A DNA stretch of 64,000 bases from Actinomadura sp. DC4 (GTDB lineage: Bacteria > Actinomycetota > Actinomycetes > Streptosporangiales > Streptosporangiaceae): the NCBI RefSeq assembly GCF_030406325.1, contig NZ_JAUEQY010000024.1, positions 62,001-126,000 on the forward strand, in the 5' to 3' direction. Position 1 is the first letter of the stretch. Each line of letters starts with the position of its first letter. The translations under genes were made by a program, and so were the position numbers. Shown here piece after piece: positions 1 to 64,000 of this stretch. The notes under the pieces were generated by a model that ran no database searches, was not told the DNA's origin, and saw only the letters and a program-made list of their open reading frames with translations.

Positions 1-1
1 C

Positions 2-361
2 CTGTCGGCCGCGAGCGCGTTCGCGACCAAGGCCCTCGGGGCATGGCTCGGACCGGCCGGGATCGCTCTGGCCGTCCTCACTCTCACGACGATCGGCAAC
101 GCGACCAGCGGGGCGACGATCGGGTTCGACCTGCTGCCCGGATGGGCCCAGGCGGTCTCCGCGAAGCTGCCTCCCGGCGCGGCCGTACGAGCCATCAACG
201 ACTTCGGCTACTTCGGCGGATCGCACGCGGGGGGCTCACTCGCCGTCCTCGCCGTCTGGTTCGCCGCGGGCCTGGGACTGGTGCTGCTCCGGCAGACGGC
301 GACCGCACGCCGTACGCGGGAGAGCGCCACCGAAGCCGAGCCACAGGTCGTGGCCGGATGA
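2..361 (+). CDS. Membrane protein, C-terminal part (5' end outside window)
   Basis: An open frame enters from the left edge and stops with TGA at 359-361, giving 119 residues. It carries two hydrophobic stretches, one starting WLGPAGIALAVLTLTTIG and one near the end (LAVLAVWFAAGLGLVLL), followed by a short charged tail. The spacing, with a loop containing LPPGAAVRAINDFGYFGG between the last two segments, resembles the end of ABC-2/YhgE-Pip type membrane proteins, but the family cannot be fixed from this fragment. The next gene begins 17 bases downstream, so the two may be cotranscribed. Confidence 0.7.
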   Translation: MSAASAFATKALGAWLGPAGIALAVLTLTTIGNATSGATIGFDLLPGWAQAVSAKLPPGAAVRAINDFGYFGGSHAGGSLAVLAVWFAAGLGLVLLRQTATARRTRESATEAEPQVVAG

Positions 362-378
362 CCTCAGAGGGAGATCGG

Positions 379-1278
379 ATGAACGACCTTGTTCTCATCG
401 CCGGCGCCGGGAGTGTGGGCCGTGCGGTCCTCGGCCGGCTGCGCGAGCGGGACGTGCCGGTACGCGCGATGGTGCGCCGCGACGACGACCGGGCGGCCGC
501 GCTGCGGGCGCTCGGCGCGGAGGTGGTGCTCGGCGACCTGACCAGGCCCGAGACCGTCGCGGCGGCCCTGGAGGGCGTCGGGCGGATGTATTTCGCGATG
601 CCCGTGTCGCCGGACCACCTGCTCGCGGCGACCGTGGTGGCCACCGTGGCACGGGAGTACGGCCGGCTGGAGGCCCTGGTCGGCATGTCGCAGATGACGG
701 TGTCGCAGATGACGGCCACCAGCACTGAGGAGTCGCACCAGCAGCGGCTGCACTGGCTGGCGGAACAGGTGCTGAACTGGTCGGGCCTGCCGGTCGTGCA
801 CATCCGGCCGACCTCGTTCCTGGACAATCCCCTGTTCACCTTCATGGCGGCGATGTCGATACGGGACAACGGCACGATCGCGCTGCCCTTCGGCACCGGG
901 CGTACCTCGCCGGTCGCCCTGGAGGACGTCGCCCGGGTGGTCGCCGCCGTGCTCCGCGATCCCGCGCCGCACGTCGGGCAGGTCTATGAGCTCACCGGGC
1001 CGCAGGCGGTCGACATGAACGAGATGGCCGAGGACTTCTCCCGGGCGCTGGGGCGCCCGGTGTCCTATGCCGACGTGCCGCTGGACCGGTGGCGGACCGA
1101 GGTGCTCGCCAAGGCCGGCCTCCCGCCGCACGTCGAGGAGCACATCGCCACCATGGCCCGGCTGCACCGGCAGAACCGCTACGACCGTACGTCCGACGCC
1201 GTCGAGCGCCTCACGGGCGCGCCCGCCCAGACCATCGAGGCGTTCGTGGCCGCTCGCAAGGACTTCTACTTGGGCTGA
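379..1278 (+). CDS. NmrA/HSCARG-like NAD(P)H-binding protein (atypical SDR)
   Basis: This 299-residue protein has an N-terminal Rossmann nucleotide motif GAGSVG (residues 9-14) after a hydrophobic beta strand. An ALGAEVVLGDL segment follows, the usual second-strand acidic region of NmrA-like atypical short-chain dehydrogenases. The centre has HIRPTSFLDNP, typical of NmrA/quinone-reductase-like proteins, in place of a classic YxxxK dyad. It is probably a cytosolic redox sensor or NAD(P)H-dependent reductase with unknown substrate. The start at 379 is chosen because AGGGAGA lies 6 bases upstream; an in-frame ATG at 358 overlaps the previous stop but lacks a good ribosome site. Confidence 0.85.
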   Translation: MNDLVLIAGAGSVGRAVLGRLRERDVPVRAMVRRDDDRAAALRALGAEVVLGDLTRPETVAAALEGVGRMYFAMPVSPDHLLAATVVATVAREYGRLEALVGMSQMTVSQMTATSTEESHQQRLHWLAEQVLNWSGLPVVHIRPTSFLDNPLFTFMAAMSIRDNGTIALPFGTGRTSPVALEDVARVVAAVLRDPAPHVGQVYELTGPQAVDMNEMAEDFSRALGRPVSYADVPLDRWRTEVLAKAGLPPHVEEHIATMARLHRQNRYDRTSDAVERLTGAPAQTIEAFVAARKDFYLG

Positions 1279-1321
1279 CCGCGGTTGGCGGGATCCGGCC
1301 GGAAGCCGCCAAGATGCATAC

Positions 1322-2404
1322 ATGCGACATGTGGACGTGGCGGTGGCGGGGCTCGGGCTGTCCGGGGCGGCGACGGCGTGGGCGGCGGTACGGCGCGGGC
1401 ACGACGTGGCCGCCTTCGAGACGTACGAGGCCGGTCACCGGCGGGGCAGCTCGCACGGGCACTCGCGGATCTTCCGGCGCGCCTACCTCGACCCGTTCTA
1501 CGTCGAGCTGACCGGCCGCGCCGGCCACCTCTGGGAACGGCTCGCGGCCGAGACCGGCCAGAACCCGCTCGACCGCGTCGGCGGCATCGACCACGGGCCC
1601 GGCCGCGGGCCGGAGGACATGACGGTCCTGCTCCGCGAGCACGGGGTCGCCGCCGAACTGCTCGACCGGGAGGAGGCCGCCCGCCGCTTTCCCGGCATCC
1701 GCTTCGCCGGACCGGCGACGTACGACCCGGAGGGCGGCGTGCTCGACCCGGAGGCGGCCGTGGCGTCGATGGTCCGCCTCGCCGTCGCGGGCGGCGCGCA
1801 GGTCGCGTACGAGACTCCCGTACGCGACATCGAGGAGGACGGGGACGGCGTACGGTTCCGCGCCGGCGACGAGACCTGGCACGCGCGGACTCTCGTCGTC
1901 GCGGCCGGGAGCTGGGTCGGCCCGCTGCTCGGCGGGCTCGTGCCGCTGCCGCGGCTGACCGTGACCGAGCAGCCGATCTTCTACTTCGCCCCGTACGAGC
2001 CCGGCCCGTGGCCGACGATCGTGCACGGCGCCACCTCGGAGTCACCGGAGATGTACGCGCTGCCGGAGGGCCCGCTCGTCAAGGTCGGCGACCACGTGCA
2101 CGGCGGTGTCACCACGGCCGACGGCCGCGACTTCGCCGTGCCGGCCGAGGCGCGGTCGCGCGCCGTCGAGTACGTCCGCGAGTGGCTGCCCGGCCTGGAT
2201 CCGGACCCGCGCTCGGAGACGACGTGCCTGTACACGCGTGCGCCGGGGGAGGACTTCATCCTCGACCGGCAGGGTCCGATCGTCGTGTGCTCGCCGTGTT
2301 CGGGACACGGCGCGAAGTTCGCCCCGCTGATCGGCGAACTCGTCACCGACCTGGTCGAGGGCGCGGAGCCGATCGCCCGGTTCGCCCTGACCCCTCCGGC
2401 GTGA
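1322..2404 (+). CDS. FAD-dependent oxidoreductase, sarcosine/N-methyltryptophan oxidase (DAO) family
   Basis: The 360-residue protein opens with a dinucleotide-binding motif AGLGLSG (residues 9-15). Next comes GSSHGHSRIFRRAYLD, the arginine/histidine-rich segment characteristic of monomeric sarcosine oxidase and N-methyltryptophan oxidase. Near the C terminus CSPCSGHGAKFAP matches the region that in monomeric sarcosine oxidase carries the cysteine covalently bound to FAD. The expected reaction is oxidative demethylation or deamination of a secondary amino acid, giving hydrogen peroxide. No clear Shine-Dalgarno precedes the ATG, so the mRNA may be leaderless. The substrate is not predictable from sequence. 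Confidence 0.85.
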   Translation: MRHVDVAVAGLGLSGAATAWAAVRRGHDVAAFETYEAGHRRGSSHGHSRIFRRAYLDPFYVELTGRAGHLWERLAAETGQNPLDRVGGIDHGPGRGPEDMTVLLREHGVAAELLDREEAARRFPGIRFAGPATYDPEGGVLDPEAAVASMVRLAVAGGAQVAYETPVRDIEEDGDGVRFRAGDETWHARTLVVAAGSWVGPLLGGLVPLPRLTVTEQPIFYFAPYEPGPWPTIVHGATSESPEMYALPEGPLVKVGDHVHGGVTTADGRDFAVPAEARSRAVEYVREWLPGLDPDPRSETTCLYTRAPGEDFILDRQGPIVVCSPCSGHGAKFAPLIGELVTDLVEGAEPIARFALTPPA

Positions 2405-2460
2405 GCCACGGCTTCCACCGTACGGCTTTGGAAGATCGATTCGTCGGTCACACTGATCCC

Positions 2461-2832
2461 ATGGACAAGGAACAGGTGGCCACATGGATCGCCGGCTACG
2501 AGCGGGCTTGGCGCAGCCCTGGCACCGAGACGCTGGCCGAGGTCTTCACGAAGGACGCCACCTACCTGCAGGGCCCGTTCGACGCGCCGCTGGTCGGCCT
2601 GCCGGCGATCGCCGAGATGTGGGACGAGGAGCGTACGGGCCCTGACGAGGCCTTCGAGATGAACAGCGAGATCGTCGCGGTCGACGGCGACACGGCGGTG
2701 GCACGGGTGGAGGTCACGTACGGCGAACCGGACCACGAGGAGTTCACCGACCTGTGGATCATCCGCTTCGCCGATGACGGCCGCTGCCGCTCCTTCGAGG
2801 AATGGTGGTTCTCCCCCGACGGCCCCGCCTGA
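2461..2832 (+). CDS. SnoaL-like / NTF2-fold protein
   Basis: A 123-residue single-domain protein with the pattern of the SnoaL-like/DUF4440 family: an N-terminal helix (WIAGYERAWRSPG), a LAEVFTKDATY segment, then beta strands ending in FTDLWIIRFADDGRCRSFEEWW. Such proteins form cone-shaped alpha+beta barrels and serve as small isomerases, hydrolases or ligand-binding proteins. No catalytic assignment is possible here. It lies 56 bases after the flavin oxidase in the same orientation and could share its transcript. Confidence 0.75.
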   Translation: MDKEQVATWIAGYERAWRSPGTETLAEVFTKDATYLQGPFDAPLVGLPAIAEMWDEERTGPDEAFEMNSEIVAVDGDTAVARVEVTYGEPDHEEFTDLWIIRFADDGRCRSFEEWWFSPDGPA

Positions 2833-2904
2833 GCCGGCCGTGACGGAGACGGCGGCCACGGGCTGGACGGCCTGTCGTCGCCGAACGCTTCGGCTAGAGG
2901 GCGC

Positions 2905-4389
2905 TCAGCAGGCGTCCTTCAGGGAGAGGGCGGATCCGGCCGTCGTCGTCTTCTTCCTGGTCGTGGTCGGGGTGGCGGACGGCTGCGTGCTCTTGGCGAT
3001 GGCGTTGGCCGCCGTACGGCGCATGAGCTGGATCATGGCCGCGTCCGCGGGGCGGTTGGTGTGGAAGCCGGGGATCTTGTCCGGGTCGTAGGAGAGACTG
3101 CTGACGTCGGCGCCATGCTTGACGGTGCCGGAGAGCTTTATCAGCGCGGGCAGGAGCTTGGCCGGGATGTTGGTGGAGATGGTGCTCTTGGCGGCGTTGG
3201 CGAGCTTCTCGAAATGGGTGACGACCTTCTGCGGGTCGGCCTGGTCGGCGATGGCCTTCATCAGGCACTTCTGCCGGTCCATGCGGCGGAAGTCGTCGTC
3301 GGCGTGGCGGGTGCGGCCATACCAGAGGGCGTGCTCGCCGTCCAGGTGCTGCCGGCCCGGCTTGAGGTAGCCCGACGGCGGGATGCCCCGGTCCGGGTCG
3401 CCGCCGATCGGGAGCCACTTGCCGTCGGATGACTTCACGTTCACCTGGACTCCGCCCATGGCGTTCACGATGTCCTTGAAACCGGCGAGGTTGACCAGCA
3501 CGTAGTAGTCCATCTTCAGCCCGGTCAGGTAGCCGATGACGTCCTCGAGCATGTGCGGGCCGCGCTGGCCCGCCGTGTACCCGGGCTCCAGCTCGGGATG
3601 CCGCTTCTCGCCCTGGATGTAGAGCTCGTTCAGCAGGCAGGCACTGATCGGGCAGGTGCCGTTCGGCCCGTAGTCGCCCGTGTAGCCGTTGGGCCAGACC
3701 GTCCGCATCTTCGGCGGCATCTGGAACTCCCGCAGCGCGCGAGGGAGGCTGAGCAGCACGGTGTTGCCGGTCTTGGTGTCGATGCTGGCGACGGTCATGC
3801 TGTCGGTGCGGATGCCCGTACGGTCCTTGCCGCCGTCGCCGCCCAGCAACAGGATGTTGACCCGCGGCTTGTTCTTCCACGGGTTCGAGGCGTTGACCGA
3901 TGCGCCGGACTTGTCGTCGCCGGGGAAGATGCTGGACAGGGTGTCGCGCAGGACGTACGTCGCGTTCGCCGCGTACACCAGGGGCGTGCAGATCATCAGC
4001 GCGAGGAGCACGACGAGGGCGCCCGAGGTGTAACGCATCCCGGACGGCAGGCCCGGCGGGCACGTCACCTGGAACGAGCGGATCACGACCAGCGCCCACA
4101 CGGCCGCGAGCACCAGGATGCCCGCGATGATGACGTTCAGCCAGAAGCCCTGGACGACGAGCTGCTTGAGTTTTTCCTGGAAGGCCAGTACGGCCGCGGC
4201 ACCGCCGAGGACTAACGCCGCGAGCAGCCCCATGAGGCCGAAGCCGGTGGCGCGGCGCCCCACCGAGACGTGCGCGATGCCCCAGACCACGGCCGAGGCC
4301 GAGGTCAGCCCGAGCGCGCGCCAGAGTCCGGCGACCGGGATCGGCTCACGTCGCCTCGTGGGCGGCCTCCCGTACTGACCAGATGCCAT
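2905..4389 (-). CDS. LytR-CpsA-Psr (LCP) family cell-wall glycopolymer ligase
   Basis: The 494-residue protein has hydrophobic segments around residues 51-69, 83-103 and 122-141, with a weaker one before them. An extracellular LCP domain follows from about residue 175 (VNILLLGGDGG). The LCP signature arginine/aspartate motif RTDSM is at 194-198, and the GRTRHADDDFRRMDRQ segment holds the arginines that contact polyprenyl pyrophosphate in characterised members. LCP proteins transfer teichoic acid, arabinogalactan or capsule chains from lipid carriers to peptidoglycan. The multi-pass N terminus is longer than the single anchor of most LCP proteins. A TTGACT-like -35 element is visible at 4467-4472. 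Confidence 0.9.
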   Translation of the reverse strand: MASGQYGRPPTRRREPIPVAGLWRALGLTSASAVVWGIAHVSVGRRATGFGLMGLLAALVLGGAAAVLAFQEKLKQLVVQGFWLNVIIAGILVLAAVWALVVIRSFQVTCPPGLPSGMRYTSGALVVLLALMICTPLVYAANATYVLRDTLSSIFPGDDKSGASVNASNPWKNKPRVNILLLGGDGGKDRTGIRTDSMTVASIDTKTGNTVLLSLPRALREFQMPPKMRTVWPNGYTGDYGPNGTCPISACLLNELYIQGEKRHPELEPGYTAGQRGPHMLEDVIGYLTGLKMDYYVLVNLAGFKDIVNAMGGVQVNVKSSDGKWLPIGGDPDRGIPPSGYLKPGRQHLDGEHALWYGRTRHADDDFRRMDRQKCLMKAIADQADPQKVVTHFEKLANAAKSTISTNIPAKLLPALIKLSGTVKHGADVSSLSYDPDKIPGFHTNRPADAAMIQLMRRTAANAIAKSTQPSATPTTTRKKTTTAGSALSLKDAC

Positions 4390-4546
4390 GAAAGCTCCTC
4401 TGCCGGCTGCTGGGGCGACGAGCGGGGTGACCTCGACGGCCGTCGTGCTGACAAAGCACAGAAATCAGTCAATTCGACGCAGGCGGGGCGGCTTTTGTTC
4501 ACGGCGATCCGCGGCCCGGCGCGTCTCGAACCCCTGAAGCGGGAGG

Positions 4547-4887
4547 ATGTCCGTCGTGGACTCTGAGAAGGGTGCCGCCCGTCCCTTCGACGCCGGGGGT
4601 CCACTCGCGCGGTTCGCGGGCCGGGTCCTCGTGGTCTGCCCGCGCCGCGGAGGCCGCGCGCTCGTCGTACCCCGGCCCGGACGCGGTGCGCCGGCGAGGT
4701 CCTGTGGGGCTACAACGAGGAGCACGTCGACGAGCTCCCGGCCTACGTCGGCGCGCTGCTGCGCGAGCACGGCCCGATGCGCCCGACCGCGTCGATGTTC
4801 GCGCGGCTGCCGGCGCGGATGAAGAGCTCCGGCGACCGCGCCGCGGTCCTGGCCGGGCTGGAGAGGCTGCGAGCGCGGGCCCGGTGA
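4547..4887 (+). pseudogene. Decayed TFIIB-type zinc-ribbon protein gene (internal deletion plus frameshift)
   Basis: From 4547 (ATG after GGGAGG) the first frame reads FDAGGPLARFAGRVLVVCPRRGGRALVVPRPG, like the N terminus of an actinobacterial zinc-ribbon protein. Sense then moves to another frame at about 4690. From 4696 to the TGA at 4885 it reads EVLWGYNEEHVDELPAYVGA and continues to FARLPARMKSSGDRAAVLAGLERL, like the family C terminus. The cysteine-rich middle is absent and the first CPxC has become CPRR, so no zinc site remains. Family identity is from memory of conserved Streptomyces-type proteins. Both the deletion and the frame change are seen directly. Confidence 0.6.
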
Positions 4888-4900
4888 CGCACGGTTCAGA

Positions 4901-6388
4901 TCAGAGGCCCGGACCTCCGGGCGGGACGACCGGCAGCCCCGGCGGGGGACCGGACTCGATCAGCCGGGTCAGGGCGGCCGTGTCGAGGTGGTGTTCGACC
5001 AGGTCGCCGAGGGCGTCGAGCTGCGCCTCCCGCAGCGCCGCGAAGTCGGTGTCGGGGGCGGGCGTGAACTCGGACCCGGCCGTACGGGCGACGTCGGCGA
5101 GGAACGCGCGGCGGAAGCCGTCGTTCTCCAGCGCTCCGTGCCACGTCGTCCCCCACACCGCGCCGGAGCGGCAGCCGTCCAGGAACGGTTCGCCGCCCTC
5201 GACCGCCGCCACGCCGTGGTGGATCTCGTACGCGTGCACCGTCTCCCCGTACGCCGAGCCCGACGGGCGGCGCAGGGTCTTCGTCGGCGCGAACTCCACC
5301 CGTACGGGCAGCAGGCCGAGCCCGGGCACGGCGCCCGCGAGCGACTCGACGTCGTCCAGGATCTCCCGCGCGAGCATCTGGTAGCCGCCGCAGATCCCGA
5401 GCACCGGCCGTCCCGCGCGGGCGCGGCGGACGATCGCTTTGGCCAGGCCGCGCTCGTGCAGCCACCCCAGGTCGGCGACGGTGGCGCGCGAGCCGGGCAG
5501 GATGACCAGGTCGGCGTCGGCGAGCCCGCCCGGCGTCGTCGTGTACGACACGCTCACGCCGGGCTCGGCGGCCAGGGCGTCGACGTCGGTGAAGTTGGAG
5601 ATCCGCGGCAGCCGTACGACCACGACGCGCAGCGCCGCCCCGTCGGCGGGCGCCGGCCGGCGGGAGTCGAGCGCGAGGGAGTCCTCGACGTCCAGGCCGA
5701 GCCCCTCCAGCCAGGGCAGGACGCCATACACGGGCCGGCCGGTCAGCGCGGTGATCTGGGCCAGCCCGGGGGCGAGCAGCTCGGGCGCGCCACGGAACTT
5801 GTTGATCACGAAACCGGCCAGCAGCCGCTGGTCGGCGGGCTCCAGCAGCCCGACCGTGCCGTACAGGGCGGCGAACACCCCGCCCCGGTCGATGTCGCCG
5901 ACCACGATCACGGGCAGCTCGGCGGCGCGCGCCAGCCCCATGTTCGCCAGGTCGCCGGCCCGCAGGTTGATCTCGGCCGGGCTACCGGCGCCCTCGCAGA
6001 TCACCACGTCGTACTCCGCGCGCAGCTTGGCCAGGCTCGTCGCCACCACCTCGCGGAGCCGGGCCTTGTGCGCGCCATACCCCATCGCGTCCACCTCGGC
6101 GACCGGATGGCCGAGCACGACCACCTGGCTGCGCCGGTCGCTGCCCGGCTTGAGCAGGACGGGGTTCATGTGGGCGGACGGCTCGACGCGGGCGGCGGCG
6201 GCCTGCATGACCTGCGCCCGGCCGACCTCGGCCCCGTCGGCGGTGACCATCGAGTTGAGCGACATGTTCTGCGCCTTGAACGGCGCCACGCGTACGCCCT
6301 GACGCGCCAGCCACCGGCACAGCCCGGCGGTCAGCACGCTCTTGCCCGCGTCCGAGGTCGTCCCCGCGACCAGCAGCGCGCCGTTCAC
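4901..6388 (-). CDS. cobQ: Cobyric acid synthase (glutamine-hydrolysing)
   Basis: The 495-residue enzyme amidates adenosylcobyrinic a,c-diamide at positions b, d, e and g, using glutamine and ATP. The N-terminal synthetase domain has the CobQ P-loop GTTSDAGKS (residues 9-17), followed by KAQNMSLNS and [13 protein letters not shown] class I glutamine amidotransferase domain follows, with the nucleophile elbow GICGGYQML (Cys333) and a C-terminal histidine in YEIHHG. The length is normal for CobQ. Its start overlaps the cobD stop by 4 bases, so translation is probably coupled. Confidence 0.96.
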
Positions 6389-7278
6389 CGGCGGACCGCG
6401 AGGCGCGCGCCGGCGGCGAGAAGAGCCGAGGCGAGGGTCACCGCGCGGGACAGCCGTACGGCGCGGCGGATGTCGCCGGGCTCCGGCGCGCGGCCGTCGC
6501 CGAGTTCGGGCCGGTACTCGGTCCGCGTGCCGTACACGTTGACCCCGCCGAGCCGTACGCCGAGCGCGCCGGCGAACGCGGCCTCGCAGCGCCCGGCGTT
6601 CGGGCTGGGGTGCCGGGCGCCGTCACGGCGCAGCACGCGGTACGCCGCGCGCGGTGAACCGCCGGCGAGCGGCGCGCACGCGACGGTCAGCAGACCGGTG
6701 ACCCGTGCGGGGACCCAGTTGGCCACGTCGTCCGTACGCGCGGCGGCCCAGCCGAAGCGCTCGTAGCGGGAACTGCGATGTCCGACCATGGCGTCGAGGG
6801 TATTGATCGCGCGGTACGCGGCCAGCCCGGGCGCCCCGAACGCGGCGCCCCAGAGCAGGGGAGCGACGGCGGCGTCGGAGGTGTTCTCGGCGATCGACTC
6901 GACGGTGGCGCGGGCGAGTTCCTTCTCATCCAGCGCGGACGGGTCGCGCCCGCACAGGTGCGGCAGCCGCGCGCGGGCGGCCTCGATGTCGCCGGACTCC
7001 AGCGACCGGCCCATCGCCAGGCCCTCGCGCGCGAGCGAGGTGCCGCCGAGGACGGCCCAGGTGACGAGGGCCGTACGGCGGCGGGCGGCGACGCCGACCG
7101 CGGCGGCGCCGAGCACGCAGAGGCCCGCGAAGACCGCGCCGCGCGTACGGGAGTCGGCGTACAGACGGCGCTCCAGCGCACCCGCCGCACGCCCGAAGGC
7201 GGCCACCGGATGCCCCCGCCGCGGATCACCGGCCAGCGCGTCCAGCGCCACCCCCGCCAGCAGCCCCGTTTCGATCAT
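6385..7278 (-). CDS. cobD: Adenosylcobinamide-phosphate synthase, CobD/CbiB family
   Basis: This 297-residue integral membrane protein matches CobD/CbiB, which attaches aminopropanol (phosphate) to adenosylcobyric acid. Landmarks are [19 protein letters not shown] near the N terminus, [19 protein letters not shown] in the middle, [34 protein letters not shown], and [23 protein letters not shown]. These are the family's conserved charged loops. It sits between a DUF1707 gene and cobQ, overlapping each by 4 bases. Unlike the other two cobalamin loci here, no cobalamin riboswitch precedes this trio. Confidence 0.95.
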
Positions 7279-7814
7279 CGGCGCTCGACACGGACGTTGC
7301 CGCAGAGCGCGAGCCCGGTAATGGTGATCTTGGGCCCACCGGGTGTGCCGGGGCCTTCGCCGCCGTGGCCGAAACCGCCGATGACACCGGTGCCGCCGAC
7401 GTGCACCTCGGCGTCCACGGGCACGACGACGGTGATGGTGCTGATGATCGCGGTGGCGTTGATGGTCGTCTCGCCCTCGGCGAACTCGGCGTCGCGCAGG
7501 TCGATCTCGCCGCTACCGATCACCGCCAGCCCGCGGAAGGCACGGCCGACGGTCCAGCGGCCGGTACGCCGGAACCCGGCGATGATCCCGGTGCCCTTCG
7601 TCGCGGTCGGCGTCGCGGTGACCTGCAGGTCACGGGTGACCACCGCGAGCTCGGCGCCGGTCCCGGCCGCGTAGGCCGCGGCGAGCCGCTCGTCCAGCTC
7701 GTCCTTGCCGATCCGGCCCTGCGCGAATGCCGTCCGCAGCACGCCCGCGACCCGCTCACGATCGGCGTCGGAGGAGCGTACGGCCGGTTTCGCCGCCTCG
7801 GGGGTTTCGTCCAC
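7275..7814 (-). CDS. DUF1707 (SHOCT-like) domain protein, first gene of the cobD-cobQ unit
   Basis: The 179-residue protein starts with a DUF1707 motif: RSSDADRERVAGVLRTAF, then GRIGKDELDERLAAAYAA. A beta-rich C-terminal half follows, with repeated hydrophobic strands (INATAIISTITVVVPVDAEV) as in cell-wall-active-antibiotics-response/LiaF-like domains. The function of DUF1707 proteins is unknown; many act in membrane or envelope stress contexts. Its stop overlaps the cobD start by 4 bases, suggesting coupled translation, although no biochemical link to cobalamin is known to me. Confidence 0.85.
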   Translation of the reverse strand: MDETPEAAKPAVRSSDADRERVAGVLRTAFAQGRIGKDELDERLAAAYAAGTGAELAVVTRDLQVTATPTATKGTGIIAGFRRTGRWTVGRAFRGLAVIGSGEIDLRDAEFAEGETTINATAIISTITVVVPVDAEVHVGGTGVIGGFGHGGEGPGTPGGPKITITGLALCGNVRVERR

Positions 7815-7886
7815 GGGCCGAGCCTATGTGCGGTCCGCCGCGCAGTCACGGAATCATGGGTCGCCGGACGAGGGAAGGACAGCAGC

Positions 7887-8738
7887 ATGGAACTCACGGC
7901 AGAGCCCTGTTCACCGGTCCGGGTCGAGCACGCCGAGGGCCCGTTCTGGTACGGCGACCGGTTCGGCTGGGTGGACATCATGGCCGCTCACCTGTGGGTG
8001 GCGGGTTTCGACGGCGTCTCCCTCACCGAACCGCGCTCCTACGACGTCGGCCGTCCGCTGGGCGCCGCGGTCCCGCGTACGGGAGGGGGCTGGACCCTCG
8101 CGGCCGGCACCGGGTTCTTCGGCCTGGACGAGGACGGCACGGTGGAGCGGCTGACCGAGGACCTGGCCGACTCGTCGGCGGTCCGGATGAACGACGGCAA
8201 GTGCGACCCGGCGGGCCGCTTCTGGGCCGGCACGATGGACTACGACGAGTCACACCCGCGCGGATCCCTGTACGTCTTCGACGGCACGGCCCGTACGGTG
8301 CTGGAGGGCGTGACGATCTCCAACGGCCTGGCATGGAGCCCGGACCGCCGCACCATGTACTACATCGACACCCCGACGGGCCGCGTGGACACGTTCACCT
8401 ACGACGAGGCCGACGGCACGATCAAGGACCGGCGCCCGTTCGTGGAGGTGGAGGGCGGCCACCCGGACGGCATGACACTGGACGACGAGGGCTTCTTGTG
8501 GGTGGCGCTGTGGGGCGGCGGAGCGGTACGCCGTTACGACCCGGCCGGCCGGCCCGCGGGGGTGGTCCACCTGCCGGTGACGAACGTGTCGAGCTGCTGC
8601 TTCGCCGGCACGACACTGCTGATCACAACGTCACAGCAGGGCCTGTCCGCCGAACGACGAGCGGCCGAACCGGACGCGGGCCGCATCTTCAAGGCCGAGA
8701 CCGGCGTCAGCGGCCCGCACACGACCCCGTTCGGCTGA
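7887..8738 (+). CDS. SMP-30/gluconolactonase family protein
   Basis: A 283-residue six-bladed propeller of the SMP-30/LRE family. Visible metal-site and propeller motifs are EGPFWYG (Glu ligand), VRMNDGKCDPAGRFWAGTMDY, ISNGLAWSPDRRTMYYIDT and GHPDGMTLDDEGFLWVA. Characterised relatives hydrolyse sugar lactones using one divalent metal bound by Glu, Asn and Asp. The start at 7887 has AGGGAAGG 8 bases upstream. It is probably monocistronic and divergent from the DUF1707-cobD-cobQ unit. The actual lactone substrate is not predictable. Confidence 0.88.
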   Translation: MELTAEPCSPVRVEHAEGPFWYGDRFGWVDIMAAHLWVAGFDGVSLTEPRSYDVGRPLGAAVPRTGGGWTLAAGTGFFGLDEDGTVERLTEDLADSSAVRMNDGKCDPAGRFWAGTMDYDESHPRGSLYVFDGTARTVLEGVTISNGLAWSPDRRTMYYIDTPTGRVDTFTYDEADGTIKDRRPFVEVEGGHPDGMTLDDEGFLWVALWGGGAVRRYDPAGRPAGVVHLPVTNVSSCCFAGTTLLITTSQQGLSAERRAAEPDAGRIFKAETGVSGPHTTPFG

Positions 8739-8839
8739 TCAGCCGCCGTACGGATTCGGCGATGTCCATCTCCGCGTCGTCCCGACCGAAGTACAGATCC
8801 GCGAGGTTCACGGCGTCACCCCAAGTGCGTCGACGGTAC

Positions 8840-9862
8840 TTACTGTTGGACGCCTCGCAGGGCGGTTTCGATGACCTCCAGGCCGGCGATGGCCTCGTCC
8901 AGGGTCACCGGGGGCGGGGCCTCGCCGCGGAGGGCGGCGGCGACCGCCGGATAGAAGTCCTGGTATCCGCCCGGTTCGGTGCGGTGTGGCCGGGCCTTTC
9001 CCGGGGTGCCCAGCATCCCGTACGCCTCCGGCGGCGTCACTCCATAGCCGTGGTCGCCCGGTGCGATGCCGTCGCGCAGCTGCGACTCCTGCCCGTCCAG
9101 CCCGTACGTCGTGTACGCCGCCCGGTCCCCCAGAACGCGAAACCGCGGCCCCAGGTCAGCGCTCACCGCGCTCATCCACAGATGCGACCGCACCCCGCCC
9201 CCGTGCGTCAGGGCCACGAAAGCGTCGTCCGCCGCCGACGCGTCATCCCGGCGTACGTCGAGTTCCGCGTACACCGACAGTGGCGGGCCGAACAGCGCGA
9301 GCGCCTGGTCGATGAGGTGGGAGCCGAGGTCGTACAGCACTCCGCCGGCGGCGGCGGGGTCCGCCGTCTCCTTCCAGCCCGGCTTGATCTGCGGGCGCCA
9401 GCGGGTGAAGCGGGACTCGAAGCGCAGTATCCGGCCCAGGGCGCCCTCCGAGGTCAGGCGGGCGACCGTGCGGAAGTCGCCGTCCCAGCGGCGGTTGTGG
9501 AACGGGACCACCAGCGGGCCGCCCAGGAGCGACCGCGCCTCGGAAGCCGTCGGCGCCACCGGTTTGTCGATCACGACCGGCACACCCGCGTCCAGGGCGG
9601 CGCGGGCCAGCGGCACGTGCCGGGCGTTCGGGGTCGTGATCACGACGAGGTCGTAGCCGCCCGGCCACACCTGTGCGGGGTCGTCCAGGATCGACGCCTG
9701 CGGGTAGCGGCCCCGTACGTCCGTCTGCCGGGTGGGGTTCGCCGTCACCACGGCCGCCAGTTCCATCTCCGGTGTCGCGGAGATGAGGGGAGCGTGGAAG
9801 ACGGCACCTCCGGTGCCATAGCCGATCAACGCTACCCGAATCGTGTCCACAGATGGCCTCAT
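8840..9862 (-). CDS. Gfo/Idh/MocA family NAD(P)-dependent oxidoreductase
   Basis: Up to 340 residues with an N-terminal Rossmann fold (VALIGYGTGGAVFH). VVIDKPVAPTASEA follows and corresponds to the conserved EKPxA segment with the catalytic lysine. The C-terminal alpha/beta domain has YDLGSHLIDQALALFGPP. Family members oxidise or reduce sugars, inositols and related polyols. ATG at 9862 has no ribosome site, whereas the in-frame GTG at 9850 has GAGG 6 bases upstream and may be the true start. It faces the SMP-30 gene tail to tail. Confidence 0.88.
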   Translation of the reverse strand: MRPSVDTIRVALIGYGTGGAVFHAPLISATPEMELAAVVTANPTRQTDVRGRYPQASILDDPAQVWPGGYDLVVITTPNARHVPLARAALDAGVPVVIDKPVAPTASEARSLLGGPLVVPFHNRRWDGDFRTVARLTSEGALGRILRFESRFTRWRPQIKPGWKETADPAAAGGVLYDLGSHLIDQALALFGPPLSVYAELDVRRDDASAADDAFVALTHGGGVRSHLWMSAVSADLGPRFRVLGDRAAYTTYGLDGQESQLRDGIAPGDHGYGVTPPEAYGMLGTPGKARPHRTEPGGYQDFYPAVAAALRGEAPPPVTLDEAIAGLEVIETALRGVQQ

Positions 9863-9928
9863 CGAGATCTATTTGATCACGCTGCGGGTCTGTTCCGGCA
9901 ACGGCCACCCGTCCTAGGGTCGCGTTTA

Positions 9929-9978
9929 GGGCCTGTCTCAACGCCCCCGCCGGCGAGCGGGGACCCCGAGACGGGCCC
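9929..9978 (+). other. Long imperfect hairpin in the leader of the AMP-binding-like gene
   Basis: GGGCCTGTCTC at 9929-9939 is answered by GAGACGGGCCC at 9968-9978 (one mismatch in 11). A second nested pair, CCCCGC (about 9944-9950) with GCGGGG (about 9957-9962), lies inside. The element sits between two divergent genes and ends 28 bases before the GTG at 10007. It could be a leader structure, a terminator-like attenuator or a small mobile-element remnant. The sequence alone does not decide. Confidence 0.45.
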
Positions 9979-10006
9979 TCGGGGCCAACGATGGGGAGGA
10001 GCACAC

Positions 10007-10813
10007 GTGCCCGGACCATCCCCGGATGCGAATCTGGCTGAGGTTCTCAGCCAGTGGACTCGCGCATTCGGCTGGTCGGATCGGGTGGCGTTCCTGTGCG
10101 GCGACGACGTCTACACCCACGGCGAGGTCCACCGGGGGGCGGCCCGCATGGCGTCCCTGCTCGTCTCGTACGGCATCGGCCCGGGGGACCGGGTGATCCT
10201 CGCGCTGCCGGGCTCGATCGAGTTCGTCTGGGCGTTCCTCGCCACGGTGCGCATCGGCGCCGTCGCGGTCCTGGCGGATCCGGACACCGACCCGGAGACC
10301 GAGACCGCGAAGCTCGTGGTGAGCGGACGGCTCCCGCACGCGCTCACCCCGGCCGAGCTGATCGCGGCCATGCCCGCCGCCGGCACCGCCGACCCCTACC
10401 CCGTACGCCCCGACACCCCCGCGTACGGCCGGTACGCCACGACGTTCGCCCACGGCGAGCCGGAGGAGGACTACCTCGCGATGGAGCCGTTCGGCCTGCG
10501 CGAGAACGACGTGCTCTTCTCGGTGCCGAAGACCGAGGACCCCCTCGGCCTGCGCAACACGATCTTCCTGCCGCTCTTCTCCGGGGCCAGCGCGGTGCTC
10601 GACTCCGGGCAGCGGTCGGTCCCGGTCGTGGCCGAGCGTGTGCGCCGGCACCGGGCGAGCGTTCTGCTCTCCTCGTCGGCGTTCTTCTCCCGCGTGGCGA
10701 TGGAGGGGCCCCAGACCACCTTCGAACCGCTGCGCATCGCGGTGTCCTACGGCGCGACGCCACCGCCGAGCCGCGTCGAGCAGTGGCTCGGCTGCCCGGT
10801 GGTGACGCCGTGA
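10007..10813 (+). CDS. Truncated AMP-binding (acyl-CoA synthetase-like) domain protein, probably non-catalytic
   Basis: The 268-residue protein looks like the N-terminal half of an ANL-superfamily adenylating enzyme: VAFLCGDDVYTHGEVHRGAA, YGIGPGDRVILALPGSIEFVWAFLATVRIGAVAVLADP, later TIFLPLFSGASAVLDSG and LRIAVSYGATPPPS. The Ser/Thr/Gly-rich ATP loop (YTSGTTGxPK type) expected near the middle is replaced by YATTFAHGEPEEDYLAM. The A5-A10 motifs and C-terminal lid domain are absent. The GTG start at 10007 has GGGGAGGA upstream. The intact frame and strong ribosome site argue for a real shortened protein, perhaps binding an acyl or aryl ligand. Confidence 0.7.
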   Translation: MPGPSPDANLAEVLSQWTRAFGWSDRVAFLCGDDVYTHGEVHRGAARMASLLVSYGIGPGDRVILALPGSIEFVWAFLATVRIGAVAVLADPDTDPETETAKLVVSGRLPHALTPAELIAAMPAAGTADPYPVRPDTPAYGRYATTFAHGEPEEDYLAMEPFGLRENDVLFSVPKTEDPLGLRNTIFLPLFSGASAVLDSGQRSVPVVAERVRRHRASVLLSSSAFFSRVAMEGPQTTFEPLRIAVSYGATPPPSRVEQWLGCPVVTP

Positions 10814-10817
10814 ACGG

Positions 10818-11207
10818 TCAGCTCCCCGCGCCCCGATAGGTGCCGAAGCTCCAGAACACCCCTTCGGGGTCGCGGACGGTGAACCCCGAGCCGTACGACT
10901 GCGAACGCGGCCCGTCGACGACCGTCGCGCCCGCCGCGCACGCGCGTTCGAACAGGCCGTCGACGTCGTCGGTCACGACGTAGACCGAACCCGTGCCGGG
11001 CGGCAGTCCGGCGATCGTGCTGTCCTCGCGGGAGGCGCTGCCGAGCATGACGCCGCCGCCCCCCGGCCAGCGGAGCTCGGCGTGGTCGACCTGGGAACCG
11101 GTCTCATGGACCGCGACGCGTTCGAAGCCGAAGGCGTCGACCAGGAACCGGATCGCGGCGTGGGCGTCGGTGTAGCGGACCGAGGGCCAGATGGCGGTTT
11201 CACTCAT
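10818..11207 (-). CDS. VOC (glyoxalase/bleomycin resistance) superfamily protein
   Basis: A 129-residue protein with the paired beta-alpha-beta-beta-beta modules of the vicinal oxygen chelate fold: YTDAHAAIRFLVDAFGFERVAV in the first half and GSVYVVTDDVDGLFERACAAGATVVDGP in the second, ending FTVRDPEGVFWSFGTY. Family members include glyoxalases, dioxygenases and drug-binding proteins. Its ATG overlaps the stop of the upstream AraC gene by 8 bases, so the two are coupled and the AraC protein probably regulates or senses the same process. Confidence 0.87.
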   Translation of the reverse strand: MSETAIWPSVRYTDAHAAIRFLVDAFGFERVAVHETGSQVDHAELRWPGGGGVMLGSASREDSTIAGLPPGTGSVYVVTDDVDGLFERACAAGATVVDGPRSQSYGSGFTVRDPEGVFWSFGTYRGAGS

Positions 11208-12054
11208 GCCCCGAGGATGCGGCCCGCACCTCCTCCCCGTCTTGGATGAATGGGAGGTCCTGGCCGGTCAGCCAGGCCGACGGCGGGCAGCCGACGAAGT
11301 CGTTCCACTCGCGCGCCAGGTGCGCCTGGTCATAGAACCCGCACCGCGCGGCGACGTCGGCGAAGGAGGGCCGGTCGGTGCGCCGCAGCATCCGCGTCGA
11401 GCGCTCGAAGCGCATGACGCGCGCGGCCTCCTTCGGTGTCAGGCCGTACTCCGCGGTGAAGCGGCCCCCCAGGTGCCGCCGGCTCCACCCGACCTCGCGG
11501 GCCAGCTCGTCGACGCGTACGCCCCCGCCGCGCGCGGTCAGGAGCCGCCAGGCGTGGCGCAGCTCGTCCGGGGGATCCGGGAGACGGTCGGCCTGCCGGG
11601 ACAGCACCTCATCGAGGATGGCGAACCGCGCCGGCCAGGAAGGAGCCCCGGCCATCCGCTCGATCAGCTCGCCGGCGCGCGCCGTCAGCACCTCGTCGAG
11701 CGGGACCACGACGCCGGCCAGCTCCCCGGCCGGCAGGCCGAACAGCGACCGCGCGCCGCCGGGCGTGAGCGCGAGCTGGACGCCGTACTGGTCGCCGTCG
11801 TGCTCGATCAGGGCCGCCCGCATGTGCATGCCGCCGGCGAGCGCCGCGAGCGATGACCGCCGCCGGTCGGGCATGACCGTACGGGTCGGCTCGCCCAGGC
11901 TGATGACGACCGTGAGGTAGGGAGAGGGCAGGCCGAGGTGCGTGCCCGGCGGCAGGCCCTCGTAGCGGTAGCCGGAGTAGTGGGCGACCAGCGGGCGCAG
12001 GCGGGCCGGCGGTGTCACGTCGGCTCGCTCCATGACGAGCGCCGGACTGCTCAT
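11200..12054 (-). CDS. AraC family transcriptional regulator
   Basis: About 284 residues. The C-terminal third has two helix-turn-helix units: VDELAREVGWSRRHLGGRF, then PSFADVAARCGFYDQAHLAREW, ending with the AraC hallmark FVGCPPSAW. The N-terminal part is a sensor-like beta domain (HLGLPSPYLTVVISLGEP). The frame stays open upstream into the cobalamin riboswitch, so the start is chosen at 12054 (MSSPALVMERADVT), where GGAG precedes the ATG. ATG at 12084 and 12030 are alternatives. It is translationally coupled to the VOC gene and divergent from cobN. Confidence 0.85.
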   Translation of the reverse strand: MSSPALVMERADVTPPARLRPLVAHYSGYRYEGLPPGTHLGLPSPYLTVVISLGEPTRTVMPDRRRSSLAALAGGMHMRAALIEHDGDQYGVQLALTPGGARSLFGLPAGELAGVVVPLDEVLTARAGELIERMAGAPSWPARFAILDEVLSRQADRLPDPPDELRHAWRLLTARGGGVRVDELAREVGWSRRHLGGRFTAEYGLTPKEAARVMRFERSTRMLRRTDRPSFADVAARCGFYDQAHLAREWNDFVGCPPSAWLTGQDLPFIQDGEEVRAASSGHE

Positions 12055-12083
12055 GCGCTCCACGGTAACCGTGACCACCGACA

Positions 12084-12113
12084 TTGGGGCAGGTCCGCGC
12101 GGACTCGTAGACT
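12084..12113 (+). promoter_or_regulatory. Candidate promoter of the cobN transcript
   Basis: TTGGGG at 12084-12089 and TAGACT at 12108-12113 are separated by 18 bases. They would start transcription about 8 bases before the first stem of the riboswitch. This is a visual match to a vegetative actinobacterial promoter, not an experimental start site. Confidence 0.4.
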
Positions 12114-12120
12114 GTCCGCG

Positions 12121-12290
12121 CGACGGCGAGGGAAGGAACCCGGTGAGAGTCCGGGGCTGTCCCGCAACTGTGATCAGGTAGCGGCCCGCGAGCACGGCCA
12201 CGGCGAGAGCCGGAAGGCCGCGGGTGGCGCCGGTTCCCGACGGACCGGCACCGCGCGACGACCTGAGAGTCAGGAGACTTCCCGCTGTCG
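12121..12290 (+). promoter_or_regulatory. Cobalamin riboswitch upstream of cobN
   Basis: The leader has the cobalamin aptamer landmarks in order: GGAACCCGGTGAGAGTCCGG, GGGCTGTCCCGCAACTGTGA, AGCCGGAAGGCC and the B12-box-like GAGTCAGGAGACTT. The closing stem pairs the region 12121-12135 with 12278-12290. Binding of adenosyl- or methylcobalamin normally switches the downstream gene off. GGGAAG of the 5' closing strand is repeated exactly in the cobN ribosome site (12325-12330), so CTTCCC at 12278-12283 could pair with either. Confidence 0.95.
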
Positions 12291-12339
12291 GCGATGGCAC
12301 CCGAGCCGGGGCGAGGACCCCCGAGGGAAGGATTCACAC

Positions 12340-15300
12340 GTGCGCGTGCTGCTGCTCTCCACCGCCGACACCGAGCTTCTGTCGGCCCGATCGGCCGGGT
12401 ACGCGACCGGCAACCCCGCCCGGCTCGACCTGAGCGACCTCGACGCCCTGTGCGAGGGAGCGGACGCCGTCGTCGTACGCCTCCTCGGCGGCCTCAAGAC
12501 CTGGCGCGACGGCGTCGAGGACCTGCGGCGGCGCGGGCTCCCGCTCGTCGCGCTCGGCGGAGAGGCCGACCCCGACGCCGAGCTGATGGCGCTGTCCACG
12601 GTGCCCGCTGGCGTGGCGGCCGAGGCGCTCGACTACCTGCGCGAGGGCGGCGTCGGCAACCTGCGGGAGCTGGCGCGCTTCCTCGCCGGGATGCTGTCGC
12701 CCGGTGACGACGAGCCCTGGGCGCCGCCGCAGCGGATGCCCGCGTACGGCGTGCACGGCGAGCCGGACGTACGCGAGGGCCGCCCGACCGTGGGCGTGGT
12801 CTTCTACCGGGCGCACGAGCTGTCGGGCAACACCGCGTTCGTCGACACCCTCTGCGCGCGGATCGAGGCCGCGGGAGGCAACGCGCTGCCGGTCTTCTGC
12901 GGCTCGCTGCGCGCCGCCGACGAGGGCCTGATGGAGCTGCTCGGCCGCGCCGACGCGGTGGTCGTGACCGTGCTCGCGGCGGGGGCGTCGGCCGAGGACG
13001 GGTGGGACGCGGGCGCGCTGGCGACGCTGGACGTCCCGGTCATCCAGGGCATGTGCCTGACCACCTCGCGCGAGGTGTGGGAGGCCTCCGACGCCGCGCT
13101 GTCCCCGATGGACGCGGCGATGCAGGTCGCGATCCCGGAGTTCGACGGGCGGCTGATCTCGGTGCCGTTCTCCTTCAAGGAGGAGGGCCCGGACGGCATT
13201 CCGGTCTACTCCGCCGACCCCGAGCGCGCCGCCCGCGTGGCCGGCATCGCCGTACGCCACGCGCGCCTGCGGCACACGCCGCCGGCCGAGCGGAGACTCG
13301 CCATCGTCCTGTCGTCCTACCCGACCAAGCACGCCCGCGTCGGCAACGCGGTCGGCCTGGACACCCCGGTCTCGGCCGTACGCCTGCTGACGGCGCTGAA
13401 AGAGGCCGGTTACGAGGTCGGTGAGCACCCGGCGGACGGCGACACGCTCATCCACACGCTGATCGCGGCGGGCGGGCACGACGTGGAGTGGCTGACCGAG
13501 GACCAGCTCCGCGCGGCCCCGGCGCGGGTGCCGCTCGAAGACTACGAGCGCTGGTTCGCCGCACTGCCCGAGCGCCTGCGCGAGGGCGTACGGCGGCACT
13601 GGGGCGAGCCGCCCGGCGAGCTGTACACCGACGGCGGCGACATCGTGCTGGCCTCGCTGAGGTTCGGCAACGTGCTCCTGATGATCCAGCCGCCGCGCGG
13701 GTTCGGCGAGAACCCGGTCGCGATCTACCACGACCCCGACCTGCCGCCCTCGCACCACTACCTCGCCGCCTACCGCTGGCTGGACCAGGTCTTCGGCGCC
13801 GACGCCGTCGTCCACCTCGGCAAGCACGGCACCCTCGAATGGCTGCCCGGCAAGGGGCTCGGCCTGTCCGCCGAGTGCGCGCCCGACGCGGTCCTCGGCG
13901 ACCTTCCGCTCGTCTACCCGTTCATCGTCAACGACCCGGGGGAGGGCACCCAGGCCAAGCGCCGCGGGCACGCCGTGATCGTCGACCACCTGGTGCCGCC
14001 GATGGCCCGCGCCGACACGTACGGCGACCTGGCCAAGCTCGAACAGCTCCTGGACGAGTACGCCACGGTCCAGGCCCTCGACCCGACCAAACTGCCGGCC
14101 GTACGCGCGCAGATCTGGACCCTCGTCCAGGCCGCCCGGCTCCACCAGGACCTCCACGTCGACGACCAGCCCGACGCCACCGCGTTCGACGACTTCGTCC
14201 TGCACGTCGACGGCTACCTCTGTGAGATCAAGGACGTGCAGATCCGCGACGGGTTGCACATCCTCGGCGACGCGCCGGACTCCGGCCAGCGGGTCAACCT
14301 CGTGCTCGCGGTGCTGCGGGCCGGCCAGGTCTGGGCGGGCCGCGCCGGCGCGCTGCCCGGCCTGCGCGCGGCCATCGCCGCCCGGTACGGCCTGGACGAG
14401 AAGGCGCTGCTCGCCGAGCCGGGCGCGCCGGCGGACGCGGGCGGCCTCACCGACCTCGCCGACGGCCCGTCCCGTACCGCCTCGGACGCCATCGACCTGC
14501 TGGAGGCGGTCGCCCGGCGGCTCGTCGTCGGCATGGAGACGCTCGGCTGGGAGGCGTCCAAGGCCCCGGCGGTCTGCGCCGAGGTCCTCGGGGCGCCGGC
14601 GCCGGAGGTCGTACGCCTGCTGGAGTTCGCGGCGGAGGAGGTGGTGCCGCGCCTGGACGCCACGTCGGGCGAGATCGACGCGGTGCTGCACGCGCTCGAC
14701 GGCGGGTACGTCCCGGCGGGCCCGTCCGGATCGCCGACGCGCGGCCTGGTCAACGTGCTGCCGACCGGCCGCAACTTCTACTCCGTCGACCCGAAGGCGA
14801 TCCCGTCCCGCAACTCCTGGGACGTCGGCGTCGCCCTCGCCGACTCCCTCATCCAGCGCCACCTCGCCGACACGGGGGAGTACCCCCGCAGCGTCGGCCT
14901 CACGGTCTGGGGCACCTCGGCCATGCGCACCCAGGGCGACGACATCGCCGAGGTGCTGGCCCTGATCGGCGTACGGCCGGTGTGGGACGAGGCGTCGCGC
15001 CGGGTCACCGGCTTCGAGGTCGTCTCCCGCGAGGAGCTCGGCCGGCCGCGCATCGACGTGACGCTGCGCATCTCCGGCTTCTTCCGCGACGCGTTCCCGC
15101 ACGTCATCACGCTCATGGACGACGCCATCGCGGCCGTCGCCGAACTCGACGAACCGGACAACCACCTGCGCGCGCACGCCCTGGAGGACGCCGCGCGGCA
15201 CGGCGACTGGCGGCGCGCGACGAGCCGCATCTTCGGCTCCAAACCGGGCGCGTACGGCGCGGGCCTGCTGCCCCTGATCGACTCGCGCAACTGGCGCGAC

Positions 15301-15942
15301 GACGGCGACCTCGCCGAGGTGTACGCGGTGTGGGGCGGCTACGCGTACGGCCGCGACCTGGACGGGCGCGAGGCGCGTACGGACATGGAGTCGGCGTTCC
15401 GGCGCATCGCGGTCGCGGCCAAGAACCAGGACACCCGCGAGCACGACATCGTCGACTCCGACGACTACTTCCAGTATCACGGCGGCATGGTGGCCATGGT
15501 CCGTACGCTGACCGGCCGCAGCCCGGCGGCGTACGTCGGCGACTCCGCGCTGCCGGAGCAGGTGAAGACCAGGACGCTCGGCGAGGAGACCCACCGGGTG
15601 TTCCGCGCCCGCGTCGTGAACCCGCGCTGGATCGCGGCCATGCGCCGCCACGGCTACAAGGGCGCGTTCGAGCTGGCCGCGACCGTCGACTACCTGTTCG
15701 GCTACGACGCCACGGCCGGGGTGGTCGACGACTGGATGTATGAGAAGCTCGCCGAGGAGTACGTCTTCGACGCCGAGAACCGGGAGTTCATGGAGCGCTC
15801 GAACCCCTGGGCGCTGCGCGGCATCACCGAACGCCTCCTGGAGGCGGCCGACCGCGAGCTGTGGGCCGAGCCCGACCCCGACACCCTCGACCGGCTCCGG
15901 CAGACGTATCTCCAGCTGGAGGGCGACCTCGAAGGCGAGTGA
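12340..15942 (+). CDS. cobN: Cobaltochelatase subunit CobN
   Basis: The 1200-residue protein is the large, metal- and corrin-binding subunit of the ATP-dependent cobaltochelatase, which inserts cobalt into hydrogenobyrinic a,c-diamide. Typical CobN/BchH segments are MIQPPRGFGENPVAIYHDPDLPP, YRWLDQVFGADAVVHLGKHGTLEWLPGK, YPFIVNDPGEGTQAKRRGHAVIVDHL and KSVGLTVWGTSAMRTQGDD-like text near 980. The start is GTG at 12340 with AGGGAAGG 8 bases upstream, directly behind the riboswitch. Its ATPase partner is encoded 35 kb away at 51068 behind a second riboswitch. Length is as expected. Confidence 0.95.
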   Translation: MRVLLLSTADTELLSARSAGYATGNPARLDLSDLDALCEGADAVVVRLLGGLKTWRDGVEDLRRRGLPLVALGGEADPDAELMALSTVPAGVAAEALDYLREGGVGNLRELARFLAGMLSPGDDEPWAPPQRMPAYGVHGEPDVREGRPTVGVVFYRAHELSGNTAFVDTLCARIEAAGGNALPVFCGSLRAADEGLMELLGRADAVVVTVLAAGASAEDGWDAGALATLDVPVIQGMCLTTSREVWEASDAALSPMDAAMQVAIPEFDGRLISVPFSFKEEGPDGIPVYSADPERAARVAGIAVRHARLRHTPPAERRLAIVLSSYPTKHARVGNAVGLDTPVSAVRLLTALKEAGYEVGEHPADGDTLIHTLIAAGGHDVEWLTEDQLRAAPARVPLEDYERWFAALPERLREGVRRHWGEPPGELYTDGGDIVLASLRFGNVLLMIQPPRGFGENPVAIYHDPDLPPSHHYLAAYRWLDQVFGADAVVHLGKHGTLEWLPGKGLGLSAECAPDAVLGDLPLVYPFIVNDPGEGTQAKRRGHAVIVDHLVPPMARADTYGDLAKLEQLLDEYATVQALDPTKLPAVRAQIWTLVQAARLHQDLHVDDQPDATAFDDFVLHVDGYLCEIKDVQIRDGLHILGDAPDSGQRVNLVLAVLRAGQVWAGRAGALPGLRAAIAARYGLDEKALLAEPGAPADAGGLTDLADGPSRTASDAIDLLEAVARRLVVGMETLGWEASKAPAVCAEVLGAPAPEVVRLLEFAAEEVVPRLDATSGEIDAVLHALDGGYVPAGPSGSPTRGLVNVLPTGRNFYSVDPKAIPSRNSWDVGVALADSLIQRHLADTGEYPRSVGLTVWGTSAMRTQGDDIAEVLALIGVRPVWDEASRRVTGFEVVSREELGRPRIDVTLRISGFFRDAFPHVITLMDDAIAAVAELDEPDNHLRAHALEDAARHGDWRRATSRIFGSKPGAYGAGLLPLIDSRNWRDDGDLAEVYAVWGGYAYGRDLDGREARTDMESAFRRIAVAAKNQDTREHDIVDSDDYFQYHGGMVAMVRTLTGRSPAAYVGDSALPEQVKTRTLGEETHRVFRARVVNPRWIAAMRRHGYKGAFELAATVDYLFGYDATAGVVDDWMYEKLAEEYVFDAENREFMERSNPWALRGITERLLEAADRELWAEPDPDTLDRLRQTYLQLEGDLEGE

Positions 15943-15945
15943 CCC

Positions 15946-16626
15946 TCACCAGGGGACGACGTCGTCGCGGTGGTCGCGGAACTGCAGGCCCGGCTCCCCG
16001 GCGTGCGTCTCGATCGTGTCCACGATCCCGGGCACGCTCTCGTCCATGGTCAGCGGCGCGCCGGGGCCGCCGAGCCCGGTCTGGACCCAGCCCGGGTGGA
16101 TGAGCAGGAGCGTGTGCTCGTCCGGATGGCGGACGGCGTAGCCGCGCATCAGCTGGTTGAGGGCGGACTTGCTCGCCCGGTAGACCTCGTGCCCGCCCTG
16201 GGTGTTGAGGCTGACGCTGCCCTGCCGCGACGACATCACGCCGATGGTCCCGCCGGCCCTCACGAGCGGCCGGAGGGTCTCGACGGTGAGCATCGGGCCG
16301 AGCGCGTTCGTGACCATCACCGCACTGAAGACCTCGGTGGCGACCTCGGCCGCGGGTTCGTCCGCACCGGCGATGCCGGCGTTGACGAAGAGCAGGTCGA
16401 GCTCGCGGTCGGCGATCCGGTCCCGGAGCCCGGTGAGGGTGGCGGCGACGGTGACGTCGGCCTGCTCGACCGTGACCCGCCCGTCCGAGACGTCGGCGAG
16501 GTCGTGGAGGTCCGTACGGCCGGGCCCGCGGACGGTCCCGATGACGTTCCAGCCGCGCCGCGCGTACTCCCGTGCGATGCCGAACCCGAGGTTGCGGGAG
16601 GCACCGACGATCAGGGCCGTCTTCAT
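15946..16626 (-). CDS. Short-chain dehydrogenase/reductase (SDR)
   Basis: The 226-residue SDR has the cofactor motif GASRNLGFGIA (the TGxxxGxG variant) at the N terminus, an arginine-rich second strand (ARRGWNVIGTVRG), NAG in LLFVNAGIAG, and the catalytic dyad in VYRASKSALNQL (YxxxK). The reaction is NAD(P)-dependent oxidation or reduction of an unknown alcohol or ketone. It follows the epimerase gene with a 4-base overlap, so both are one transcript controlled from the operator region at 17560-17606. It ends 3 bases from the convergent cobN stop. Confidence 0.88.
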   Translation of the reverse strand: MKTALIVGASRNLGFGIAREYARRGWNVIGTVRGPGRTDLHDLADVSDGRVTVEQADVTVAATLTGLRDRIADRELDLLFVNAGIAGADEPAAEVATEVFSAVMVTNALGPMLTVETLRPLVRAGGTIGVMSSRQGSVSLNTQGGHEVYRASKSALNQLMRGYAVRHPDEHTLLLIHPGWVQTGLGGPGAPLTMDESVPGIVDTIETHAGEPGLQFRDHRDDVVPW

Positions 16627-17543
16627 GGGCGTTCTCCGTGGATGTAGTCGCCGGACCGCAGGTCGTCGAGCAGGGGCGCGTGCACCGGCTGCCAGCCGAG
16701 CAGCGCCCGTGTGAGGTCGCTGGACACGGGCGCGTCCGCGGCCAGCATCGTGGCGAGGAAGGTGCTCCCGAAGTGCTCGCTCGCGCCCTCGAAGTGCGCG
16801 CGCGCCTCCTCGAAGGTCATCGACACCGAGGGGACGCCCAGTTGGTGTCCGATCTGGTCCGCGACGCTCTTCAGGGGCACCCCGGACTCCGAGGCGGCGT
16901 GCAGCACGGTGCCGGGCGCGGCGTTCTCCAGCGCCAGCCGGTAGAGGTTCGCCGCGTCGAGCCGGTGGACCGCGGGCCAGCGGTTGGCGCCGTCGCCGAT
17001 GTAGGCCGCGACGCCGGCCTTCCGCGCTCCTTCGATGAGGGCCGGCACGAACCCGTGGTCCTTCGGCCCGTGCACGGTCGGCGCCAGCCGTACGACGCTC
17101 ACCCGCACCCCTCTCTCGGCGAGGGCGAGCGCCGCCCGCTCGCCGGGGAGACGGTGCGCGGCGGCCGAGCCCGGGTCCGGGGCGTCCGTCTCGGTGCTGA
17201 CCCGGCCGCTCGGCATGACCAGGGTTCCGGACGTGACGACCAGAGGACGGCCGCTTCCGCCGAGCGCCTCGATCGCCGCGACGTCGTCACGGGCCCGCGA
17301 CTCCGGGTCGTCGCGATCGCCGCTGAACGCCATGTGGATCACCCCGTCCGCGTCTTCGGCGCCTTTCCTCAGGCGGTCGAGGTCACGTAGGGAGCCGCTG
17401 AGCGCGGAGGCGCCCAGCGCTTCGAGCCGTGCCGCCGCCGCGTCCGAGCGCGCCAGCCCGGTGACGGTGTGGCCGGCCGTGATGAGCTCCGCGACGACGG
17501 CGGGGCCGGTCAGACCGGAGCCGCCGGTGATGAATACGTGCAT
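16623..17543 (-). CDS. NAD-dependent epimerase/dehydratase-like protein (extended SDR)
   Basis: The 306-residue protein has an N-terminal GGSGLTGPAV nucleotide motif and DADGVIHMAFSGD, as in the atypical extended SDR family of NAD(P)-dependent epimerases or reductases. RLPGERAALALAERGVRVSVVRLAPTVHGP occupies the place where classical epimerases have YxxxK, so the usual tyrosine is missing here. The start is supported by AGAGGTG at 6-12 bases upstream. It is divergent from a TetR gene and shares two copies of that regulator's likely operator. Confidence 0.86.
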   Translation of the reverse strand: MHVFITGGSGLTGPAVVAELITAGHTVTGLARSDAAAARLEALGASALSGSLRDLDRLRKGAEDADGVIHMAFSGDRDDPESRARDDVAAIEALGGSGRPLVVTSGTLVMPSGRVSTETDAPDPGSAAAHRLPGERAALALAERGVRVSVVRLAPTVHGPKDHGFVPALIEGARKAGVAAYIGDGANRWPAVHRLDAANLYRLALENAAPGTVLHAASESGVPLKSVADQIGHQLGVPSVSMTFEEARAHFEGASEHFGSTFLATMLAADAPVSSDLTRALLGWQPVHAPLLDDLRSGDYIHGERP

Positions 17544-17559
17544 GACACCTCTTTTCGGG

Positions 17560-17606
17560 ATCGTCAGTCACTGACGATACACGCTCTAAAGTCAGTGACT
17601 GACGAT
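17560..17606. promoter_or_regulatory. Twin TetR-type operator between the SDR pair and its TetR gene
   Basis: ATCGTCAGTCACTGACGAT at 17560-17578 is a perfect 19-base palindrome around one central base. GTCAGTGACTGAC at 17591-17603 is a 13-base palindrome with the same core. The centres are 28 bases apart. Both lie between the divergent starts at 17543 (minus) and 17626 (plus), so one regulator dimer per site could repress both directions. Confidence 0.8.
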
Positions 17607-17625
17607 GTGGTGTAGGCTCTGGGGC

Positions 17626-18213
17626 GTGGCCGGCAGCAGGAAGGACGTGCGCCTCCGCCTCCAGCGGGCGGCGCTGGAGCTGTTCGCCGAGCGGGGGTTC
17701 GAGCGCACCACGGCCGCGGAGATCGCCGCCCGCGCCGACGTGACGGAGCGCACCTACTTCCGGCACTTCCCGGACAAGCGCGAGGTGCTCTTCGACGGCG
17801 AGGCCGCCATGCGGAAGTCACTGGTCGACGCCGTGGCGAACGCCCCTGCCGGGCTGACGCCCCTCCCGCTGCTGCTGGAGGCGTTCCTCTCCGTCGTGCC
17901 GAGGTTCGAGGCCGATCGGGAGCTCAAGGTGCGCCGGCACCGGGTCATCGAGGCGGCGCCGGAGCTGCGGGAACGGGAGCTCACGAAGTTCGCGCACCTG
18001 ACCGACGCGATCACCACCGCGCTCGAACACCGGGACGTGGCACCGGGGCTCGCGTCACTGGCCGCGACGTGCGGCATCGCCGTCCTCACCCGGGTACGGC
18101 ACGAATGGCTCGCGGGCGACACGCGCGATTACCCGACGCTCCTCACCGACGCCTTCGCGGACCTGACCACACTCTTCGATCGCGATGCCCCGAAGATCGG
18201 CACCCCGCTGTAG
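17626..18213 (+). CDS. TetR family transcriptional repressor of the adjacent SDR pair
   Basis: About 195 residues. The N-terminal helix-turn-helix reads LRLQRAALELFAERGFERTTAAEIAARADVTERTYFRHFPDKREVLF, the textbook TetR DNA-binding domain, and the C-terminal region is all-helical. GTG at 17626 is preferred because TAGGCT lies 8 bases upstream and would give a near-leaderless message. An upstream ATG at 17605 overlaps the operator. The two palindromes at 17560-17606 make autoregulation and control of the divergent dehydrogenases likely. Confidence 0.88.
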   Translation: MAGSRKDVRLRLQRAALELFAERGFERTTAAEIAARADVTERTYFRHFPDKREVLFDGEAAMRKSLVDAVANAPAGLTPLPLLLEAFLSVVPRFEADRELKVRRHRVIEAAPELRERELTKFAHLTDAITTALEHRDVAPGLASLAATCGIAVLTRVRHEWLAGDTRDYPTLLTDAFADLTTLFDRDAPKIGTPL

Positions 18214-18245
18214 TGGAGGTCGTTCAACTGTGACTTCAAGCAGGC

Positions 18246-18725
18246 CTAGAACAGAATATTCTTCCGGTACTGCATGAGACCGCTGACGAGCCCCACGACG
18301 CCAAGCTCGATGAACAGCCAAGGTACGGCCGAAGCAGCTCCATAGGTCAGCCATCCCCAGACGAGCACGGCGCCATGGGCGCCACTGGCGATCAGCCACA
18401 TGAGGACGATCAGACCCTCCTCATAGTCTGGATGGACTCGGCCCACCCAGATGATCCACAGCAGGCTGACGAACCCTGTGGCCCACGCGCCGACGGTCAT
18501 GGCAGTGGTCCAGGTGAACCCGTCGTTGAAATACAGCAGGGCGACCACGCCGCCGATGAGGTAAACGAGGGCCCGGAAGGCCTTCCAAGCCCAGAATCGC
18601 AATACGCGTTCGATCTCGGCCTGCCACTCGGCGTCCGCCTGCGCCGCCTGCATCGCCTGCACGCTTTGTTGAATGAGGAGTTCGCTGATTAATCCGTAAG
18701 AAGCCGGTAAGCGGTATCTGTCCAT
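18246..18725 (-). CDS. Four-helix membrane protein of unknown function, with TTA codons
   Basis: The 159-residue protein has a polar helical N terminus (QQSVQAMQAAQADAEWQAEIERVLRFWAW-type, charged) and four hydrophobic segments: ALVYLIGGVVALLYF, MTVGAWATGFVSLLWIIW, GLIVLMWLIASGAHGAVLVWGW and WLFIELGVVGLVSGL. I do not recognise a family. Two TTA leucine codons occur in the first 12 codons, and GC content is visibly lower than in the neighbours, suggesting transfer and possible control by the rare leucyl-tRNA (bldA type). TATAGT lies 6 bases before the ATG, consistent with a leaderless message. Confidence 0.7.
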   Translation of the reverse strand: MDRYRLPASYGLISELLIQQSVQAMQAAQADAEWQAEIERVLRFWAWKAFRALVYLIGGVVALLYFNDGFTWTTAMTVGAWATGFVSLLWIIWVGRVHPDYEEGLIVLMWLIASGAHGAVLVWGWLTYGAASAVPWLFIELGVVGLVSGLMQYRKNILF

Positions 18726-18798
18726 ATATGGACTATATACATCGCTTGCCGATCTTGATTTTCAACACTTCCCGCTCGGGACCGATTAACCACTCCCC

Positions 18799-19389
18799 TT
18801 AGTCGTGGAGTGCCGCGTCGGCGGGTCCCAGCTCGAAACGGGTGAAGCGTACGGTCAGGCCCTCGCGTTGTGGGGAGCAGCAGAACGGGCCGGCCGCGGC
18901 CGTCGCGTCCGGGTCGAGGGGGGCCAGGCGGACCATCCGCCACGGTTCGTCATCGCGCCTGGCCCGTACGGTCACCGCGTCGCCGGCCCGGCTCGCCCGG
19001 ATCGTGATCCGGCTCCGGCCCCAGTCCGGTACCGGAGCCATCGACCAGTCCGACCGGCCCCGCGTGACCACCGCGCCGAGCTGGGGCAGGCCGTCGCTCA
19101 GCTCGACCCCGGCCTTGATCCACGTCTCCGCGTCCACCCGGACCAAGAGCCCCGCCTGGTCGAACGTCTCGGAAAGGTCGGCCGCGAACTCCACCTCGAT
19201 CGCCGACCCGGGCGGGAAGGCGGTCAGCAGCGCGTGCCCGTCGTCGTGCACGAACCCATAGGCCGTCGTACGCCAGAAGTCGCCGCCCCGGCGCGTGGTG
19301 ACCACCAGCGCGTCGCCGTCCGGAACGGCGCTCAGCGGCGGGTTGAGCCACGCCGCGTCGGACCACTCGATGGCGGTCGGCTCGTCCAT
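18799..19389 (-). CDS. DUF1349 (concanavalin-like lectin fold) protein
   Basis: A 196-residue beta-rich protein with the DUF1349 pattern: WLNPPLSAVPDGDALVVTTRRGGDFWRTTAYGFVHDDGHALL, then a central AGLLVRVDAETWIKAGVELSDG and a closing strand GLTVRFTRFELGPAD. The family has a jelly-roll fold like concanavalin-type glucanases. Its members (such as the yeast YLR346-like regulator of K1 killer toxin and bacterial homologues) have no established enzymatic role. The start at 19389 has GGAGAAG upstream. It is divergent from the DUF2225-like gene, only 37 bases apart. Confidence 0.82.
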   Translation of the reverse strand: MDEPTAIEWSDAAWLNPPLSAVPDGDALVVTTRRGGDFWRTTAYGFVHDDGHALLTAFPPGSAIEVEFAADLSETFDQAGLLVRVDAETWIKAGVELSDGLPQLGAVVTRGRSDWSMAPVPDWGRSRITIRASRAGDAVTVRARRDDEPWRMVRLAPLDPDATAAAGPFCCSPQREGLTVRFTRFELGPADAALHD

Positions 19390-19426
19390 GGGATCTCTTC
19401 TCCGTCGATGGTCTAATCTGCGCCCG

Positions 19427-20065
19427 GTGACCAGGCTGACCGAGAAAATCGTGACCTGCCCGAACTGCGGCGCAGAGGTCGCGATGAACATCGTACGGAG
19501 CACCAACACCCTCGGCGGGCGGGCCGCGGACTTCCGTCCCATCGCCGTCGGCGAGCAGCCGCTCGCGCACCTGGTCCATACCTGCCCGTCGTGCGGCCTG
19601 ACGGGGGAGGAGGACGCGTTCTTCGAGGAGGTCGACGACCGCACCCGTGAGCTGATCGCCGAACGCCTCACCCCCCTCGTACGCGCGGAGGCGCCCCCGC
19701 CCCCGTCGCGGCGGCACGAGTTCGCCGCCTGGCTGGCCGAGTGGCGCGGGCTCCCGCCCGGGACGGTCGCGCAGTACTACCTCAGTGCGGCCTGGTGCTG
19801 CGTGGACGAGGAGCGCGCCGCCGAGGCGGACCACCGGCGCCGCGCGATCGCCGGTTTCGAGCAGGCCCTCGCCGGCCACGACCTCGGGTCGCGGGACCGC
19901 GCCGCGTTCACCTATCTCATCGGCGAACTCCACCGCCGGATCGGGGACGCGGAGCAGGCCGCGGAGTGGCTCGGCCGGGCCGAGGAACTCGCGCGGGCGA
20001 GCGAGGAGACCTGGATCGAGGCTCTCGCCCGCCGCCAGGCCACCGACCCGCAGGACATGATCTGA
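19427..20065 (+). CDS. DUF2225-like protein with two zinc-knuckle CxxC pairs
   Basis: The 212-residue protein has CPNC at residues 11-14 and CPSC at 53-56, which together could hold one zinc ion. A helical C-terminal half follows (AEADHRRRAIAGFEQALAG, AFTYLIGELHRRIGDAEQAAEWLGRAEELA) that reads like two or three TPR repeats. This is the DUF2225 arrangement, of unknown function. GTG at 19427 is chosen because TAATCT (19414-19419) lies 7 bases before it, typical of leaderless actinobacterial genes. A longer reading would overlap the DUF1349 gene. Confidence 0.8.
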   Translation: MTRLTEKIVTCPNCGAEVAMNIVRSTNTLGGRAADFRPIAVGEQPLAHLVHTCPSCGLTGEEDAFFEEVDDRTRELIAERLTPLVRAEAPPPPSRRHEFAAWLAEWRGLPPGTVAQYYLSAAWCCVDEERAAEADHRRRAIAGFEQALAGHDLGSRDRAAFTYLIGELHRRIGDAEQAAEWLGRAEELARASEETWIEALARRQATDPQDMI

Positions 20066-20070
20066 GTACG

Positions 20071-20096
20071 GCGGGACCCGCCTGGGCGGGTCCCGC
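20071..20096. terminator. Bidirectional hairpin terminator
   Basis: GCGGGACCCGC at 20071-20081 and its exact complement GCGGGTCCCGC at 20086-20096 flank a CTGG loop. The hairpin lies between two convergent genes that stop at 20065 and 20106. It lacks a U-tract, as usual for actinobacterial terminators. Confidence 0.75.
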
Positions 20097-20105
20097 GCCG
20101 GTGGC

Positions 20106-20858
20106 TCAGAGTTCGACGATGCCGCCGTCGGCGACGAGGTCGAACCCGGTCGTGTAGCTGCTCTCGTCGGAGGCCAGGTAGTAGATGGCGCTGGCCATCT
20201 CCTCGGGTCGTCCCAGCCGGCCGACCGGGATGATCGACTTGAACCCCTCCACTCCCGCGTCGCGCTCGGCCTCGCTGGCGAACTGGCGGTCGATGATCGG
20301 GGTCTCGACCACGCCGGGGCTCAGGACGTTGACGCGGATGCCGCGCTCCCTCAGCTCGGCGGCCCACGTACGGCCGAAGGACCGGATGGCGGCCTTGGTG
20401 GCGGCGTACGCCCCGTAGGTCGGGAATCCCTTGACGTTCATGCCGGACGAGACCAGGACGACGCTGGCGCCCGAGCCGAGCAGCGGCAGGGCCTTCTGCA
20501 CGGTGAAGTACGTCCCGCGCGCGTTGATGTTGAAGATCTTGTCGAAGTGCTCGGGCGTGCTCTCGTCGATGCTCCTCATCTCGACGATGCCGGCGTTGGC
20601 GACCACGATGTCGAGCCGGCCCTTCCGCTCCTTGATCGTCGCGTAGAGGCGGTCGAGGTCGCCGAGGTCGGAGACGTCGCCCTGGACGGCCTCGATATTG
20701 CGTCCGATCTCGGCCGTGGCCTTGTCGAGCTCGGTCCCGCGGCGGCCGGTGATGAAGACGAACGCGCCCTCGTCCACCAGGCGCCGTGCGGCGGCGAGAC
20801 CGATCCCGGTGCTGCCGCCGGTGACGAGTGCGACCTTTCCGTCGAGCTTGGCGCTCAT
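20106..20858 (-). CDS. SDR family oxidoreductase (FabG-like)
   Basis: A classical 250-residue SDR with cofactor motif TGGSTGIGLAAA near residues 13-24, NAG in VVANAGIVEMR, active serine in VVLVSSGMNV, the YxxxK dyad in YGAYAATKAA, and the closing PVGRLGRPEEMASAIYYLASDESSYTTG. FITGRRGTELD after the second strand suggests NADP(H) preference. The substrate is unknown. It is divergent from a TetR gene, and two 23-base repeats occupy the shared promoter region, so it is probably induced by the TetR ligand. Confidence 0.9.
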   Translation of the reverse strand: MSAKLDGKVALVTGGSTGIGLAAARRLVDEGAFVFITGRRGTELDKATAEIGRNIEAVQGDVSDLGDLDRLYATIKERKGRLDIVVANAGIVEMRSIDESTPEHFDKIFNINARGTYFTVQKALPLLGSGASVVLVSSGMNVKGFPTYGAYAATKAAIRSFGRTWAAELRERGIRVNVLSPGVVETPIIDRQFASEAERDAGVEGFKSIIPVGRLGRPEEMASAIYYLASDESSYTTGFDLVADGGIVEL

Positions 20859-20876
20859 TTCTTCCCCCCGTGTGGG

Positions 20877-20930
20877 TTCTGTACTGGAACGTCAAGAACG
20901 CTAGCTGTTCTGTACCGGATCGTCAAAAAC
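20877..20930. promoter_or_regulatory. Two direct 23-base repeats, probable TetR operators
   Basis: The repeats at 20877-20899 and 20908-20930 differ at 4 positions. Both follow TTCTGTAC(T/C)GGA(A/T)CGTCAA then (G/A)AAC. Their start-to-start spacing is 31 bases, about three helical turns. Each contains the pseudo-dyad core TACNGGANCGT. They lie between the divergent SDR (start 20858) and TetR (start 20946) genes. Confidence 0.75.
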
Positions 20931-20945
20931 GGATATGATCAGGAC

Positions 20946-21560
20946 GTGGCCAGACCCCGGAGCTTCGACGAGCAGGCGGTTCTCGACTCGGCCATGCGGC
21001 AGTTCCGCGCGGCGGGCTACGCCGGCACGACCCTCGACGACCTCTCGGCCGCGACGGGCCTGGGGCGCGGAAGCCTCTACGCCTCGTTCGGCGGAAAGCA
21101 CGCCCTGTTCATGAGGGCGCTGGGCGAGTACGCCCGCCAGATCCTGGACGAGGTCCGCGGAATGCTCGACGGCCCGGACGAGACCGCCGTCCGGCGGCTG
21201 CGCGACTTCATCGCCGCCGGCGCACGGTTCGTGATCGACGACGCCGACCGGCTCGGCTGCATGGCCGGGAAGTGCGCCTACGAGGTCGGCGACCAGGACG
21301 AGGAGGCGCGGGAGATCATCCGGAAGGTCTTCGTCGACCAGCAGCGCCTGATCCGCGACTGCGTGACCGCCGCCCAGCGCTACGGCGACCTCGACCCGGA
21401 CGCCGACCCCGGGCCCATCGCGTACCTCGTCCTGAGCCTCAGCCGCGGCTTCGACGTCATGGCCAAGGGCGGCATCGGCGCCACCGACCTCGACGCCACC
21501 GCCGAACGCGCGTTCCAGGGACTACCGCTGACCTCGCGGTACGAGGCGCGGCGGGCATGA
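20946..21560 (+). CDS. TetR family regulator of the adjacent SDR
   Basis: A 204-residue regulator with N-terminal helix-turn-helix FDEQAVLDSAMRQFRAAGYAGTTLDDLSAATGLGRGSLYASFGGKHALF. The C-terminal domain carries DRLGCMAGKCAYEVG, a cysteine-containing segment seen in the YxaF/AcuR-like TetR group that senses reactive or unsaturated compounds. GTG at 20946 has AGGA 2-5 bases upstream, and TATGAT at 20934-20939 could be its -10 box. The paired repeats upstream suggest autoregulation. Confidence 0.88.
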   Translation: MARPRSFDEQAVLDSAMRQFRAAGYAGTTLDDLSAATGLGRGSLYASFGGKHALFMRALGEYARQILDEVRGMLDGPDETAVRRLRDFIAAGARFVIDDADRLGCMAGKCAYEVGDQDEEAREIIRKVFVDQQRLIRDCVTAAQRYGDLDPDADPGPIAYLVLSLSRGFDVMAKGGIGATDLDATAERAFQGLPLTSRYEARRA

Positions 21561-21615
21561 CCGAGCACGCGCCCGCCCGGACCGGCGCCACGATCCTCTG
21601 AGCGGGCTCCTCGTT

Positions 21616-22437
21616 TCATGAGGTCTTCAGCGCTCGTTCGATGATGGCCCGCGACTCCGCGATGGAGTACGCGTGGCCTCTGAGCAGGTCGAACCGCATC
21701 GAGCATTTCGCCACGGCGGCCGGCCGGTCGATCAGCGCGCCCATCTCCGCCGACTCGATGTAGACCATGTCGGGGTCGCCGTCGAATCCGAGAATGGTGA
21801 AGCTCCCGGAGAACGCCCCGCAGTACCGCGTGTCCTGCGGCATTACCTGAAGGCTCACCTCCGGGCGCTCGGTGAACTCCAGCAGATGGGCGAACTGCGC
21901 CTGTACGACCTCGGGCGAGCCCACCTCACGCAGAAGCGCGCGCTCGTCGACGACGAGGAAGATGTGCGGCGGATTCCGGCGAGCGAAGATCGCCTTTCGC
22001 TCAGTCCCCTTGGCGATCGCCTCGTCGGCGGCCTCGCGGCTCATGGACGAACCCAGAACCGCGCGTGCGTACTCATCGGTCTGGAAGAGAGCGGAGATGA
22101 GGTGCGTCTCGTACATGCGAATCGAGTCGGCCGTCCGCTCCAGATCCACGTACTTGGAGAACCCCAGCGGCGCCATCCGCAGGCGATGGGTGCCCTTGAT
22201 GAGTTTCCAGAGTTCGAGGAAGAGGCCCTCGGTCTTGAAGTAGGTGTCGAGGTCTTGGGCGAACGTCTGGGACGGCATGTTCTTCGCCGTCTCGATCTGC
22301 CCCATGAACTGCGGGGTGTACCCGGTGGCCGCCGCGATATCGACCTTGGAGAGCCCGGCCGTCTCCCGCATCTTCTGCAGCGCTATACCGAACGCCCGGA
22401 CCGCCGGGCCGTCGTGTGGATCGCGTTGTGCCGCCAC
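21616..22437 (-). CDS. XRE family regulator with DUF5753 ligand domain (no DUF397 partner)
   Basis: A 273-residue protein. The helix-turn-helix ALQKMRETAGLSKVDIAAATGYTPQFMGQIETAKNMPS lies near residues 17-55. The long DUF5753 domain follows (YETHLISALFQTDEYARAVL, then FLVVDERALLREVG, ending MRFDLLRGHAYSIAESRAII). In actinomycetes this architecture is usually paired with a small DUF397 protein, but none lies next to it here. GTG at 22437 is chosen for the GGAGGG site 5 bases upstream. It is divergent from a second XRE/DUF5753 gene 125 bases away. Confidence 0.87.
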   Translation of the reverse strand: MAAQRDPHDGPAVRAFGIALQKMRETAGLSKVDIAAATGYTPQFMGQIETAKNMPSQTFAQDLDTYFKTEGLFLELWKLIKGTHRLRMAPLGFSKYVDLERTADSIRMYETHLISALFQTDEYARAVLGSSMSREAADEAIAKGTERKAIFARRNPPHIFLVVDERALLREVGSPEVVQAQFAHLLEFTERPEVSLQVMPQDTRYCGAFSGSFTILGFDGDPDMVYIESAEMGALIDRPAAVAKCSMRFDLLRGHAYSIAESRAIIERALKTS

Positions 22438-22562
22438 TGTTTCCCTCCGTGAGTACGTGGTTTCACTGCGTCTATTTCCGCAGTTCAGCCTCGCGAGGTC
22501 GGAGCGCTGTGTCAGCATTCCCCTGGAACGTTGGAACCTCGAATCTCACGGAGAGTGAAGCG

Positions 22563-23372
22563 ATGTACATCAACGAGTCACCGAACCCTAGGTCGTCGTT
22601 GTGGAACCTCATCGCCTGCATGCTGCGGTTTTACCGCACCCAGCGTGGAGAGTCGGGTGCCGTACTGGCCGAGCTGCTCAACTGCGCCCGCTCGTCAATT
22701 TCCAGACTGGAGAACGGCGATGCGAAGCTCACCCCCAAGCAGGCCGCGAAGTTAGACGAGGCATGGAATACCGGCGGACTGTTCGGCGCACTGGTCTACT
22801 ACGCGCGCGTCGGTCACGACCCGAACTGGTTCCAGTCGTTCATCGAACCGCTGCTGCGGTCCTCGGTCGTCAAGGCTTACAACGGGCAGCTGCTACCAGG
22901 CCAATTGCAGACCCCCGAGTACGCGCGGGCGCTTTTCACTACCGGACGAGTGCGGGACATCGATGCCGCGCTGAAAAAAAGAATGTCGCTGCAAGATCCG
23001 CTGAGAGGGCCGAATCCTCCGGAGCTGTGGATTCTGCTCGCCGAGACCACCTTGCTCGTCCATATCGGAGGCAAGAAGGTCATGCACGACCAACTCGGTA
23101 AGCTGCTGGAAGTGTCGGAGATGCCGAATGTCATTTTGCGTGTGATCGCCAACTCCGCAGGCAGCAATCTCGGCTTGGACGGTCCGTTCAGAGTCGTGAC
23201 GGTAAAGGAGGGGAAACTGGGTTTCGTGGAGGCCCTGAACGGTGGCAGACTCGTGACGGATATAGCTGAGATAGCTGACCTCGAAGAGCGGTTCGACCGG
23301 ATCGGGGCGGTCGCTGAGCCAGTGGACTCCTCTCGTTGCCTGATCAAGGAATTGATGGAGACCTACGTATGA
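22563..23372 (+). CDS. XRE family regulator with DUF5753 domain, paired with a mini-DUF397 gene
   Basis: A 269-residue protein. An N-terminal helix-turn-helix (MLRFYRTQRGESGAVLAELLNCARSSISRLENGDAKLTPKQAAKLDEAW) is followed by a DUF5753 domain with EPLLRSSVVKAYNGQLLPGQLQTPEYARALF and WILLAETTLLVHIGGKKVMHDQL. A TTA leucine codon (AAKLDEA segment) and a run of seven A near 22974 go with GC content well below that of its neighbours, hinting at recent acquisition. Its TGA overlaps the ATG of the following DUF397-like gene. Such pairs act as developmental or metabolic switches in Streptomyces (WhiJ-like). Confidence 0.87.
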   Translation: MYINESPNPRSSLWNLIACMLRFYRTQRGESGAVLAELLNCARSSISRLENGDAKLTPKQAAKLDEAWNTGGLFGALVYYARVGHDPNWFQSFIEPLLRSSVVKAYNGQLLPGQLQTPEYARALFTTGRVRDIDAALKKRMSLQDPLRGPNPPELWILLAETTLLVHIGGKKVMHDQLGKLLEVSEMPNVILRVIANSAGSNLGLDGPFRVVTVKEGKLGFVEALNGGRLVTDIAEIADLEERFDRIGAVAEPVDSSRCLIKELMETYV

Positions 23373-23470
23373 CCATCACGGTGTGGCGCAGGAGCAGTCG
23401 GAGCGACAACGGCACGTCGGCTCAGTGTGTGGAAGTGGCGGAGTTCTCGGAGGGAGATCCGCGGGATTGA
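23369..23470 (+). CDS. Mini-DUF397 protein (33 residues)
   Basis: ATGA overlap with the upstream XRE stop starts a 33-residue peptide whose core WRRSSRSDNGTSAQCVEVAE matches the first half of DUF397 (W-K/R-SS-x-S, then CVEVA). The usual second half (VAVRDSKDP...W..F) is missing: translation ends 8 residues after CVEVA. DUF397 proteins are about 60-70 residues, so this is either a shortened functional partner or a truncated relic. Position and coupling to the XRE/DUF5753 gene are exactly those of the normal pair. Confidence 0.65.
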   Translation: MTITVWRRSSRSDNGTSAQCVEVAEFSEGDPRD

Positions 23471-23516
23471 GCCCGGTCGTGGTGCGGGAGCGGGCGGGAC
23501 CGTACGCTGATCGGCC

Positions 23517-24440
23517 ATGGAACCGGATGTTCTGGGCGCGGACTACGAATCCCTCCGTCTGACCTTCGAGGACGACGCCGAAGGCGAGGTCGTCGCCACG
23601 CTGGTCCGGCGGCGTGCGCCGGGCCGTAAGGCCGTGCTGTACGTGCACGGCTTCGTCGACTACTTCTTCCAGCAGCACCTCGCCGACTTCTACGTCGAGC
23701 ACGGCTACAGCTTCTACGCCCTCGACCTGCGCAAGTACGGGCGTTCGCTGCTCCCGCACCAGACGCCGAACTTCGCCCGCGACATGTCCGACTACTTTCC
23801 CGAGCTCGACGAGGCCGTCCGCCTCATCCGCGAGGAGAACGACCTCGTGCTGCTCAACGGGCACTCCACGGGCGGGCTGATCCTGGCGCTGTGGGCGGAC
23901 CGGGTACGCGGCAGGGGACTGGTCGACGGACTGTTCCTCAACAGCCCGTTCCTGCAGCTGAACGTCCCGCCGGCCGTACGCACGACGGTCGGGCCGTTCG
24001 TGCGCGGGCTGGCCAAGGTGCGTCCGGCCATGGTGTTCCCGGCCGGGGTGTCCGAGACCTACGTCCGCAGCATCCACAGCGACCACGACGGCGAGTGGGA
24101 CTTCGACCTCGCCTGGAAGCCCATGCGCGGGTTCCCCGTACGGGTGGGCTGGCTGTCGGCGATCCTGCGGGCGCAGCGCCGGGTGCACCGAGGCCTGAAC
24201 ATCGACGTGCCGGTGCTGGTGATGGCCTCGGTGCGCAGCGCACGCAAGAAGAACGACGACCACACCAGCGCCGACGCCGTCCTGAACGCCGACGACATCG
24301 CCCGCTGGTCGACGCGGCTCGGACCCCACGTCACCTGCGTGCGCGTCGACGGCGGCCTGCATGACCTGGCCCTGTCCGCGAAGCCCGTACGGGAGACGTT
24401 CTTCACGGAGCTGGAGCGGTGGCTGACGGCCTACATGTGA
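23517..24440 (+). CDS. Alpha/beta hydrolase (lysophospholipase-like)
   Basis: A 307-residue hydrolase with the oxyanion region VLYVHGFVDYFFQQHLADFY and a nucleophile elbow GHSTGG (Ser117). The likely catalytic histidine is in VDGGLHDLALS near the C terminus, with an aspartate upstream. The order resembles monoglyceride lipase/lysophospholipase (Hydrolase_4) proteins. There is no signal peptide, so it is cytosolic. TACGCT lies 8 bases before the ATG, suggesting a leaderless transcript. Substrate unknown. Confidence 0.88.
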   Translation: MEPDVLGADYESLRLTFEDDAEGEVVATLVRRRAPGRKAVLYVHGFVDYFFQQHLADFYVEHGYSFYALDLRKYGRSLLPHQTPNFARDMSDYFPELDEAVRLIREENDLVLLNGHSTGGLILALWADRVRGRGLVDGLFLNSPFLQLNVPPAVRTTVGPFVRGLAKVRPAMVFPAGVSETYVRSIHSDHDGEWDFDLAWKPMRGFPVRVGWLSAILRAQRRVHRGLNIDVPVLVMASVRSARKKNDDHTSADAVLNADDIARWSTRLGPHVTCVRVDGGLHDLALSAKPVRETFFTELERWLTAYM

Positions 24441-24441
24441 G

Positions 24442-25305
24442 TCAGAACTCCTGGTCGGCCCCCGCTTGACTGATCGTGAAGACGTGCCGGCTCGCGGCGC
24501 AGACCGACTCCAGCATGTGCACGGGCGTGTCCTCGCTGGAGTAGGCCGCCCGCAGGAGCTGTACGGCCCACTCGCTCGGGTCGAGGTCGAGCGCGTCGAC
24601 CTCCGAGCGTGTGGCCGGCCGCGCCACCAGCGACTCCTCCGCGTGCCCGAAGGAGTGGCCCAGGGACTCCAGGCACTCCTGGAGCGACGGCTTGACCAGC
24701 TCGGGTTCGGCGACACAGGTGCCGGCGAACAGATCGGCGCGGAAGTAGGACGTGACCAGGCGTACGGGCACGTCGTCGGCCAGGACCATGCGCCGGCGGG
24801 CGATCACCTCGTCGCCCGCCTGGATGCGCAGGCAGGTGGCGACGTGCTCGCTCGACGGCTCGGTACCGACGAAGAGGATGCGGACACTCGGGCGTAAGCC
24901 CTGACACTCGGACGCTGAGACGAACGCGTCGGCCGGGCCGTGGAGACCGGGCACGCTCGGGAGCGCGCGGTTGACGATGACCTGTGGCCGCTCCTCCGGC
25001 GGGGCCAATGGGGTACGGGAGGCCGGGCCCTTGCGCATCTGGGAGATGCGGCCGGGCGAGACGCCGAGGACGTTGGCGATCTCCTCCAGCCGGTGTCCGG
25101 TCTCACGGGCTTCGGCGATCGCCTGACGGCGCATCCGGGCGGCCTCTTCGACGAGGTTCTGTTGTTCGGTCATGGCCCGGCCCAGCGCGCAGGCGCGCTC
25201 GATCGGGTCGGAGATCGTGGCGATTTCGTGGAGGGTATTGAGGTTCACTGCGTCGGCACTCCGGTGTTCGAGACGAACTCGGCCCCCTGTTGCATGGTCA
25301 CCCAT
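24442..25305 (-). CDS. Transcriptional regulator: unusual HTH fused to a UTRA effector domain
   Basis: A 287-residue protein. The N-terminal part, IERACALGRAMTEQQNLVEEAARMRRQAIAEARETGHRLEEIANVLGVSPGRISQMRKG, is a sigma-like/AlpA-type helix-turn-helix preceded by a long helix, not the winged helix of GntR proteins. From about residue 140, PSVRILFVGTEPSSEHVATCLRIQAGDEVIARRRMVLADDVPVRLVTSYFRADL matches the UTRA ligand-binding domain of HutC-type GntR regulators, and it ends VHMLESVCAASRHVFTISQ. A 15-base palindrome lies 9 bases before the start. A later in-frame GTG (VNLNTLHEIA) is an alternative start. Confidence 0.8.
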   Translation of the reverse strand: MGDHATGGRVRLEHRSADAVNLNTLHEIATISDPIERACALGRAMTEQQNLVEEAARMRRQAIAEARETGHRLEEIANVLGVSPGRISQMRKGPASRTPLAPPEERPQVIVNRALPSVPGLHGPADAFVSASECQGLRPSVRILFVGTEPSSEHVATCLRIQAGDEVIARRRMVLADDVPVRLVTSYFRADLFAGTCVAEPELVKPSLQECLESLGHSFGHAEESLVARPATRSEVDALDLDPSEWAVQLLRAAYSSEDTPVHMLESVCAASRHVFTISQAGADQEF

Positions 25306-25313
25306 TGTGGTCG

Positions 25314-25328
25314 TATGCTCACAGCATA
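25314..25328. promoter_or_regulatory. Perfect palindrome TATGCT-CAC-AGCATA, probable operator
   Basis: The 6-3-6 inverted repeat sits between the divergent UTRA regulator (start 25305) and the HATPase gene (start 25374). It overlaps the region where the regulator's -10 element must lie. The arrangement suggests autoregulation and possible control of both genes. Confidence 0.6.
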
Positions 25329-25373
25329 GTTCCTTTACTCCCCCTAAACCCGTCGCGGAGAGGGTTTACCGCC

Positions 25374-25850
25374 ATGCGCGAAACAGCGTTCGGTCATCCC
25401 GATGATCGTGATATAGGCGACACGGAGCGTGGCGACCGGACTTTGCCCCCCGATATCTCACCGTCGGAGACTCCGAGATCCGAGCGATCCGGTCTGCTCG
25501 GCTCGATCACGCTTCCGCGCCGTGCCGCCGAGGTGGCGGCGGCCCGCCGGTTCGTGGCCGCGACGCTGGGCGGCCATCCCACGACGGAGACCGCACAGCT
25601 CCTGACCAGCGAGGCGGTCACCAACGCGGTGATCCACACCGGCGGGGCGACCGTCACGGTGACCGTCCTGCGGACCGCGGCCGGTGTACGCCTTGAGGTC
25701 ACCGACGGCGGCGCCGACACCGTCCCGACCGTTCACGACGCCGGTGACCTGCGCGAAGACGGGCGCGGGGTGTTCCTGCTCCGGCACCTGTCGGCACGCT
25801 GCGGCTTCCGCTCCGGCGAGGGCGGCCTGACCTTCTGGTTCGAGTTATGA
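25374..25850 (+). CDS. RsbW-like ATP-binding (HATPase) protein
   Basis: A 158-residue protein with a disordered N terminus of about 40 residues, then a GHKL ATPase domain. The N-box LLTSEAVTNAVIHTGG carries Glu80 and Asn84, DGG is at 111-113, and the G2 loop is EDGRGVFLLRHLS. The domain size and NAVIHT text match the RsbW/SpoIIAB-like proteins that are abundant in actinomycetes and bind ATP or partner switches, often as anti-sigma factors. ATG at 25374 has GGAGAGGG 9 bases upstream. No anti-anti-sigma gene is adjacent. Confidence 0.85.
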   Translation: MRETAFGHPDDRDIGDTERGDRTLPPDISPSETPRSERSGLLGSITLPRRAAEVAAARRFVAATLGGHPTTETAQLLTSEAVTNAVIHTGGATVTVTVLRTAAGVRLEVTDGGADTVPTVHDAGDLREDGRGVFLLRHLSARCGFRSGEGGLTFWFEL

Positions 25851-25858
25851 CAGGCCGG

Positions 25859-27508
25859 TCAGCCGATCGTGGACAGGTCGAAGTTGTCGAAGAGCGCCTG
25901 CAGGTCGCCGCCGGTCCCGCCGTTCTCCAGGCGGGCCATCAGGCCGGCGCCGCCGTTCGGCAGCGGGCCGTCGCCGTCGGAGGTCTCGGCGGCGAGCTTG
26001 CCGTTGATCCAGAAACGCAGGTGCACCTTCTGCCCGTCCTGCTCGCACGCGGCCTGCAGGCGGTTCTTCTCGCCCTTCTTGAAGCCGGCGGCCGACGGCT
26101 TCTGCGTCAGCTCCTTCGCCCCCTTCTTCCCCGCGACCTTCCGGATCAGCACGCCCCGCCCGTCGGCACGCACGAGAAAGGTGTAGAACGAGGCGTCGTC
26201 TCCGGTGCCGTTGCCGCGGCAGTACACCGCGAGCTGCCCGTACGGCGGGCCGGCCTTCGCGGTGGCGTCGGCGCTGACCAGCACACTGGTCGGCAGGGAG
26301 TCCTTGACCGGGGCGTGTTCCCACCGGCTCACATAGATGCCGCCCGCGTCGATCCGGTAGCCGCTCTCGGTGTAGCCGCTGCCGGAGATCCAGGTCGAGC
26401 CGGACCAGCCGGAGCCGTTGTCGGAGAAGTCGTCCGCGAAGACCGTCGTGGTCTTGGACGGCGGCCCGCCGGAGCCGCGCAGCAGGAAGAACAGGCCCGC
26501 GACCACGAGCAGCGCGACCACCGCCGCCGCGCCGATCACCACCGGCCGCAGCAACGGCGACGACGGGCCGCCCGGTGCTCGCGGCGGCAGCGCCCGGGTC
26601 ATCGGGGAGTCCGGCATCGTACGGCGGCCGCTCGGGACGGCCCACGTCCGGCCGACGGTGTCGGCGGCCTCGGCCGTGTCGATGTGCGGGCGTCCGGTCA
26701 GGATGTCGAGCACCTGCTGGGCCGACGGGCGCGCCGCCGGGTCCTTCGACAGGGCCTGCGAGACCAGGGCCCGCAGCCCCTCGTCCAGCCCGTCCAGCGT
26801 CGGCTCGCCGTGGGAGATCTGGTACAGCACCGAGGGCACGGTCGGCCCGTCGAAGGGCGCGCGGCCCGTACCCGCGAAGGCGACGACGCAGGCCCAGGCG
26901 AACACATCGGAGGCCGGCGAGGGCGTGCCGGCCGAGATCAGCTCGGGCGCCATGTACGCCGGGGTGCCGATGAACTGTCCCGTACGCGTCGCGCCGGAGA
27001 CCGTGTCGAGCGCGCGGGCGATGCCGAAGTCGATCACGCGGGGGCCGACGGAGGACAGCAGGACGTTCGCGGGCTTGAGGTCGCGGTGGATGACCCCGGC
27101 GCCGTGGATCGCGGTCAGGGCGGTGGCGACGCCGACCGCCAGGTGCTCCAGGCTGGAGCCGCGCATCGGGCCGCTGCTCGTGACGAACTCATCGAGGTTC
27201 GCGCCGTCGACGAACTCGGTGACGATGTACAACTGCTCGCCCTCGAGCTCGGCGTCGAGCACCGGGGCGGTGCAGAAGCGCCGCACCCGGCGGGCCGACT
27301 CGACCTCGCGCCGGAACCGGTCGCGGAAGGTCTCGTCGTCGGCCAGTTCGGGATTGATGACCTTGACCGCGGCGCGTTCGCCGCTCTCGGTCTCGGCGAG
27401 ATAGACCGTGCCCATCCCGCCGCGCCCGAGGCGCCCGACGATGCGATAGTTCCCCAGTCGCTGCGGATCGCTGGGCCGCAGCGGATTGATCACATGATTA
27501 CCGGTCAC
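25859..27508 (-). CDS. Membrane-anchored Ser/Thr protein kinase with extracytoplasmic jelly-roll-like domain
   Basis: The 549-residue kinase has a glycine loop LGRGGMGTVY (27-36), ATP lysine in AAVKV (Lys49), catalytic HRDLKPAN (141-148), DFG (160-162) and APE (187-189). A proline-rich linker leads to one transmembrane helix (about 322-343). The outer domain begins FADDFSDNGSGWSGSTW and ends LQALFDNFDLSTIG, like DUF1080/laminin-G-type sugar-binding folds, instead of PASTA repeats. It may sense a glycan and signal inward. GTG at 27508 has GGGAGGG 11 bases upstream. Confidence 0.92.
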   Translation of the reverse strand: MTGNHVINPLRPSDPQRLGNYRIVGRLGRGGMGTVYLAETESGERAAVKVINPELADDETFRDRFRREVESARRVRRFCTAPVLDAELEGEQLYIVTEFVDGANLDEFVTSSGPMRGSSLEHLAVGVATALTAIHGAGVIHRDLKPANVLLSSVGPRVIDFGIARALDTVSGATRTGQFIGTPAYMAPELISAGTPSPASDVFAWACVVAFAGTGRAPFDGPTVPSVLYQISHGEPTLDGLDEGLRALVSQALSKDPAARPSAQQVLDILTGRPHIDTAEAADTVGRTWAVPSGRRTMPDSPMTRALPPRAPGGPSSPLLRPVVIGAAAVVALLVVAGLFFLLRGSGGPPSKTTTVFADDFSDNGSGWSGSTWISGSGYTESGYRIDAGGIYVSRWEHAPVKDSLPTSVLVSADATAKAGPPYGQLAVYCRGNGTGDDASFYTFLVRADGRGVLIRKVAGKKGAKELTQKPSAAGFKKGEKNRLQAACEQDGQKVHLRFWINGKLAAETSDGDGPLPNGGAGLMARLENGGTGGDLQALFDNFDLSTIG

Positions 27509-27604
27509 AGCGGTCCCGACCCTCCCGTATCCCGAGCGATAAGACTAATGGGAGGACAACTGCGGTTCCGCATTTACGCGTCTACTTCGGATAACAGGCG
27601 TACG

Positions 27605-27632
27605 GAGGGGCGGCCGGGACCGGCCGCCCCTC
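27605..27632 (-). terminator. Strong hairpin terminator after the MHS transporter gene
   Basis: GAGGGGCGGCCGG at 27605-27617 and CCGGCCGCCCCTC at 27620-27632 form a perfect 13-base stem with a 2-base formal loop. It begins 10 bases past the stop of the minus-strand transporter gene at 27643. No U-tract follows. Confidence 0.75.
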
Positions 27633-27642
27633 GGATCCGCGA

Positions 27643-28977
27643 TCAGGCGTAGACGGTCTCGTCGGTGATGTCGGCCTGGGCGCGGTCGGGCAGCAGAACC
27701 GTGGCCGTCAGCGTCAGCAGCGAGGCCAGCACCATCGTGGCCGAGATCGCCCACCAGCCGAAGTCGTGCAGCAGCCAGGTCGCCAGCAGCGGCGCCGGGC
27801 CACCGGCGAACACCGAGGCGAGCTGGTAGCCGATGCCCGCGCCGCCGTACCTCAGCTTGGTCGGGAAGACCTCGGCGATCAGCGCGGCCTGCGGGCCGTA
27901 CTGCATCGCATGCGGCACCTCGGCCAGCATGACGGTGAGGAAGATGACGACGCCGATGCCGGTGTTGATCAGCGCGAAGTACGGGAACGCGCAGATGGCG
28001 AGCAGGATCGACCCGGCCGCGTACACCCGTTTTCGGCCGATCGAGTCGCTGAGGTGCCCGGCGAGCGGGATGACGACGAGTCCCACCACGGCGGCGCCCG
28101 CGACCGCGTTCAGCGCGAAGGTGTTGGACCGGCCGGCGTGCTTCTCCATGTACGTCAGCGCGAACGAGGTGAAGATGTAGAACGGCATCTGCTCGGAGCA
28201 GCGGAGCAGCGCGCTGAGGATGATCTCCTTGGGGTGGCGCTTGATGACCTCGGCCACCGGCACCTTGGAGACCTCCTGGCGCTCCACGATCTCGGCGAAC
28301 ATCGGCGTCTCCATGACGCGCAGGCGCACCCACAGCCCGATGCCGACGAGTACGAGGCTGAACAGGAACGGCAGCCGCCAGCCCCAGTCCTTGAACGCGT
28401 CGCCGCTCGCGCTCGCGACCGACGACATCGCCACCGTGCCGATGATCAGGCCGATCGGCACGCCGATCTGCGGCCAGCTCGCCATCAGGCCGCGTCTCTT
28501 CTTGTTGCCCCACTCCATGGAGAGCAGGACCGAACCACTCCACTCGCCGCCGACCGCGATGCCCTGCAGCACCCGCAGCAGGACCAGCAGGATCGGGGCG
28601 GTGACCCCGATCGAGTGGGTGCCGGGGAGCACGCCGATGAGCGCGCTCGACACCCCCATCAGCACCAGCGTGACGATCAGGGTGGCCTTGCGGCCGAGCC
28701 GGTCGCCCCAGTGGCCGAAGATCGCCGCGCCGATCGGCCGGGCCGCGAACCCGACGGCGTACGTCGCGAACGAGGACAGCGTCCCGGCGTAGTCGCTCGA
28801 CGAGGGGAAGAAGACGTCCTTGAAGACGACCGCCGCCGCGGTGTTGTAAAGAAAGAAGTCGTACCACTCGATCGAGGTGCCCACCACGCTCGCGATCGCG
28901 GCCATCCGGACCTGCGACGCGCGTTCGGCGTCGTCGACGGACCGCGCTCGCCGTGCCTCGCCCGGCTCCAGGACCAT
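27643..28977 (-). CDS. MFS transporter, metabolite:H+ symporter (MHS) family
   Basis: A 444-residue, twelve-helix transporter. SVVGTSIEWYDFFLYNTAAAVVF at the first helix, GHWGDRLGRKATL (motif A) and GGEWSGSVLLSMEW are hallmarks of the MHS group (proline/betaine, alpha-ketoglutarate, shikimate symporters). It probably imports an organic acid or zwitterion with protons. ATG at 28977 is chosen for AGGAGG 5 bases upstream, which removes 22 residues of an upstream in-frame extension. A strong hairpin follows the stop. Confidence 0.92.
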   Translation of the reverse strand: MVLEPGEARRARSVDDAERASQVRMAAIASVVGTSIEWYDFFLYNTAAAVVFKDVFFPSSSDYAGTLSSFATYAVGFAARPIGAAIFGHWGDRLGRKATLIVTLVLMGVSSALIGVLPGTHSIGVTAPILLVLLRVLQGIAVGGEWSGSVLLSMEWGNKKRRGLMASWPQIGVPIGLIIGTVAMSSVASASGDAFKDWGWRLPFLFSLVLVGIGLWVRLRVMETPMFAEIVERQEVSKVPVAEVIKRHPKEIILSALLRCSEQMPFYIFTSFALTYMEKHAGRSNTFALNAVAGAAVVGLVVIPLAGHLSDSIGRKRVYAAGSILLAICAFPYFALINTGIGVVIFLTVMLAEVPHAMQYGPQAALIAEVFPTKLRYGGAGIGYQLASVFAGGPAPLLATWLLHDFGWWAISATMVLASLLTLTATVLLPDRAQADITDETVYA

Positions 28978-29088
28978 GAAATCCTCCTGTCGCCCCCGAT
29001 GCGTGAGTAAATCGTCATGTCGTTTACCCGGGTTCCGGGCCACGGAACGTCGGCGACGTGACGAAAAACACGTTGGGTTCGGGCAGCG

Positions 29089-29547
29089 TTATCCAGACGG
29101 CGTGGTGACGGCCATCATGGTCGCCTGCATGAGGGCGACGATCTTTCTCGACCCGTCCGGGGCGATGCCGAAGACCTCGCCCCGGCACGTCGTGAGCGTT
29201 CGGCCGTTGCGCAGCACCGAGCCCACGGCGAGGAACCTCTCCTGGCTCGCGGGCGCGACGAGGGAGAGCGAGAAGTCGACGGTCAGCACGTCGCGGTCCG
29301 GCGGGAACAGCGTCAGGGCGGCGAACCCGCACGCCGAGTCGACGAGGGTCGTGATGGCGCCCGCGTGGATGAAACCGTGCTGCTGGCAGAGGTCGGCGCG
29401 CCGGGCGAGCTCCAGCTCGGCGCGGCCGGGCGCCAGGTCGTAGATCCCGACGCCCAGCGTGGTCAGCATCGACTGGCCGGCGACGGTCGCGCGGACGCGG
29501 CGATCGATCAGCGGGTCGAGCTCCGCGTGTTCCTCGTCGACGGTCAC
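29089..29547 (-). CDS. PaaI-like hotdog-fold thioesterase
   Basis: A 152-residue hotdog protein with the PaaI-type active-site motif HAGAITTLVDSACGFAA (HGG...D pattern with the conserved aspartate) and LTVDFSLSLVAPA before the C-terminal strand. Such enzymes hydrolyse acyl- or aryl-CoA thioesters. GTG at 29547 (VTVDEEHAELD) is chosen for AGGAGA 9 bases upstream. A longer in-frame reading runs into the downstream end of the DHA2 transporter region and looks non-coding. It is cooriented with both MFS genes. Confidence 0.87.
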   Translation of the reverse strand: MTVDEEHAELDPLIDRRVRATVAGQSMLTTLGVGIYDLAPGRAELELARRADLCQQHGFIHAGAITTLVDSACGFAALTLFPPDRDVLTVDFSLSLVAPASQERFLAVGSVLRNGRTLTTCRGEVFGIAPDGSRKIVALMQATMMAVTTPSG

Positions 29548-29578
29548 GGTGGTGTTCTCCTGCCCGAGTGCCCGGTGC

Positions 29579-31168
29579 TCAGGCGAGCGTAGCGGCGCCC
29601 TCGACCTGGCGACCGGCCCGTACGAGCAGGCTGAGCAGCGCGGCGCCGAACATGATGCCGGCGCTGACCTCGAACGCCAGGTGCATCCCGTCGATGAAGG
29701 ACAGGTCACCGGCCCGTACGAGTGCTTGGGCGACGCGCGGCGGTGTGTGCGGGGGCACGGGCGCGATGCCCTGGGAGATGGCGCCCTTCATCGCGTCCAC
29801 CTGGGGCCCGGTCGGCACGGGAAGGCCGCCTGCCTTCATATGGCCGGGGAGTACGCCGGCGACCTTCGCGGTCATCACCGCGCCCAGAACCGAGGTGCCG
29901 AGCGCGCCGCCGACCTGCATGGACACCTGTTGCAGCCCGCCCGCGACGCCGGCCAGCGCGACGGGGGCGTTGCCGACGATGATGTCGGTCGCGGCCACGA
30001 GGACCGGGCTCAGACCGATGCCGAGCAGCGTGAACCACGGGAACATCGCGGTGAAGCTCGCGTCGATGCCCAGCGTGGACAGGCCGACGAACGCCACCCC
30101 GCCGAGCGCCATGCCGGCGAACAGCGGCGGGCGCGGCCCGATCTTGCTGATCAGGGCGCCGGCCACCGGCGAGGCCACCATCATCGCGAGCATCATCGGC
30201 AGCAGCCGTACGCCGGTCTGCACGGGCGTCAGGAGGTGGACGCTCTGCAGGTAGAAGGTGAGGAAGAACATCCCGCCGAGCATCCCGAAGGCCATCAGCG
30301 TCATCAGCACGACGCCCACGGACAGCGGGACCGACCGGAACAGCCCGAGCGGCAGCAGCGGTTCGCGGGTCCGGCTCTCCCGTAGGAGGAAGACGGCGAG
30401 CAACGCGATGGCCGCGCCGAAGAAGGCGAGCGTCCTCCCGTCGCCCCAGCCGTACGCCGGGGCCTTGATGACGGCCCAGACCAGGGAGAACAGCATCCCG
30501 GACAGCAGCATGACGCCGAGGAGGTCGAAGGATGCGGGCCGGTCCTCGCCGCGGGTGTCGCCGAGGAACAGGGCGCCGACCACGAGCGCGACAAGGCCGA
30601 CCGGGACGTTGATGAAGAAGACCGACTCCCAGTTGACGTGCTGGACGAGCAGGCCGCCGACGATCGGGCCGGCCGCGGTCGAGGCCGCGATGCAGGCGCT
30701 CCAGATGCCGATCGCCATGTTGAGGCGCCGGGCGGGGAAGGCCGCGCGTAGGAGGGCCAGCGCGGTGGGCTGGAGCATCGCGCCGAACAGGCCCTGCGCC
30801 ACGCGCAGCGCGATCATCAGCCCGATGTCCCTGGACAGGCCGATGCCCGCCGAGGCGAGCCCGAAACCGACCGCGCCGATGAGGAAGACGGGCTTGTGCC
30901 CGATCCGGTCACCGAGCTTGCCCGCGGTGATCAGCGAGACCGCGAGGGCCAGGAGGTATCCGTTCGTCACCCACTGCAGGTCCGACAGCGACGCGCCGAG
31001 GTCCTTGGAGATCGCCGGGTTGGCGATCGCGACGACGGTGCCGTCGAGCGTGACCATGATGACGCCGAGCGCGACGGCGATGAGTGTCAGCCACGGGTTG
31101 CCGTGTCCCCGCCGGTGCCGTTGGTTCGCGGTCTCGGGTGGCGTTCCCTGGACGACCGGTTGCGACAT
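29579..31168 (-). CDS. MFS drug exporter, DHA2 (EmrB/QacA) family
   Basis: A 529-residue transporter with about fourteen hydrophobic helices. Motif D/A text is MVTLDGTVVAIANPAISKDL and AGKLGDRIGHKPVF, and the antiporter motif C region is AGPIVGGLLVQHVNWESVFFINVP. These mark the fourteen-helix DHA2 drug:H+ antiporters. The gene is divergent from a TetR regulator (start 31300) with an inverted repeat between them, the classic regulator/efflux pump arrangement. Exported compounds are not predictable. Confidence 0.93.
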   Translation of the reverse strand: MSQPVVQGTPPETANQRHRRGHGNPWLTLIAVALGVIMVTLDGTVVAIANPAISKDLGASLSDLQWVTNGYLLALAVSLITAGKLGDRIGHKPVFLIGAVGFGLASAGIGLSRDIGLMIALRVAQGLFGAMLQPTALALLRAAFPARRLNMAIGIWSACIAASTAAGPIVGGLLVQHVNWESVFFINVPVGLVALVVGALFLGDTRGEDRPASFDLLGVMLLSGMLFSLVWAVIKAPAYGWGDGRTLAFFGAAIALLAVFLLRESRTREPLLPLGLFRSVPLSVGVVLMTLMAFGMLGGMFFLTFYLQSVHLLTPVQTGVRLLPMMLAMMVASPVAGALISKIGPRPPLFAGMALGGVAFVGLSTLGIDASFTAMFPWFTLLGIGLSPVLVAATDIIVGNAPVALAGVAGGLQQVSMQVGGALGTSVLGAVMTAKVAGVLPGHMKAGGLPVPTGPQVDAMKGAISQGIAPVPPHTPPRVAQALVRAGDLSFIDGMHLAFEVSAGIMFGAALLSLLVRAGRQVEGAATLA

Positions 31169-31230
31169 TCGTCCCCCTCGGGTGCGTTGCGGGCCCTCCT
31201 TGGCAAGTTATGGCAGCGGCTGACAAATGA

Positions 31231-31253
31231 CAAACATCGCTAATAGCTGTTTG
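31231..31253. promoter_or_regulatory. Candidate TetR operator between DHA2 exporter and its regulator
   Basis: CAAACA at 31231-31236 and TGTTTG at 31248-31253 form an inverted repeat with an 11-base spacer. TGACA-type flanks (TGACAAATGACAAACA and TGTTTGCTGACA) extend the symmetry imperfectly. The position between divergent starts at 31168 and 31300 suits repression of the exporter. Confidence 0.5.
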
Positions 31254-31299
31254 CTGACATATGGCAGACTCTGCAGCAGAGGTTTTGATTAGGGGTGAG

Positions 31300-31944
31300 A
31301 TGACGGGCCTTCTGGAGGCACAAACCGCCGGCCTGCGCGAACGCAAGAAGCAGCGCACGCGCTGGGCCCTGATCGACGCCGCGCTCGACCTGTTCCTCGC
31401 CCAGGGGTACGAGACGACGACGATCGACGAGATCGTCGCGGCGGTCGACGTGTCACAGCGCACGTACTTCCGGTACTTCGCCGGCAAGGAGGGCGTCGCG
31501 CTGTCGGTCCTGACGGAGTACGACGCGCTGTTCGTCGGGGCGCTGGCCGAGCGCCCGCCCGAGGAGCCCCCGGTCCCGGCGATGCGCGCGGCCCTGGACG
31601 TGTCGCTGGAGGCGATCCTGGACGGCGACGTGGCTCACGTGACCCGTTTCCGCAAGCTGCACGGACTGCTGGACCGGACCCCGGCCCTGGCGGCGGGCCA
31701 GCTGCGCCGTTTCGCGGAGGTCGAACAGACGGCGGCGGCCCTGATCGCCCGCCGCGTGGGCACGGACCTTCTTTCGGACCCGCGGCCGCATCTGCTGGTC
31801 GCGTCCTTCATGGCGGTGGTACGGGTGGCCTACGAGTCGTGCGTCCGGGACGCGGTCGTCGAACCGGCCGCGTTCGTCCCCCGAGTCCGCGGCCTCATCG
31901 CCCTGGCCACCGACACCCTCCCGGCCGCCTGGTCCGCGCGCTGA
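31300..31944 (+). CDS. TetR family repressor of the DHA2 exporter
   Basis: A 214-residue TetR protein with N-terminal ERKKQRTRWALIDAALDLFLAQGYETTTIDEIVAAVDVSQRTYFRYFAGKE and a helical C-terminal domain. ATG at 31300 is preferred over ATG at 31261 because AGGGGTG lies 2-8 bases upstream. Its stop TGA overlaps the ATG of the downstream mycothiol-type gene (TGATG), so both are one message. Regulation of the divergent exporter is inferred from position. Confidence 0.88.
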   Translation: MTGLLEAQTAGLRERKKQRTRWALIDAALDLFLAQGYETTTIDEIVAAVDVSQRTYFRYFAGKEGVALSVLTEYDALFVGALAERPPEEPPVPAMRAALDVSLEAILDGDVAHVTRFRKLHGLLDRTPALAAGQLRRFAEVEQTAAALIARRVGTDLLSDPRPHLLVASFMAVVRVAYESCVRDAVVEPAAFVPRVRGLIALATDTLPAAWSAR

Positions 31945-32576
31945 TGTCGCCGCAGGCGTATCTGGTCGCCGCGGAGCAGGTGGTGGCGCTGCTGGAGGCT
32001 CCGGAAGTCGCCGCCGCGTGGGGACGGCCCAGCGCGCTGGCCGAGATGACGGTCGGCGGCCTTGCCGGCCACCTCGCGTACCAGATCTTCAGCGTCGACC
32101 CCGCCCTGCGCGAGCCCGCGTCGTCCTCGGCGCCGATCCCGCTGCTGGAGCACTACGGGCGAGCCGCCTGGATCGACGCCCCGCTGGACGGGGAGGTGAA
32201 CGCCGGCATCCGCGCGAAGGGCGAGGACATCGCGTCCGGCGGCCCGTCGTCGCTGGTGGAACGGGCCCGTACGACCCTCGCCTCGCAGCGGACCGGGCTC
32301 GCGGAGTGCCCGGGTGACAAGGTGGTGTTCCTCCCGCAGACGGGGTGGGCGCTCGGTCTCGACGACTTCCTGGTCACCCGGCTGGTGGAGCTCGTCGTAC
32401 ACCGGGACGACCTCGCCGTCAGTGTGGGACTGGCCATGCCGGAGCTCCCCGAGGCCGCCTTCGACCCGGTGCTCACGCTGCTGGCCCGGCTCGCCGCCCG
32501 GCGGCACGGCCAGGCCGCGCTCCTCAGGGCGCTGACCCGGGTGGAACGGGCGCCCGCGGCGATCAACGCGATCTGA
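31944..32576 (+). CDS. Maleylpyruvate isomerase/DinB-fold, mycothiol-dependent-type protein
   Basis: A 210-residue helical protein with the TIGR03083/MDMPI N-terminal pattern: PSALAEMTVGGLAGHLAYQIF at the first metal-type histidine, and FLVTRLVELVVHRDDLAVSVGLAMPELP containing the second HxxD region. Relatives use mycothiol, the actinobacterial thiol, for isomerisation or thiol transfer and bind one divalent metal with three histidines. It is coupled to the TetR gene, so it may detoxify the compound exported by the DHA2 pump. Confidence 0.8.
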   Translation: MSPQAYLVAAEQVVALLEAPEVAAAWGRPSALAEMTVGGLAGHLAYQIFSVDPALREPASSSAPIPLLEHYGRAAWIDAPLDGEVNAGIRAKGEDIASGGPSSLVERARTTLASQRTGLAECPGDKVVFLPQTGWALGLDDFLVTRLVELVVHRDDLAVSVGLAMPELPEAAFDPVLTLLARLAARRHGQAALLRALTRVERAPAAINAI

Positions 32577-32595
32577 CCGGGAAGGCCGCCTGTGC

Positions 32596-33297
32596 TCAGG
32601 CGCCCAGGTGGCGGGCGACGAAGTCGCGCCACAGGGCGATGGCGTCGGGCCTGGTCTCGCCGTGCGTGCCCGAGTAGCCGACCACCTGTTTGTCCGGCGA
32701 TCCCAGCAGGTCGAACAGGGCGAGCTGGCCGTCTCTGGGGAAGATCTCGTCGTCCCACTGGAGATGGAAGAGGACGGGGGCGGTGATCCGCCGGGCGTCG
32801 ATCGCGGCGCGCTCCGGCGCGGCCAGGCCCTCGTGCAGGGCCGCCTGGACGAGACCGAACTTGCCGAAGACCGCGCACCGCAGCCGATCGCCCAGAGCGG
32901 CGGCGAGCGGAAGGCCGAACCGTGTCCCCATGGACATTCCGAGATACCCGACGCCCGTGACGTCCGCGACGCCCATGTCCCCGACGGCGTCCACCGCCGC
33001 CAGCCACTCGCCGGTCACCCGGTCGAGCACGACCTCGACGCCCTCGGCCGCGATCCGCCCCTGGTAGTCGGGGAGGCGGCGGTCGCCGTGGTGGGGCCCG
33101 TCGATCGCCAGCGACGCGACGTTCGCGTGGGTCGCGAACCAGCGGGCCAGGCCCACGATCCGCTCGTTCCGCTTGTGGCCGCTGCCCCCGTGTCCCAGCA
33201 GGACCAGGGGAGGCGCGGGGACCGACGGCGGGAGCCACAGTGCGGCCGGCGCGGCCCCGACCCGGAACGACCGTTCGATGACGTCCACCCGGTCCAC
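32596..33297 (-). CDS. Alpha/beta hydrolase, dienelactone-hydrolase-like
   Basis: A 233-residue serine hydrolase with [22 protein letters not shown] at the oxyanion turn and the nucleophile elbow [26 protein letters not shown] aspartate region and a late histidine in [13 protein letters not shown] follow. The order and size match dienelactone hydrolase-like esterases. There is no signal peptide. It stands convergent to the mycothiol-type gene with 19 bases between stops. Substrate unknown. Confidence 0.85.
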
Positions 33298-33307
33298 TCT
33301 AAAACGG

Positions 33308-35329
33308 TCACACGGCCGGCCGCAGAAGGGCGGGCAGGTCCTCGTCGTGGAGGACGGTCAGGTGGGAGACCGCTCGGGTGAGGACGACGTACAGCCGCCT
33401 CAACCCCGGGATGTCATCGGAGGGCGCGGCGGGTTCGGCGGCCACGATCGCGGTGGGTTCGACCACGATGACCTGGTCGAACTCCAGGCCCTTGGCCTGC
33501 GTCGCCGGGGTCACGACCAGCCGGGCGCCGGTGAAGCCGTCCGTCAGCACCACGTGGTCGAGGCCCTCCTCCACCAGCAGGGCCAGCAGGGCCGGCACTG
33601 AGGCGTCGGCCGTGATCAGGCCGATCGAGCCCTCCCCGGCCAGCGCCTCCCGGCAGGCGGAAAGAGCGGCCGCGTGAACGTCCGCGACGCGACGCACCTC
33701 CAGCGCGCCCGGCGCCGAGCGTACCGACGTCGGCGGGGTCAGGTCCGGGGCGATCGCCGGCAGCAGGCGGCTCGCGAAGTCGATGATCTGGCGGGGCACC
33801 CGGTAGCCCCGGTCCAGCACCGTGCGTTCCGCCGAGGGCTTGCCGAGGTGGCGTAGGAGCGTGGCCCAGTCGCCGACCGCCCAGGGCGTCGTGCCCTGCG
33901 CGATGTCGCCGAGTACCGTCGCCGAGCCCGTCTCACACCGCCGCCCCACCGCGCGGCACTCCATCGCGGACAGGTCCTGGGCCTCGTCCAGCACGACGTG
34001 GCCCAGGCTGGGCGTCCGGTTGATCAGGTCGGCGGCCTCGTCGACGAGCACCGCGTCGGCGCGTGACCAGCGGGCCGACTTCGGGCCCTTCGCGGGCTTG
34101 GCCCACAGCAGCGCCGCCTGTTCGGCGGGCTCCAGGAGCCCGTCCGCCGCCGACGCGAGGAACTCCGCGTCCGACAGCAGCCGCATCACCACGCGTACGG
34201 GGTCGAGGGCCGGCCACGCCTGGTCGACCATCGCCTTCACCGGGCGCGTACGGCGGACGGCCTCGTGCGTACGGTCGTCGCAGGCCTCGCCGGCGGACTC
34301 CATGCGGATCAGGATCGCGTGGGCGATGCGATGGGAGAGCAGGTCGCGGCCCGCTCCGTACCGGACTCCGCGGGTGCGCAGCGCGTCGGCGAGTTCGGCG
34401 ATCTCATAGGCCGGGATGCGCCAGCGTCTCGTGCCGCGCGGGAGTACGAGGGCCTCGGCCGGTTCGCGCAGCCGGCCCCAGATCGCGCGGCGCAGCACCT
34501 CGGCCATCCGTGCGTCGCCCTTGAGCCGCGCGGTGGCGGGCTCGTCGGCCGTACGGACCGAGACCGTCTCCAGCAGCCCTTCGAGCGTCTGCTGCTTGAC
34601 GTTGATCTCGCCGAGCGCGGGCAGCACGCCGCGGATGTAGTCCAGGAACGAGGCGCTCGGCCCGATCACCAGGACGCCGCCCCGGCGCATCCGCTCGCGG
34701 TGGGCGTACAGAAGGTAGGCCACCCGGTGCAGGCCGACGGCGGTCTTTCCGGTGCCCGGCGCGCCCTGGACGCACAGGGTGTGGTCGGCGTCGGCCCGGA
34801 CGATGTCGTCCTGTTCGGGCTGGATCGTGGCGACGATGTCGCGCATCGGGCCGACGCGCGGGCGCTCGATCTCCTCGATCAGGATCCGCGACTCGGCCGG
34901 CGCGGTGAAGTCCTCGTCCTCCAGCGCGGTGAGCTCGCCGCCGGAGTAGCCGAACCTCCGCCGCAGCTCCAAGCCCATCGGGTCCGACGTGCTCGCCTTG
35001 TAGAACGCCCGCGACATCGGCGCCCGCCAGTCGATGACGAGCGGCTCGCCGCCGTCGTCGTGGACGTGTCGGCGGCCGACGTACAACCGCTCGGTGTCGT
35101 GGTCCAGGCGCCCGAAGAACAGCGCCGTCGTCGGGTCGTCGCGCAGCGCCTCGGCGCGCTTGCCGAGCTCGGCGTGCAGCACCTGCGCCGACACCCAGTC
35201 ACCGGCGGCCGAGGCGTCCAGGGTGAGGACGTTCTGCCGCATCCGCTCCAGTGCCTCCCGCGAACGGCGTAGATAAGCGCGTTCGGCCGCTATCTCCGCC
35301 TCGGCGTCCTCCGCTTCCTGAGCAGGCAT
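33308..35329 (-). CDS. helR: UvrD/HelD-like RNA polymerase-recycling helicase (HelR type)
   Basis: A 673-residue SF1 ATPase. A charged coiled-coil N terminus ([28 protein letters not shown]) precedes Walker A GAPGTGKT (189-196), the Walker B-like [20 protein letters not shown] and a C-terminal [13 protein letters not shown] / [20 protein letters not shown] motif V-VI region. This is the HelD layout, in which the N-terminal arm reaches into the RNA polymerase secondary channel. Actinobacterial HelR displaces rifamycin and confers tolerance. No rifamycin-associated element was recognised upstream. Assignment to HelR and not the housekeeping HelD is inferred from length. Confidence 0.85.
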
Positions 35330-35461
35330 GACGAAACCCTTCGGTCGGTGGGGGAGCGCGAAGTCGCTAACTTAGTACGGAGCGGCGCCGGGCTCATCCG
35401 ATTATCGCCGCCGGTGCGCTAACGTTCGATGTTGATCGAACTCCCGCTCACAGGAGGTCAC

Positions 35462-36415
35462 ATGCGCGCGATCGTCGTCACCGAGTTCGGCGGACCCGAA
35501 GTACTCAAGCCGACCGACTACGAGGACCCGCGTCCGGGCCCGGGCGAGGTCGTGGTCGACCTGCTGGCGGGCGGCGTCAACTTCCGCGACATCTACGAGC
35601 GCGTCGGCACGTACGAGAGGCCGCTGCCGTACGTCCCCGGCAGCGAGGGCGCGGGGCGGATCAGCGAGGTCGGCGAGGGCGTGACCGGGCTCGGGATCGG
35701 CGACATCGTGGTCTCCTCCGACCTTCAGGGCGCGTATGCCGAGCGCAGTGTCGTCTCCGCCGAGCGTGCCGTCCCGGTCGGCGACGCCGACCCCGAGCAG
35801 GCCGCCGCCGCGATGCTCCAGGGCCTGACCGCGCACTACCTGAGCCACTCGACGTACGCCATCAAACCGGGCGACACCGCACTGGTGCACGCCGCGGCGG
35901 GCGGCGTCGGCCTGCTGCTCACCCAGATGATCAAGCTGCGCGGCGGAAAGGTGATCGGCACCGTCTCGACGGCCGAGAAGGAGAAGCTCGCCCGCGACGC
36001 CGGCGCCGACGAGGTCGTGCGCTACGAGAACTTCGCCGAGAGCGTCCGGCACCTGACCGGCGGCGTGCACGTCGTCTACGACGGCGTCGGTAAGAACACC
36101 TTCGACGACAGCATGTCGGTGCTGCGCCCGCGGGGGATGCTGGCGCTCTACGGCGCGGCGAGCGGCCCGGTGCCGCCGGTCGACCCGCAGCGGCTCAACG
36201 TGGCCGGCTCGCTGTTCCTCACCCGGCCGACGCTCGGCCACTACGTCGCCACCCGCGAGGAACTGCGGTGGCGCACCGGGGACCTGTTCGGCTGGGTCGC
36301 GGCCGGCGACCTGTCGGTGCACGTCGGCGGGCGCTATCCGCTCGACGAGGCCGCGCGTGCGCAGGAGGACCTCGCGGCACGCCGTACGACCGGAAAGCTG
36401 CTGCTCATCCCCTGA
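35462..36415 (+). CDS. Zinc-independent quinone oxidoreductase (medium-chain reductase)
   Basis: A 317-residue protein of the QOR/crotonyl-reductase-like medium-chain family: MRAIVVTEFGGPEVLKPTDY at the N terminus, ARNDR-like NFRDIYERVGTYERPLPYVPGSEGAG, and the NADPH motif HAAAGGVGLLLTQMIK followed by GGKVIGTVSTAEKEKLARDAGAD. No zinc-binding cysteines are present. The reaction is NADPH-dependent one- or two-electron reduction of quinones or enones. ATG at 35462 has AGGAGG 5 bases upstream. It overlaps the convergent NUDIX gene by 11 bases. Confidence 0.93.
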   Translation: MRAIVVTEFGGPEVLKPTDYEDPRPGPGEVVVDLLAGGVNFRDIYERVGTYERPLPYVPGSEGAGRISEVGEGVTGLGIGDIVVSSDLQGAYAERSVVSAERAVPVGDADPEQAAAAMLQGLTAHYLSHSTYAIKPGDTALVHAAAGGVGLLLTQMIKLRGGKVIGTVSTAEKEKLARDAGADEVVRYENFAESVRHLTGGVHVVYDGVGKNTFDDSMSVLRPRGMLALYGAASGPVPPVDPQRLNVAGSLFLTRPTLGHYVATREELRWRTGDLFGWVAAGDLSVHVGGRYPLDEAARAQEDLAARRTTGKLLLIP

Positions 36416-36803
36416 CGCCCGGCAGGACGCGCCAGGCCGTCAGCGCCTCCACCAGCCCGTCGGTCGTCGGGAGCCGGCGCAGCTCCGCCGGGGTCGCCCA
36501 GCGCGCCTCGGCGGCGTCGTCTCCCGCGGCCAGCTCACCGCTGATCACCGTCGCGGCGTAGTCGTGGATGTCGTACGTCACCCCGTCCAGGCCGGGGCGC
36601 TCGACCGAGCCGATCAGCCGGCCCGGCTCGACGCGCAGGCCGGTCTCCTCCGACAGCTCGCGTACGACGGCCTCCGCGTCGGACTCTCCCGGCTCGACCC
36701 GGCCGCCCGGCAGGGACCACAGGCCCTCGCCCGGCGGCCGGCCCCGCCGGATCACGAGCAGCCGGCCCTCGGCGTCATGGACGATCGCTCCCACACATCG
36801 CAT
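36405..36803 (-). CDS. NUDIX hydrolase
   Basis: A 132-residue protein whose NUDIX box GGRVEPGESDAEAVVRELSEETGL matches GX5EX7REUXEEXGU fully. The leading MRCVGAIVHDAEGRLLVIRRGRPPGEGLWSLPG is the normal start of the fold. It hydrolyses a nucleoside-diphosphate-linked compound; the substrate is not indicated. The 3' end overlaps the quinone oxidoreductase 3' end, so the genes are convergent. Confidence 0.92.
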   Translation of the reverse strand: MRCVGAIVHDAEGRLLVIRRGRPPGEGLWSLPGGRVEPGESDAEAVVRELSEETGLRVEPGRLIGSVERPGLDGVTYDIHDYAATVISGELAAGDDAAEARWATPAELRRLPTTDGLVEALTAWRVLPGVRG

Positions 36804-36887
36804 GCCGCCAGAATGCCCCCCGAGCGCCGCTCGCGCCCACCCCTAGCAGCGAATTCGCCGGTTCAGGCGTTAAAGTATTGTCTATCG

Positions 36888-36901
36888 CAAAACCGGTTGA
36901 G
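36888..36901. promoter_or_regulatory. LacI-type operator upstream of the regulator gene
   Basis: CAAAACCGGTTGAG differs from the perfect palindrome at the ABC importer promoter (CTAAACCGGTTTAG, 39253-39266) at only two positions. It ends 23 bases before the LacI gene start. Autoregulation is likely. Confidence 0.7.
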
Positions 36902-36924
36902 TTAAGCCGGGCAATGGGGGATAC

Positions 36925-37932
36925 ATGAAGCGTCCGACGATCGCGGACATCGCTCAGCGGGCCGGGGTCACCAAGAGCACGGTCTCGTTCGCGTTGAACG
37001 ACCGTCCCGGAGTGTCGGACGCGACCCGCACGCGCATCCTCGACATCGCCCAGGAGATGGGCTGGCAGCCGAGCCGTGCGGCGCGTGCCCTGTCCGGCGG
37101 GCGCGCCGGCGTGCTCGGCCTCGTCGTCGACCGCCCGGCGAGGACGCTCGGCATCGAGCCGTACTTCATGCAGCTCATCTCCGGCATCGAGGGCGCGCTG
37201 TCCAGCCTCGACATCGCGCTGCTGCTCCAGGTCACCGCGGACGCCGCCGCGCAGCAGGCGACGTACCGCCGCTGGTGGGCCGAGCGGCGCGTCGACGGGG
37301 TGTTCGTCGTCGACCTGGGCGTGGACGACGAGCGTACGAAGGTGCTCGCCGAACTCGGCATGCCGGCGATCGTCGTCGGCGGCCCGCAGGGGCTGAACGA
37401 CCTGCCGGGGCTGTGGAACGACGAGCGCGCGGCCGTACGCGCGGTGGTGGAGTACCTCGTCGCGCTGGGCCACCGCCGCATCGCGCGGGTGGCCGGGCTG
37501 CCGGGGCTGTGGCACACGGTGATGCGCGAGGAGGCGTTCGAGGAGGCCGCGCGGGAGCTGGGCGTGACGGCGTCGGGCGGCACCACGGACTACACCGGCG
37601 ACGCGGGCGCCCGTACGACGCGGCGGCTGCTGTCGTCCCCGGAGCCGCCGACCGCGATCGTGTACGACAACGACGTCATGGCCGTCGCGGGCCTGGCCGT
37701 CGCGGCCGAGATGAACATCCGCGTTCCGGACCGCCTGTCCATCGTGGCCTGGGACGACTCGGTGCTGTGCCGCCTGGTCCACCCACCGCTGACGGCGGTG
37801 AGCCTGGACATCGCGGCGTACGGGGCCGAGGTCGCGCGGCGGCTGGTGGAGCTGGCGGCGGGCCGCCCGGTCGAGAGCGAGTGCCACGCGACGCCGGTGC
37901 TGTCGCCGCGGGGGAGCACCGGGCCGGCTTAG
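36925..37932 (+). CDS. LacI family transcriptional regulator, probably of the sugar importer operon
   Basis: A 335-residue LacI/GalR protein. The N-terminal helix-turn-helix PTIADIAQRAGVTKSTVSFALNDRPGVSDATRTRILDIAQEMGW includes the hinge-entry region, followed by a periplasmic-binding-protein-like sugar sensor (VLGLVVDRPARTLGIEPYFMQLISGIEGAL to LSIVAWDDSVLCRLVHPPLTAVSLD). Such regulators bind palindromes with a central CG, as found upstream of this gene and at the importer promoter 1.3 kb downstream. The inducer is probably a mannoside, judged from the target operon. Confidence 0.92.
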   Translation: MKRPTIADIAQRAGVTKSTVSFALNDRPGVSDATRTRILDIAQEMGWQPSRAARALSGGRAGVLGLVVDRPARTLGIEPYFMQLISGIEGALSSLDIALLLQVTADAAAQQATYRRWWAERRVDGVFVVDLGVDDERTKVLAELGMPAIVVGGPQGLNDLPGLWNDERAAVRAVVEYLVALGHRRIARVAGLPGLWHTVMREEAFEEAARELGVTASGGTTDYTGDAGARTTRRLLSSPEPPTAIVYDNDVMAVAGLAVAAEMNIRVPDRLSIVAWDDSVLCRLVHPPLTAVSLDIAAYGAEVARRLVELAAGRPVESECHATPVLSPRGSTGPA

Positions 37933-38471
37933 GCGGTCCACTCGTCGGCGAGCAGGGCCCAGACCTCCGTGTCGTGGAGGCCGCCGCGGAGGGGGAACGA
38001 CGCGCGCAGCACGCCCTCGCGCGTCATCCCGAGGCGGCGGGCCACCGCCTTGCTCGCCTCGTTGGCCGGCAACGTACGCCACTCCACGCGTGTCATGCCG
38101 CGCTCGACGACCGCCCAGTCGATCATGTGGCGCGCCGCCGTGGTGATCAGGCCGCGGCCCCGCGCCTCCGGTGAGAGCCAGACGCCGACCTCGCACGTAC
38201 GGGAGCGCGTGTCGAAGACGCGGAACAGCGTGCCCCCGGACAGCACGCCGCCGACCCAGATCCCGTAGAGCCGCCCCTCGTCGCGGGCCTGCCGGTCGGC
38301 GTAGGACTGCAGCCACCGCCGCGCGCTGTCAGCGTCGTTGACGACCTCGACCCAGGGTAGCCAGGGCGCCAGGTGTTCGCGCGAACGGTCGGCGTGGGCG
38401 GAGAACTCCTCCGCGTGCCAGGGCTCCAGCGGACGCAGCTCCGCGTCGTCGGCGAGGGGGTGAGCGAACAT
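37929..38471 (-). CDS. GNAT N-acetyltransferase (RimJ/RimL type)
   Basis: A 180-residue acetyltransferase: LRPLEPWHAEEFSAHADRSREHLAPWLPWV at the N terminus as in RimJ/RimL. The acetyl-CoA loop is VGVWLSPEARGRGLITTAARHMIDWA, then EWRTLPANEASKAVARRLGMTREGVLR. It may acetylate ribosomal protein N termini or small amines. Its stop overlaps the LacI stop by 4 bases, and the gene lies between regulator and importer operon on the opposite strand, so it is unlikely to belong to the sugar pathway. Confidence 0.88.
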   Translation of the reverse strand: MFAHPLADDAELRPLEPWHAEEFSAHADRSREHLAPWLPWVEVVNDADSARRWLQSYADRQARDEGRLYGIWVGGVLSGGTLFRVFDTRSRTCEVGVWLSPEARGRGLITTAARHMIDWAVVERGMTRVEWRTLPANEASKAVARRLGMTREGVLRASFPLRGGLHDTEVWALLADEWTA

Positions 38472-38536
38472 GTGCGTGATCTCCGATCCGTACCCAACGT
38501 TTGTTATGTACCCTAACCCCGGGAGGAGGTGTCCGG

Positions 38537-39139
38537 ATGCCGGCTCGCGGTGACCACGACGCCCGGAGGCGCGACGTCTCGGCGGCGGTCTGGAGCGTGT
38601 TGGCCGCGCGCGGCTTCGGCGGCCTGACGCTGCGTGCCGTCGCGGCCGAGATGGGCGCCTCGACCGGGCTGCTCACGCACTACTTCCCGACCAAACGCGC
38701 CCTCCTGCGCCACGCACTGGAGATCGCCGAGGAGCGCACGGACGAGCGCGACCGCCGCGTCCCGGCCGAGCGGGGTCTGGAGGCCTTGCGGGCTTCGCTC
38801 TTGGACGTGCTGCCGCTGACGCCGGAGTCGACGGCGATGAGCCGGGTGTGGGTGAGCTTCTGGGACGGTGCGCTGGGCGACCCGGTGCTGGCGGCGCGAC
38901 AGCGGGCACGGTACGAACGCTGGCGCGAGCGGCTGCGGGGCCACGTCGAGGCGGCCCAGGAGGCGGGGCAACTGCCCGCGGGGGCCGCCGCGGGGGAGCT
39001 GGCCGTGACCTCCGCCGCCTTCGCCCACGGCCTGGTCGTACAGACGTTGTTCGCCCCGGACGACTTCCCGCCCGACCTGCAGACCCGGGTGCTGGACCGC
39101 TTTCTCACCGCGCTCGGCGGCCTGCCCGCGACGGCCTGA
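38537..39139 (+). CDS. TetR family regulator (BetI-like)
   Basis: A 200-residue protein with DARRRDVSAAVWSVLAARGFGGLTLRAVAAEMGASTGLLTHYFPTKRALLRHALE, a BetI-like TetR helix-turn-helix, and a C-terminal helical dimer domain with VWVSFWDGALGDPVLAARQRARY. The start at 38537 has GGGAGGAGG 7 bases upstream. It is divergent from the GNAT gene and directly upstream of the sugar importer promoter. No clear palindrome of its own is visible in the 65-base shared region. Confidence 0.87.
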   Translation: MPARGDHDARRRDVSAAVWSVLAARGFGGLTLRAVAAEMGASTGLLTHYFPTKRALLRHALEIAEERTDERDRRVPAERGLEALRASLLDVLPLTPESTAMSRVWVSFWDGALGDPVLAARQRARYERWRERLRGHVEAAQEAGQLPAGAAAGELAVTSAAFAHGLVVQTLFAPDDFPPDLQTRVLDRFLTALGGLPATA

Positions 39140-39211
39140 CTCGGCGGAAGGCGCGTGCTCCCCGGCCCATGAGCGCCACCGCCCGCCCGCTTGTCCCGGG
39201 TCCGGCCTGCC

Positions 39212-39229
39212 GAAATATTCGAATAATTC
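39212..39229. promoter_or_regulatory. AT-rich 18-base dyad upstream of the importer promoter
   Basis: GAAATATTCGAATAATTC is a palindrome except at one symmetric pair of positions, with a perfect TATTCGAATA core. It stands out in GC-rich DNA and lies 18 bases before the -35 element of the ABC operon. It may bind an activator, act as an UP element or be part of a second operator. Confidence 0.5.
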
Positions 39230-39246
39230 AATTCGGTGACGGGCTG

Positions 39247-39266
39247 TTGACGCTAAACCGGTTTAG
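39247..39266 (+). promoter_or_regulatory. Importer operon promoter with LacI operator CTAAACCGGTTTAG
   Basis: TTGACG at 39247-39252 is a good -35 box. It is followed immediately by the perfect 14-base palindrome CTAAACCGGTTTAG at 39253-39266, so bound repressor would cover the spacer. The -10 element is weak (CATGCT at 39273-39278). The first gene starts 86 bases after the palindrome. Confidence 0.8.
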
Positions 39267-39352
39267 TGGTCCCATGCTTTCACCGGATCGCGGATGCCCT
39301 GTGGGGTTCACGTCGGGGCGGCCTCACGACTGACGGTTGATAGGAGACACAG

Positions 39353-40663
39353 GTGAAGGCACGCGGAACAGCGGCGCTGGCGGCGAGCGTGGTGCTCGCG
39401 GCAGGCCTGGCCGCCTGCGGGAGCGGTGGCGGCGACAAGTCATCGCCCAAGACGCTCACCTACTGGGCGAGCAACCAGGGGCGCAGCATCCAGCAGGACC
39501 AGCAGGTGCTCGGGCCCGAGCTGAAGAAGTTCGAGGCCAAGACCGGCATCAAGGTCAAGCTCGAGGTGATCGGCTGGCCGGACCTGCTCAACCGGATCCT
39601 CGCCGCCACCTCCAGTGGCAAGGGGCCCGACGTGGTCAACGTCGGGAACACCTGGTCGGCATCGCTGCAGGCCACGGGCGCGTTCCAGGGGTTCGACGAC
39701 GCGACCTTCGCCAAGGTCGGCGGCAAGACGAAGTTCATCCCCTCGACGCTCACCTCGACCGGCGCGGCCGGCAAGCCCCCGGCGTTCGTGCCCCTCTACG
39801 GCCTGGCGTACGGGCTGTTCTACAACAAGAAGCTGTTCGCCGACGCGGACCTCCAGCCGCCGCAGACCTGGCAGGACCTGGTCAGCGACGCGAAGAAGCT
39901 GACGGTCCCCGCCAAGAAGCAGTACGGCGTCGTCATGGAAGGCGCGAGTTACACCGAGGGCTCGCACTTCGCGTTCATGTTCGGCGCGCAGAACGGCGCG
40001 AAGCTCTTCCAGGGCGGCCAGCCCGGCTTCGACTCCCCGCAGATGGTGGCCGGCGTGAAGCAGTACGTCGACCTGATGGCCGGGCAGAAGGTCGTCAACC
40101 CCAGCAACGCCGAATACGTCAACGACTCCGACATGCTCAAGGACTTCGCCGGCGGCAAGGCCGCGATGATGATGATCCAGAGCTACGCCCCCAAGGGCCT
40201 GGCGGAGAACGGCATGAAAGAGGGCGAGTTCGGCATCGTGCCGATCCCGGTGATCAGCCCCCTGCCGCCCGGTGGACGCAAGGTCAGCAGTCACGTCGCC
40301 GGCATCAACATCGGGGTGTTCAAGAACAGCGCGAACAAGGACGGCGCCCTCAAGCTGGTCGACTTCCTCACCAGCCCCGACGAGCAGAAGATCCTCGACA
40401 CCCAGCTCGGCCCGCTGCCGGTCGTGCAGGAGGCGTACAACGACCCGAAGTTCCAGACGCCGGAGATCAAGACGTTCAAGGACATCCTCGCGAACTCCTC
40501 GGAGACCCTGCCGATGATCCCGCAGGAGGCGCAGTTCGAGACTCTGGTCGGCAACACGGTCAAGCAGCTCATCGCGGACGCGGCCTCGGGCAAGACCGTC
40601 GACGACCAGACCATCAAGAACGCGCTGACCGCCGCGAACAAAAAAATGCAGACCGGCGGATGA
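39353..40663 (+). CDS. ABC sugar importer, lipoprotein substrate-binding protein
   Basis: A 436-residue family 1 (MalE-like) extracellular solute-binding protein. The signal peptide ends in a lipobox LAAC with Cys22 as lipid anchor, and a glycine/serine linker follows. Sugar-binding-protein text includes LTYWASNQG, TGIKVKLEVIGWPDLLNRILAATSSGKGPDVV and YGLFYNKKLFADADLQPPQTWQDL. GTG at 39353 has AGGAGA 8 bases upstream. It is the first gene of a coupled importer operon. The ligand is probably an oligosaccharide, a beta-mannoside by context. Confidence 0.93.
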   Translation: MKARGTAALAASVVLAAGLAACGSGGGDKSSPKTLTYWASNQGRSIQQDQQVLGPELKKFEAKTGIKVKLEVIGWPDLLNRILAATSSGKGPDVVNVGNTWSASLQATGAFQGFDDATFAKVGGKTKFIPSTLTSTGAAGKPPAFVPLYGLAYGLFYNKKLFADADLQPPQTWQDLVSDAKKLTVPAKKQYGVVMEGASYTEGSHFAFMFGAQNGAKLFQGGQPGFDSPQMVAGVKQYVDLMAGQKVVNPSNAEYVNDSDMLKDFAGGKAAMMMIQSYAPKGLAENGMKEGEFGIVPIPVISPLPPGGRKVSSHVAGINIGVFKNSANKDGALKLVDFLTSPDEQKILDTQLGPLPVVQEAYNDPKFQTPEIKTFKDILANSSETLPMIPQEAQFETLVGNTVKQLIADAASGKTVDDQTIKNALTAANKKMQTGG

Positions 40664-41628
40664 GCGACACCATCACCGCCCCCGGGGACGCGCCACCGCG
40701 CGTCCCCGGGAAACCCCGCCGTCGTCGTCCCAGCGGCCGCAAGGCGCTGCCCTACGTCCTCCTGGTGCCGGCGCTGATCGCCGAGCTGGTCATCCACGTC
40801 GTCCCGATGCTCGTCGGCGCGTGGATGAGCCTGCTGCACCTCACCCAGTTCTTCATCCGCAACTGGACCGCGGCCCCGTACGGCGGCCTGACCAACTACC
40901 GCGTCGCGATGGACGTGAACGGGCCGGTCGGCAAGGACCTGCTGCACTCGTTCTTCGTCACCGTCGCGGTCACCGTGCTCGTCGTCGCCGGCGCCTGGCT
41001 GTTCGGGTTGGCCGGCGCGGTGCTGCTCGACCGGCCCTTCCGCGGGCGCGGGACGCTGCGCACGCTCTTCCTCATCCCGTACGCGCTGCCGGTCTTCACC
41101 GCGGTCATCACCTGGCGGTTCATGTTCCAGCGCGACACCGGCATGGTGAACCGCGTGCTCTCCGACGAGCTGCACGTCACCCACGGCCACCCGTTCTGGC
41201 TGCTGGGCGGCAACAGCTTCGCCGCGCTGGTGATCATCAACGTCTGGCGGCTGTGGCCGTTCGCCTTCCTCACGCTGACCGCGGGGCTGCAGAGCGTCCC
41301 CGTCGACCTGCACGAGGCGGCGGCGATCGACGGGGCGGGGTTCGCGCGCCGGCTGTGGTCGGTGACGCTGCCGCTGCTGCGCCCGGTCAACCGGGTGCTG
41401 CTGCTCGTGCTGTTCCTGTGGACGTTCAACGACTTCAACGTCGCGTACATCCTGTTCGACCTGCCGCCGAGAAGCGCGGACGTGATCTCCATCCACATCT
41501 ACAACGCGTCCTTCATCACCTGGAACTTCGGCCTCGGCTCGGCGATGTCCGTGCTGCTGCTGGCGTTCCTGCTCGTCGTGACGCTCGGGTATCTCGGGAC
41601 CGGCCGGTTGAGGAGGCGCCATGCATGA
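40660..41628 (+). CDS. ABC sugar importer permease, MalF type
   Basis: A 322-residue permease with about six transmembrane helices, beginning with a charged cytosolic tail and YVLLVPALIAELVIHVVPMLVGAWMSL. The EAA loop HEAAAIDGAGFARRLWSVTLPLLRP contacts the ATPase. ATGA overlap with the binding-protein stop indicates coupled translation. No ATPase gene is present in the operon; actinomycete sugar importers usually share the MsiK ATPase encoded elsewhere. Confidence 0.93.
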   Translation: MSDTITAPGDAPPRVPGKPRRRRPSGRKALPYVLLVPALIAELVIHVVPMLVGAWMSLLHLTQFFIRNWTAAPYGGLTNYRVAMDVNGPVGKDLLHSFFVTVAVTVLVVAGAWLFGLAGAVLLDRPFRGRGTLRTLFLIPYALPVFTAVITWRFMFQRDTGMVNRVLSDELHVTHGHPFWLLGGNSFAALVIINVWRLWPFAFLTLTAGLQSVPVDLHEAAAIDGAGFARRLWSVTLPLLRPVNRVLLLVLFLWTFNDFNVAYILFDLPPRSADVISIHIYNASFITWNFGLGSAMSVLLLAFLLVVTLGYLGTGRLRRRHA

Positions 41629-42463
41629 GTCGACCGCGCTGCGCTGGACGCGCCGCGTCGTTCTCACCCTGTTGACGATCTTCACGGTGCTGCCGCTGTA
41701 CGTGATGGTGGTCTCGTCGGTCAAGCCGCTGAAGGACGTCCAGGGCGCCTTCACCTGGCTGCCCTCGCACGTGACGATCCAGCCGTTCATCGACATGTGG
41801 CGCACCGTGCCGCTCGGCCGCTACTTCGTCAACAGCCTGGTCGTCTCGCTGTCCGCGACGGTCTGCTCGGTGCTGATCGCGATCATCACCGGGTACGCGG
41901 TCAGCCGCTACCGGTTCCCGGGCCGCGGCACGTTCATGACCGTGGTGCTGTCGACGCAGATGTTCCCCGGCATCCTCTTCCTGCTGCCGCTGTTCCTGAT
42001 CTTCGTCAACATCGACCGCTACACCGGCATCGTCCTGTACGGCAGCCGCCTCGGCCTGACGATCACCTACCTGACGTTCGCGCTGCCCTTCTCCATCTGG
42101 CTGATCGCCGGCTACTTCGACACGATCCCGCGCGAGCTGGACGAGGCGGCACGGGTCGACGGCGCCGGCCCGATCCGTACGCTGGTCCGCGTCCTGCTGC
42201 CGGTCGCCGCACCGGGCATCGTCGCCGTCGCCATCTACGCCTTCATGACCGCATGGGGCGAGGTGCTGTTCGCCTCCGTGCTCACCGACGAGTCGACCCG
42301 TACGCTCGCGGTGGGCCTGCGCGGGTACGCCAACCAGTCGAACGTCTACTGGAACCAGGTGATGGCGGCCTCGCTGGTGATCAGCCTGCCGGTGGTGATC
42401 GGCTTCCTCGGCCTGCAGCGCTTCCTCGTCCACGGCCTCACCGCCGGCGCGGTCAAGTCCTGA
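41621..42463 (+). CDS. ABC sugar importer permease, MalG type
   Basis: A 280-residue partner permease with the MalG pattern: VLPLYVMVVSSVKPLKDVQGAFTWLP at the N terminus, NSLVVSLSATVCSVLIAIITGYAVSRYRFPGRG, and the EAA loop DEAARVDGAGPIRTLVRVLLPVAAPG. It overlaps the first permease by 8 bases. Together the two form the membrane channel of the importer, energised by an ATPase not encoded here. Confidence 0.93.
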   Translation: MHESTALRWTRRVVLTLLTIFTVLPLYVMVVSSVKPLKDVQGAFTWLPSHVTIQPFIDMWRTVPLGRYFVNSLVVSLSATVCSVLIAIITGYAVSRYRFPGRGTFMTVVLSTQMFPGILFLLPLFLIFVNIDRYTGIVLYGSRLGLTITYLTFALPFSIWLIAGYFDTIPRELDEAARVDGAGPIRTLVRVLLPVAAPGIVAVAIYAFMTAWGEVLFASVLTDESTRTLAVGLRGYANQSNVYWNQVMAASLVISLPVVIGFLGLQRFLVHGLTAGAVKS

Positions 42464-42484
42464 CCTGATCTGAGAGGCACCTCC

Positions 42485-44365
42485 TTGCACCGTAACTTCG
42501 CCAAACTGCCCGGCGCCGCGTGGCTCGGCGTCAACTTCTGGTCCCGTACCGGCGGGCCGCTCATGTGGCGTTCGTACGACCCGCGCGTCGTACGCGAGGA
42601 GCTCGACGTGCTTCGCGAGCACGGGCTGAACACCACGCGGTCCTTCTACTACTGGCCCGACTTCATGCCCGAGCCCGACCGGATCGACGAGACGCTCGCC
42701 GGGCACTACGCGGACTTCCTGGAGGCGCACGCCGAGCGGGACATGAAGACCATCCCGACCTTCATCGTCGGGCACATGTCGGGGGCGAACTGGGACCCGG
42801 CGTGGCGGGAGGGCCGCGACCTGTACGCGGACGTGTGGATGGTGGACCGGCAGGCGTGGTTCGCCGAGGAGATGACCCGGCGCTACACCGGGCACCCGGC
42901 GGTCGCCGGGTGGCTGATCACCAACGAGATGCCGATCTACGGGGGAAAGGCGCCGACCGAGCAGGTCACGGCGTGGGCCCGGCTGATGGTCTCGGCCGTA
43001 CGCGCCGGCGGGGCGAAGGAACCGGTCTCGATCGGCGACGGCGCCTGGGGCGTCGAGGTGACCGGGGAGGACAACGGGTTCTCCGTACGCGACCTGGCCG
43101 CGATCACCGACTTCGTCGGCCCGCACGTCTATCGCATGGAGGACGACCTGGTCCGCCAGCACTACAACACGGCGTTCATCTGCGAGCTCGCCGGGACGTA
43201 CGGCCGCCCGGTGGTGCTGGAGGAGTTCGGCTGCTCCTCTGACTTCGTCTCCGACGCCAACGCGGCCCACTACTACCGGCAGGTGCTCCACAACAGCCTG
43301 CTCGGCGGCGCGACCGGCTGGCTCGGCTGGAACAACACCGACTTCGACCTCATCGACCAGCCGCCGTACAGCCACCACCCGTTCGAGCTGCACTTCGGCC
43401 TGACCCGCGTCGACGGCACGCCCAAGCCCGCGCTGGAGGAGATGCGCCGCTTCGGGCGCACCCTCGCCGAGATCGACCTGGCCGCCTGCGAGCGCGCCGA
43501 GACCGACGTGGCCCTCGTCGTGCCGTCCGTGCTCGACGCCGGGTTCCCGTTCACGGTCGGCGGCGACCGTACGTACGCGTTCGGCACGCTGCGGCAGGCG
43601 TACGTCTCCGCGCGGGTGGCGGACCTGGCGGTCGGGCTCACCCGCGAGACCGGCGGCATCGCGCCGGACGCCCGCCTGTACCTCGTCCCGTCGGCCAAGC
43701 AGCTCACCGGCCCGGGCTGGCGACGGCTGGAGGAACTGGCCGAGGGCGGCGCCACGGTGTACGTCTCGTACTCCGCGGGCCCGCACGGCTGGCAGCGCGG
43801 TCCCTGGTACTCCCACATGAACGCCATGTTCGGCGTCGAGCACCGGCTGACGTACGGGCTGGCGGACCCGATCGAGGACGAGCTGGTCCAGCTCACCTTC
43901 ACGACGGACTTCGGCTCACTGCGCTCGGGGACCACGCTGACTGTACGCGCCGCCGGCACCGCGCACAGCCGCTCCTACCTGCCCGTCGAGCCCACGACGG
44001 CGGAGGTCGTCGCGACCGACGGGCACGGGCGGCCCGCGGTGCTGCGCCGCAGGCACGGCGACGGCTGGATCGTCCTGTGCACCTATCCGCTGGAGCACAT
44101 GGCCGCGGTCACCCCGCGCGTCAACCCCGAGCCGACCCACCGGCTGTACGACGCGCTCGCCGAGATCGCCGGGGTACGCCGGCCGGTGACCGTCGCGGAC
44201 CCGCGGGTCTCCGCGGACGTCCTCGTGCGCGCCGACGGCACGAGGTTCGCCGTTCTCGTCAGCCAGGCCGACGTCGAGGTCAAGGTCACCCCTCAGGCAA
44301 CACCCGCGCAAGAGGAGGTCGCGCTCGAGCCGTATGGTGTGCTCGTGCTGGAGCTTCGACCTTGA
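42485..44365 (+). CDS. Intracellular clan GH-A glycoside hydrolase (beta-mannanase/beta-mannosidase-like)
   Basis: A 626-residue enzyme without signal peptide. The N-terminal TIM barrel (LGVNFWSRTGGPLMWRSYD to about 330) has the acid/base in WLITNEMP (Glu148) and the nucleophile in VVLEEFG (Glu247), the clan GH-A pattern of GH5-like mannan-active enzymes. A GH42-like trimerisation-type domain (LYLVPSAKQLTGPGWRRLEELAEGGATVYVSY) and a beta-sandwich end follow. Rare TTG start with GAGAGG upstream. It should hydrolyse imported beta-mannosides; the exact linkage is uncertain. Confidence 0.83.
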   Translation: MHRNFAKLPGAAWLGVNFWSRTGGPLMWRSYDPRVVREELDVLREHGLNTTRSFYYWPDFMPEPDRIDETLAGHYADFLEAHAERDMKTIPTFIVGHMSGANWDPAWREGRDLYADVWMVDRQAWFAEEMTRRYTGHPAVAGWLITNEMPIYGGKAPTEQVTAWARLMVSAVRAGGAKEPVSIGDGAWGVEVTGEDNGFSVRDLAAITDFVGPHVYRMEDDLVRQHYNTAFICELAGTYGRPVVLEEFGCSSDFVSDANAAHYYRQVLHNSLLGGATGWLGWNNTDFDLIDQPPYSHHPFELHFGLTRVDGTPKPALEEMRRFGRTLAEIDLAACERAETDVALVVPSVLDAGFPFTVGGDRTYAFGTLRQAYVSARVADLAVGLTRETGGIAPDARLYLVPSAKQLTGPGWRRLEELAEGGATVYVSYSAGPHGWQRGPWYSHMNAMFGVEHRLTYGLADPIEDELVQLTFTTDFGSLRSGTTLTVRAAGTAHSRSYLPVEPTTAEVVATDGHGRPAVLRRRHGDGWIVLCTYPLEHMAAVTPRVNPEPTHRLYDALAEIAGVRRPVTVADPRVSADVLVRADGTRFAVLVSQADVEVKVTPQATPAQEEVALEPYGVLVLELRP

Positions 44366-45315
44366 CAGACCTACGTGAACCGCCCCCCACCGGAGCGGCC
44401 CCCGCCGGGGTGAGCGTGCTCGCCGTGGACGTCGGCGGCACCAAGCTGGCGGCCGCGCCGGTCCATCCGGACGGCCGCCTCGGCGAGCTCGTGACGCGGC
44501 CGACGCCGGACGGCGACGCCGAGACGGTGTGGTCCGCCCTCGCCGCCGTGGTCACCGAGGCGATCGGCGACGGCGCCGTGTCCGGCGCGGGCATCGGCTC
44601 GGCCGGCCCGCTCGACGCGGTCGCCGGCACCGTGAGCCCGGTGAACATCCCCGCCTGGCGCGGCTTCCCGCTGCGCGACCGGCTCGCCGCGCTGCTGGCC
44701 GGCCGCCCGGTCGTCCTGGTGAACGACGCGGTGGCCGGCGCGGTCGGGGAGTACCACCACGGCGCGGGCCGCGGCGTCCGCGCCATGCTCGGCATGGTCG
44801 TCTCGACCGGCGTCGGCGGCGGCCTGATCCTCGACGGGCGGGTGTACGCCGGGAACACCGGAAACGCCGGGCATATCGGGCACACCATCGTCGACATCGA
44901 CGGCGACCCCTGCCCGTGCGGCGCGCACGGCTGCGTCGAGACGATCACCTCCGGGCCCGCGATGGTCCGCTGGGCGCTCCGTAACGGCTGGAGCGGCGCT
45001 GCGCCCACCGGAGTGGCGCTCGCCGCCTCGGCCCGCGACGGCGACGCGGTCGCCCTGGCCGCCTTCGAGCGGTCCGCGCGGGCCCTGGCCGCCGGCATCG
45101 CCTCCGCCGCCGCGCTCTGCGACCTCGACCGCGTGGTGATCGGCGGCGGAGTGGCACGCGCCTGGGACCTGCTCGAACCCCCGCTGACCGCCTCGATGGG
45201 CGCGTACGCCGGGCTCGCCTTCGTACGCCGGGTGGAGATCGTCCGGTCCGAGCTCGACGGGCAGGCCGGCCTGCTCGGCGTCGCCGCCCTGGTCCACGAC
45301 CCCGAAATGGCCTGA
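44362..45315 (+). CDS. ROK family sugar kinase
   Basis: A 317-residue ROK protein without DNA-binding domain, hence a kinase. The ATP motif is AVDVGGTKLA (22-31). VVSTGVGGGLILDGRVYAGNTGNAGHIGH carries the sugar-binding EGH-type segment, and the zinc motif is CPCGAHGCVET. It phosphorylates a hexose (glucose, mannose or N-acetyl sugar); the neighbouring mannose-6-phosphate isomerase favours mannose. TTG at 44362 overlaps the hydrolase stop by 4 bases (TTGA) and has GGAG upstream. GTG at 44410 is the alternative start. Confidence 0.9.
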   Translation: MTDLREPPPTGAAPAGVSVLAVDVGGTKLAAAPVHPDGRLGELVTRPTPDGDAETVWSALAAVVTEAIGDGAVSGAGIGSAGPLDAVAGTVSPVNIPAWRGFPLRDRLAALLAGRPVVLVNDAVAGAVGEYHHGAGRGVRAMLGMVVSTGVGGGLILDGRVYAGNTGNAGHIGHTIVDIDGDPCPCGAHGCVETITSGPAMVRWALRNGWSGAAPTGVALAASARDGDAVALAAFERSARALAAGIASAAALCDLDRVVIGGGVARAWDLLEPPLTASMGAYAGLAFVRRVEIVRSELDGQAGLLGVAALVHDPEMA

Positions 45316-45316
45316 C

Positions 45317-46444
45317 ATGCAGCTTCTCGACAATCCCATCCAGGAGTACGCCTGGGGTTCGCACACCGTGCTCGCCGGCTTCCTCGGCCGGCCCGTCCCC
45401 ACCGAGGCGCCACAGGCGGAGCTGTGGATCGGCGCGCATCCCGCCGCGCCGTCGAGGCTGCCGTCCGGGCAGGCCCTGGGCGCGCTCATCGACGCCGACC
45501 CGGAGGCGGCTCTCGGGCCCGCGTCGATCGCGGCCTTCGGCCCCCGGCTGCCGTTCCTGCTCAAGGTCCTCGCGGTGGCCGAGCCGCTGTCGCTGCAGGT
45601 CCACCCGGACCGCGAGCAGGCCGAACGCGGCTTCGCCGCCGAGCGGAGACCGGCCGGCGACCCCGCCCGCAACTACAAGGACTCCTGGCCCAAGCCCGAG
45701 ATCCTCTGCGCGCTGACCGACTTCCACGCGCTGTGCGGCCTGCGCGACCCGGCGGAGAGCGCCGAGCTGCTCGGCCGGATCCCGGCACTGGCCCCGGTGA
45801 CCGCCCTGCTCGCCGCCGGCGACCTGCGCGCCGCGTTCGAGGCCCTGCTGACCTGGCCGAACCCGAAGGACGTCGTGGCCGAGGCCGGCGCCGTCGCGCC
45901 CGAGCCGTACGCCTCGCTGGCGGCGCGTTACCCCGGCGACATGGGGGTGATCGTGGCGATGCTGCTGAACGAGGTGCGCCTGCGGCCCGGCCAGGCGCTG
46001 TACGTCCCGCCGCGCCGCCCGCACGCCTACCTCAGCGGCACCGGGGTCGAGCTGATGGCCGGCTCGGACAACGTCCTGCGCGCCGGGCTGACGCCCAAGC
46101 ATGTCGACGTGCCCGAACTCCTGTCCGTCGCGTCGTTCGAGCCCAGCCCGCCCGGTGTGGTCGAGCCGGAGGGGCGTACTGGTCCTGTGCGCGGCGAGGA
46201 CGTCTACGCCACGCCCGCGCCGGAGTTCCGCCTGTCACGCCTGGACGCCGCCCGGGCGCCCGTCCTGCCCGCGGCCGGTCCGCAGCTGCTGCTGTGCGCC
46301 GAGGGGAGCGTACGGCTGCGGCGCGACGGGCGGGAGACCGAGCTGAGCAGGGGAGACGCCGTGTTCGCCGGCCACCGTGGCGGCCCGGTCGAGGTGACCG
46401 GGTCCGGCACGGTGTTCCGCGCGAGCCTTCCGGTCAGGGAGTGA
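45317..46444 (+). CDS. manA: Mannose-6-phosphate isomerase, class I
   Basis: A 375-residue type I phosphomannose isomerase: MQLLDNPIQEYAWGSHTVLAGFLG start, zinc and active-site region LSLQVHPDREQAERGF, KPEILCALTDFHALCG, and PPRRPHAYLSGTGVELMAGSDNVLRAGLTPKHVD, where the catalytic arginine follows DNV. It interconverts mannose-6-phosphate and fructose-6-phosphate in the cytosol, linking mannose to glycolysis. It follows the ROK gene after one base and closes the operon. The 3' end overlaps the convergent esterase gene by 11 bases. Confidence 0.95.
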   Translation: MQLLDNPIQEYAWGSHTVLAGFLGRPVPTEAPQAELWIGAHPAAPSRLPSGQALGALIDADPEAALGPASIAAFGPRLPFLLKVLAVAEPLSLQVHPDREQAERGFAAERRPAGDPARNYKDSWPKPEILCALTDFHALCGLRDPAESAELLGRIPALAPVTALLAAGDLRAAFEALLTWPNPKDVVAEAGAVAPEPYASLAARYPGDMGVIVAMLLNEVRLRPGQALYVPPRRPHAYLSGTGVELMAGSDNVLRAGLTPKHVDVPELLSVASFEPSPPGVVEPEGRTGPVRGEDVYATPAPEFRLSRLDAARAPVLPAAGPQLLLCAEGSVRLRRDGRETELSRGDAVFAGHRGGPVEVTGSGTVFRASLPVRE

Positions 46445-47468
46445 GCCGCTTCGCCAGCCAGGCGAGCGCGAGCGGATAGCGGTACTCGATGCCGGCGTGG
46501 CCCGCCTCGAACAGCTCGAAGGAGATCACGTCCTCGGCGACCCCCGCGGCCTCGGCCGCGCGCCGGAACGCGACCGCGCCGAAGTCGAGGTACCACTCGT
46601 CCTTGGTGCCGGCGTCGATCCAGATCGCCTTCATCGAGCGCAGCGCCTCGCCGTAGGCCGGCTCGGCCGCCATGCGCACGGGGTCGCGGGCGAGCCAGCG
46701 CGACCAGATGTCGGGGATGACCTCGCCCGTGTCGTCGAAGGGCAGCCGTACGGTGCCGTCCTCCTCGGCGGAGTAGCACGCGGCGTAGCCGTACAGCTCG
46801 ATGAGCTTGAGGTCGGTGCTCTTGGTGCCGGGGATCCGGCTGCGGAAGTCGGCGAGGAACCTGTCCACCGACCCGTCGTAGGAGTCGCGCAGCATCCGCG
46901 CGGCGTCCGGGAAGTCGCCGCGGTAGCAGACGTCGAAGAGGGCGTCGCCCGCGTGTGTGGCCAGCGCGCCGAACAGGTCCGGCCGGAGCATCGGCGTGAC
47001 CATCGCGCCGTAGCCGCCGCTGGACTTGCCACTGATCGCCCGGTGGTCGCGGTCGGGCAGCGTACGGTAGTGCGCGTCCACCCACGGCACGACCTCGTCG
47101 CACAGGTAGGAGTGGTAGCGCCCGGTGCCCGGCGAGTCGAGGAACTGGCTGCCGCCCACCGAGGTCCAGGCGTCGACGTACACCACGATCACCGGCGGGG
47201 CGTCGCCGCGCGCGAAGACCTCGTCGGCCAGCTCGGGGAACGGCCGCCGCCACGGCGTCCGGTTGTGCCACATGCCGAGGTGGCCGGTGAAGCCCTGGAT
47301 CACATAGACCGTGGGGTAGCGGCGGTCCGGCTCGTCGTCGTAGCCCGGCGGGACGTAGACCTCCAGCGGCCGCTCGTGCGGGTCGCCGAGCGGGTTGCCG
47401 CGCAGCAGCTCGCTGGTGAGCACGTGCTCGTCGACGCGTCCGGCGAGGTCGGCGGACCAGGGCAGCAT
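46434..47468 (-). CDS. Putative esterase (esterase D/feruloyl-esterase-like alpha/beta hydrolase)
   Basis: A 344-residue hydrolase of the Esterase (PF00756-like) family: LEVYVPPGYDDEPDRRYPTVYVIQGFTGH, the nucleophile elbow AISGKSSGGYGAM, an aspartate region IDAGTKDEWYLD and a late histidine FEAGHAGIEYR. Relatives remove acetyl or feruloyl groups from polysaccharides or transfer mycolates. There is no signal peptide. Convergent overlap with manA puts it next to, but not in, the mannoside operon; deacetylation of imported oligosaccharides is a possible role. Start supported by AAGGAGA. Confidence 0.85.
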   Translation of the reverse strand: MLPWSADLAGRVDEHVLTSELLRGNPLGDPHERPLEVYVPPGYDDEPDRRYPTVYVIQGFTGHLGMWHNRTPWRRPFPELADEVFARGDAPPVIVVYVDAWTSVGGSQFLDSPGTGRYHSYLCDEVVPWVDAHYRTLPDRDHRAISGKSSGGYGAMVTPMLRPDLFGALATHAGDALFDVCYRGDFPDAARMLRDSYDGSVDRFLADFRSRIPGTKSTDLKLIELYGYAACYSAEEDGTVRLPFDDTGEVIPDIWSRWLARDPVRMAAEPAYGEALRSMKAIWIDAGTKDEWYLDFGAVAFRRAAEAAGVAEDVISFELFEAGHAGIEYRYPLALAWLAKRLTP

Positions 47469-47479
47469 GTGATCTCCTT

Positions 47480-47500
47480 CGGTCGGGTACGGCCCGACCG
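47480..47500. promoter_or_regulatory. Inverted repeat just upstream of the esterase start
   Basis: CGGTCGGG at 47480-47487 and CCCGACCG at 47493-47500 surround a 5-base loop. The repeat ends 11 bases before the esterase ATG, next to its ribosome site. It may be an operator or a hairpin masking translation. Confidence 0.4.
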
Positions 47501-47515
47501 TATCCGGAGAGGCGT

Positions 47516-47549
47516 GAGCGGTCGCGGGAGACCTCTCCCGCGACCGCTC
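47516..47549 (-). terminator. Strong hairpin terminator after the mini-DUF397 gene
   Basis: GAGCGGTCGCGGGAGA at 47516-47531 and TCTCCCGCGACCGCTC at 47534-47549 are exact complements, giving a 15-16 base stem. It lies 13 bases past the stop of the minus-strand mini-DUF397 gene. Confidence 0.8.
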
Positions 47550-47561
47550 GTCACAGCGTCG

Positions 47562-47672
47562 TCAATGCTCGTTCTCGGTGCCGAAAACGCGTACTTCGAC
47601 ACAGTCAGCGCCCTGGGAGCTTCGGCTGCTCGTACGCCAGCCGCTGTCCGTGAGTTCGGGTTCGCCACTCAT
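47562..47672 (-). CDS. Mini-DUF397 protein (36 residues)
   Basis: A 36-residue frame beginning MSGEPELTDSGWRTSSRSSQ and containing GADCVEV, the first half of DUF397. It ends 11 residues after CVEV, without the usual VAVRDSKDP...W..F half. AGGAG lies directly before the ATG. It starts 29 bases after the stop of an XRE/DUF5753 regulator and is followed by a strong hairpin, which supports a real transcribed gene. It is the second shortened DUF397 of this window. Confidence 0.65.
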   Translation of the reverse strand: MSGEPELTDSGWRTSSRSSQGADCVEVRVFGTENEH

Positions 47673-47701
47673 CTCCTGCGCTCCTCTCGTGATGGAAACG
47701 G

Positions 47702-48586
47702 TCATCCCCTGGGATATGGGGACGTTTTCTTGAACTCATCCGCCACGAGGGCGATGAAGTCGGTCGACTCGTCGGGTGGCAGCGCCGCGGCTCGCAGGTG
47801 ATCGAACCAGGTCGTGTGCCGGCGGACGTCCTTGTCCTTCTCGAGGAAGATGTTCCCCGCGGGCGAGTCGACGTAGACGACGTCGAGATCGGTCGGGTCG
47901 GGGAAGCCGATGATGGTGAACGCTCCGCCGAGCCCCGGATGGGCGCCGCGGGTGAAGGGCAGCACCTGGATCGTGACACTCGGCAGCTCGTCCACCTCGA
48001 GGAGCCGGGCGAGCTGGGCCCGCATCACCGCGTGCCCGCCGATCGGGCGCCGCAGCACGGCCTCGTCGAGGACGGCCCACATCTCCAGCGTGCCCGCGTC
48101 GGCGAGCATGGCCTGGCGCCGCCGCCGCAGGGAGATCATGCGGTCGATGTTGGCCGCGCTCTCCGTCGGCTGGCCGACCTTGATCAGTGCGCGGCTGTAC
48201 TCCTCGGTCTGCAGCAGGCCGGGGACGAGATGAGTCTGGAACGTACGGATCGAGGCGGCCGACGCCTCGAGGCCGACGTAGGTGTCCAGGCCCGCGGAGA
48301 GCACGGATTCGTACTCCGTCCACCAGCCGCGCTGCTGGGCGTCTTTGGCCAGGGTGAGCAGCTGTTCGCGCTGGGTCGCGTCGCCGACCTGGTAGAGGTC
48401 GAGCATGTCGCGGACGTCGCGGATGCGGGCGACGGACTTGCCGGTCTCGATGCGGCTGACGCGCGACATCGAGCACTCGAGGTGCTTGGCGACATCCTCG
48501 ATCATGAGGGACGAGGCCTCACGCAGCCGGCGGAGTTCCATGCCCAGGCGGCGACGGCGGACCGTGGGACTTTGAGAATCGGACAT
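47702..48586 (-). CDS. XRE family regulator with DUF5753 domain
   Basis: A 294-residue protein with N-terminal HTH LGMELRRLREASSLMIEDVAKHLECSMSRVSRIETGKSVARIRDVRDMLDLY. The DUF5753 domain (EYESVLSAGLDTYVGLEASAASIRTFQTHLVPGLLQTEEYSRALI, then WAVLDEAVLRRPIGGHAVMRAQLARLLEV) follows. The start has GGAGGTG 4 bases upstream. It is followed by a mini-DUF397 gene, the same pair type as at 22563-23470, and is divergent from an unknown 91-residue gene across a 326-base gap. Confidence 0.9.
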   Translation of the reverse strand: MSDSQSPTVRRRRLGMELRRLREASSLMIEDVAKHLECSMSRVSRIETGKSVARIRDVRDMLDLYQVGDATQREQLLTLAKDAQQRGWWTEYESVLSAGLDTYVGLEASAASIRTFQTHLVPGLLQTEEYSRALIKVGQPTESAANIDRMISLRRRRQAMLADAGTLEMWAVLDEAVLRRPIGGHAVMRAQLARLLEVDELPSVTIQVLPFTRGAHPGLGGAFTIIGFPDPTDLDVVYVDSPAGNIFLEKDKDVRRHTTWFDHLRAAALPPDESTDFIALVADEFKKTSPYPRG

Positions 48587-48912
48587 CGTGCACCTCCAGG
48601 GCGACCGGCCTGGACGGAGAGAGGGGGACGAAGAGGGAACGGTGGACGGAAGCGGCCGGCGGCAGCGGAGGGCGCCGGATTGCTCGCCCCGAGATGCTGT
48701 CCGATGCTAAAGAGTATGCGGGCTTGGGTACAGACGGTCGGAGTTTTTGTCCGATACTACTTGCGTGCCTCATTTGAGCAGGTCATCCTGAAAATTGAGG
48801 TCACTCACGGTTGTCGGTTGAGTACCTCTTGCCACGACATGGCACTTTACCTGTTCAATGCTATGCGGCTCACCCTTTTGTGTCGTACTGGCAACCCCGA
48901 AAGGGCTGTTTG
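48587..48912. promoter_or_regulatory. 326-base intergenic region with two TGTCCGATRCT repeats
   Basis: No gene is supported here. TGTCCGATGCT at 48698-48708 and TGTCCGATACT at 48748-48758 are direct repeats 50 bases apart. They lie in the AT-richer part of the gap upstream of the XRE gene on the minus strand and the unknown gene on the plus strand. They are candidates for a regulator's binding sites. Confidence 0.4.
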
Positions 48913-49188
48913 ATGGCGGATGACGCCGATTCGTACGCGGTGTCACGACGACATCACCTAGCGACGCTGTCGTACGAAGCCGGCCTGCGTGGCCTGGAGA
49001 GTCGGCTCGTCGGCCCCGCCGGTGACATACTCCGGGTCGCCCGTCCGTCGGGCGGCCGCGACACGATGGTCCTCGCCGTCCCCGCCTCGGACGGGGGTTG
49101 GTCGTACCTGTGGGGTGGAGGCGGCAGCGCCGCCACCGCCGATCCGTCACGCGCCGCAGAGCTGATCGCCGCCTTTCTCGGTCACTGA
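48913..49188 (+). CDS. Small protein of unknown function (91 residues)
   Basis: The predicted 91-residue protein reads MADDADSYAVSRRHHLATLS, then LRGLESRLVGPAGDILRVARPSGGRDTMVLAVPASDGGWSYLWGGGGSAATADP and RAAELIAAFLGH. It has alternating beta-strand-like hydrophobics and a closing helix, with no membrane segment or known motif. It may be a partner of the neighbouring XRE system, as small acidic proteins often flank such regulators, but this is inference. Codon-position GC bias supports coding. The start at 48913 is uncertain because the frame remains open upstream. Confidence 0.6.
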   Translation: MADDADSYAVSRRHHLATLSYEAGLRGLESRLVGPAGDILRVARPSGGRDTMVLAVPASDGGWSYLWGGGGSAATADPSRAAELIAAFLGH

Positions 49189-49335
49189 CGAATTCGCGGC
49201 ACTACCCGCTCCCCCCTTCCCAAAACACCGCGTGCGAACGTATGTTCGATGTCGCCCGCCTTCCCCCGGGCCTGTGACCTCGGCGATGGTGTTCGGAAGG
49301 CGGGCGGCCCACGTGGGCGAAACGATGGTGTTCGG

Positions 49336-49611
49336 GTGAGCCGGGCGTACGGCGACCAGGTCCAGGTGTGGCTGGTGGACGGCCGTCCGTCACGGTTCGT
49401 GTGGGAGGGCCGGCTCTACACGGTGCTGCGCGTACTCGACCACTGGGTCACCACCCGCGACTGGTGGCGCGACCGCAACCCGGAGGCCGAGGAGGCCACG
49501 GCCCGGGAGTTCTGGCAGGTGGAGGCGACCCCCGACAAGGCGATCGGCGTTTACGAACTCCGCTACGACGGGGCGAGCGAGGCCTGGATGCTGTCGCGCG
49601 CCTGGAACTGA
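49336..49611 (+). CDS. DUF6504-like small protein
   Basis: About 91 residues with the pattern of an actinobacterial family annotated DUF6504: PSRFVWEGRLYTVLRVLDHWVTTRDWWRD, then AREFWQVEA and GVYELRYDGASEAWMLSRAWN. The tryptophan-rich beta protein usually lies near the DNA polymerase imuB/dnaE2 cassette, but no such genes occur here. No clear ribosome site is seen; GTG at 49336 is taken because similarity begins there. The family assignment is from memory and its function is unknown. Confidence 0.65.
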   Translation: MSRAYGDQVQVWLVDGRPSRFVWEGRLYTVLRVLDHWVTTRDWWRDRNPEAEEATAREFWQVEATPDKAIGVYELRYDGASEAWMLSRAWN

Positions 49612-49753
49612 ACCCAACCACCCGACGTACCGGCGTCGTCCACCTGCTGATCTCCGGGGTCGGTCTCGACGAGGCGGAGATCGCGACGACGACCAGGGAG
49701 GAGGCCGTCTCCAGGCTGCGGGTGTACTGGATCGACGGTCTCCGAACCCCTCC

Positions 49754-50779
49754 TCAGGCTCGTACGAAGTCGCGGATCGAGCGGAGGGTCGGTTCGTCCT
49801 TCACGCCGGCGATGAGCAGCGTGGTCACCGGGGAGTCGCGCCACAGGGTCAGGCGTTCCCTGATGCGGCCGAGCGGGCCCAGCAGCGAGATCGCGTCCGC
49901 CAGGGCGTCCGGGACCGCCTTGATCGCCTCCTCGCGCCGGCCCTCCAGGAACAGGTCCTGGACCCGCTCCGCCTCCTCCGCGTACCCCAGCCGCCCGATC
50001 AGATCCAGGTGGAAGTTGCGGTCCCGTGCTCCCATGCCGCCGATGTAGAACGCCAGCGGGATCTTGGCGACCTCCAGCGCGGCGGCGAGGTCGTCGGTGA
50101 CGATCGTCGTGACCGTCGCCGCGATGTCGAAGCCGGCCGGCCGGCCCGCCAGCGACTCCCCGAAGACCGGCTCGATCAGCGAGGGGTCCACGAACAGCGG
50201 CAGCCAGCCCTGGGCGATCTCGGCGGACAGGGCGACGTTCTTCGGGCCCTCGGCGCCGAGGTAGATCGGGATGTCGGGCCGTACGGGATGGGCGATCGAC
50301 TTGAGCGGCTTGCCGAGCCCGGTGACACCGTCCTCCGGGCCGTACTTCCGCAGCGGCAGCGGATAGTGCGGGCCCTCGCTGGTCACCGGCTCGGCCCGCC
50401 GCCAGACGTCGCGCAGGATGCCGACGTACTCCCGGGTGCGCGCCAGCGGCCGGGCGAACGGCACGCCGTACCAGCCCTCCACCACCTGCGGGCCGGACGC
50501 GCCGAGCCCGAGGGTGAGGCGCCCGCCGGACAGGGCGTCGAGGGTCAACGCGTGCATCGCGGTGGCGGCCGGGGTGCGCGCCGAGATCTGGGTGACGGCC
50601 GTGCCGAGCCCGATCCGCGACGTGCGCGCGCCGTACCAGGTCAGCGTCGTGAAGGCGTCGGAGCCGTACGCCTCGGCGGTGAAGACGTAGTCATAGCCGA
50701 GCCGTTCGGCGGCGAGGACCGTCTCGGTGTCGTCCTCGGGATCGCGCTGCCAGTAGCCGAGGTTGATGCCGAGCCTCAT
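49754..50779 (-). CDS. LLM class F420-dependent-type oxidoreductase
   Basis: A 341-residue luciferase-like monooxygenase-fold protein: MRLGINLGYWQRDPEDDTETVLAAERLGYDYVFTAEAYGSDAFTTL, GLGTAVTQISARTPAATAMHALTLDALSGGRLTLGLGASGPQVVEGWYG, and PIYLGAEGPKNVALSAEIAQGW. This long-branch group in mycobacteria and relatives uses coenzyme F420. The start has GGGAGG 5 bases upstream. A palindrome TAGAACGCGTTCTA lies 17 bases before the start, suggesting a KstR-like regulon, so a lipid or sterol substrate is possible. Confidence 0.9.
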   Translation of the reverse strand: MRLGINLGYWQRDPEDDTETVLAAERLGYDYVFTAEAYGSDAFTTLTWYGARTSRIGLGTAVTQISARTPAATAMHALTLDALSGGRLTLGLGASGPQVVEGWYGVPFARPLARTREYVGILRDVWRRAEPVTSEGPHYPLPLRKYGPEDGVTGLGKPLKSIAHPVRPDIPIYLGAEGPKNVALSAEIAQGWLPLFVDPSLIEPVFGESLAGRPAGFDIAATVTTIVTDDLAAALEVAKIPLAFYIGGMGARDRNFHLDLIGRLGYAEEAERVQDLFLEGRREEAIKAVPDALADAISLLGPLGRIRERLTLWRDSPVTTLLIAGVKDEPTLRSIRDFVRA

Positions 50780-50796
50780 GTGCGCCTCCCGTGAAT

Positions 50797-50810
50797 TAGA
50801 ACGCGTTCTA
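50797..50810. promoter_or_regulatory. Palindrome TAGAACGCGTTCTA (KstR-like operator)
   Basis: A perfect 14-base palindrome that fits the KstR consensus TnnAACnnGTTnnA known from mycobacterial and rhodococcal cholesterol/lipid regulons. It lies 17 bases upstream of the LLM oxidoreductase start. Related TetR regulators use similar sites, so the actual regulator is unknown. Confidence 0.6.
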
Positions 50811-50869
50811 TTCAAGCAGAACCCGACAGACCGCACCTGTCGAGCACGGATCGGCCGTATGTCATGCTG

Positions 50870-51018
50870 TGCTCTGGCGTAATGCGGAGGAACCCGGTGA
50901 GACTCCGGGGCTGTCGCGCAACTGTGACCGGGAAGCCCATCCTCAGTGACGGCCACGGCGTGAGCCGGAAGGCCGAGGACGGGTGTCGATCCGGGAGCCA
51001 GGAGACTCCGGCCGCCGA
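50870..51018 (+). promoter_or_regulatory. Cobalamin riboswitch upstream of the corrin operon
   Basis: Landmarks in order: GGAACCCGGTGAGACTCCGG, GGGCTGTCGCGCAACTGTGA, GAGCCGGAAGGCC and the B12-box-like GAGCCAGGAGACTCC. An outer stem can pair GGCG...GGAG (from 50876) with CTCC...CGCC (to about 51017). It precedes the chelatase gene start by 50 bases. Cobalamin should repress the whole downstream operon. Confidence 0.95.
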
Positions 51019-51067
51019 TGACAGGCCACCTACGGGCGCGCACACCCGAGGAAAGGACGATCGCCGG

Positions 51068-53095
51068 GTGAACACCTACCCGTTCTCCGCCGTCGCGGGT
51101 CTTGAGGACCTGAAGCTCGCTCTGCTGATCAACGCGGTCTCGCCATCGGTCGGCGGCGTGCTGGTGCGGGGGGAGAAGGGCACCGCCAAGTCGACCGTCG
51201 TACGGGCGCTCGCCGCGCTGCTGCCCGGCGTCGCCGTGATCGGGGCCTGCCGGTTCTCCTGCGACCCCGGCGCGCCCGACCCCGAATGCCCGGACGGCCC
51301 GCACGACACGGCCGAGACCGAGGTCCGCCCGGCCCGGCTCGTCGAGCTTCCCGTCGGCGCGTCCGAGGACCGCCTCGTCGGCTCCCTCGACATCGAGCGG
51401 GCGCTCACCGAGGGCGTACGCGCCTACCAGCCGGGCCTGCTCGCCGCCGCCCACCGCGGCCTGCTCTACGTGGACGAGGTCAACCTCCTGCACGACCACC
51501 TCGTCGACCTCCTGCTCGACGCCGCCGCGATGGGCCAGTCCTACGTCGAGCGCGAGGGCGTCTCGATCCGGCACGCCTCGCGGTTCCTGCTGGTCGGCAC
51601 GATGAACCCCGAGGAGGGCGAGCTACGCCCGCAGCTCCTCGACCGCTTCGGGCTGACCGCCGAGGTCGCGGCCACGCGTGACCCGGACGAACGCGCCCAG
51701 GTCGTACGCCGCCGGCTCGCCTACGAGGCCGACCCCGCGCGGTTCGCGGCCGAATGGGCCCGCGCCGACGCCGAGCTGGCCTGGCACATCGGCCAGGCGC
51801 GCGACCGCCTGGCCGGCGTCGTGCTGTCCGACGGCGCGCTGCGGCAGATCACCGCGGTGTGCGCCGAGTTCGAGGTCGACGGGCTGCGGGCCGACCTGGT
51901 GATGGCCCGCGCCGCCATCGCGCTGGCCGCCTGGTACGACCGCGGCGCCGTCACACCCGCGGACGTACGCCTCGCCGCGCGCCTGGCACTGCCGCACCGG
52001 CGCCGCCGCGATCCCTTCGACGCCCCCGGCCTCGACGAGGACAAGCTCGACGACATCCTGGAGCGCACGGGCGACTACGACACCGAAGAGGACACCCCGC
52101 CCGGCGGCGAGCAGCCCGTGCCCGCCCCCCGCCCGCCCGACGACGCGGAGGAGACCGTCGAGGACCCGGACCTCGACCCGGAGCCGGACGGACCCGGCCC
52201 GGGCGCAGGACCCGAAGGCGAGCAGTCCTCGGGCGAGGGCGCCCTGGTCGACATCGGCCAGGCGCTGTCCGGCGGCGGCGAGAGCGCGGGCGAGGCGAAA
52301 CCCTCACCGGCCGACGCCGCCTACCGCCCCCGGCTCTTCGTCGTCCCGGGCATCGGCGAGGGCGCCCCGGGCCGCCGGTCACGCTCGCGCACCCCGTACG
52401 GCCGCACCACCGGCGCCCGCGCGGGCTCCCGCACCGTGCACCTCACCGGCACCCTGTTCGCCGCCGCCCCGCACCAGCGGGCGCGCGGCCGCAGCGGACC
52501 CGGGCTGGTCATCCACGCCGACGACATCCGCGAGCCGGTACGCGAGGGCCGTGAGGGCAACCTCGTCCTGTTCGTGGTCGACGCGAGCGGCTCGATGGCG
52601 GCGCGGCAGCGCATGCGCGCGGTCAAGGGCGCCGTCCTCAGCCTGCTGCTCGACGCCTACCAGAGGCGCGACAAGGTCGGCCTGATCACCTTCCGCGGCA
52701 CCTCGGCCGAGACGGCGCTGCCGCCGACCTCCTCGGTCGAGGCCGGCGCGCGCCGTTTGGAGGACCTGCCGACCGGCGGCCGTACGCCGCTCGCCGCCGG
52801 CCTGCTGCGGGCCGCCGGCGTCCTGCGCGCCGAGCACCTCCGCGACCCCGCACGCCGTCCGCTCGTGGTCGTCGTGACCGACGGCCGGGCGACGCACGGC
52901 TCGGTCGACGACGCGCTGCGCGCCGCCGGGCTGCTGCGCGACGCCGCCTCTGTCGTGGTCGACTGCGAGAGCGGCCCGGTGCGCCTCGGCCTCGCCGTGC
53001 GGCTCGCCGAGCACCTCGGCGCCGAGACGGTGCGTCTGGAGGACCTGCCGGCCGACGGGCTCGCCGGCGTCGTACGGGATCGGAGGGTGGCCTGA
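51068..53095 (+). CDS. Fused ChlI-ChlD-like ATPase subunit of cobaltochelatase
   Basis: A 675-residue protein. The N-terminal AAA+ module has Walker [10 protein letters not shown] (about 36-44) and [23 protein letters not shown], with ChlI-type cysteines in [15 protein letters not shown] long acidic, proline-rich linker (about 340-430) follows, then a von Willebrand A domain with MIDAS motif [13 protein letters not shown] near 503. This BchI/BchD fusion powers metal insertion by CobN in actinomycetes in place of separate CobS and CobT. GTG at 51068 follows the riboswitch. The stop overlaps cobO (TGATG). Confidence 0.92.
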
Positions 53096-53697
53096 TGCCC
53101 CAGGGCAAGCCGGACAGCGTGCCGGACGACGGCCTGACCACGCGGCAGCGGCGCAACCGCCCGCTCGTGATCGTCCACACCGGCACGGGCAAGGGCAAGT
53201 CGACCGCCGCCTTCGGGCTGGCGCTGCGCGGCTGGAACCAGGGCTGGCCGATCGGGGTCTTCCAGTTCGTCAAGTCGGCCAAGTGGCGCATCGGCGAGGA
53301 ACGCGCGCTGCGCGTCCTCGGCGACTCCGGCGAGGGCGGCCGGGTCGACTGGCACAAGATGGGCGAGGGCTGGTCGTGGATCCAGCGGCCCGGTAGCGAG
53401 GAGGACCACGCGGCGGACGCCCGCGAGGGCTGGGAGCAGATCAAGCGCGATCTCGCCGCCGAGACCTACACCCTGTACGTCCTGGACGAGTTCACCTACC
53501 CGATGAAGTGGGGCTGGGTGGACGTCGACGACGTCGTGGAGACTCTCACCGCGCGGCCGGGCCACCAGCACGTGATCGTCACCGGCCGCGACGCCGACCC
53601 GCGCCTCGTCGGGATCGCCGACCTGGTCACCGAGATGGACAAGGTCAAGCACCCGATGGACGCCGGTCAGAAGGGGCAGAAGGGCATCGAGTGGTGA
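53095..53697 (+). CDS. cobO: Cob(I)yrinic acid a,c-diamide adenosyltransferase
   Basis: A 200-residue CobO/BtuR/CobA-type enzyme with the P-loop HTGTGKGKST (28-37), FQFVKSAKWRIGEERAL, and YVLDEFTYPMKWGWVDVDDVVETL, followed by HQHVIVTGRDADPRLVGIADLVTEMDKVKHP. It transfers the adenosyl group of ATP to Co(I) of the corrin to form the Co-C bond. It is translationally coupled on both sides (TGATG and GTGA overlaps). Confidence 0.96.
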   Translation: MPQGKPDSVPDDGLTTRQRRNRPLVIVHTGTGKGKSTAAFGLALRGWNQGWPIGVFQFVKSAKWRIGEERALRVLGDSGEGGRVDWHKMGEGWSWIQRPGSEEDHAADAREGWEQIKRDLAAETYTLYVLDEFTYPMKWGWVDVDDVVETLTARPGHQHVIVTGRDADPRLVGIADLVTEMDKVKHPMDAGQKGQKGIEW

Positions 53698-55019
53698 CCC
53701 CGCGGCTCGTGATCGCCGCGCCCGCGTCGGGCAGCGGCAAGACGACCGTCGCCACCGGGCTGATCGCGGCGCTGACCGCGCAGGGCCTCGACGTCTCCCC
53801 GCACAAGGTCGGCCCCGACTACATCGACCCCGGCTACCACGCGCTCGCGGCCGGGCGGCCGGGCCGCAACCTCGACCCGTGGCTGACCTCGGAGGAGCTC
53901 GTCGCGCCGCTGTTCCTGCACGGCGCGCGCGACGCCGACCTCGCCGTCGTCGAGGGCGTCATGGGCCTGTACGACGGCGCCGCGGGCGCCGGCGAGTTCG
54001 CCTCGACCGCGCACGTCGCCAAGCTGCTCGCCGCGCCGGTCGTGCTCGTCGTGGACGCGGCCTCGGCGGGCCGGTCCGTGGCCGCGCTCGTGCACGGTTT
54101 CGTCACCTACGACCCTGGCGTGCGGATCGGCGGCGTCATCCTCAACCGCGTCGGCTCCGACCGGCACGAGGAGATCTGCCGCGCGGCGATCGAGGAGACC
54201 GGCCTGCCGGTCCTCGGCGTGCTGCGCCGTACCGGCGACGCCGCGACGCCCTCGCGCCACCTGGGCCTGATCCCGGCCGCGGAGCGGCGCCCCGAGGCCC
54301 TCGCGACCGTCGACCGTCTCGGCGCGCTCGTCGCCGGCTCCTGCGACCTGCGGGCCCTCGTCGCCCTGGCGCACACGGCCGGCCCTCTCACGGCGGAGCC
54401 GTGGGACCCGGCCGCCGCCGTCACCGCCCCGGAGGGCGGGCCGCGGATCGCGGTCGCCGGCGGCGCGGCCTTCACCTTCGGCTACGCCGAGAACGAGGAG
54501 CTCCTGGCCGCGGCCGGGGCCGAGGTCGTACGGTTCGACCCGCTCCGCGACACCACGCTGCCACCCGGCACCGGCGGCGTCGTGATCGGCGGGGGGTTCC
54601 CCGAGACGTACGCCGCCGAGCTGTCGGCCAACGAGCCGCTGCGGCGGGCCGTCGCGGCCTTCGAGGGGCCGATCTACGCCGAGTGCGCCGGCCTGTTGTA
54701 TCTTTCCCGCCGGCTCGACGACGCCCCGATGTGCGGCGTCCTGGACGCGGAGGCGCGGATGACCGGCAGGCTCACGCTGGGCTACCGCGAGGCGGTCGCG
54801 GTACGCGACTCACCGGTGGCGCGCGCGGGCGAGCGGGTCCGCGGGCACGAGTTCCACCGTACGGTCGTGGCGCGCGGGACCGGCGCCGAACCGGCCTGGC
54901 AGTGGTCCGCCGAGGGACCGGACGGATTCACCTCGGCGAATTGCCTTGCCTCCTACCTCCATCTCCACTGGGCTGGGATGCCTCAGATGGCAACGCGTTT
55001 CGTGGGGGCGGCCGCATGA
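53694..55019 (+). CDS. cobB: Cobyrinic/hydrogenobyrinic acid a,c-diamide synthase
   Basis: A 441-residue CobB/CbiA enzyme. The N-terminal synthetase has the P-loop APASGSGKTT (9-18), KVGPDYIDPGYHALAAGRPGRNLDPWL and VEGVMGLYDGA, and the C-terminal glutamine amidotransferase domain has IYAECAGLLYLSR (nucleophile Cys) and GHEFHRT. It amidates the a and c side chains using glutamine and ATP. GTG at 53694 overlaps the cobO stop. The late-pathway position suits the CobN chelatase route. Confidence 0.95.
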   Translation: MTPRLVIAAPASGSGKTTVATGLIAALTAQGLDVSPHKVGPDYIDPGYHALAAGRPGRNLDPWLTSEELVAPLFLHGARDADLAVVEGVMGLYDGAAGAGEFASTAHVAKLLAAPVVLVVDAASAGRSVAALVHGFVTYDPGVRIGGVILNRVGSDRHEEICRAAIEETGLPVLGVLRRTGDAATPSRHLGLIPAAERRPEALATVDRLGALVAGSCDLRALVALAHTAGPLTAEPWDPAAAVTAPEGGPRIAVAGGAAFTFGYAENEELLAAAGAEVVRFDPLRDTTLPPGTGGVVIGGGFPETYAAELSANEPLRRAVAAFEGPIYAECAGLLYLSRRLDDAPMCGVLDAEARMTGRLTLGYREAVAVRDSPVARAGERVRGHEFHRTVVARGTGAEPAWQWSAEGPDGFTSANCLASYLHLHWAGMPQMATRFVGAAA

Positions 55020-55549
55020 CTTTCGACGAGGGTGTTCTGCTGGAGACCGAGCGGCTGCTGCTGCGGCCCTTCGAGGAGGGCGACGCCGAAGACGTCTACC
55101 TCTCCAGCCAGGACCCGGAGATCCGCCGCTGGATGCCGTGGGCGTCGGCGCAGACCAGGCAGACCGCCATCGACTGGTGCACGGCCCACGCGCACCCGGA
55201 CCCGGCGCGGGCGATGAACTTCGCCATCGTCGCCGGTGACCGGTTCGCCGGGTCGATCGGCATCGGCCGTACGGACTGGACGGACGGCCGCGCCGAGGTG
55301 GGTTACTGGATCTCGCCGTGGGCGCGCCGCAAGCGGTACGCCGTGGAGGCGACGCGCGGGCTCGCCGCGTACGCCTTCGAGAAGGGGATGCACCGGGTCG
55401 AGCTGCTCACGGCGGTCACCAATTTCGCCTCCCAGGGGGTCGCCGAGAAGGCCGGGTTCACCCGGGAGAGCGTCCTGCGCGAGGCGATGCTCATCAGCAC
55501 CGGGCGCGTCGACGCCGTCCTGTTCAGCCTCCTGTCGAGCGATCTGTGA
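55016..55549 (+). CDS. GNAT N-acetyltransferase inside the corrin operon (copy 1)
   Basis: A 177-residue RimJ/RimL-type acetyltransferase: LLETERLLLRPFEEGDAEDVYLSSQDPEIRRWMPWA, then EVGYWISPWARRKRYAVEATRGLAAYAF and ELLTAVTNFASQGVAEKAGFTRESVLREA. ATGA overlap with cobB and TGATG overlap with the next GNAT gene show it is fully embedded in the coupled operon. Its closest visible relative is that next gene. A role in cobalamin synthesis is not known; protein or amine acetylation is possible. Confidence 0.9.
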   Translation: MTFDEGVLLETERLLLRPFEEGDAEDVYLSSQDPEIRRWMPWASAQTRQTAIDWCTAHAHPDPARAMNFAIVAGDRFAGSIGIGRTDWTDGRAEVGYWISPWARRKRYAVEATRGLAAYAFEKGMHRVELLTAVTNFASQGVAEKAGFTRESVLREAMLISTGRVDAVLFSLLSSDL

Positions 55550-56088
55550 TGGGCGGTCTCGAGCCCGTCACGTTGCGCACCGAGCGGCTGACGCTCCGGC
55601 CGCCCGTGCCCGCCGACGCCGACGACGCCTTCGCGGCCGTGGACCAGGTGGTCCAGCGGTGGATGCCCTGGGCGGTCGGGTACACCCGCGACAAGGCGCG
55701 GCAGTGGTGCACCGAGGAGGCGTACCGCGACCCGCTCCGCGAGGCCAACTTCACCATCGTGCCGGACCGTACCGGCCGGTTCGGGGGCGTGATCGGCATC
55801 AGCAGGGCCGACTGGGAGAGCGGCGTGGCCGAGACCGGCTACTGGCTGGGCCCCGCCGACCGGCGCCACGGTTACGCCACCGAGGCCGTACGCGAGGTGG
55901 CCCGCCACGCCTTCGGGCTCGGCCTCCACCGCCTCGAACTGCTCGCCGCCACCGGCAACCTCGCCTCACAGCGGGTCGCCGAGCGGGCCGGCTTCACCCG
56001 CGAGGGCGTCCTCCGGAGCGCGCGGTACCTCCCCGGCGGCGTCCGCGCCGACATGGTGATCTTCAGCCTGCTGCGGGGGGAGCTGTGA
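55549..56088 (+). CDS. GNAT N-acetyltransferase inside the corrin operon (copy 2)
   Basis: A 179-residue paralogue of the preceding gene: LRTERLTLRPPVPADADDAFAAVDQVVQRWMPWAVG, AETGYWLGPADRRHGYATEAVREVARHAF and ELLAATGNLASQRVAERAGFTREGVLRSARYLPGG. The two proteins share the TERLxLRP, RWMPWA, GYW and GFTRExVLR blocks, indicating tandem duplication. The upstream stop overlaps its ATG, and its own stop overlaps the cobI GTG. Function unknown. Confidence 0.9.
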   Translation: MGGLEPVTLRTERLTLRPPVPADADDAFAAVDQVVQRWMPWAVGYTRDKARQWCTEEAYRDPLREANFTIVPDRTGRFGGVIGISRADWESGVAETGYWLGPADRRHGYATEAVREVARHAFGLGLHRLELLAATGNLASQRVAERAGFTREGVLRSARYLPGGVRADMVIFSLLRGEL

Positions 56089-56804
56089 GGCTCGTCGGCG
56101 TCGGGGTCGGCCCGGGCGACCCCGAGCTGGTCACCGTCAAGGCGGTCCGCGTGCTGCGCGAGGCCGACCTCGTCCTCGTCCCGGTCATGGCGCCCGGCGA
56201 GCAGGGCCGCGCCGAGGCCGTCGTACGCGCCCACGTCGACGCGGCCGAACGCGTCGTCTTCGCGCTGAACGACCGCGGCGGCGTCACCGAGCGCCGCGCG
56301 AACGCCTGGTCGGCCGCCGCGGACCGCGTCGCACGCGCCTTCGAGGAGGGCGCGGCCACGGTCGCCTTCGCCACCATCGGCGACCCGAACCTCTACTCCA
56401 CCTTCACCTACCTCGCCCAGGCCGTACGCGGCCGGACGCCGGGCGTCGCGGTCGAGACCGTGCCGGGCGTCACCGCCATGCAGGACCTGGCCGCGCGGTC
56501 CGGGACCGTCCTCGCCGAGGGCACCGAGTCACTGTCGCTGCTGCCGCTCACCGGCGGCACCGCCGGCCTGCGCGCCGCGCTGGCGAGCGGCGACACGGTC
56601 GTCGCCTACAAGTTCGGCCAGGTCGCCGGCGAGGTGCTGGCCGCGGTCGCCGAGGCCGGCCGGCTGGACGAGGCGGTGTACGGCGCGCGGCTCGGCCTGC
56701 CCGGCGAGGACGTCCGGCGGGCCGCCGAGATCGCCGGGCCGGTGCCGTACCTGTCGACCCTGATCGTGCCCGGCCGCCGTACGGGCCTGGGCGGGAAACT
56801 GTGA
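56085..56804 (+). CDS. cobI: Precorrin-2 C20-methyltransferase
   Basis: A 239-residue SAM-dependent tetrapyrrole methylase: GVGVGPGDPELVTVKAVRVLREADLVLVPVM start, ATIGDPNLYSTFTYLAQ, ETVPGVTAMQDLAARSG and the final VPYLSTLIVPGRR. The GDPNLYSTF signature separates CobI/CbiL from other methylases. It methylates C20 of precorrin-2 (or cobalt-factor II). The start is GTG at 56085 within the previous stop (GTGA). Confidence 0.94.
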   Translation: MRLVGVGVGPGDPELVTVKAVRVLREADLVLVPVMAPGEQGRAEAVVRAHVDAAERVVFALNDRGGVTERRANAWSAAADRVARAFEEGAATVAFATIGDPNLYSTFTYLAQAVRGRTPGVAVETVPGVTAMQDLAARSGTVLAEGTESLSLLPLTGGTAGLRAALASGDTVVAYKFGQVAGEVLAAVAEAGRLDEAVYGARLGLPGEDVRRAAEIAGPVPYLSTLIVPGRRTGLGGKL

Positions 56805-57613
56805 GCGAGGGAGAGGCCATGGACGGCCGGGTGGTGTTCGTCGGTGCCGGCCCCGGAGCCGCCGACCTGCTGACGTTCCGCGCCGCGAAGGCGATCGCCG
56901 AAGCGGACGTCGTGATCTGGGCGGCCAGCCTCGTGCACGAGGACGTCCTCCAGCACGCGAGCGCCGATGCGGAGATCGTCGACTCGGCGCGGCTGCCGAT
57001 GGAGGGCGTGCTGCCCTACTACGAGCGCGCCGCCGCCGAGGGACTCACCGTCGCCCGGATCCACTCCGGCGACCCGGCGCTGTGGGGCGCGCTGCAGGAA
57101 CAGCTCGACCGCTGCCACGAGCTCGGCCTCGCCACCGAGATCATCCCCGGCGTGTCGAGCTTCTCCGCGGTCGCCGCCGCGGCCGGCCGCGAGCTGACCA
57201 TCCCCGAGGTCGCCCAATCGGTGATCCTCACGCGCCTGGGCGGCGGCAAGACGCCGATGCCGCCCGGCGAGGAGGTGCGGGAGTTCGCCCGGCACGGCAC
57301 GACGATGGCGCTGTTCCTGTCGGCGGCCCGGTCCCGTCAGCTCCAGGAGGAGCTGCTGGAGGGCGGCTACCCGCCCGGCACGCCGTGCGTCGTCGCGTAC
57401 CAGTGCACGTGGCCGGAGGAGCTGATCGTCTCCTGCCGTCTCGACGAGCTGGCCGACACCGTGCGGGCGCACAAGCTGTGGAAGCACACGCTCGTCCTGG
57501 TCGGCCCGGCGCTGGAGGCGGGCGGCACGCGCTCGCACCTCTACCACCCCGGTCACTTCCACGGTCACCGGCGTGCCGAGCCCGGGGCGCGGAAGGTGCT
57601 CCGGGGTGGCTGA
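56801..57613 (+). CDS. cobM: Precorrin-4 C11-methyltransferase
   Basis: Up to 270 residues. The methylase N terminus VVFVGAGPGAADLLTFRAAKAI is followed by VVIWAASLVHEDVLQHA, RIHSGDPALWGALQEQ, EIIPGVSSFSAVAAAAGRELTIPEVAQSVILTRLGG and ARHGTTMALFLSA, all CobM/CbiF hallmarks. It methylates C11 of precorrin-4. GTG at 56801 overlaps the cobI stop by 4 bases. An in-frame ATG at 56819 with GGGAG 5 bases upstream is a strong alternative start. Confidence 0.95.
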   Translation: MSEGEAMDGRVVFVGAGPGAADLLTFRAAKAIAEADVVIWAASLVHEDVLQHASADAEIVDSARLPMEGVLPYYERAAAEGLTVARIHSGDPALWGALQEQLDRCHELGLATEIIPGVSSFSAVAAAAGRELTIPEVAQSVILTRLGGGKTPMPPGEEVREFARHGTTMALFLSAARSRQLQEELLEGGYPPGTPCVVAYQCTWPEELIVSCRLDELADTVRAHKLWKHTLVLVGPALEAGGTRSHLYHPGHFHGHRRAEPGARKVLRGG

Positions 57614-58757
57614 CCGGCCCTACGAACCCGACCTGCCGCGCACCATGAAGGTGCGCCAGAAGGCGCTGCGCACCGGCTGGACCACGGGCACCTGCGCCTC
57701 GGCGGCGGCCAAGGCGGCCACCGAGGCCCTGACCTCCCAGCGGCCTCAGGACGTGGTCGAGGTGGCGCTGCCGTCGGGGCGGCGAGTGACGTTCGCCGTT
57801 GATTCGTGCCTGATCCGCGCCGACCGGGCCGAGGCAGTGGTGATCAAGGACGCGGGCGACGATCCTGACGTGACGCACGGTGCCCGGCTGACCGCGACCG
57901 CCTCATGGCGGCCCGAACCCGGCATCGAGCTCGACGGCGGAATCGGCGTCGGCGTCGTCACCAAGCCCGGCCTCGGCCTGGACCTGGGCGGCCCGGCGAT
58001 CAATCCGGTGCCGCGCAAGATGATCGAACAGGCAGTGGGGGAGTCGGTGGATCTGAAGACGCGGGGCGTACGTGTCGTCATCTCGGTGCCCGATGGGGAG
58101 ACGATGGCGCGCAAGACGACCAACAAACGGCTCGGCATCCTTGGCGGGATCTCGATCCTGGGCACGACCGGCATCGTGCGCCCGTTCTCGACGGCGTCGT
58201 GGCGGGCGAGCGTGGAGCAGGCGGTGGCGGTGATGGCCGCCCAGGGTGAGAAGACGCTCGTCCTGTGCACGGGGGGCCGGACCGAGAAGGGCGCCATGCG
58301 GCTGCTGCCGCAGCTGCCCGGCGTCTGCTTCGTCGAGGTCGGCGACTTCACCGGCGCGGCGCTGCGGCGCGCGGTGGAGCACGGCGTCCGGCAGGTGGTG
58401 TTCGTCGGCATGGCGGGCAAGCTCACCAAGCTCGCCTCCGGCGTGCTCATGACGCACTACACGCGCTCGCGCGTCGACACCGCCCTGCTCGCCGAGATCA
58501 CCACGTCGATGGGCGGGTCGGAGGAGCTGGCCGGGCAGGTGGCCGAGGCCAACACGGCGCGGCACGCGTACGAGCTGTGGGAGGCCGGAGGGCTGCTCGG
58601 CCGCGCCGGGCGCGAGCTGTGCCGGCGGGTCGCCGGGGTCCTGGAGCAGTTCGCCGCCGAGGCCGCGCCGGAGAGCCCGGGCATCGCCGCACAGGTCGTG
58701 CTGGTCGACTTCACCGGGCAACGGATGATCGCGATGTACGGGCGGCTCGGCCGATGA
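57606..58757 (+). CDS. cbiD: Cobalt-precorrin-5B C1-methyltransferase
   Basis: A 383-residue CbiD: LRTGWTTGTCASAAAKAATEAL at the N terminus, IKDAGDDPDVTHGARLTATAS, GIGVGVVTKPGLGLDLGGPAINPVPRKMI, and GISILGTTGIVRPFSTASWRASVEQAV. CbiD methylates C1 during ring contraction of the anaerobic-type route; the aerobic route uses CobF instead. GTG at 57606 overlaps the cobM stop by 8 bases. It shows that the pathway here is a mixture of cbi- and cob-type genes. Confidence 0.95.
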   Translation: MADRPYEPDLPRTMKVRQKALRTGWTTGTCASAAAKAATEALTSQRPQDVVEVALPSGRRVTFAVDSCLIRADRAEAVVIKDAGDDPDVTHGARLTATASWRPEPGIELDGGIGVGVVTKPGLGLDLGGPAINPVPRKMIEQAVGESVDLKTRGVRVVISVPDGETMARKTTNKRLGILGGISILGTTGIVRPFSTASWRASVEQAVAVMAAQGEKTLVLCTGGRTEKGAMRLLPQLPGVCFVEVGDFTGAALRRAVEHGVRQVVFVGMAGKLTKLASGVLMTHYTRSRVDTALLAEITTSMGGSEELAGQVAEANTARHAYELWEAGGLLGRAGRELCRRVAGVLEQFAAEAAPESPGIAAQVVLVDFTGQRMIAMYGRLGR

Positions 58758-59929
58758 TCACGGTCGTCGGCTGCGACGGGTCGCCGTTGCCGCAGCGGGC
58801 GATGGACCGCCTCGGCGCCGCCGTCCTCGTCGCCGGCGGCCGGCGGCACCTGGAGGCGGTACGCCCGCCCGCGCACGTACGCCAGGTCGTCATGGGCGAC
58901 GTCGCGGCGGCGCTGGACGCCGTCGAGGCGTCCGCCGACGACGGGGTGGTCGTGCTGGCGAGCGGCGACCCGGGGTTCTTCGGGATCGTCCGCGCGCTGC
59001 GCGAGCGCGGCCACGCGCCCGAGGTGCTACCCGCGGTCTCCTCGGTGGCCGGGGCGTTCGCCCGGATCGGGCTGCCGTGGGACGACGTCGTGGTGACGAG
59101 CGCGCACGGCCGCGACCCGCGCACGGCGGTGAACGCCTGCCGGGCGATGGCCAAGACCGCGGTGTTCACCGCGCCCGGCTTCGGGCCCGCGGCGCTCGGC
59201 GCGGAGCTCGCCGGCTGGGACCGTACGCTCCACGTCGCCGAGCGCCTGGGTGGTCCGGACGAGCGCGTCACCCGGTGCACGCCGGCCGAGGCGGCGGCCC
59301 GCGACTGGGCCGAGCCGAACGTCGTCCTCGCCGTACGAGAAGGTGCTCTGGGGGCTCCCGCACGGCGGCACAACCAGCCCGCGTCGCCGCCGCGCACCCA
59401 CTCCGGCGACTCGTACCGGCACCGCGCCGGGATGATCACCAAGTGGGAGGTGCGCGCGGTCGCCCTGGCCCGGCTGCGGCCGACCCTGGGCATGCTCGTC
59501 TGGGACGTCGGCGCGGGCAGCGGCTCGGTCGGCATCGAGTGCGCCGAACACCACGCGGCCGTCATCGCGATCGAGCGCGACCCGGCGGCGCGTGATCTCA
59601 TCCGCCACAACGCGGGCACGGCGGACGTCCGCGTCGTGGCGGAGAGCGCGCCGGAGGCCTTCGACGGACTGCCCGACCCCGATGCCGTCTTCGTCGGCGG
59701 CGGGGGCCTGGAGGCGCTGAGCGGCGTGCTGGCGCGTGGTCCGAAGACGGTCGTGGCGACGTACGCCGCCGTCGACCGGGCCGCCCTGGCCCGCCGCCTG
59801 ATGGCCGACGCCGGCTACGCGGTGGAGGGCGGGCAACTGTCCGCCGCGCGCTTCGCCGACCTGCCGGGCGGCTCGTTCCGCCTCGACGCGCAGAACCCGG
59901 TGTTCCTGCTGGCGGGGAGCGCGTCATGA
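58754..59929 (+). CDS. cobL: Precorrin-6Y C5,15-methyltransferase (decarboxylating), CbiE-CbiT fusion
   Basis: A 391-residue fusion. The CbiE-like half (1 to about 205: ITVVGCDGSPLP, VVLASGDPGFFGIVRALRER, PAVSSVAGAFARIGLPWDDVVVTSAHGRD) methylates C5. The CbiT-like half (from about 225: MITKWEVRAVALARLRPTLGMLVWDVGAGSGSVGIE) methylates C15 and decarboxylates. ATGA overlap with cbiD. Length matches fused CobL. Confidence 0.95.
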   Translation: MITVVGCDGSPLPQRAMDRLGAAVLVAGGRRHLEAVRPPAHVRQVVMGDVAAALDAVEASADDGVVVLASGDPGFFGIVRALRERGHAPEVLPAVSSVAGAFARIGLPWDDVVVTSAHGRDPRTAVNACRAMAKTAVFTAPGFGPAALGAELAGWDRTLHVAERLGGPDERVTRCTPAEAAARDWAEPNVVLAVREGALGAPARRHNQPASPPRTHSGDSYRHRAGMITKWEVRAVALARLRPTLGMLVWDVGAGSGSVGIECAEHHAAVIAIERDPAARDLIRHNAGTADVRVVAESAPEAFDGLPDPDAVFVGGGGLEALSGVLARGPKTVVATYAAVDRAALARRLMADAGYAVEGGQLSAARFADLPGGSFRLDAQNPVFLLAGSAS

Positions 59930-61644
59930 TCGGAGTCGTCGCCGCGACGGCGAGCGGCCGTACCGCCGCCGAGGCGCTGCGGGCCGCCTGGCCGGACGAG
60001 GTGCGGCTGCTGACCGGGCAGAAGGCCGCCGACGCCCTGCGTGAGGCGTGGCGCACCTGCGACGCCGTGGTCAGCTTCCTCGCCGTCGGCGCGACCGTAC
60101 GCGTGCTCGCGCCGCTTCTGGGCCACAAGAGCACCGACCCGGCGGTCGTGTGCGTGGACGAGTCGATGGCCTTCGCGGTGGCCGTGCTCGGCGGCCACCA
60201 CGGCGCGAACCTCCTCGCCCGCCGCCTCACCGGCGTCCTCGGCTGCACGCCGGTGGTGACGACCGCGAGCGACCAGAGCAACGTCACGCCGCTCGACTCC
60301 TGGGGCGCCGAACTCGGCTTCACCGTCCACAACCCCGACCTCCTCGCCCACGTCGGCGCGGCGGTGCTCTCGGGCGAACCCGTGCGGCTCGACGGCGCGG
60401 AGGGCTGGCCGCTGCCGCCCCTGCCGCCGAACGTCTCGCCGCAGGCTCCCGCCGGCGGCCACCGCGTCCTCGTCACCGACCAGGCCGAGCACTCCTGCAT
60501 GTGCCACCAAGGATGGTTCGACGGCGCGCTCGTCTACCGGCCGAAGTCGCTCGTCGTGGGCGTCGGCTCGGCCCGCGGCGTCGCCGCCGGCGAGGTCGCC
60601 GCGCTGGTCGACGCGGCGCTGGCCTCCGGCGAGCTCGCCGCGGAGTCGGTGCGCTGCCTGGCCACCGCCGACCTGAAGGCCGACGAGGAGGGCATCCTCC
60701 AGGTGGCCCGCGAACGCGGCTGGCCGGTCGTCACCCACCCCGCCGCCGCCCTCGCCGCCGTCGACGTGCCCAACCCGTCGGAGGTCGTACGCGCCGAGGT
60801 CGGCACGCCCAGCGTCGCCGAGGCCGCCGCGCTGCTGTCGGCCGGCGGCGGCGCGCTGGTCGTCCCCAAGCACAAGTCGGCGAACGCCACCGCGGCCGTC
60901 GCCCGGCTCCGCCCGCGCGGGCGGCTGTCGATCGTCGGCCTCGGCCCGGGCGCGCGCGACCTGCTCACGCCCCGGGCCGTGACCGCGCTCCAGCGATCGT
61001 CGGTGGTCGTCGGCCTGGACCAGTACGTCTCCCAGGTACGCGACCTCCTCCGCCCCGGCACGCGCGTGCTCGCCTCCGGCCTGGGCCAGGAGGAGGAACG
61101 GGCGCGTACGGCGGTCGAGGAGGCCACCGCGGGCCATGCCGTCGCGCTGATCGGCTCCGGCGACGCGGGGGTGTACGCCATGGCGAGCCCGGCCCTGGAG
61201 TTCGCCGGCCCCGGCATCGACGTCGAGGGCGTGCCCGGCATCACCGCGGCGGTGGCCGCGTCCGGGCTCCTGGGCGCGCCGCTCGGCCACGACCACGCCT
61301 ACATCTCCCTGTCGGACCTGCACACGCCGTGGGAGGTCATCGAGCGCCGCGTGACCGCCGCGGCCGAGGGCGACTTCACGGTGTGCTTCTACAACCCGCG
61401 CAGCCGCGCCCGCGCCTGGCAGCTCGGCCGGGCGCTGGGCATCCTGGCCGGGCACCGCCCGCCGTCGACACCGGTCGGATTCGTCCGCAACGCCGCCCGT
61501 ACGGACGAGAGCGTGACGCTGACGACGCTCGCGGAGTTCGACCCCGCGGCGGTCGACATGTTCACCGTCGTGGTCGTGGGATCGAGCCGCAGCCGCACGG
61601 TGGCGGGGCGTTTCGTCACCCCCAGGGGGTACCGATGGGCCTGA
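59926..61644 (+). CDS. cobJ: CbiG-CobJ fusion: cobalt-precorrin-5A hydrolase and precorrin-3B C17-methyltransferase
   Basis: A 572-residue two-domain enzyme. The CbiG-like part (1 to about 325) has FLAVGATVRVLAPLLGHKSTDPAVVCVDE, LGGHHGANLLARRLTGVLG and VGSARGVAAGEVAALV, and opens the lactone ring. From about 333, LSIVGLGPGARDLLTPRAVTAL, IGSGDAGVYAMASPALEF and VEGVPGITAAVAASGLLGAPLGHD are CobJ/CbiH. An extra segment EHSCMCHQGWFDGALVYRPKS (188-208) lies in the CbiG linker. ATGA overlap with cobL. Ring contraction is therefore coded by one chain. Confidence 0.93.
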   Translation: MIGVVAATASGRTAAEALRAAWPDEVRLLTGQKAADALREAWRTCDAVVSFLAVGATVRVLAPLLGHKSTDPAVVCVDESMAFAVAVLGGHHGANLLARRLTGVLGCTPVVTTASDQSNVTPLDSWGAELGFTVHNPDLLAHVGAAVLSGEPVRLDGAEGWPLPPLPPNVSPQAPAGGHRVLVTDQAEHSCMCHQGWFDGALVYRPKSLVVGVGSARGVAAGEVAALVDAALASGELAAESVRCLATADLKADEEGILQVARERGWPVVTHPAAALAAVDVPNPSEVVRAEVGTPSVAEAAALLSAGGGALVVPKHKSANATAAVARLRPRGRLSIVGLGPGARDLLTPRAVTALQRSSVVVGLDQYVSQVRDLLRPGTRVLASGLGQEEERARTAVEEATAGHAVALIGSGDAGVYAMASPALEFAGPGIDVEGVPGITAAVAASGLLGAPLGHDHAYISLSDLHTPWEVIERRVTAAAEGDFTVCFYNPRSRARAWQLGRALGILAGHRPPSTPVGFVRNAARTDESVTLTTLAEFDPAAVDMFTVVVVGSSRSRTVAGRFVTPRGYRWA

Positions 61645-61826
61645 GTCCCGTACGGGTCACCTCCCGCTGCACGGGCTGCGGCGCGTGCCTGCTGACCTGC
61701 CCCGAGCGTGCCCTGCGTCCTTACACCGGCTGGACGGAGAGCCCGCTGTACGTCCTGGCGGACCGCTGCACCGGATGCGGTGACTGCGTCGAGGTCTGCC
61801 CCGCGGATGCGATCGAGGAGAAATGA
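61635..61826 (+). CDS. Small 2x[4Fe-4S] ferredoxin
   Basis: A 63-residue protein with two CxxCxxCxxxC motifs (CTGCGACLLTCP and CTGCGDCVEVCP), each binding a [4Fe-4S] cluster. It overlaps the cbiG-cobJ stop by 10 bases and the cobH start by 4. In this operon it could donate electrons for corrin ring reduction, cobalt reduction before adenosylation or a [4Fe-4S] step replacing CobG. That role is inferred from position only. Confidence 0.93.
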   Translation: MGLSPVRVTSRCTGCGACLLTCPERALRPYTGWTESPLYVLADRCTGCGDCVEVCPADAIEEK

Positions 61827-62410
61827 GAACCATCCACCCGATTGAGACGAGGTCGCTGGAGATCCTGCGCTCGCGCGTCGACCTCACCTCGATGCCTCCC
61901 CTCAGCCGGGCCGTCGCCGAGCGCGTGATCCACGCCAGCGCCGACCTGGAGTACGCCACCGACCTCGTCACCGACGAGGCTCACCTGCGGCAGGGCCTGC
62001 GGGCGCTGCGCGACGGTGCCCCGATCGTCACCGACGTCGCGATGGTCGCCGCCGGGATCACCACGAGGTCGGCGATCTGCTCGATCGGCGACCCGGCGGT
62101 CGCGGCGCTGGCGAAGGAGCAGGACCTGACGCGGTCCGCGGCGGCGGTGCGGCTGTCCTACGTCAAGTCGGGGCCGGGCGCGGTGTGGGTCGTCGGCTGT
62201 GCCCCGACCGCGCTGGAGGAGATCATCGAGTGCGGCGTGGGCCCGGCGCTGGTCATCGGCCTGCCGGTCGGTTTCGTGGGGGCCGCCGAGTCGAAGGCGG
62301 CACTGCGCGAGAGCGGCCTGCCCGCCGTCAGCAACGTGTCGGAGAAGGGCGGCTCGGCAGTGGCCGCGGCCGCCGTGAACGCCCTGCTCTACCACGGGGG
62401 AGAGGCATGA
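61823..62410 (+). CDS. cobH: Precorrin-8X methylmutase
   Basis: A 195-residue CobH/CbiC: LSRAVAERVIHASADLEYATDL contains the catalytic histidine (His37), then GAPIVTDVAMVAAGIT, ICSIGDPAVAALAKEQDLTRSAAAVRL, and the closing LVIGLPVGFVGAAESKAALRESGLPAVSNVSEKGGSAVAAAAVNAL. It moves a methyl group from C11 to C12 to make (cobalt-)hydrogenobyrinate. ATGA overlaps on both sides. Confidence 0.96.
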   Translation: MRTIHPIETRSLEILRSRVDLTSMPPLSRAVAERVIHASADLEYATDLVTDEAHLRQGLRALRDGAPIVTDVAMVAAGITTRSAICSIGDPAVAALAKEQDLTRSAAAVRLSYVKSGPGAVWVVGCAPTALEEIIECGVGPALVIGLPVGFVGAAESKAALRESGLPAVSNVSEKGGSAVAAAAVNALLYHGGEA

Positions 62411-63252
62411 CGCCGCTGCTGCTGGTCGGGCATGGGACGCGTGACGAGGCGGGCGTCGCGGAGTTCGCCCGTTTCGCCGAGCGTCTGCGCGCCCGGCTGC
62501 CCGTGGACGTGGCGGGCGGTTTCATCGAACTGTCCCCGCCCCCGCTGACCGACGCCGTCGCCGAGCTGTACGCCGCCGGCCACCGCCACGTCGCCGCCGT
62601 GCCCCTCGTGCTCGTCGCCGCCGGGCACGCCAAGGGCGACATGCCCGCCGCGCTCGCCCGCGAGCGGGAGCGCCACCCCGGGCTCACCTACGCGTACGGC
62701 CGGCCGCTCGGCCCGCACCCCACCCTGCTCGCGCTCCTGGAAGAGCGACTGGACGCCGTGCTGGACCGGGCCGACCGCGCCGACACCGCCGTGCTGCTGG
62801 TCGGCCGCGGCTCCACCGACCCGGACGCCAACGCCGAGGTCTGCAAGGCCGCGCGGCTGCTCTGGGAGGGGCGCGGCCTGGCCATGGTCGAGACCGCCTT
62901 CGTCTCCCTCGCGAGGCCGGGCGTGCCCGAGGGCCTCGAACGCTGCCGGCTCCTGGGCGCGGAGCGGATCGTCGTCCTGCCCTACTTCCTGTTCCCCGGC
63001 GTCCTGCCCGACCGCGTCGTCGCCGAGGCGCGGTCCTACGAGGGCGCCGAGGTGCGCTGCGCCGAGGTGATCGGCGACTGCGACGGCCTGGCCGACCTCG
63101 TGGTCGAGCGCTACGAGGAGGCCCTGCACGGCGACATCCGGATGAACTGCGACTCCTGCGTCTACCGCCTCCCGATGCCCGGCTTCGAGGACCGTGTCGG
63201 CGCGCCGCAGCACCCCCACCACCACCCTCACGACCATGACCATGCGCACTGA
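62407..63252 (+). CDS. cbiX: Sirohydrochlorin cobaltochelatase, CbiX long form
   Basis: A 281-residue class II chelatase: LLLVGHGTRDEAGVAEFARFAERL, AAVPLVLVAAGHAKGDMPAALARERE, LLVGRGSTDPDANAEVCKAARLLWEG and VLPYFLFPGVLPDRV. The C terminus has MxCxxC (MNCDSC) and a histidine-rich tail HPHHHPHDHDHAH. Bacillus megaterium CbiX has the same Fe-S and His-rich elements. It inserts cobalt, or iron for siroheme, into sirohydrochlorin. Its presence beside CobN is notable. Confidence 0.92.
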   Translation: MTPLLLVGHGTRDEAGVAEFARFAERLRARLPVDVAGGFIELSPPPLTDAVAELYAAGHRHVAAVPLVLVAAGHAKGDMPAALARERERHPGLTYAYGRPLGPHPTLLALLEERLDAVLDRADRADTAVLLVGRGSTDPDANAEVCKAARLLWEGRGLAMVETAFVSLARPGVPEGLERCRLLGAERIVVLPYFLFPGVLPDRVVAEARSYEGAEVRCAEVIGDCDGLADLVVERYEEALHGDIRMNCDSCVYRLPMPGFEDRVGAPQHPHHHPHDHDHAH

Positions 63253-64000
63253 CGTCGACCTGCGCCACCACGGCGACGCCGAGGTCGGCCCGGGCCTGGT
63301 CGACCTCGCGGTCAACGTACGGCCGGGCACGCCGCCCGCGTGGCTGGCCGCCCTGCTGCGCGACAGCGTGGCCGGCCTCGCCGCGTACCCGGACGCCTCC
63401 CGTGCCCGCGAGGCCGTGGCGCGCCGCCACGGACGGCCCGCCGACGAGGTCCTGCTCACCGCCGGCGCCGCGGAGGCGTTCGTGCTCCTCGCCCGTACGC
63501 TGGAGCCCCGCCGCGCCGTGGTGGTGCACCCACAGTTCACCGAGCCGGAGAGCGCGCTGCGGTCGGCGGGCCACGAGGTCGAGCGGGTCGTCCTCGGCGG
63601 TGACTTCCGCCTCCGCCCGGTACCCGAGGACGCCGACCTCGTCATGGTCGGCAACCCGACCAACCCCACCTCGGTCCTGCACCCGGCCGCGGCCGTCGCG
63701 GCGCTGGCCCGGGAGGGCCGCGTCCTCGTCGTGGACGAGGCGTTCATGGACTGCGTGCCGGGCGAGATCGAGAGCCTGGCGAGCCGCCGCCTGCCCGGCG
63801 TGATCGTCCTCCGCAGCCTCACCAAGACGTGGGGGCTGGCCGGGCTGCGCGCGGGGTACGTCCTGGGCGAGCCGTCGCTCCTGGCGCGTCTCGCGGAGGC
63901 GCAGCCGCTCTGGTCGGTCTCCGCACCCGCGCTCGTGGCCGCCGAGGCGTGCGTGAGCCCCCGCGCGCTCGCCGAGGCCGACGCGTGGGCCCGCGGCCTC
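63236..64000 (+). CDS. cobC: Threonine-phosphate decarboxylase-like aminotransferase (3' end outside window)
   Basis: The frame is open to the right edge (255 codons). It is a class I/II PLP enzyme like CobC/CobD and HisC: LVDLAVNVRPGTPPAWLAALL, VLLTAGAAEAFVLLA, VMVGNPTNPTSVLHP, VLVVDEAFMDCVPGE and the PLP lysine in SLTKTWGLAGLRAGY (about Lys197). CobC makes aminopropanol phosphate from threonine phosphate for the nucleotide loop. ATG at 63236 or 63242 lies inside the end of cbiX (17 or 11-base overlap). The C-terminal third is missing. Confidence 0.85.
   Translation, partial: MTMRTDVDLRHHGDAEVGPGLVDLAVNVRPGTPPAWLAALLRDSVAGLAAYPDASRAREAVARRHGRPADEVLLTAGAAEAFVLLARTLEPRRAVVVHPQFTEPESALRSAGHEVERVVLGGDFRLRPVPEDADLVMVGNPTNPTSVLHPAAAVAALAREGRVLVVDEAFMDCVPGEIESLASRRLPGVIVLRSLTKTWGLAGLRAGYVLGEPSLLARLAEAQPLWSVSAPALVAAEACVSPRALAEADAWARGL

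Follow-up and report, generated by a model that had tools for sequence, protein, structure and literature searches.

Tandem GNAT acetyltransferases in an actinomycete cobalamin operon: a possible accessory function in B12 metabolism

The pathway of cobalamin (vitamin B12) biosynthesis is regarded as worked out, and we know of no step in it that involves the transfer of an acetyl group from acetyl-CoA. What, then, could be the function of two genes for acetyltransferases of the GNAT superfamily that are embedded in a corrin operon? The question is raised by a stretch of 64,000 nucleotides (hereinafter, the window) from Actinomadura sp. DC4, a bacterium with a genome of 10.67 Mb whose nearest relatives belong to Actinoallomurus. 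The operon, all on the forward strand, is headed by a cobalamin riboswitch aptamer (50887-51008; RF00174, Rfam cmscan 75.2 bits, gathering score 31.5), which is followed by an open reading frame for a chlI/D-type chelatase subunit with AAA and VWA domains (51068-53095; Pfam AAA_lid_2, VWA_2 and Mg_chelatase; the GTG at 51068 was picked as the start because it is downstream of the aptamer), by cobO, encoding the corrinoid adenosyltransferase (53095-53697; TIGR00708, 232.6 bits, cut-off 167.75), and by cobB, encoding the a,c-diamide synthase (53694-55019; NF002204, 511.7 bits, cut-off 254). The two acetyltransferase genes, GNAT1 (55016-55549, 177 amino acids) and GNAT2 (55549-56088, 179 amino acids), come next, and the operon continues with cobI/cbiL, the precorrin-2 C20-methyltransferase gene (56085-56804; TIGR01467, 229.4 bits, cut-off 163.25), cobM/cbiF, the precorrin-4 C11-methyltransferase gene (56801-57613; TIGR01465, 313 bits, cut-off 259.65), an open reading frame that we take to be cbiD from the operon order and a look at the sequence (57645-58757), a cobL-type methyltransferase gene, presumably CbiE/CbiT given its position in the operon (58754-59929; PF00590, 75.2 bits), a CbiG-CobJ fusion (59926-61644; CbiG_N, CbiG_C and TP_methylase domains), a short, putatively ferredoxin-like open reading frame labeled from its two CxxCxxC patterns (61644-61826), cobH/cbiC, the precorrin-8X methylmutase gene (61823-62410; PF02570, 200 bits), and the cbiX chelatase gene (62407-63252; PF01903, 171 bits). 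The His-rich C-terminal tail of CbiX (63200-63252) is possibly metal-binding. Beyond the end of the window, cbiX is followed by a gene for a PLP-aminotransferase-like protein, labeled cobC by look and position, and then by cobT and cysG.

The layout at the center of the operon agrees with the preliminary description of this DNA, which had placed tandem paralogous acetyltransferases between cobB and cobI, with stop/start overlaps at every junction. GNAT1 and GNAT2 are 54% identical (query residues 5-176), CobB and CobI pass the NCBIfam equivalog cut-offs, the pair does lie inside a corrin operon, and the overlaps are ATGA between cobB and GNAT1, a single A (TGATG) between the two GNAT genes and GTGA between GNAT2 and cobI. 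These overlaps suggest that both genes are co-transcribed and co-translated with the corrin genes.

Both proteins exceed the gathering score of PF13302 (106 and 108.8 bits, respectively, cut-off 25.4), which places them in the GNAT superfamily, and the model of GNAT1 (pLDDT 96.6, pTM 0.91) has the GNAT fold, with structure-match Z scores of up to 23.3. The best solved matches of this model, all of them tied (Z 23.3-22.6), are MccE, a Vibrio RimL-like protein, RimJ of M. smegmatis and RimL, a fold relationship that suggests transfer of acetyl groups from acetyl-CoA to primary amines. The identification of either protein with RimL is rejected (NF007539 equivalog, 29.3 and 33.1 bits against a cut-off of 184), as is that of GNAT2 with BlmB (NF000483, 25.3 bits against a cut-off of 625), and both proteins are far below the AAC(6') cut-offs. 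For the fused double GNATs of some relatives (see below), the model is poorer (pLDDT 76.2), the N-domain being too weak; among the solved-structure matches of the fused profile at E<=1e-8, the mycothiol synthase MshD, which also has two domains, does not appear, although kinship is still possible.

The P-loop consensus, given as Q/R-x-x-G-x-G/A in an excerpt of PMC4964394, is fit by the RRHGYA motif of GNAT2 and not by the degenerate RRKRYA motif of GNAT1, as seen in a comparison that left out domains under 60 bits. Arginine replaces the P-loop glycine in the GNAT1 proteins of two of the eight Actinoallomurus species, the host of the window being one of the two; A. spadix is among the species in which GNAT1 retains the glycine. 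The glycine is also kept in all other cob-linked domains in the alignment (4 GNAT2, 30 single GNATs, 37 fused C-domains and 37 fused N-domains). Because GNAT1 lacks this glycine, GNAT2 appears to be the likelier active copy here, and GNAT1 may be poor at binding CoA. The catalytic pair of RimL and MccE consists, according to the same excerpt of PMC4964394, of a general acid serine (S141 and S553, respectively) and a general base glutamate (E160 and E572). All 34 domains in the alignment have the serine (column 139); the column of the base glutamate, in a loop whose alignment is not certain, holds methionine in GNAT1 and arginine in GNAT2. The glutamate of strand beta-4 (E94) is kept in all seven GNAT1 and all four GNAT2 sequences, in 29 of the 30 other single cob-linked GNATs and in 36 of the 37 fused C-domains and all 37 fused N-domains. 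Trp98 is aligned with the pocket residue Trp511 of MccE (pocket residues from an excerpt of PMC4363471), and Trp42 and Trp54, which by spacing alone would be the counterparts of Trp453 and Phe466 of MccE, may line the same pocket. Position 42 is tryptophan in all fused C-domains and Actinoallomurus sequences and mostly leucine in the other single GNATs, so that an aromatic-sandwich pocket is not a trait of the family.

Within the genus, the placement of the GNAT is invariant: the order cobB-GNAT1-cobI is found in all eight Actinoallomurus genomes, four of which also have GNAT2, one of these with a third copy. Thus, the check proposed in the preliminary description, conservation in the cob operons of relatives, came out in its favor, and absence from close relatives was not seen. 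The host genome contains 13 matches to GNAT1 at E<=0.001, and such constancy is not readily put down to chance. Elsewhere in the window, there is a third PF13302 GNAT (37929-38471, reverse strand) that is distant in sequence from the pair and located away from B12 genes. Both members of the pair are under purifying selection, with median pairwise dN/dS of 0.25 for GNAT1 (8 sequences) and 0.40 for GNAT2 (5 sequences), compared with 0.11 for cobO, 0.20 for cobB, 0.26 for cobI and 0.27 for cobH. The possibility that GNAT1 is a dying pseudogene is rejected because its dN/dS is similar to that of cobI. Purifying selection on a protein that, in two of eight species, has arginine in place of the P-loop glycine could be taken to indicate a non-catalytic regulator that would attach to a partner enzyme and serve as a reporter of CoA or acetyl-CoA; binding to a partner enzyme is the mode of action of PanZ, which also has the GNAT fold. 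We consider this explanation very improbable, given that the glycine is kept in GNAT2 and in every other cob-linked domain aligned, and that the catalytic serine and the beta-4 glutamate are nearly invariant.

At the level of the GTDB family, a relative of GNAT1 at E<=1e-25 is present in 107 of 200 genomes, and is more common in genomes with cobB (96 of 161) than in those without it (11 of 39; Fisher p 0.0006, relatedness ignored). Among the cobB places listed, which cover 148 of the 161 genomes with a cobB match, 34 of the 107 GNATs are no more than 3 kb away from cobB, invariably downstream of it and in the same orientation; another 58 are located away from the listed cobB, and for the remaining 15, no cobB is listed. 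The GNAT is missing in 65 of the 161 cobB-bearing genomes at this threshold, with cob clusters that lack it seen, for example, at loci L071, L090, L105 and L113, and no GNAT of this kind was found in eight cobB loci sampled from six other families (L143-L150). It follows that B12 synthesis does not need the GNAT, which is an accessory gene, not a requirement of the pathway, and much of the linkage between the GNAT and B12 genes may be inherited gene order.

The GNAT loci come in three ARRANGEMENTS: (i) chlI/D-cobO-cobB-GNAT-cobI and so on, as in the window; (ii) cobB-GNAT adjoining a divergent ring operon and cobO-chlI/D; and (iii) a fused double GNAT that precedes cbiX, after which come cobT and cysG in nearly all loci of sufficient length. 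In a fourth set, single GNATs are adjacent to bluB-cobT-cysG; this set looks like type (ii) after the loss of the ring genes, because one locus, L240, has both at once. In the Nocardiopsis-type loci, the Pfam scan detects a BluB-CobT fusion. To the extent that the preliminary description had tied the pair to the adjacent corrin-ring enzymes, this connection does not hold, the GNAT being found elsewhere beside cbiX-cobT-cysG or bluB-cobT-cysG. The set of neighbor queries was widened with cobT, bluB and cysG after the loci had been seen, and the same set was then run on all loci, those of the family and others. Among the best 80 named loci, counted as distinct contigs (some contigs occur twice, by genome code and by name, for example, L136/L234, L126/L219 and L160/L167), 61 have a B12 gene within 8 kb of the GNAT, namely, 60 of the 62 loci of this family, compared with 1 of the 18 loci from other families. 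The two exceptions within the family are L236, a contig of only 4.2 kb, and L180, from Allonocardiopsis opalescens. The latter species (L180 8417-9516; L132 9170-10269) has a tandem GNAT pair with one member from each of two cob-linked clades, and no B12 gene was found in this locus. The one linked locus from outside the family among these 80 comes from a Micrococcales bin (L217 1-10163), in which cbiB-GNAT-cobL is near cobO-cobB-bluB, with a cobalamin riboswitch at 5281-5418.

In a quick tree of these domains (those under 60 bits left out), where many inner branches are weak, a clade of N-domains (39 rows) is entirely B12-linked, a clade of 54 rows that contains the window GNATs includes 53 linked ones, a clade of 23 rows includes 21, and a clade of 18 rows from other families, mostly Streptomycetaceae, is entirely unlinked. 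A joint clade of Actinoallomurus GNAT1 and GNAT2, as would be expected if GNAT2 arose within the genus, was not drawn in this tree, although such a clade is not rejected (p-AU 0.61) in a test tree that left out three rows (two N-type singles and a distant GNAT of L166) and all unlinked rows except L180.

The preliminary description had also put the pair under riboswitch control. Such control is plausible for the window, where the RF00174 aptamer is upstream and on the same strand, and does not hold as a general rule. Of eight operon-type loci searched, seven are headed by a riboswitch, and the exception, L132, is a locus without any B12 gene found; none was detected in the eight fused-GNAT loci searched; and the search of eight Nocardiopsidaceae loci yielded three, in each case on the strand opposite to the GNAT, ahead of chlI/D. 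The window itself contains a second cobalamin riboswitch (12133-12280), ahead of cobN, and, on the strand opposite to this riboswitch, cobQ and cbiB (4901-7278).

There are 11 GNAT-bearing genomes without a cobB match at E<=1e-50 (G014, G017, G038, G060, G062, G066, G086, G099, G132, G133 and G164; for four of these, absence means that they are missing from the full list of positives). None of the 11 has cobI over the cut-off, which was exceeded in all five cobB-bearing genomes searched alongside (5 of 16 in total), and all 11 have a cobT match, 9 of them over the cut-off. Regarding the state of the assemblies, G038 is a single contig, G132 consists of two contigs, and G099 is only 78% complete. 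Thus, the GNAT persists where the ring genes are gone. Because these 11 genomes have neither cobB nor cobI, we reject as unlikely a role confined to the synthesis of the corrin ring; a role in the later assembly arm fits the genomes that lack the ring pathway. Two of these genomes, G132 (L151 and L152) and G086 (L153 and L138), keep cobN, chlI/D, cobO, cobQ, cbiB and cobT, with no cobB and no cobI over the cut-off, a late cobalt chelatase being retained there without the ring pathway.

Could the GNAT, nevertheless, be a neutral passenger, that is, a RimL-like enzyme of unrelated function (for example, acetylation of N-termini in general or of the antibiotic type) that became trapped in an ancestral cob cluster, where inherited gene order has kept it? 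GNATs are numerous, 17 of the 18 loci outside the family among the best 80 (Streptomycetaceae and others) are not next to B12 genes, the GNAT is missing from the 65 cobB-bearing genomes of the family mentioned above, and resistance enzymes, MccE- and BlmB-like, are among the nearest solved structures. Against this count the three arrangements next to different B12 genes (after cobB; as a fusion before cbiX-cobT-cysG; beside bluB-cobT-cysG), the tight overlaps in the genus and the survival of the GNAT after the loss of the neighboring cobB and cobI, which together amount to more than one frozen gene order, so that we regard the passenger scenario as fairly unlikely. Because B12 genes remain next to the GNAT where the locus is rearranged, where the GNAT is fused or duplicated, and where the ring pathway has been lost, the role of the GNAT is probably linked to B12, and this recurrent association points to an unrecognized accessory step or control in B12 metabolism.

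The explanation that we prefer, and to which we give an even chance, is that the pair are RimJ/RimL-type N-acetyltransferases that are accessory to the cobalamin gene set of Streptosporangiaceae-type actinomycetes and serve not the corrin ring but the later assembly arm, to which cobT/bluB, cobC and cobO belong. The acetyl group of acetyl-CoA would be transferred, in the window probably by GNAT2, to a primary amine in this arm or on one of its proteins, and the later arm would be tuned or protected as a result.

Two rival explanations name a more specific acceptor. The GNAT could acetylate the N-terminus or a lysine of CobT, CobO, CobC or CysG, with the supply of acetyl-CoA setting the activity. 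Such protein-level control would agree with the presence of the protein N-terminal acetylases RimL and RimJ among the top fold matches and with the tracking of cobT/cysG loci by the GNAT even without the ring pathway; against it, MccE and SpeG, which are small-molecule enzymes, match the fold as well or nearly so, and we know of no acetylated Cob protein. Altogether, we deem it unlikely. Alternatively, the acceptor could be L-threonine phosphate or aminopropanol (phosphate). These primary amines are made through CobC/CobD-type enzymes and go into the nucleotide loop, and N-acetylation would be a step or shunt that stores, recycles or detoxifies them. Just past the end of the window, cbiX and cobT are separated by the cobC-like aminotransferase gene. 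Among the operon-type loci, 15 of 16 were found to have cobC (11 of 12 when distinct contigs are counted), as were 9 of the 22 loci of the Nocardiopsidaceae type (8 of 20 when distinct contigs are counted), in 5 of these 8 at a distance of 221-719 bases from the GNAT. However, cobC, the source of the candidate amine, is found in only 8 of 37 fused-GNAT loci, which also speaks against the preferred explanation, most bacteria run the pathway without such a step, and no such acetylated compound is known to us, all of which makes the small-molecule step quite improbable.

More broadly, it is conceivable, if on the doubtful side, that the family has an acetyl-CoA-dependent step or switch in cobalamin metabolism, exerted via a dedicated GNAT (single, tandem or fused double) in nucleotide-loop assembly or corrinoid salvage rather than in ring synthesis, and kept after the loss of the ring. 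Our searches of the literature, which left most subscription journals out of scope, listed no study of a GNAT encoded in a cob operon. By tracking B12 genes through three arrangements, fusion and tandem duplication, and by outliving the ring pathway, the GNAT appears to mark a missing accessory function, which, if the role is true, would bear on the coupling of cofactor assembly to acetyl-CoA in actinomycetes that make B12.

The closest known systems resemble the pair in different respects. RimL and RimJ, the ribosomal-protein N-alpha-acetyltransferases of PF13302, are similar to GNAT1 in fold (Z 22.6 to RimL, 1s7l; 22.8 to M. smegmatis RimJ) and share the P-loop with GNAT2 and the general acid serine with the pair, but the column aligned with the base glutamate of RimL is not glutamate in the pair, which, furthermore, sits in B12 clusters. 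MccE, the microcin C7 self-immunity acetyltransferase, is the tied best fold match of GNAT1 (3r96, Z 23.3, 1.6 A over 166 residues), but the two are only 20% identical, the Glu572 column is not glutamate in GNAT1, and no microcin genes were noticed near the pair. The bleomycin acetyltransferase BlmB belongs to the same wider GNAT group, but GNAT2 scores far under the BlmB cut-off. Mycobacteria also have a GNAT next to cobO and cobB: Rv2851c, of the ElaA type, is presumably upstream of chlI/D-cobO-cobB and thus heads the cluster; this GNAT differs from the pair in subfamily and position. In two genomes of another family (f4; L141 3048-3515 and L142 3057), an unrelated ElaA-type GNAT, which matches NF007644 below its cut-off and is missed by the GNAT1 profile, is located directly ahead of chlI/D-cobO-cobB-cysG and is a second, independent link between GNATs and cob genes. 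Finally, the operon of the window as a whole has both its gene content and its riboswitch in common with actinobacterial cobalamin riboswitch operons.
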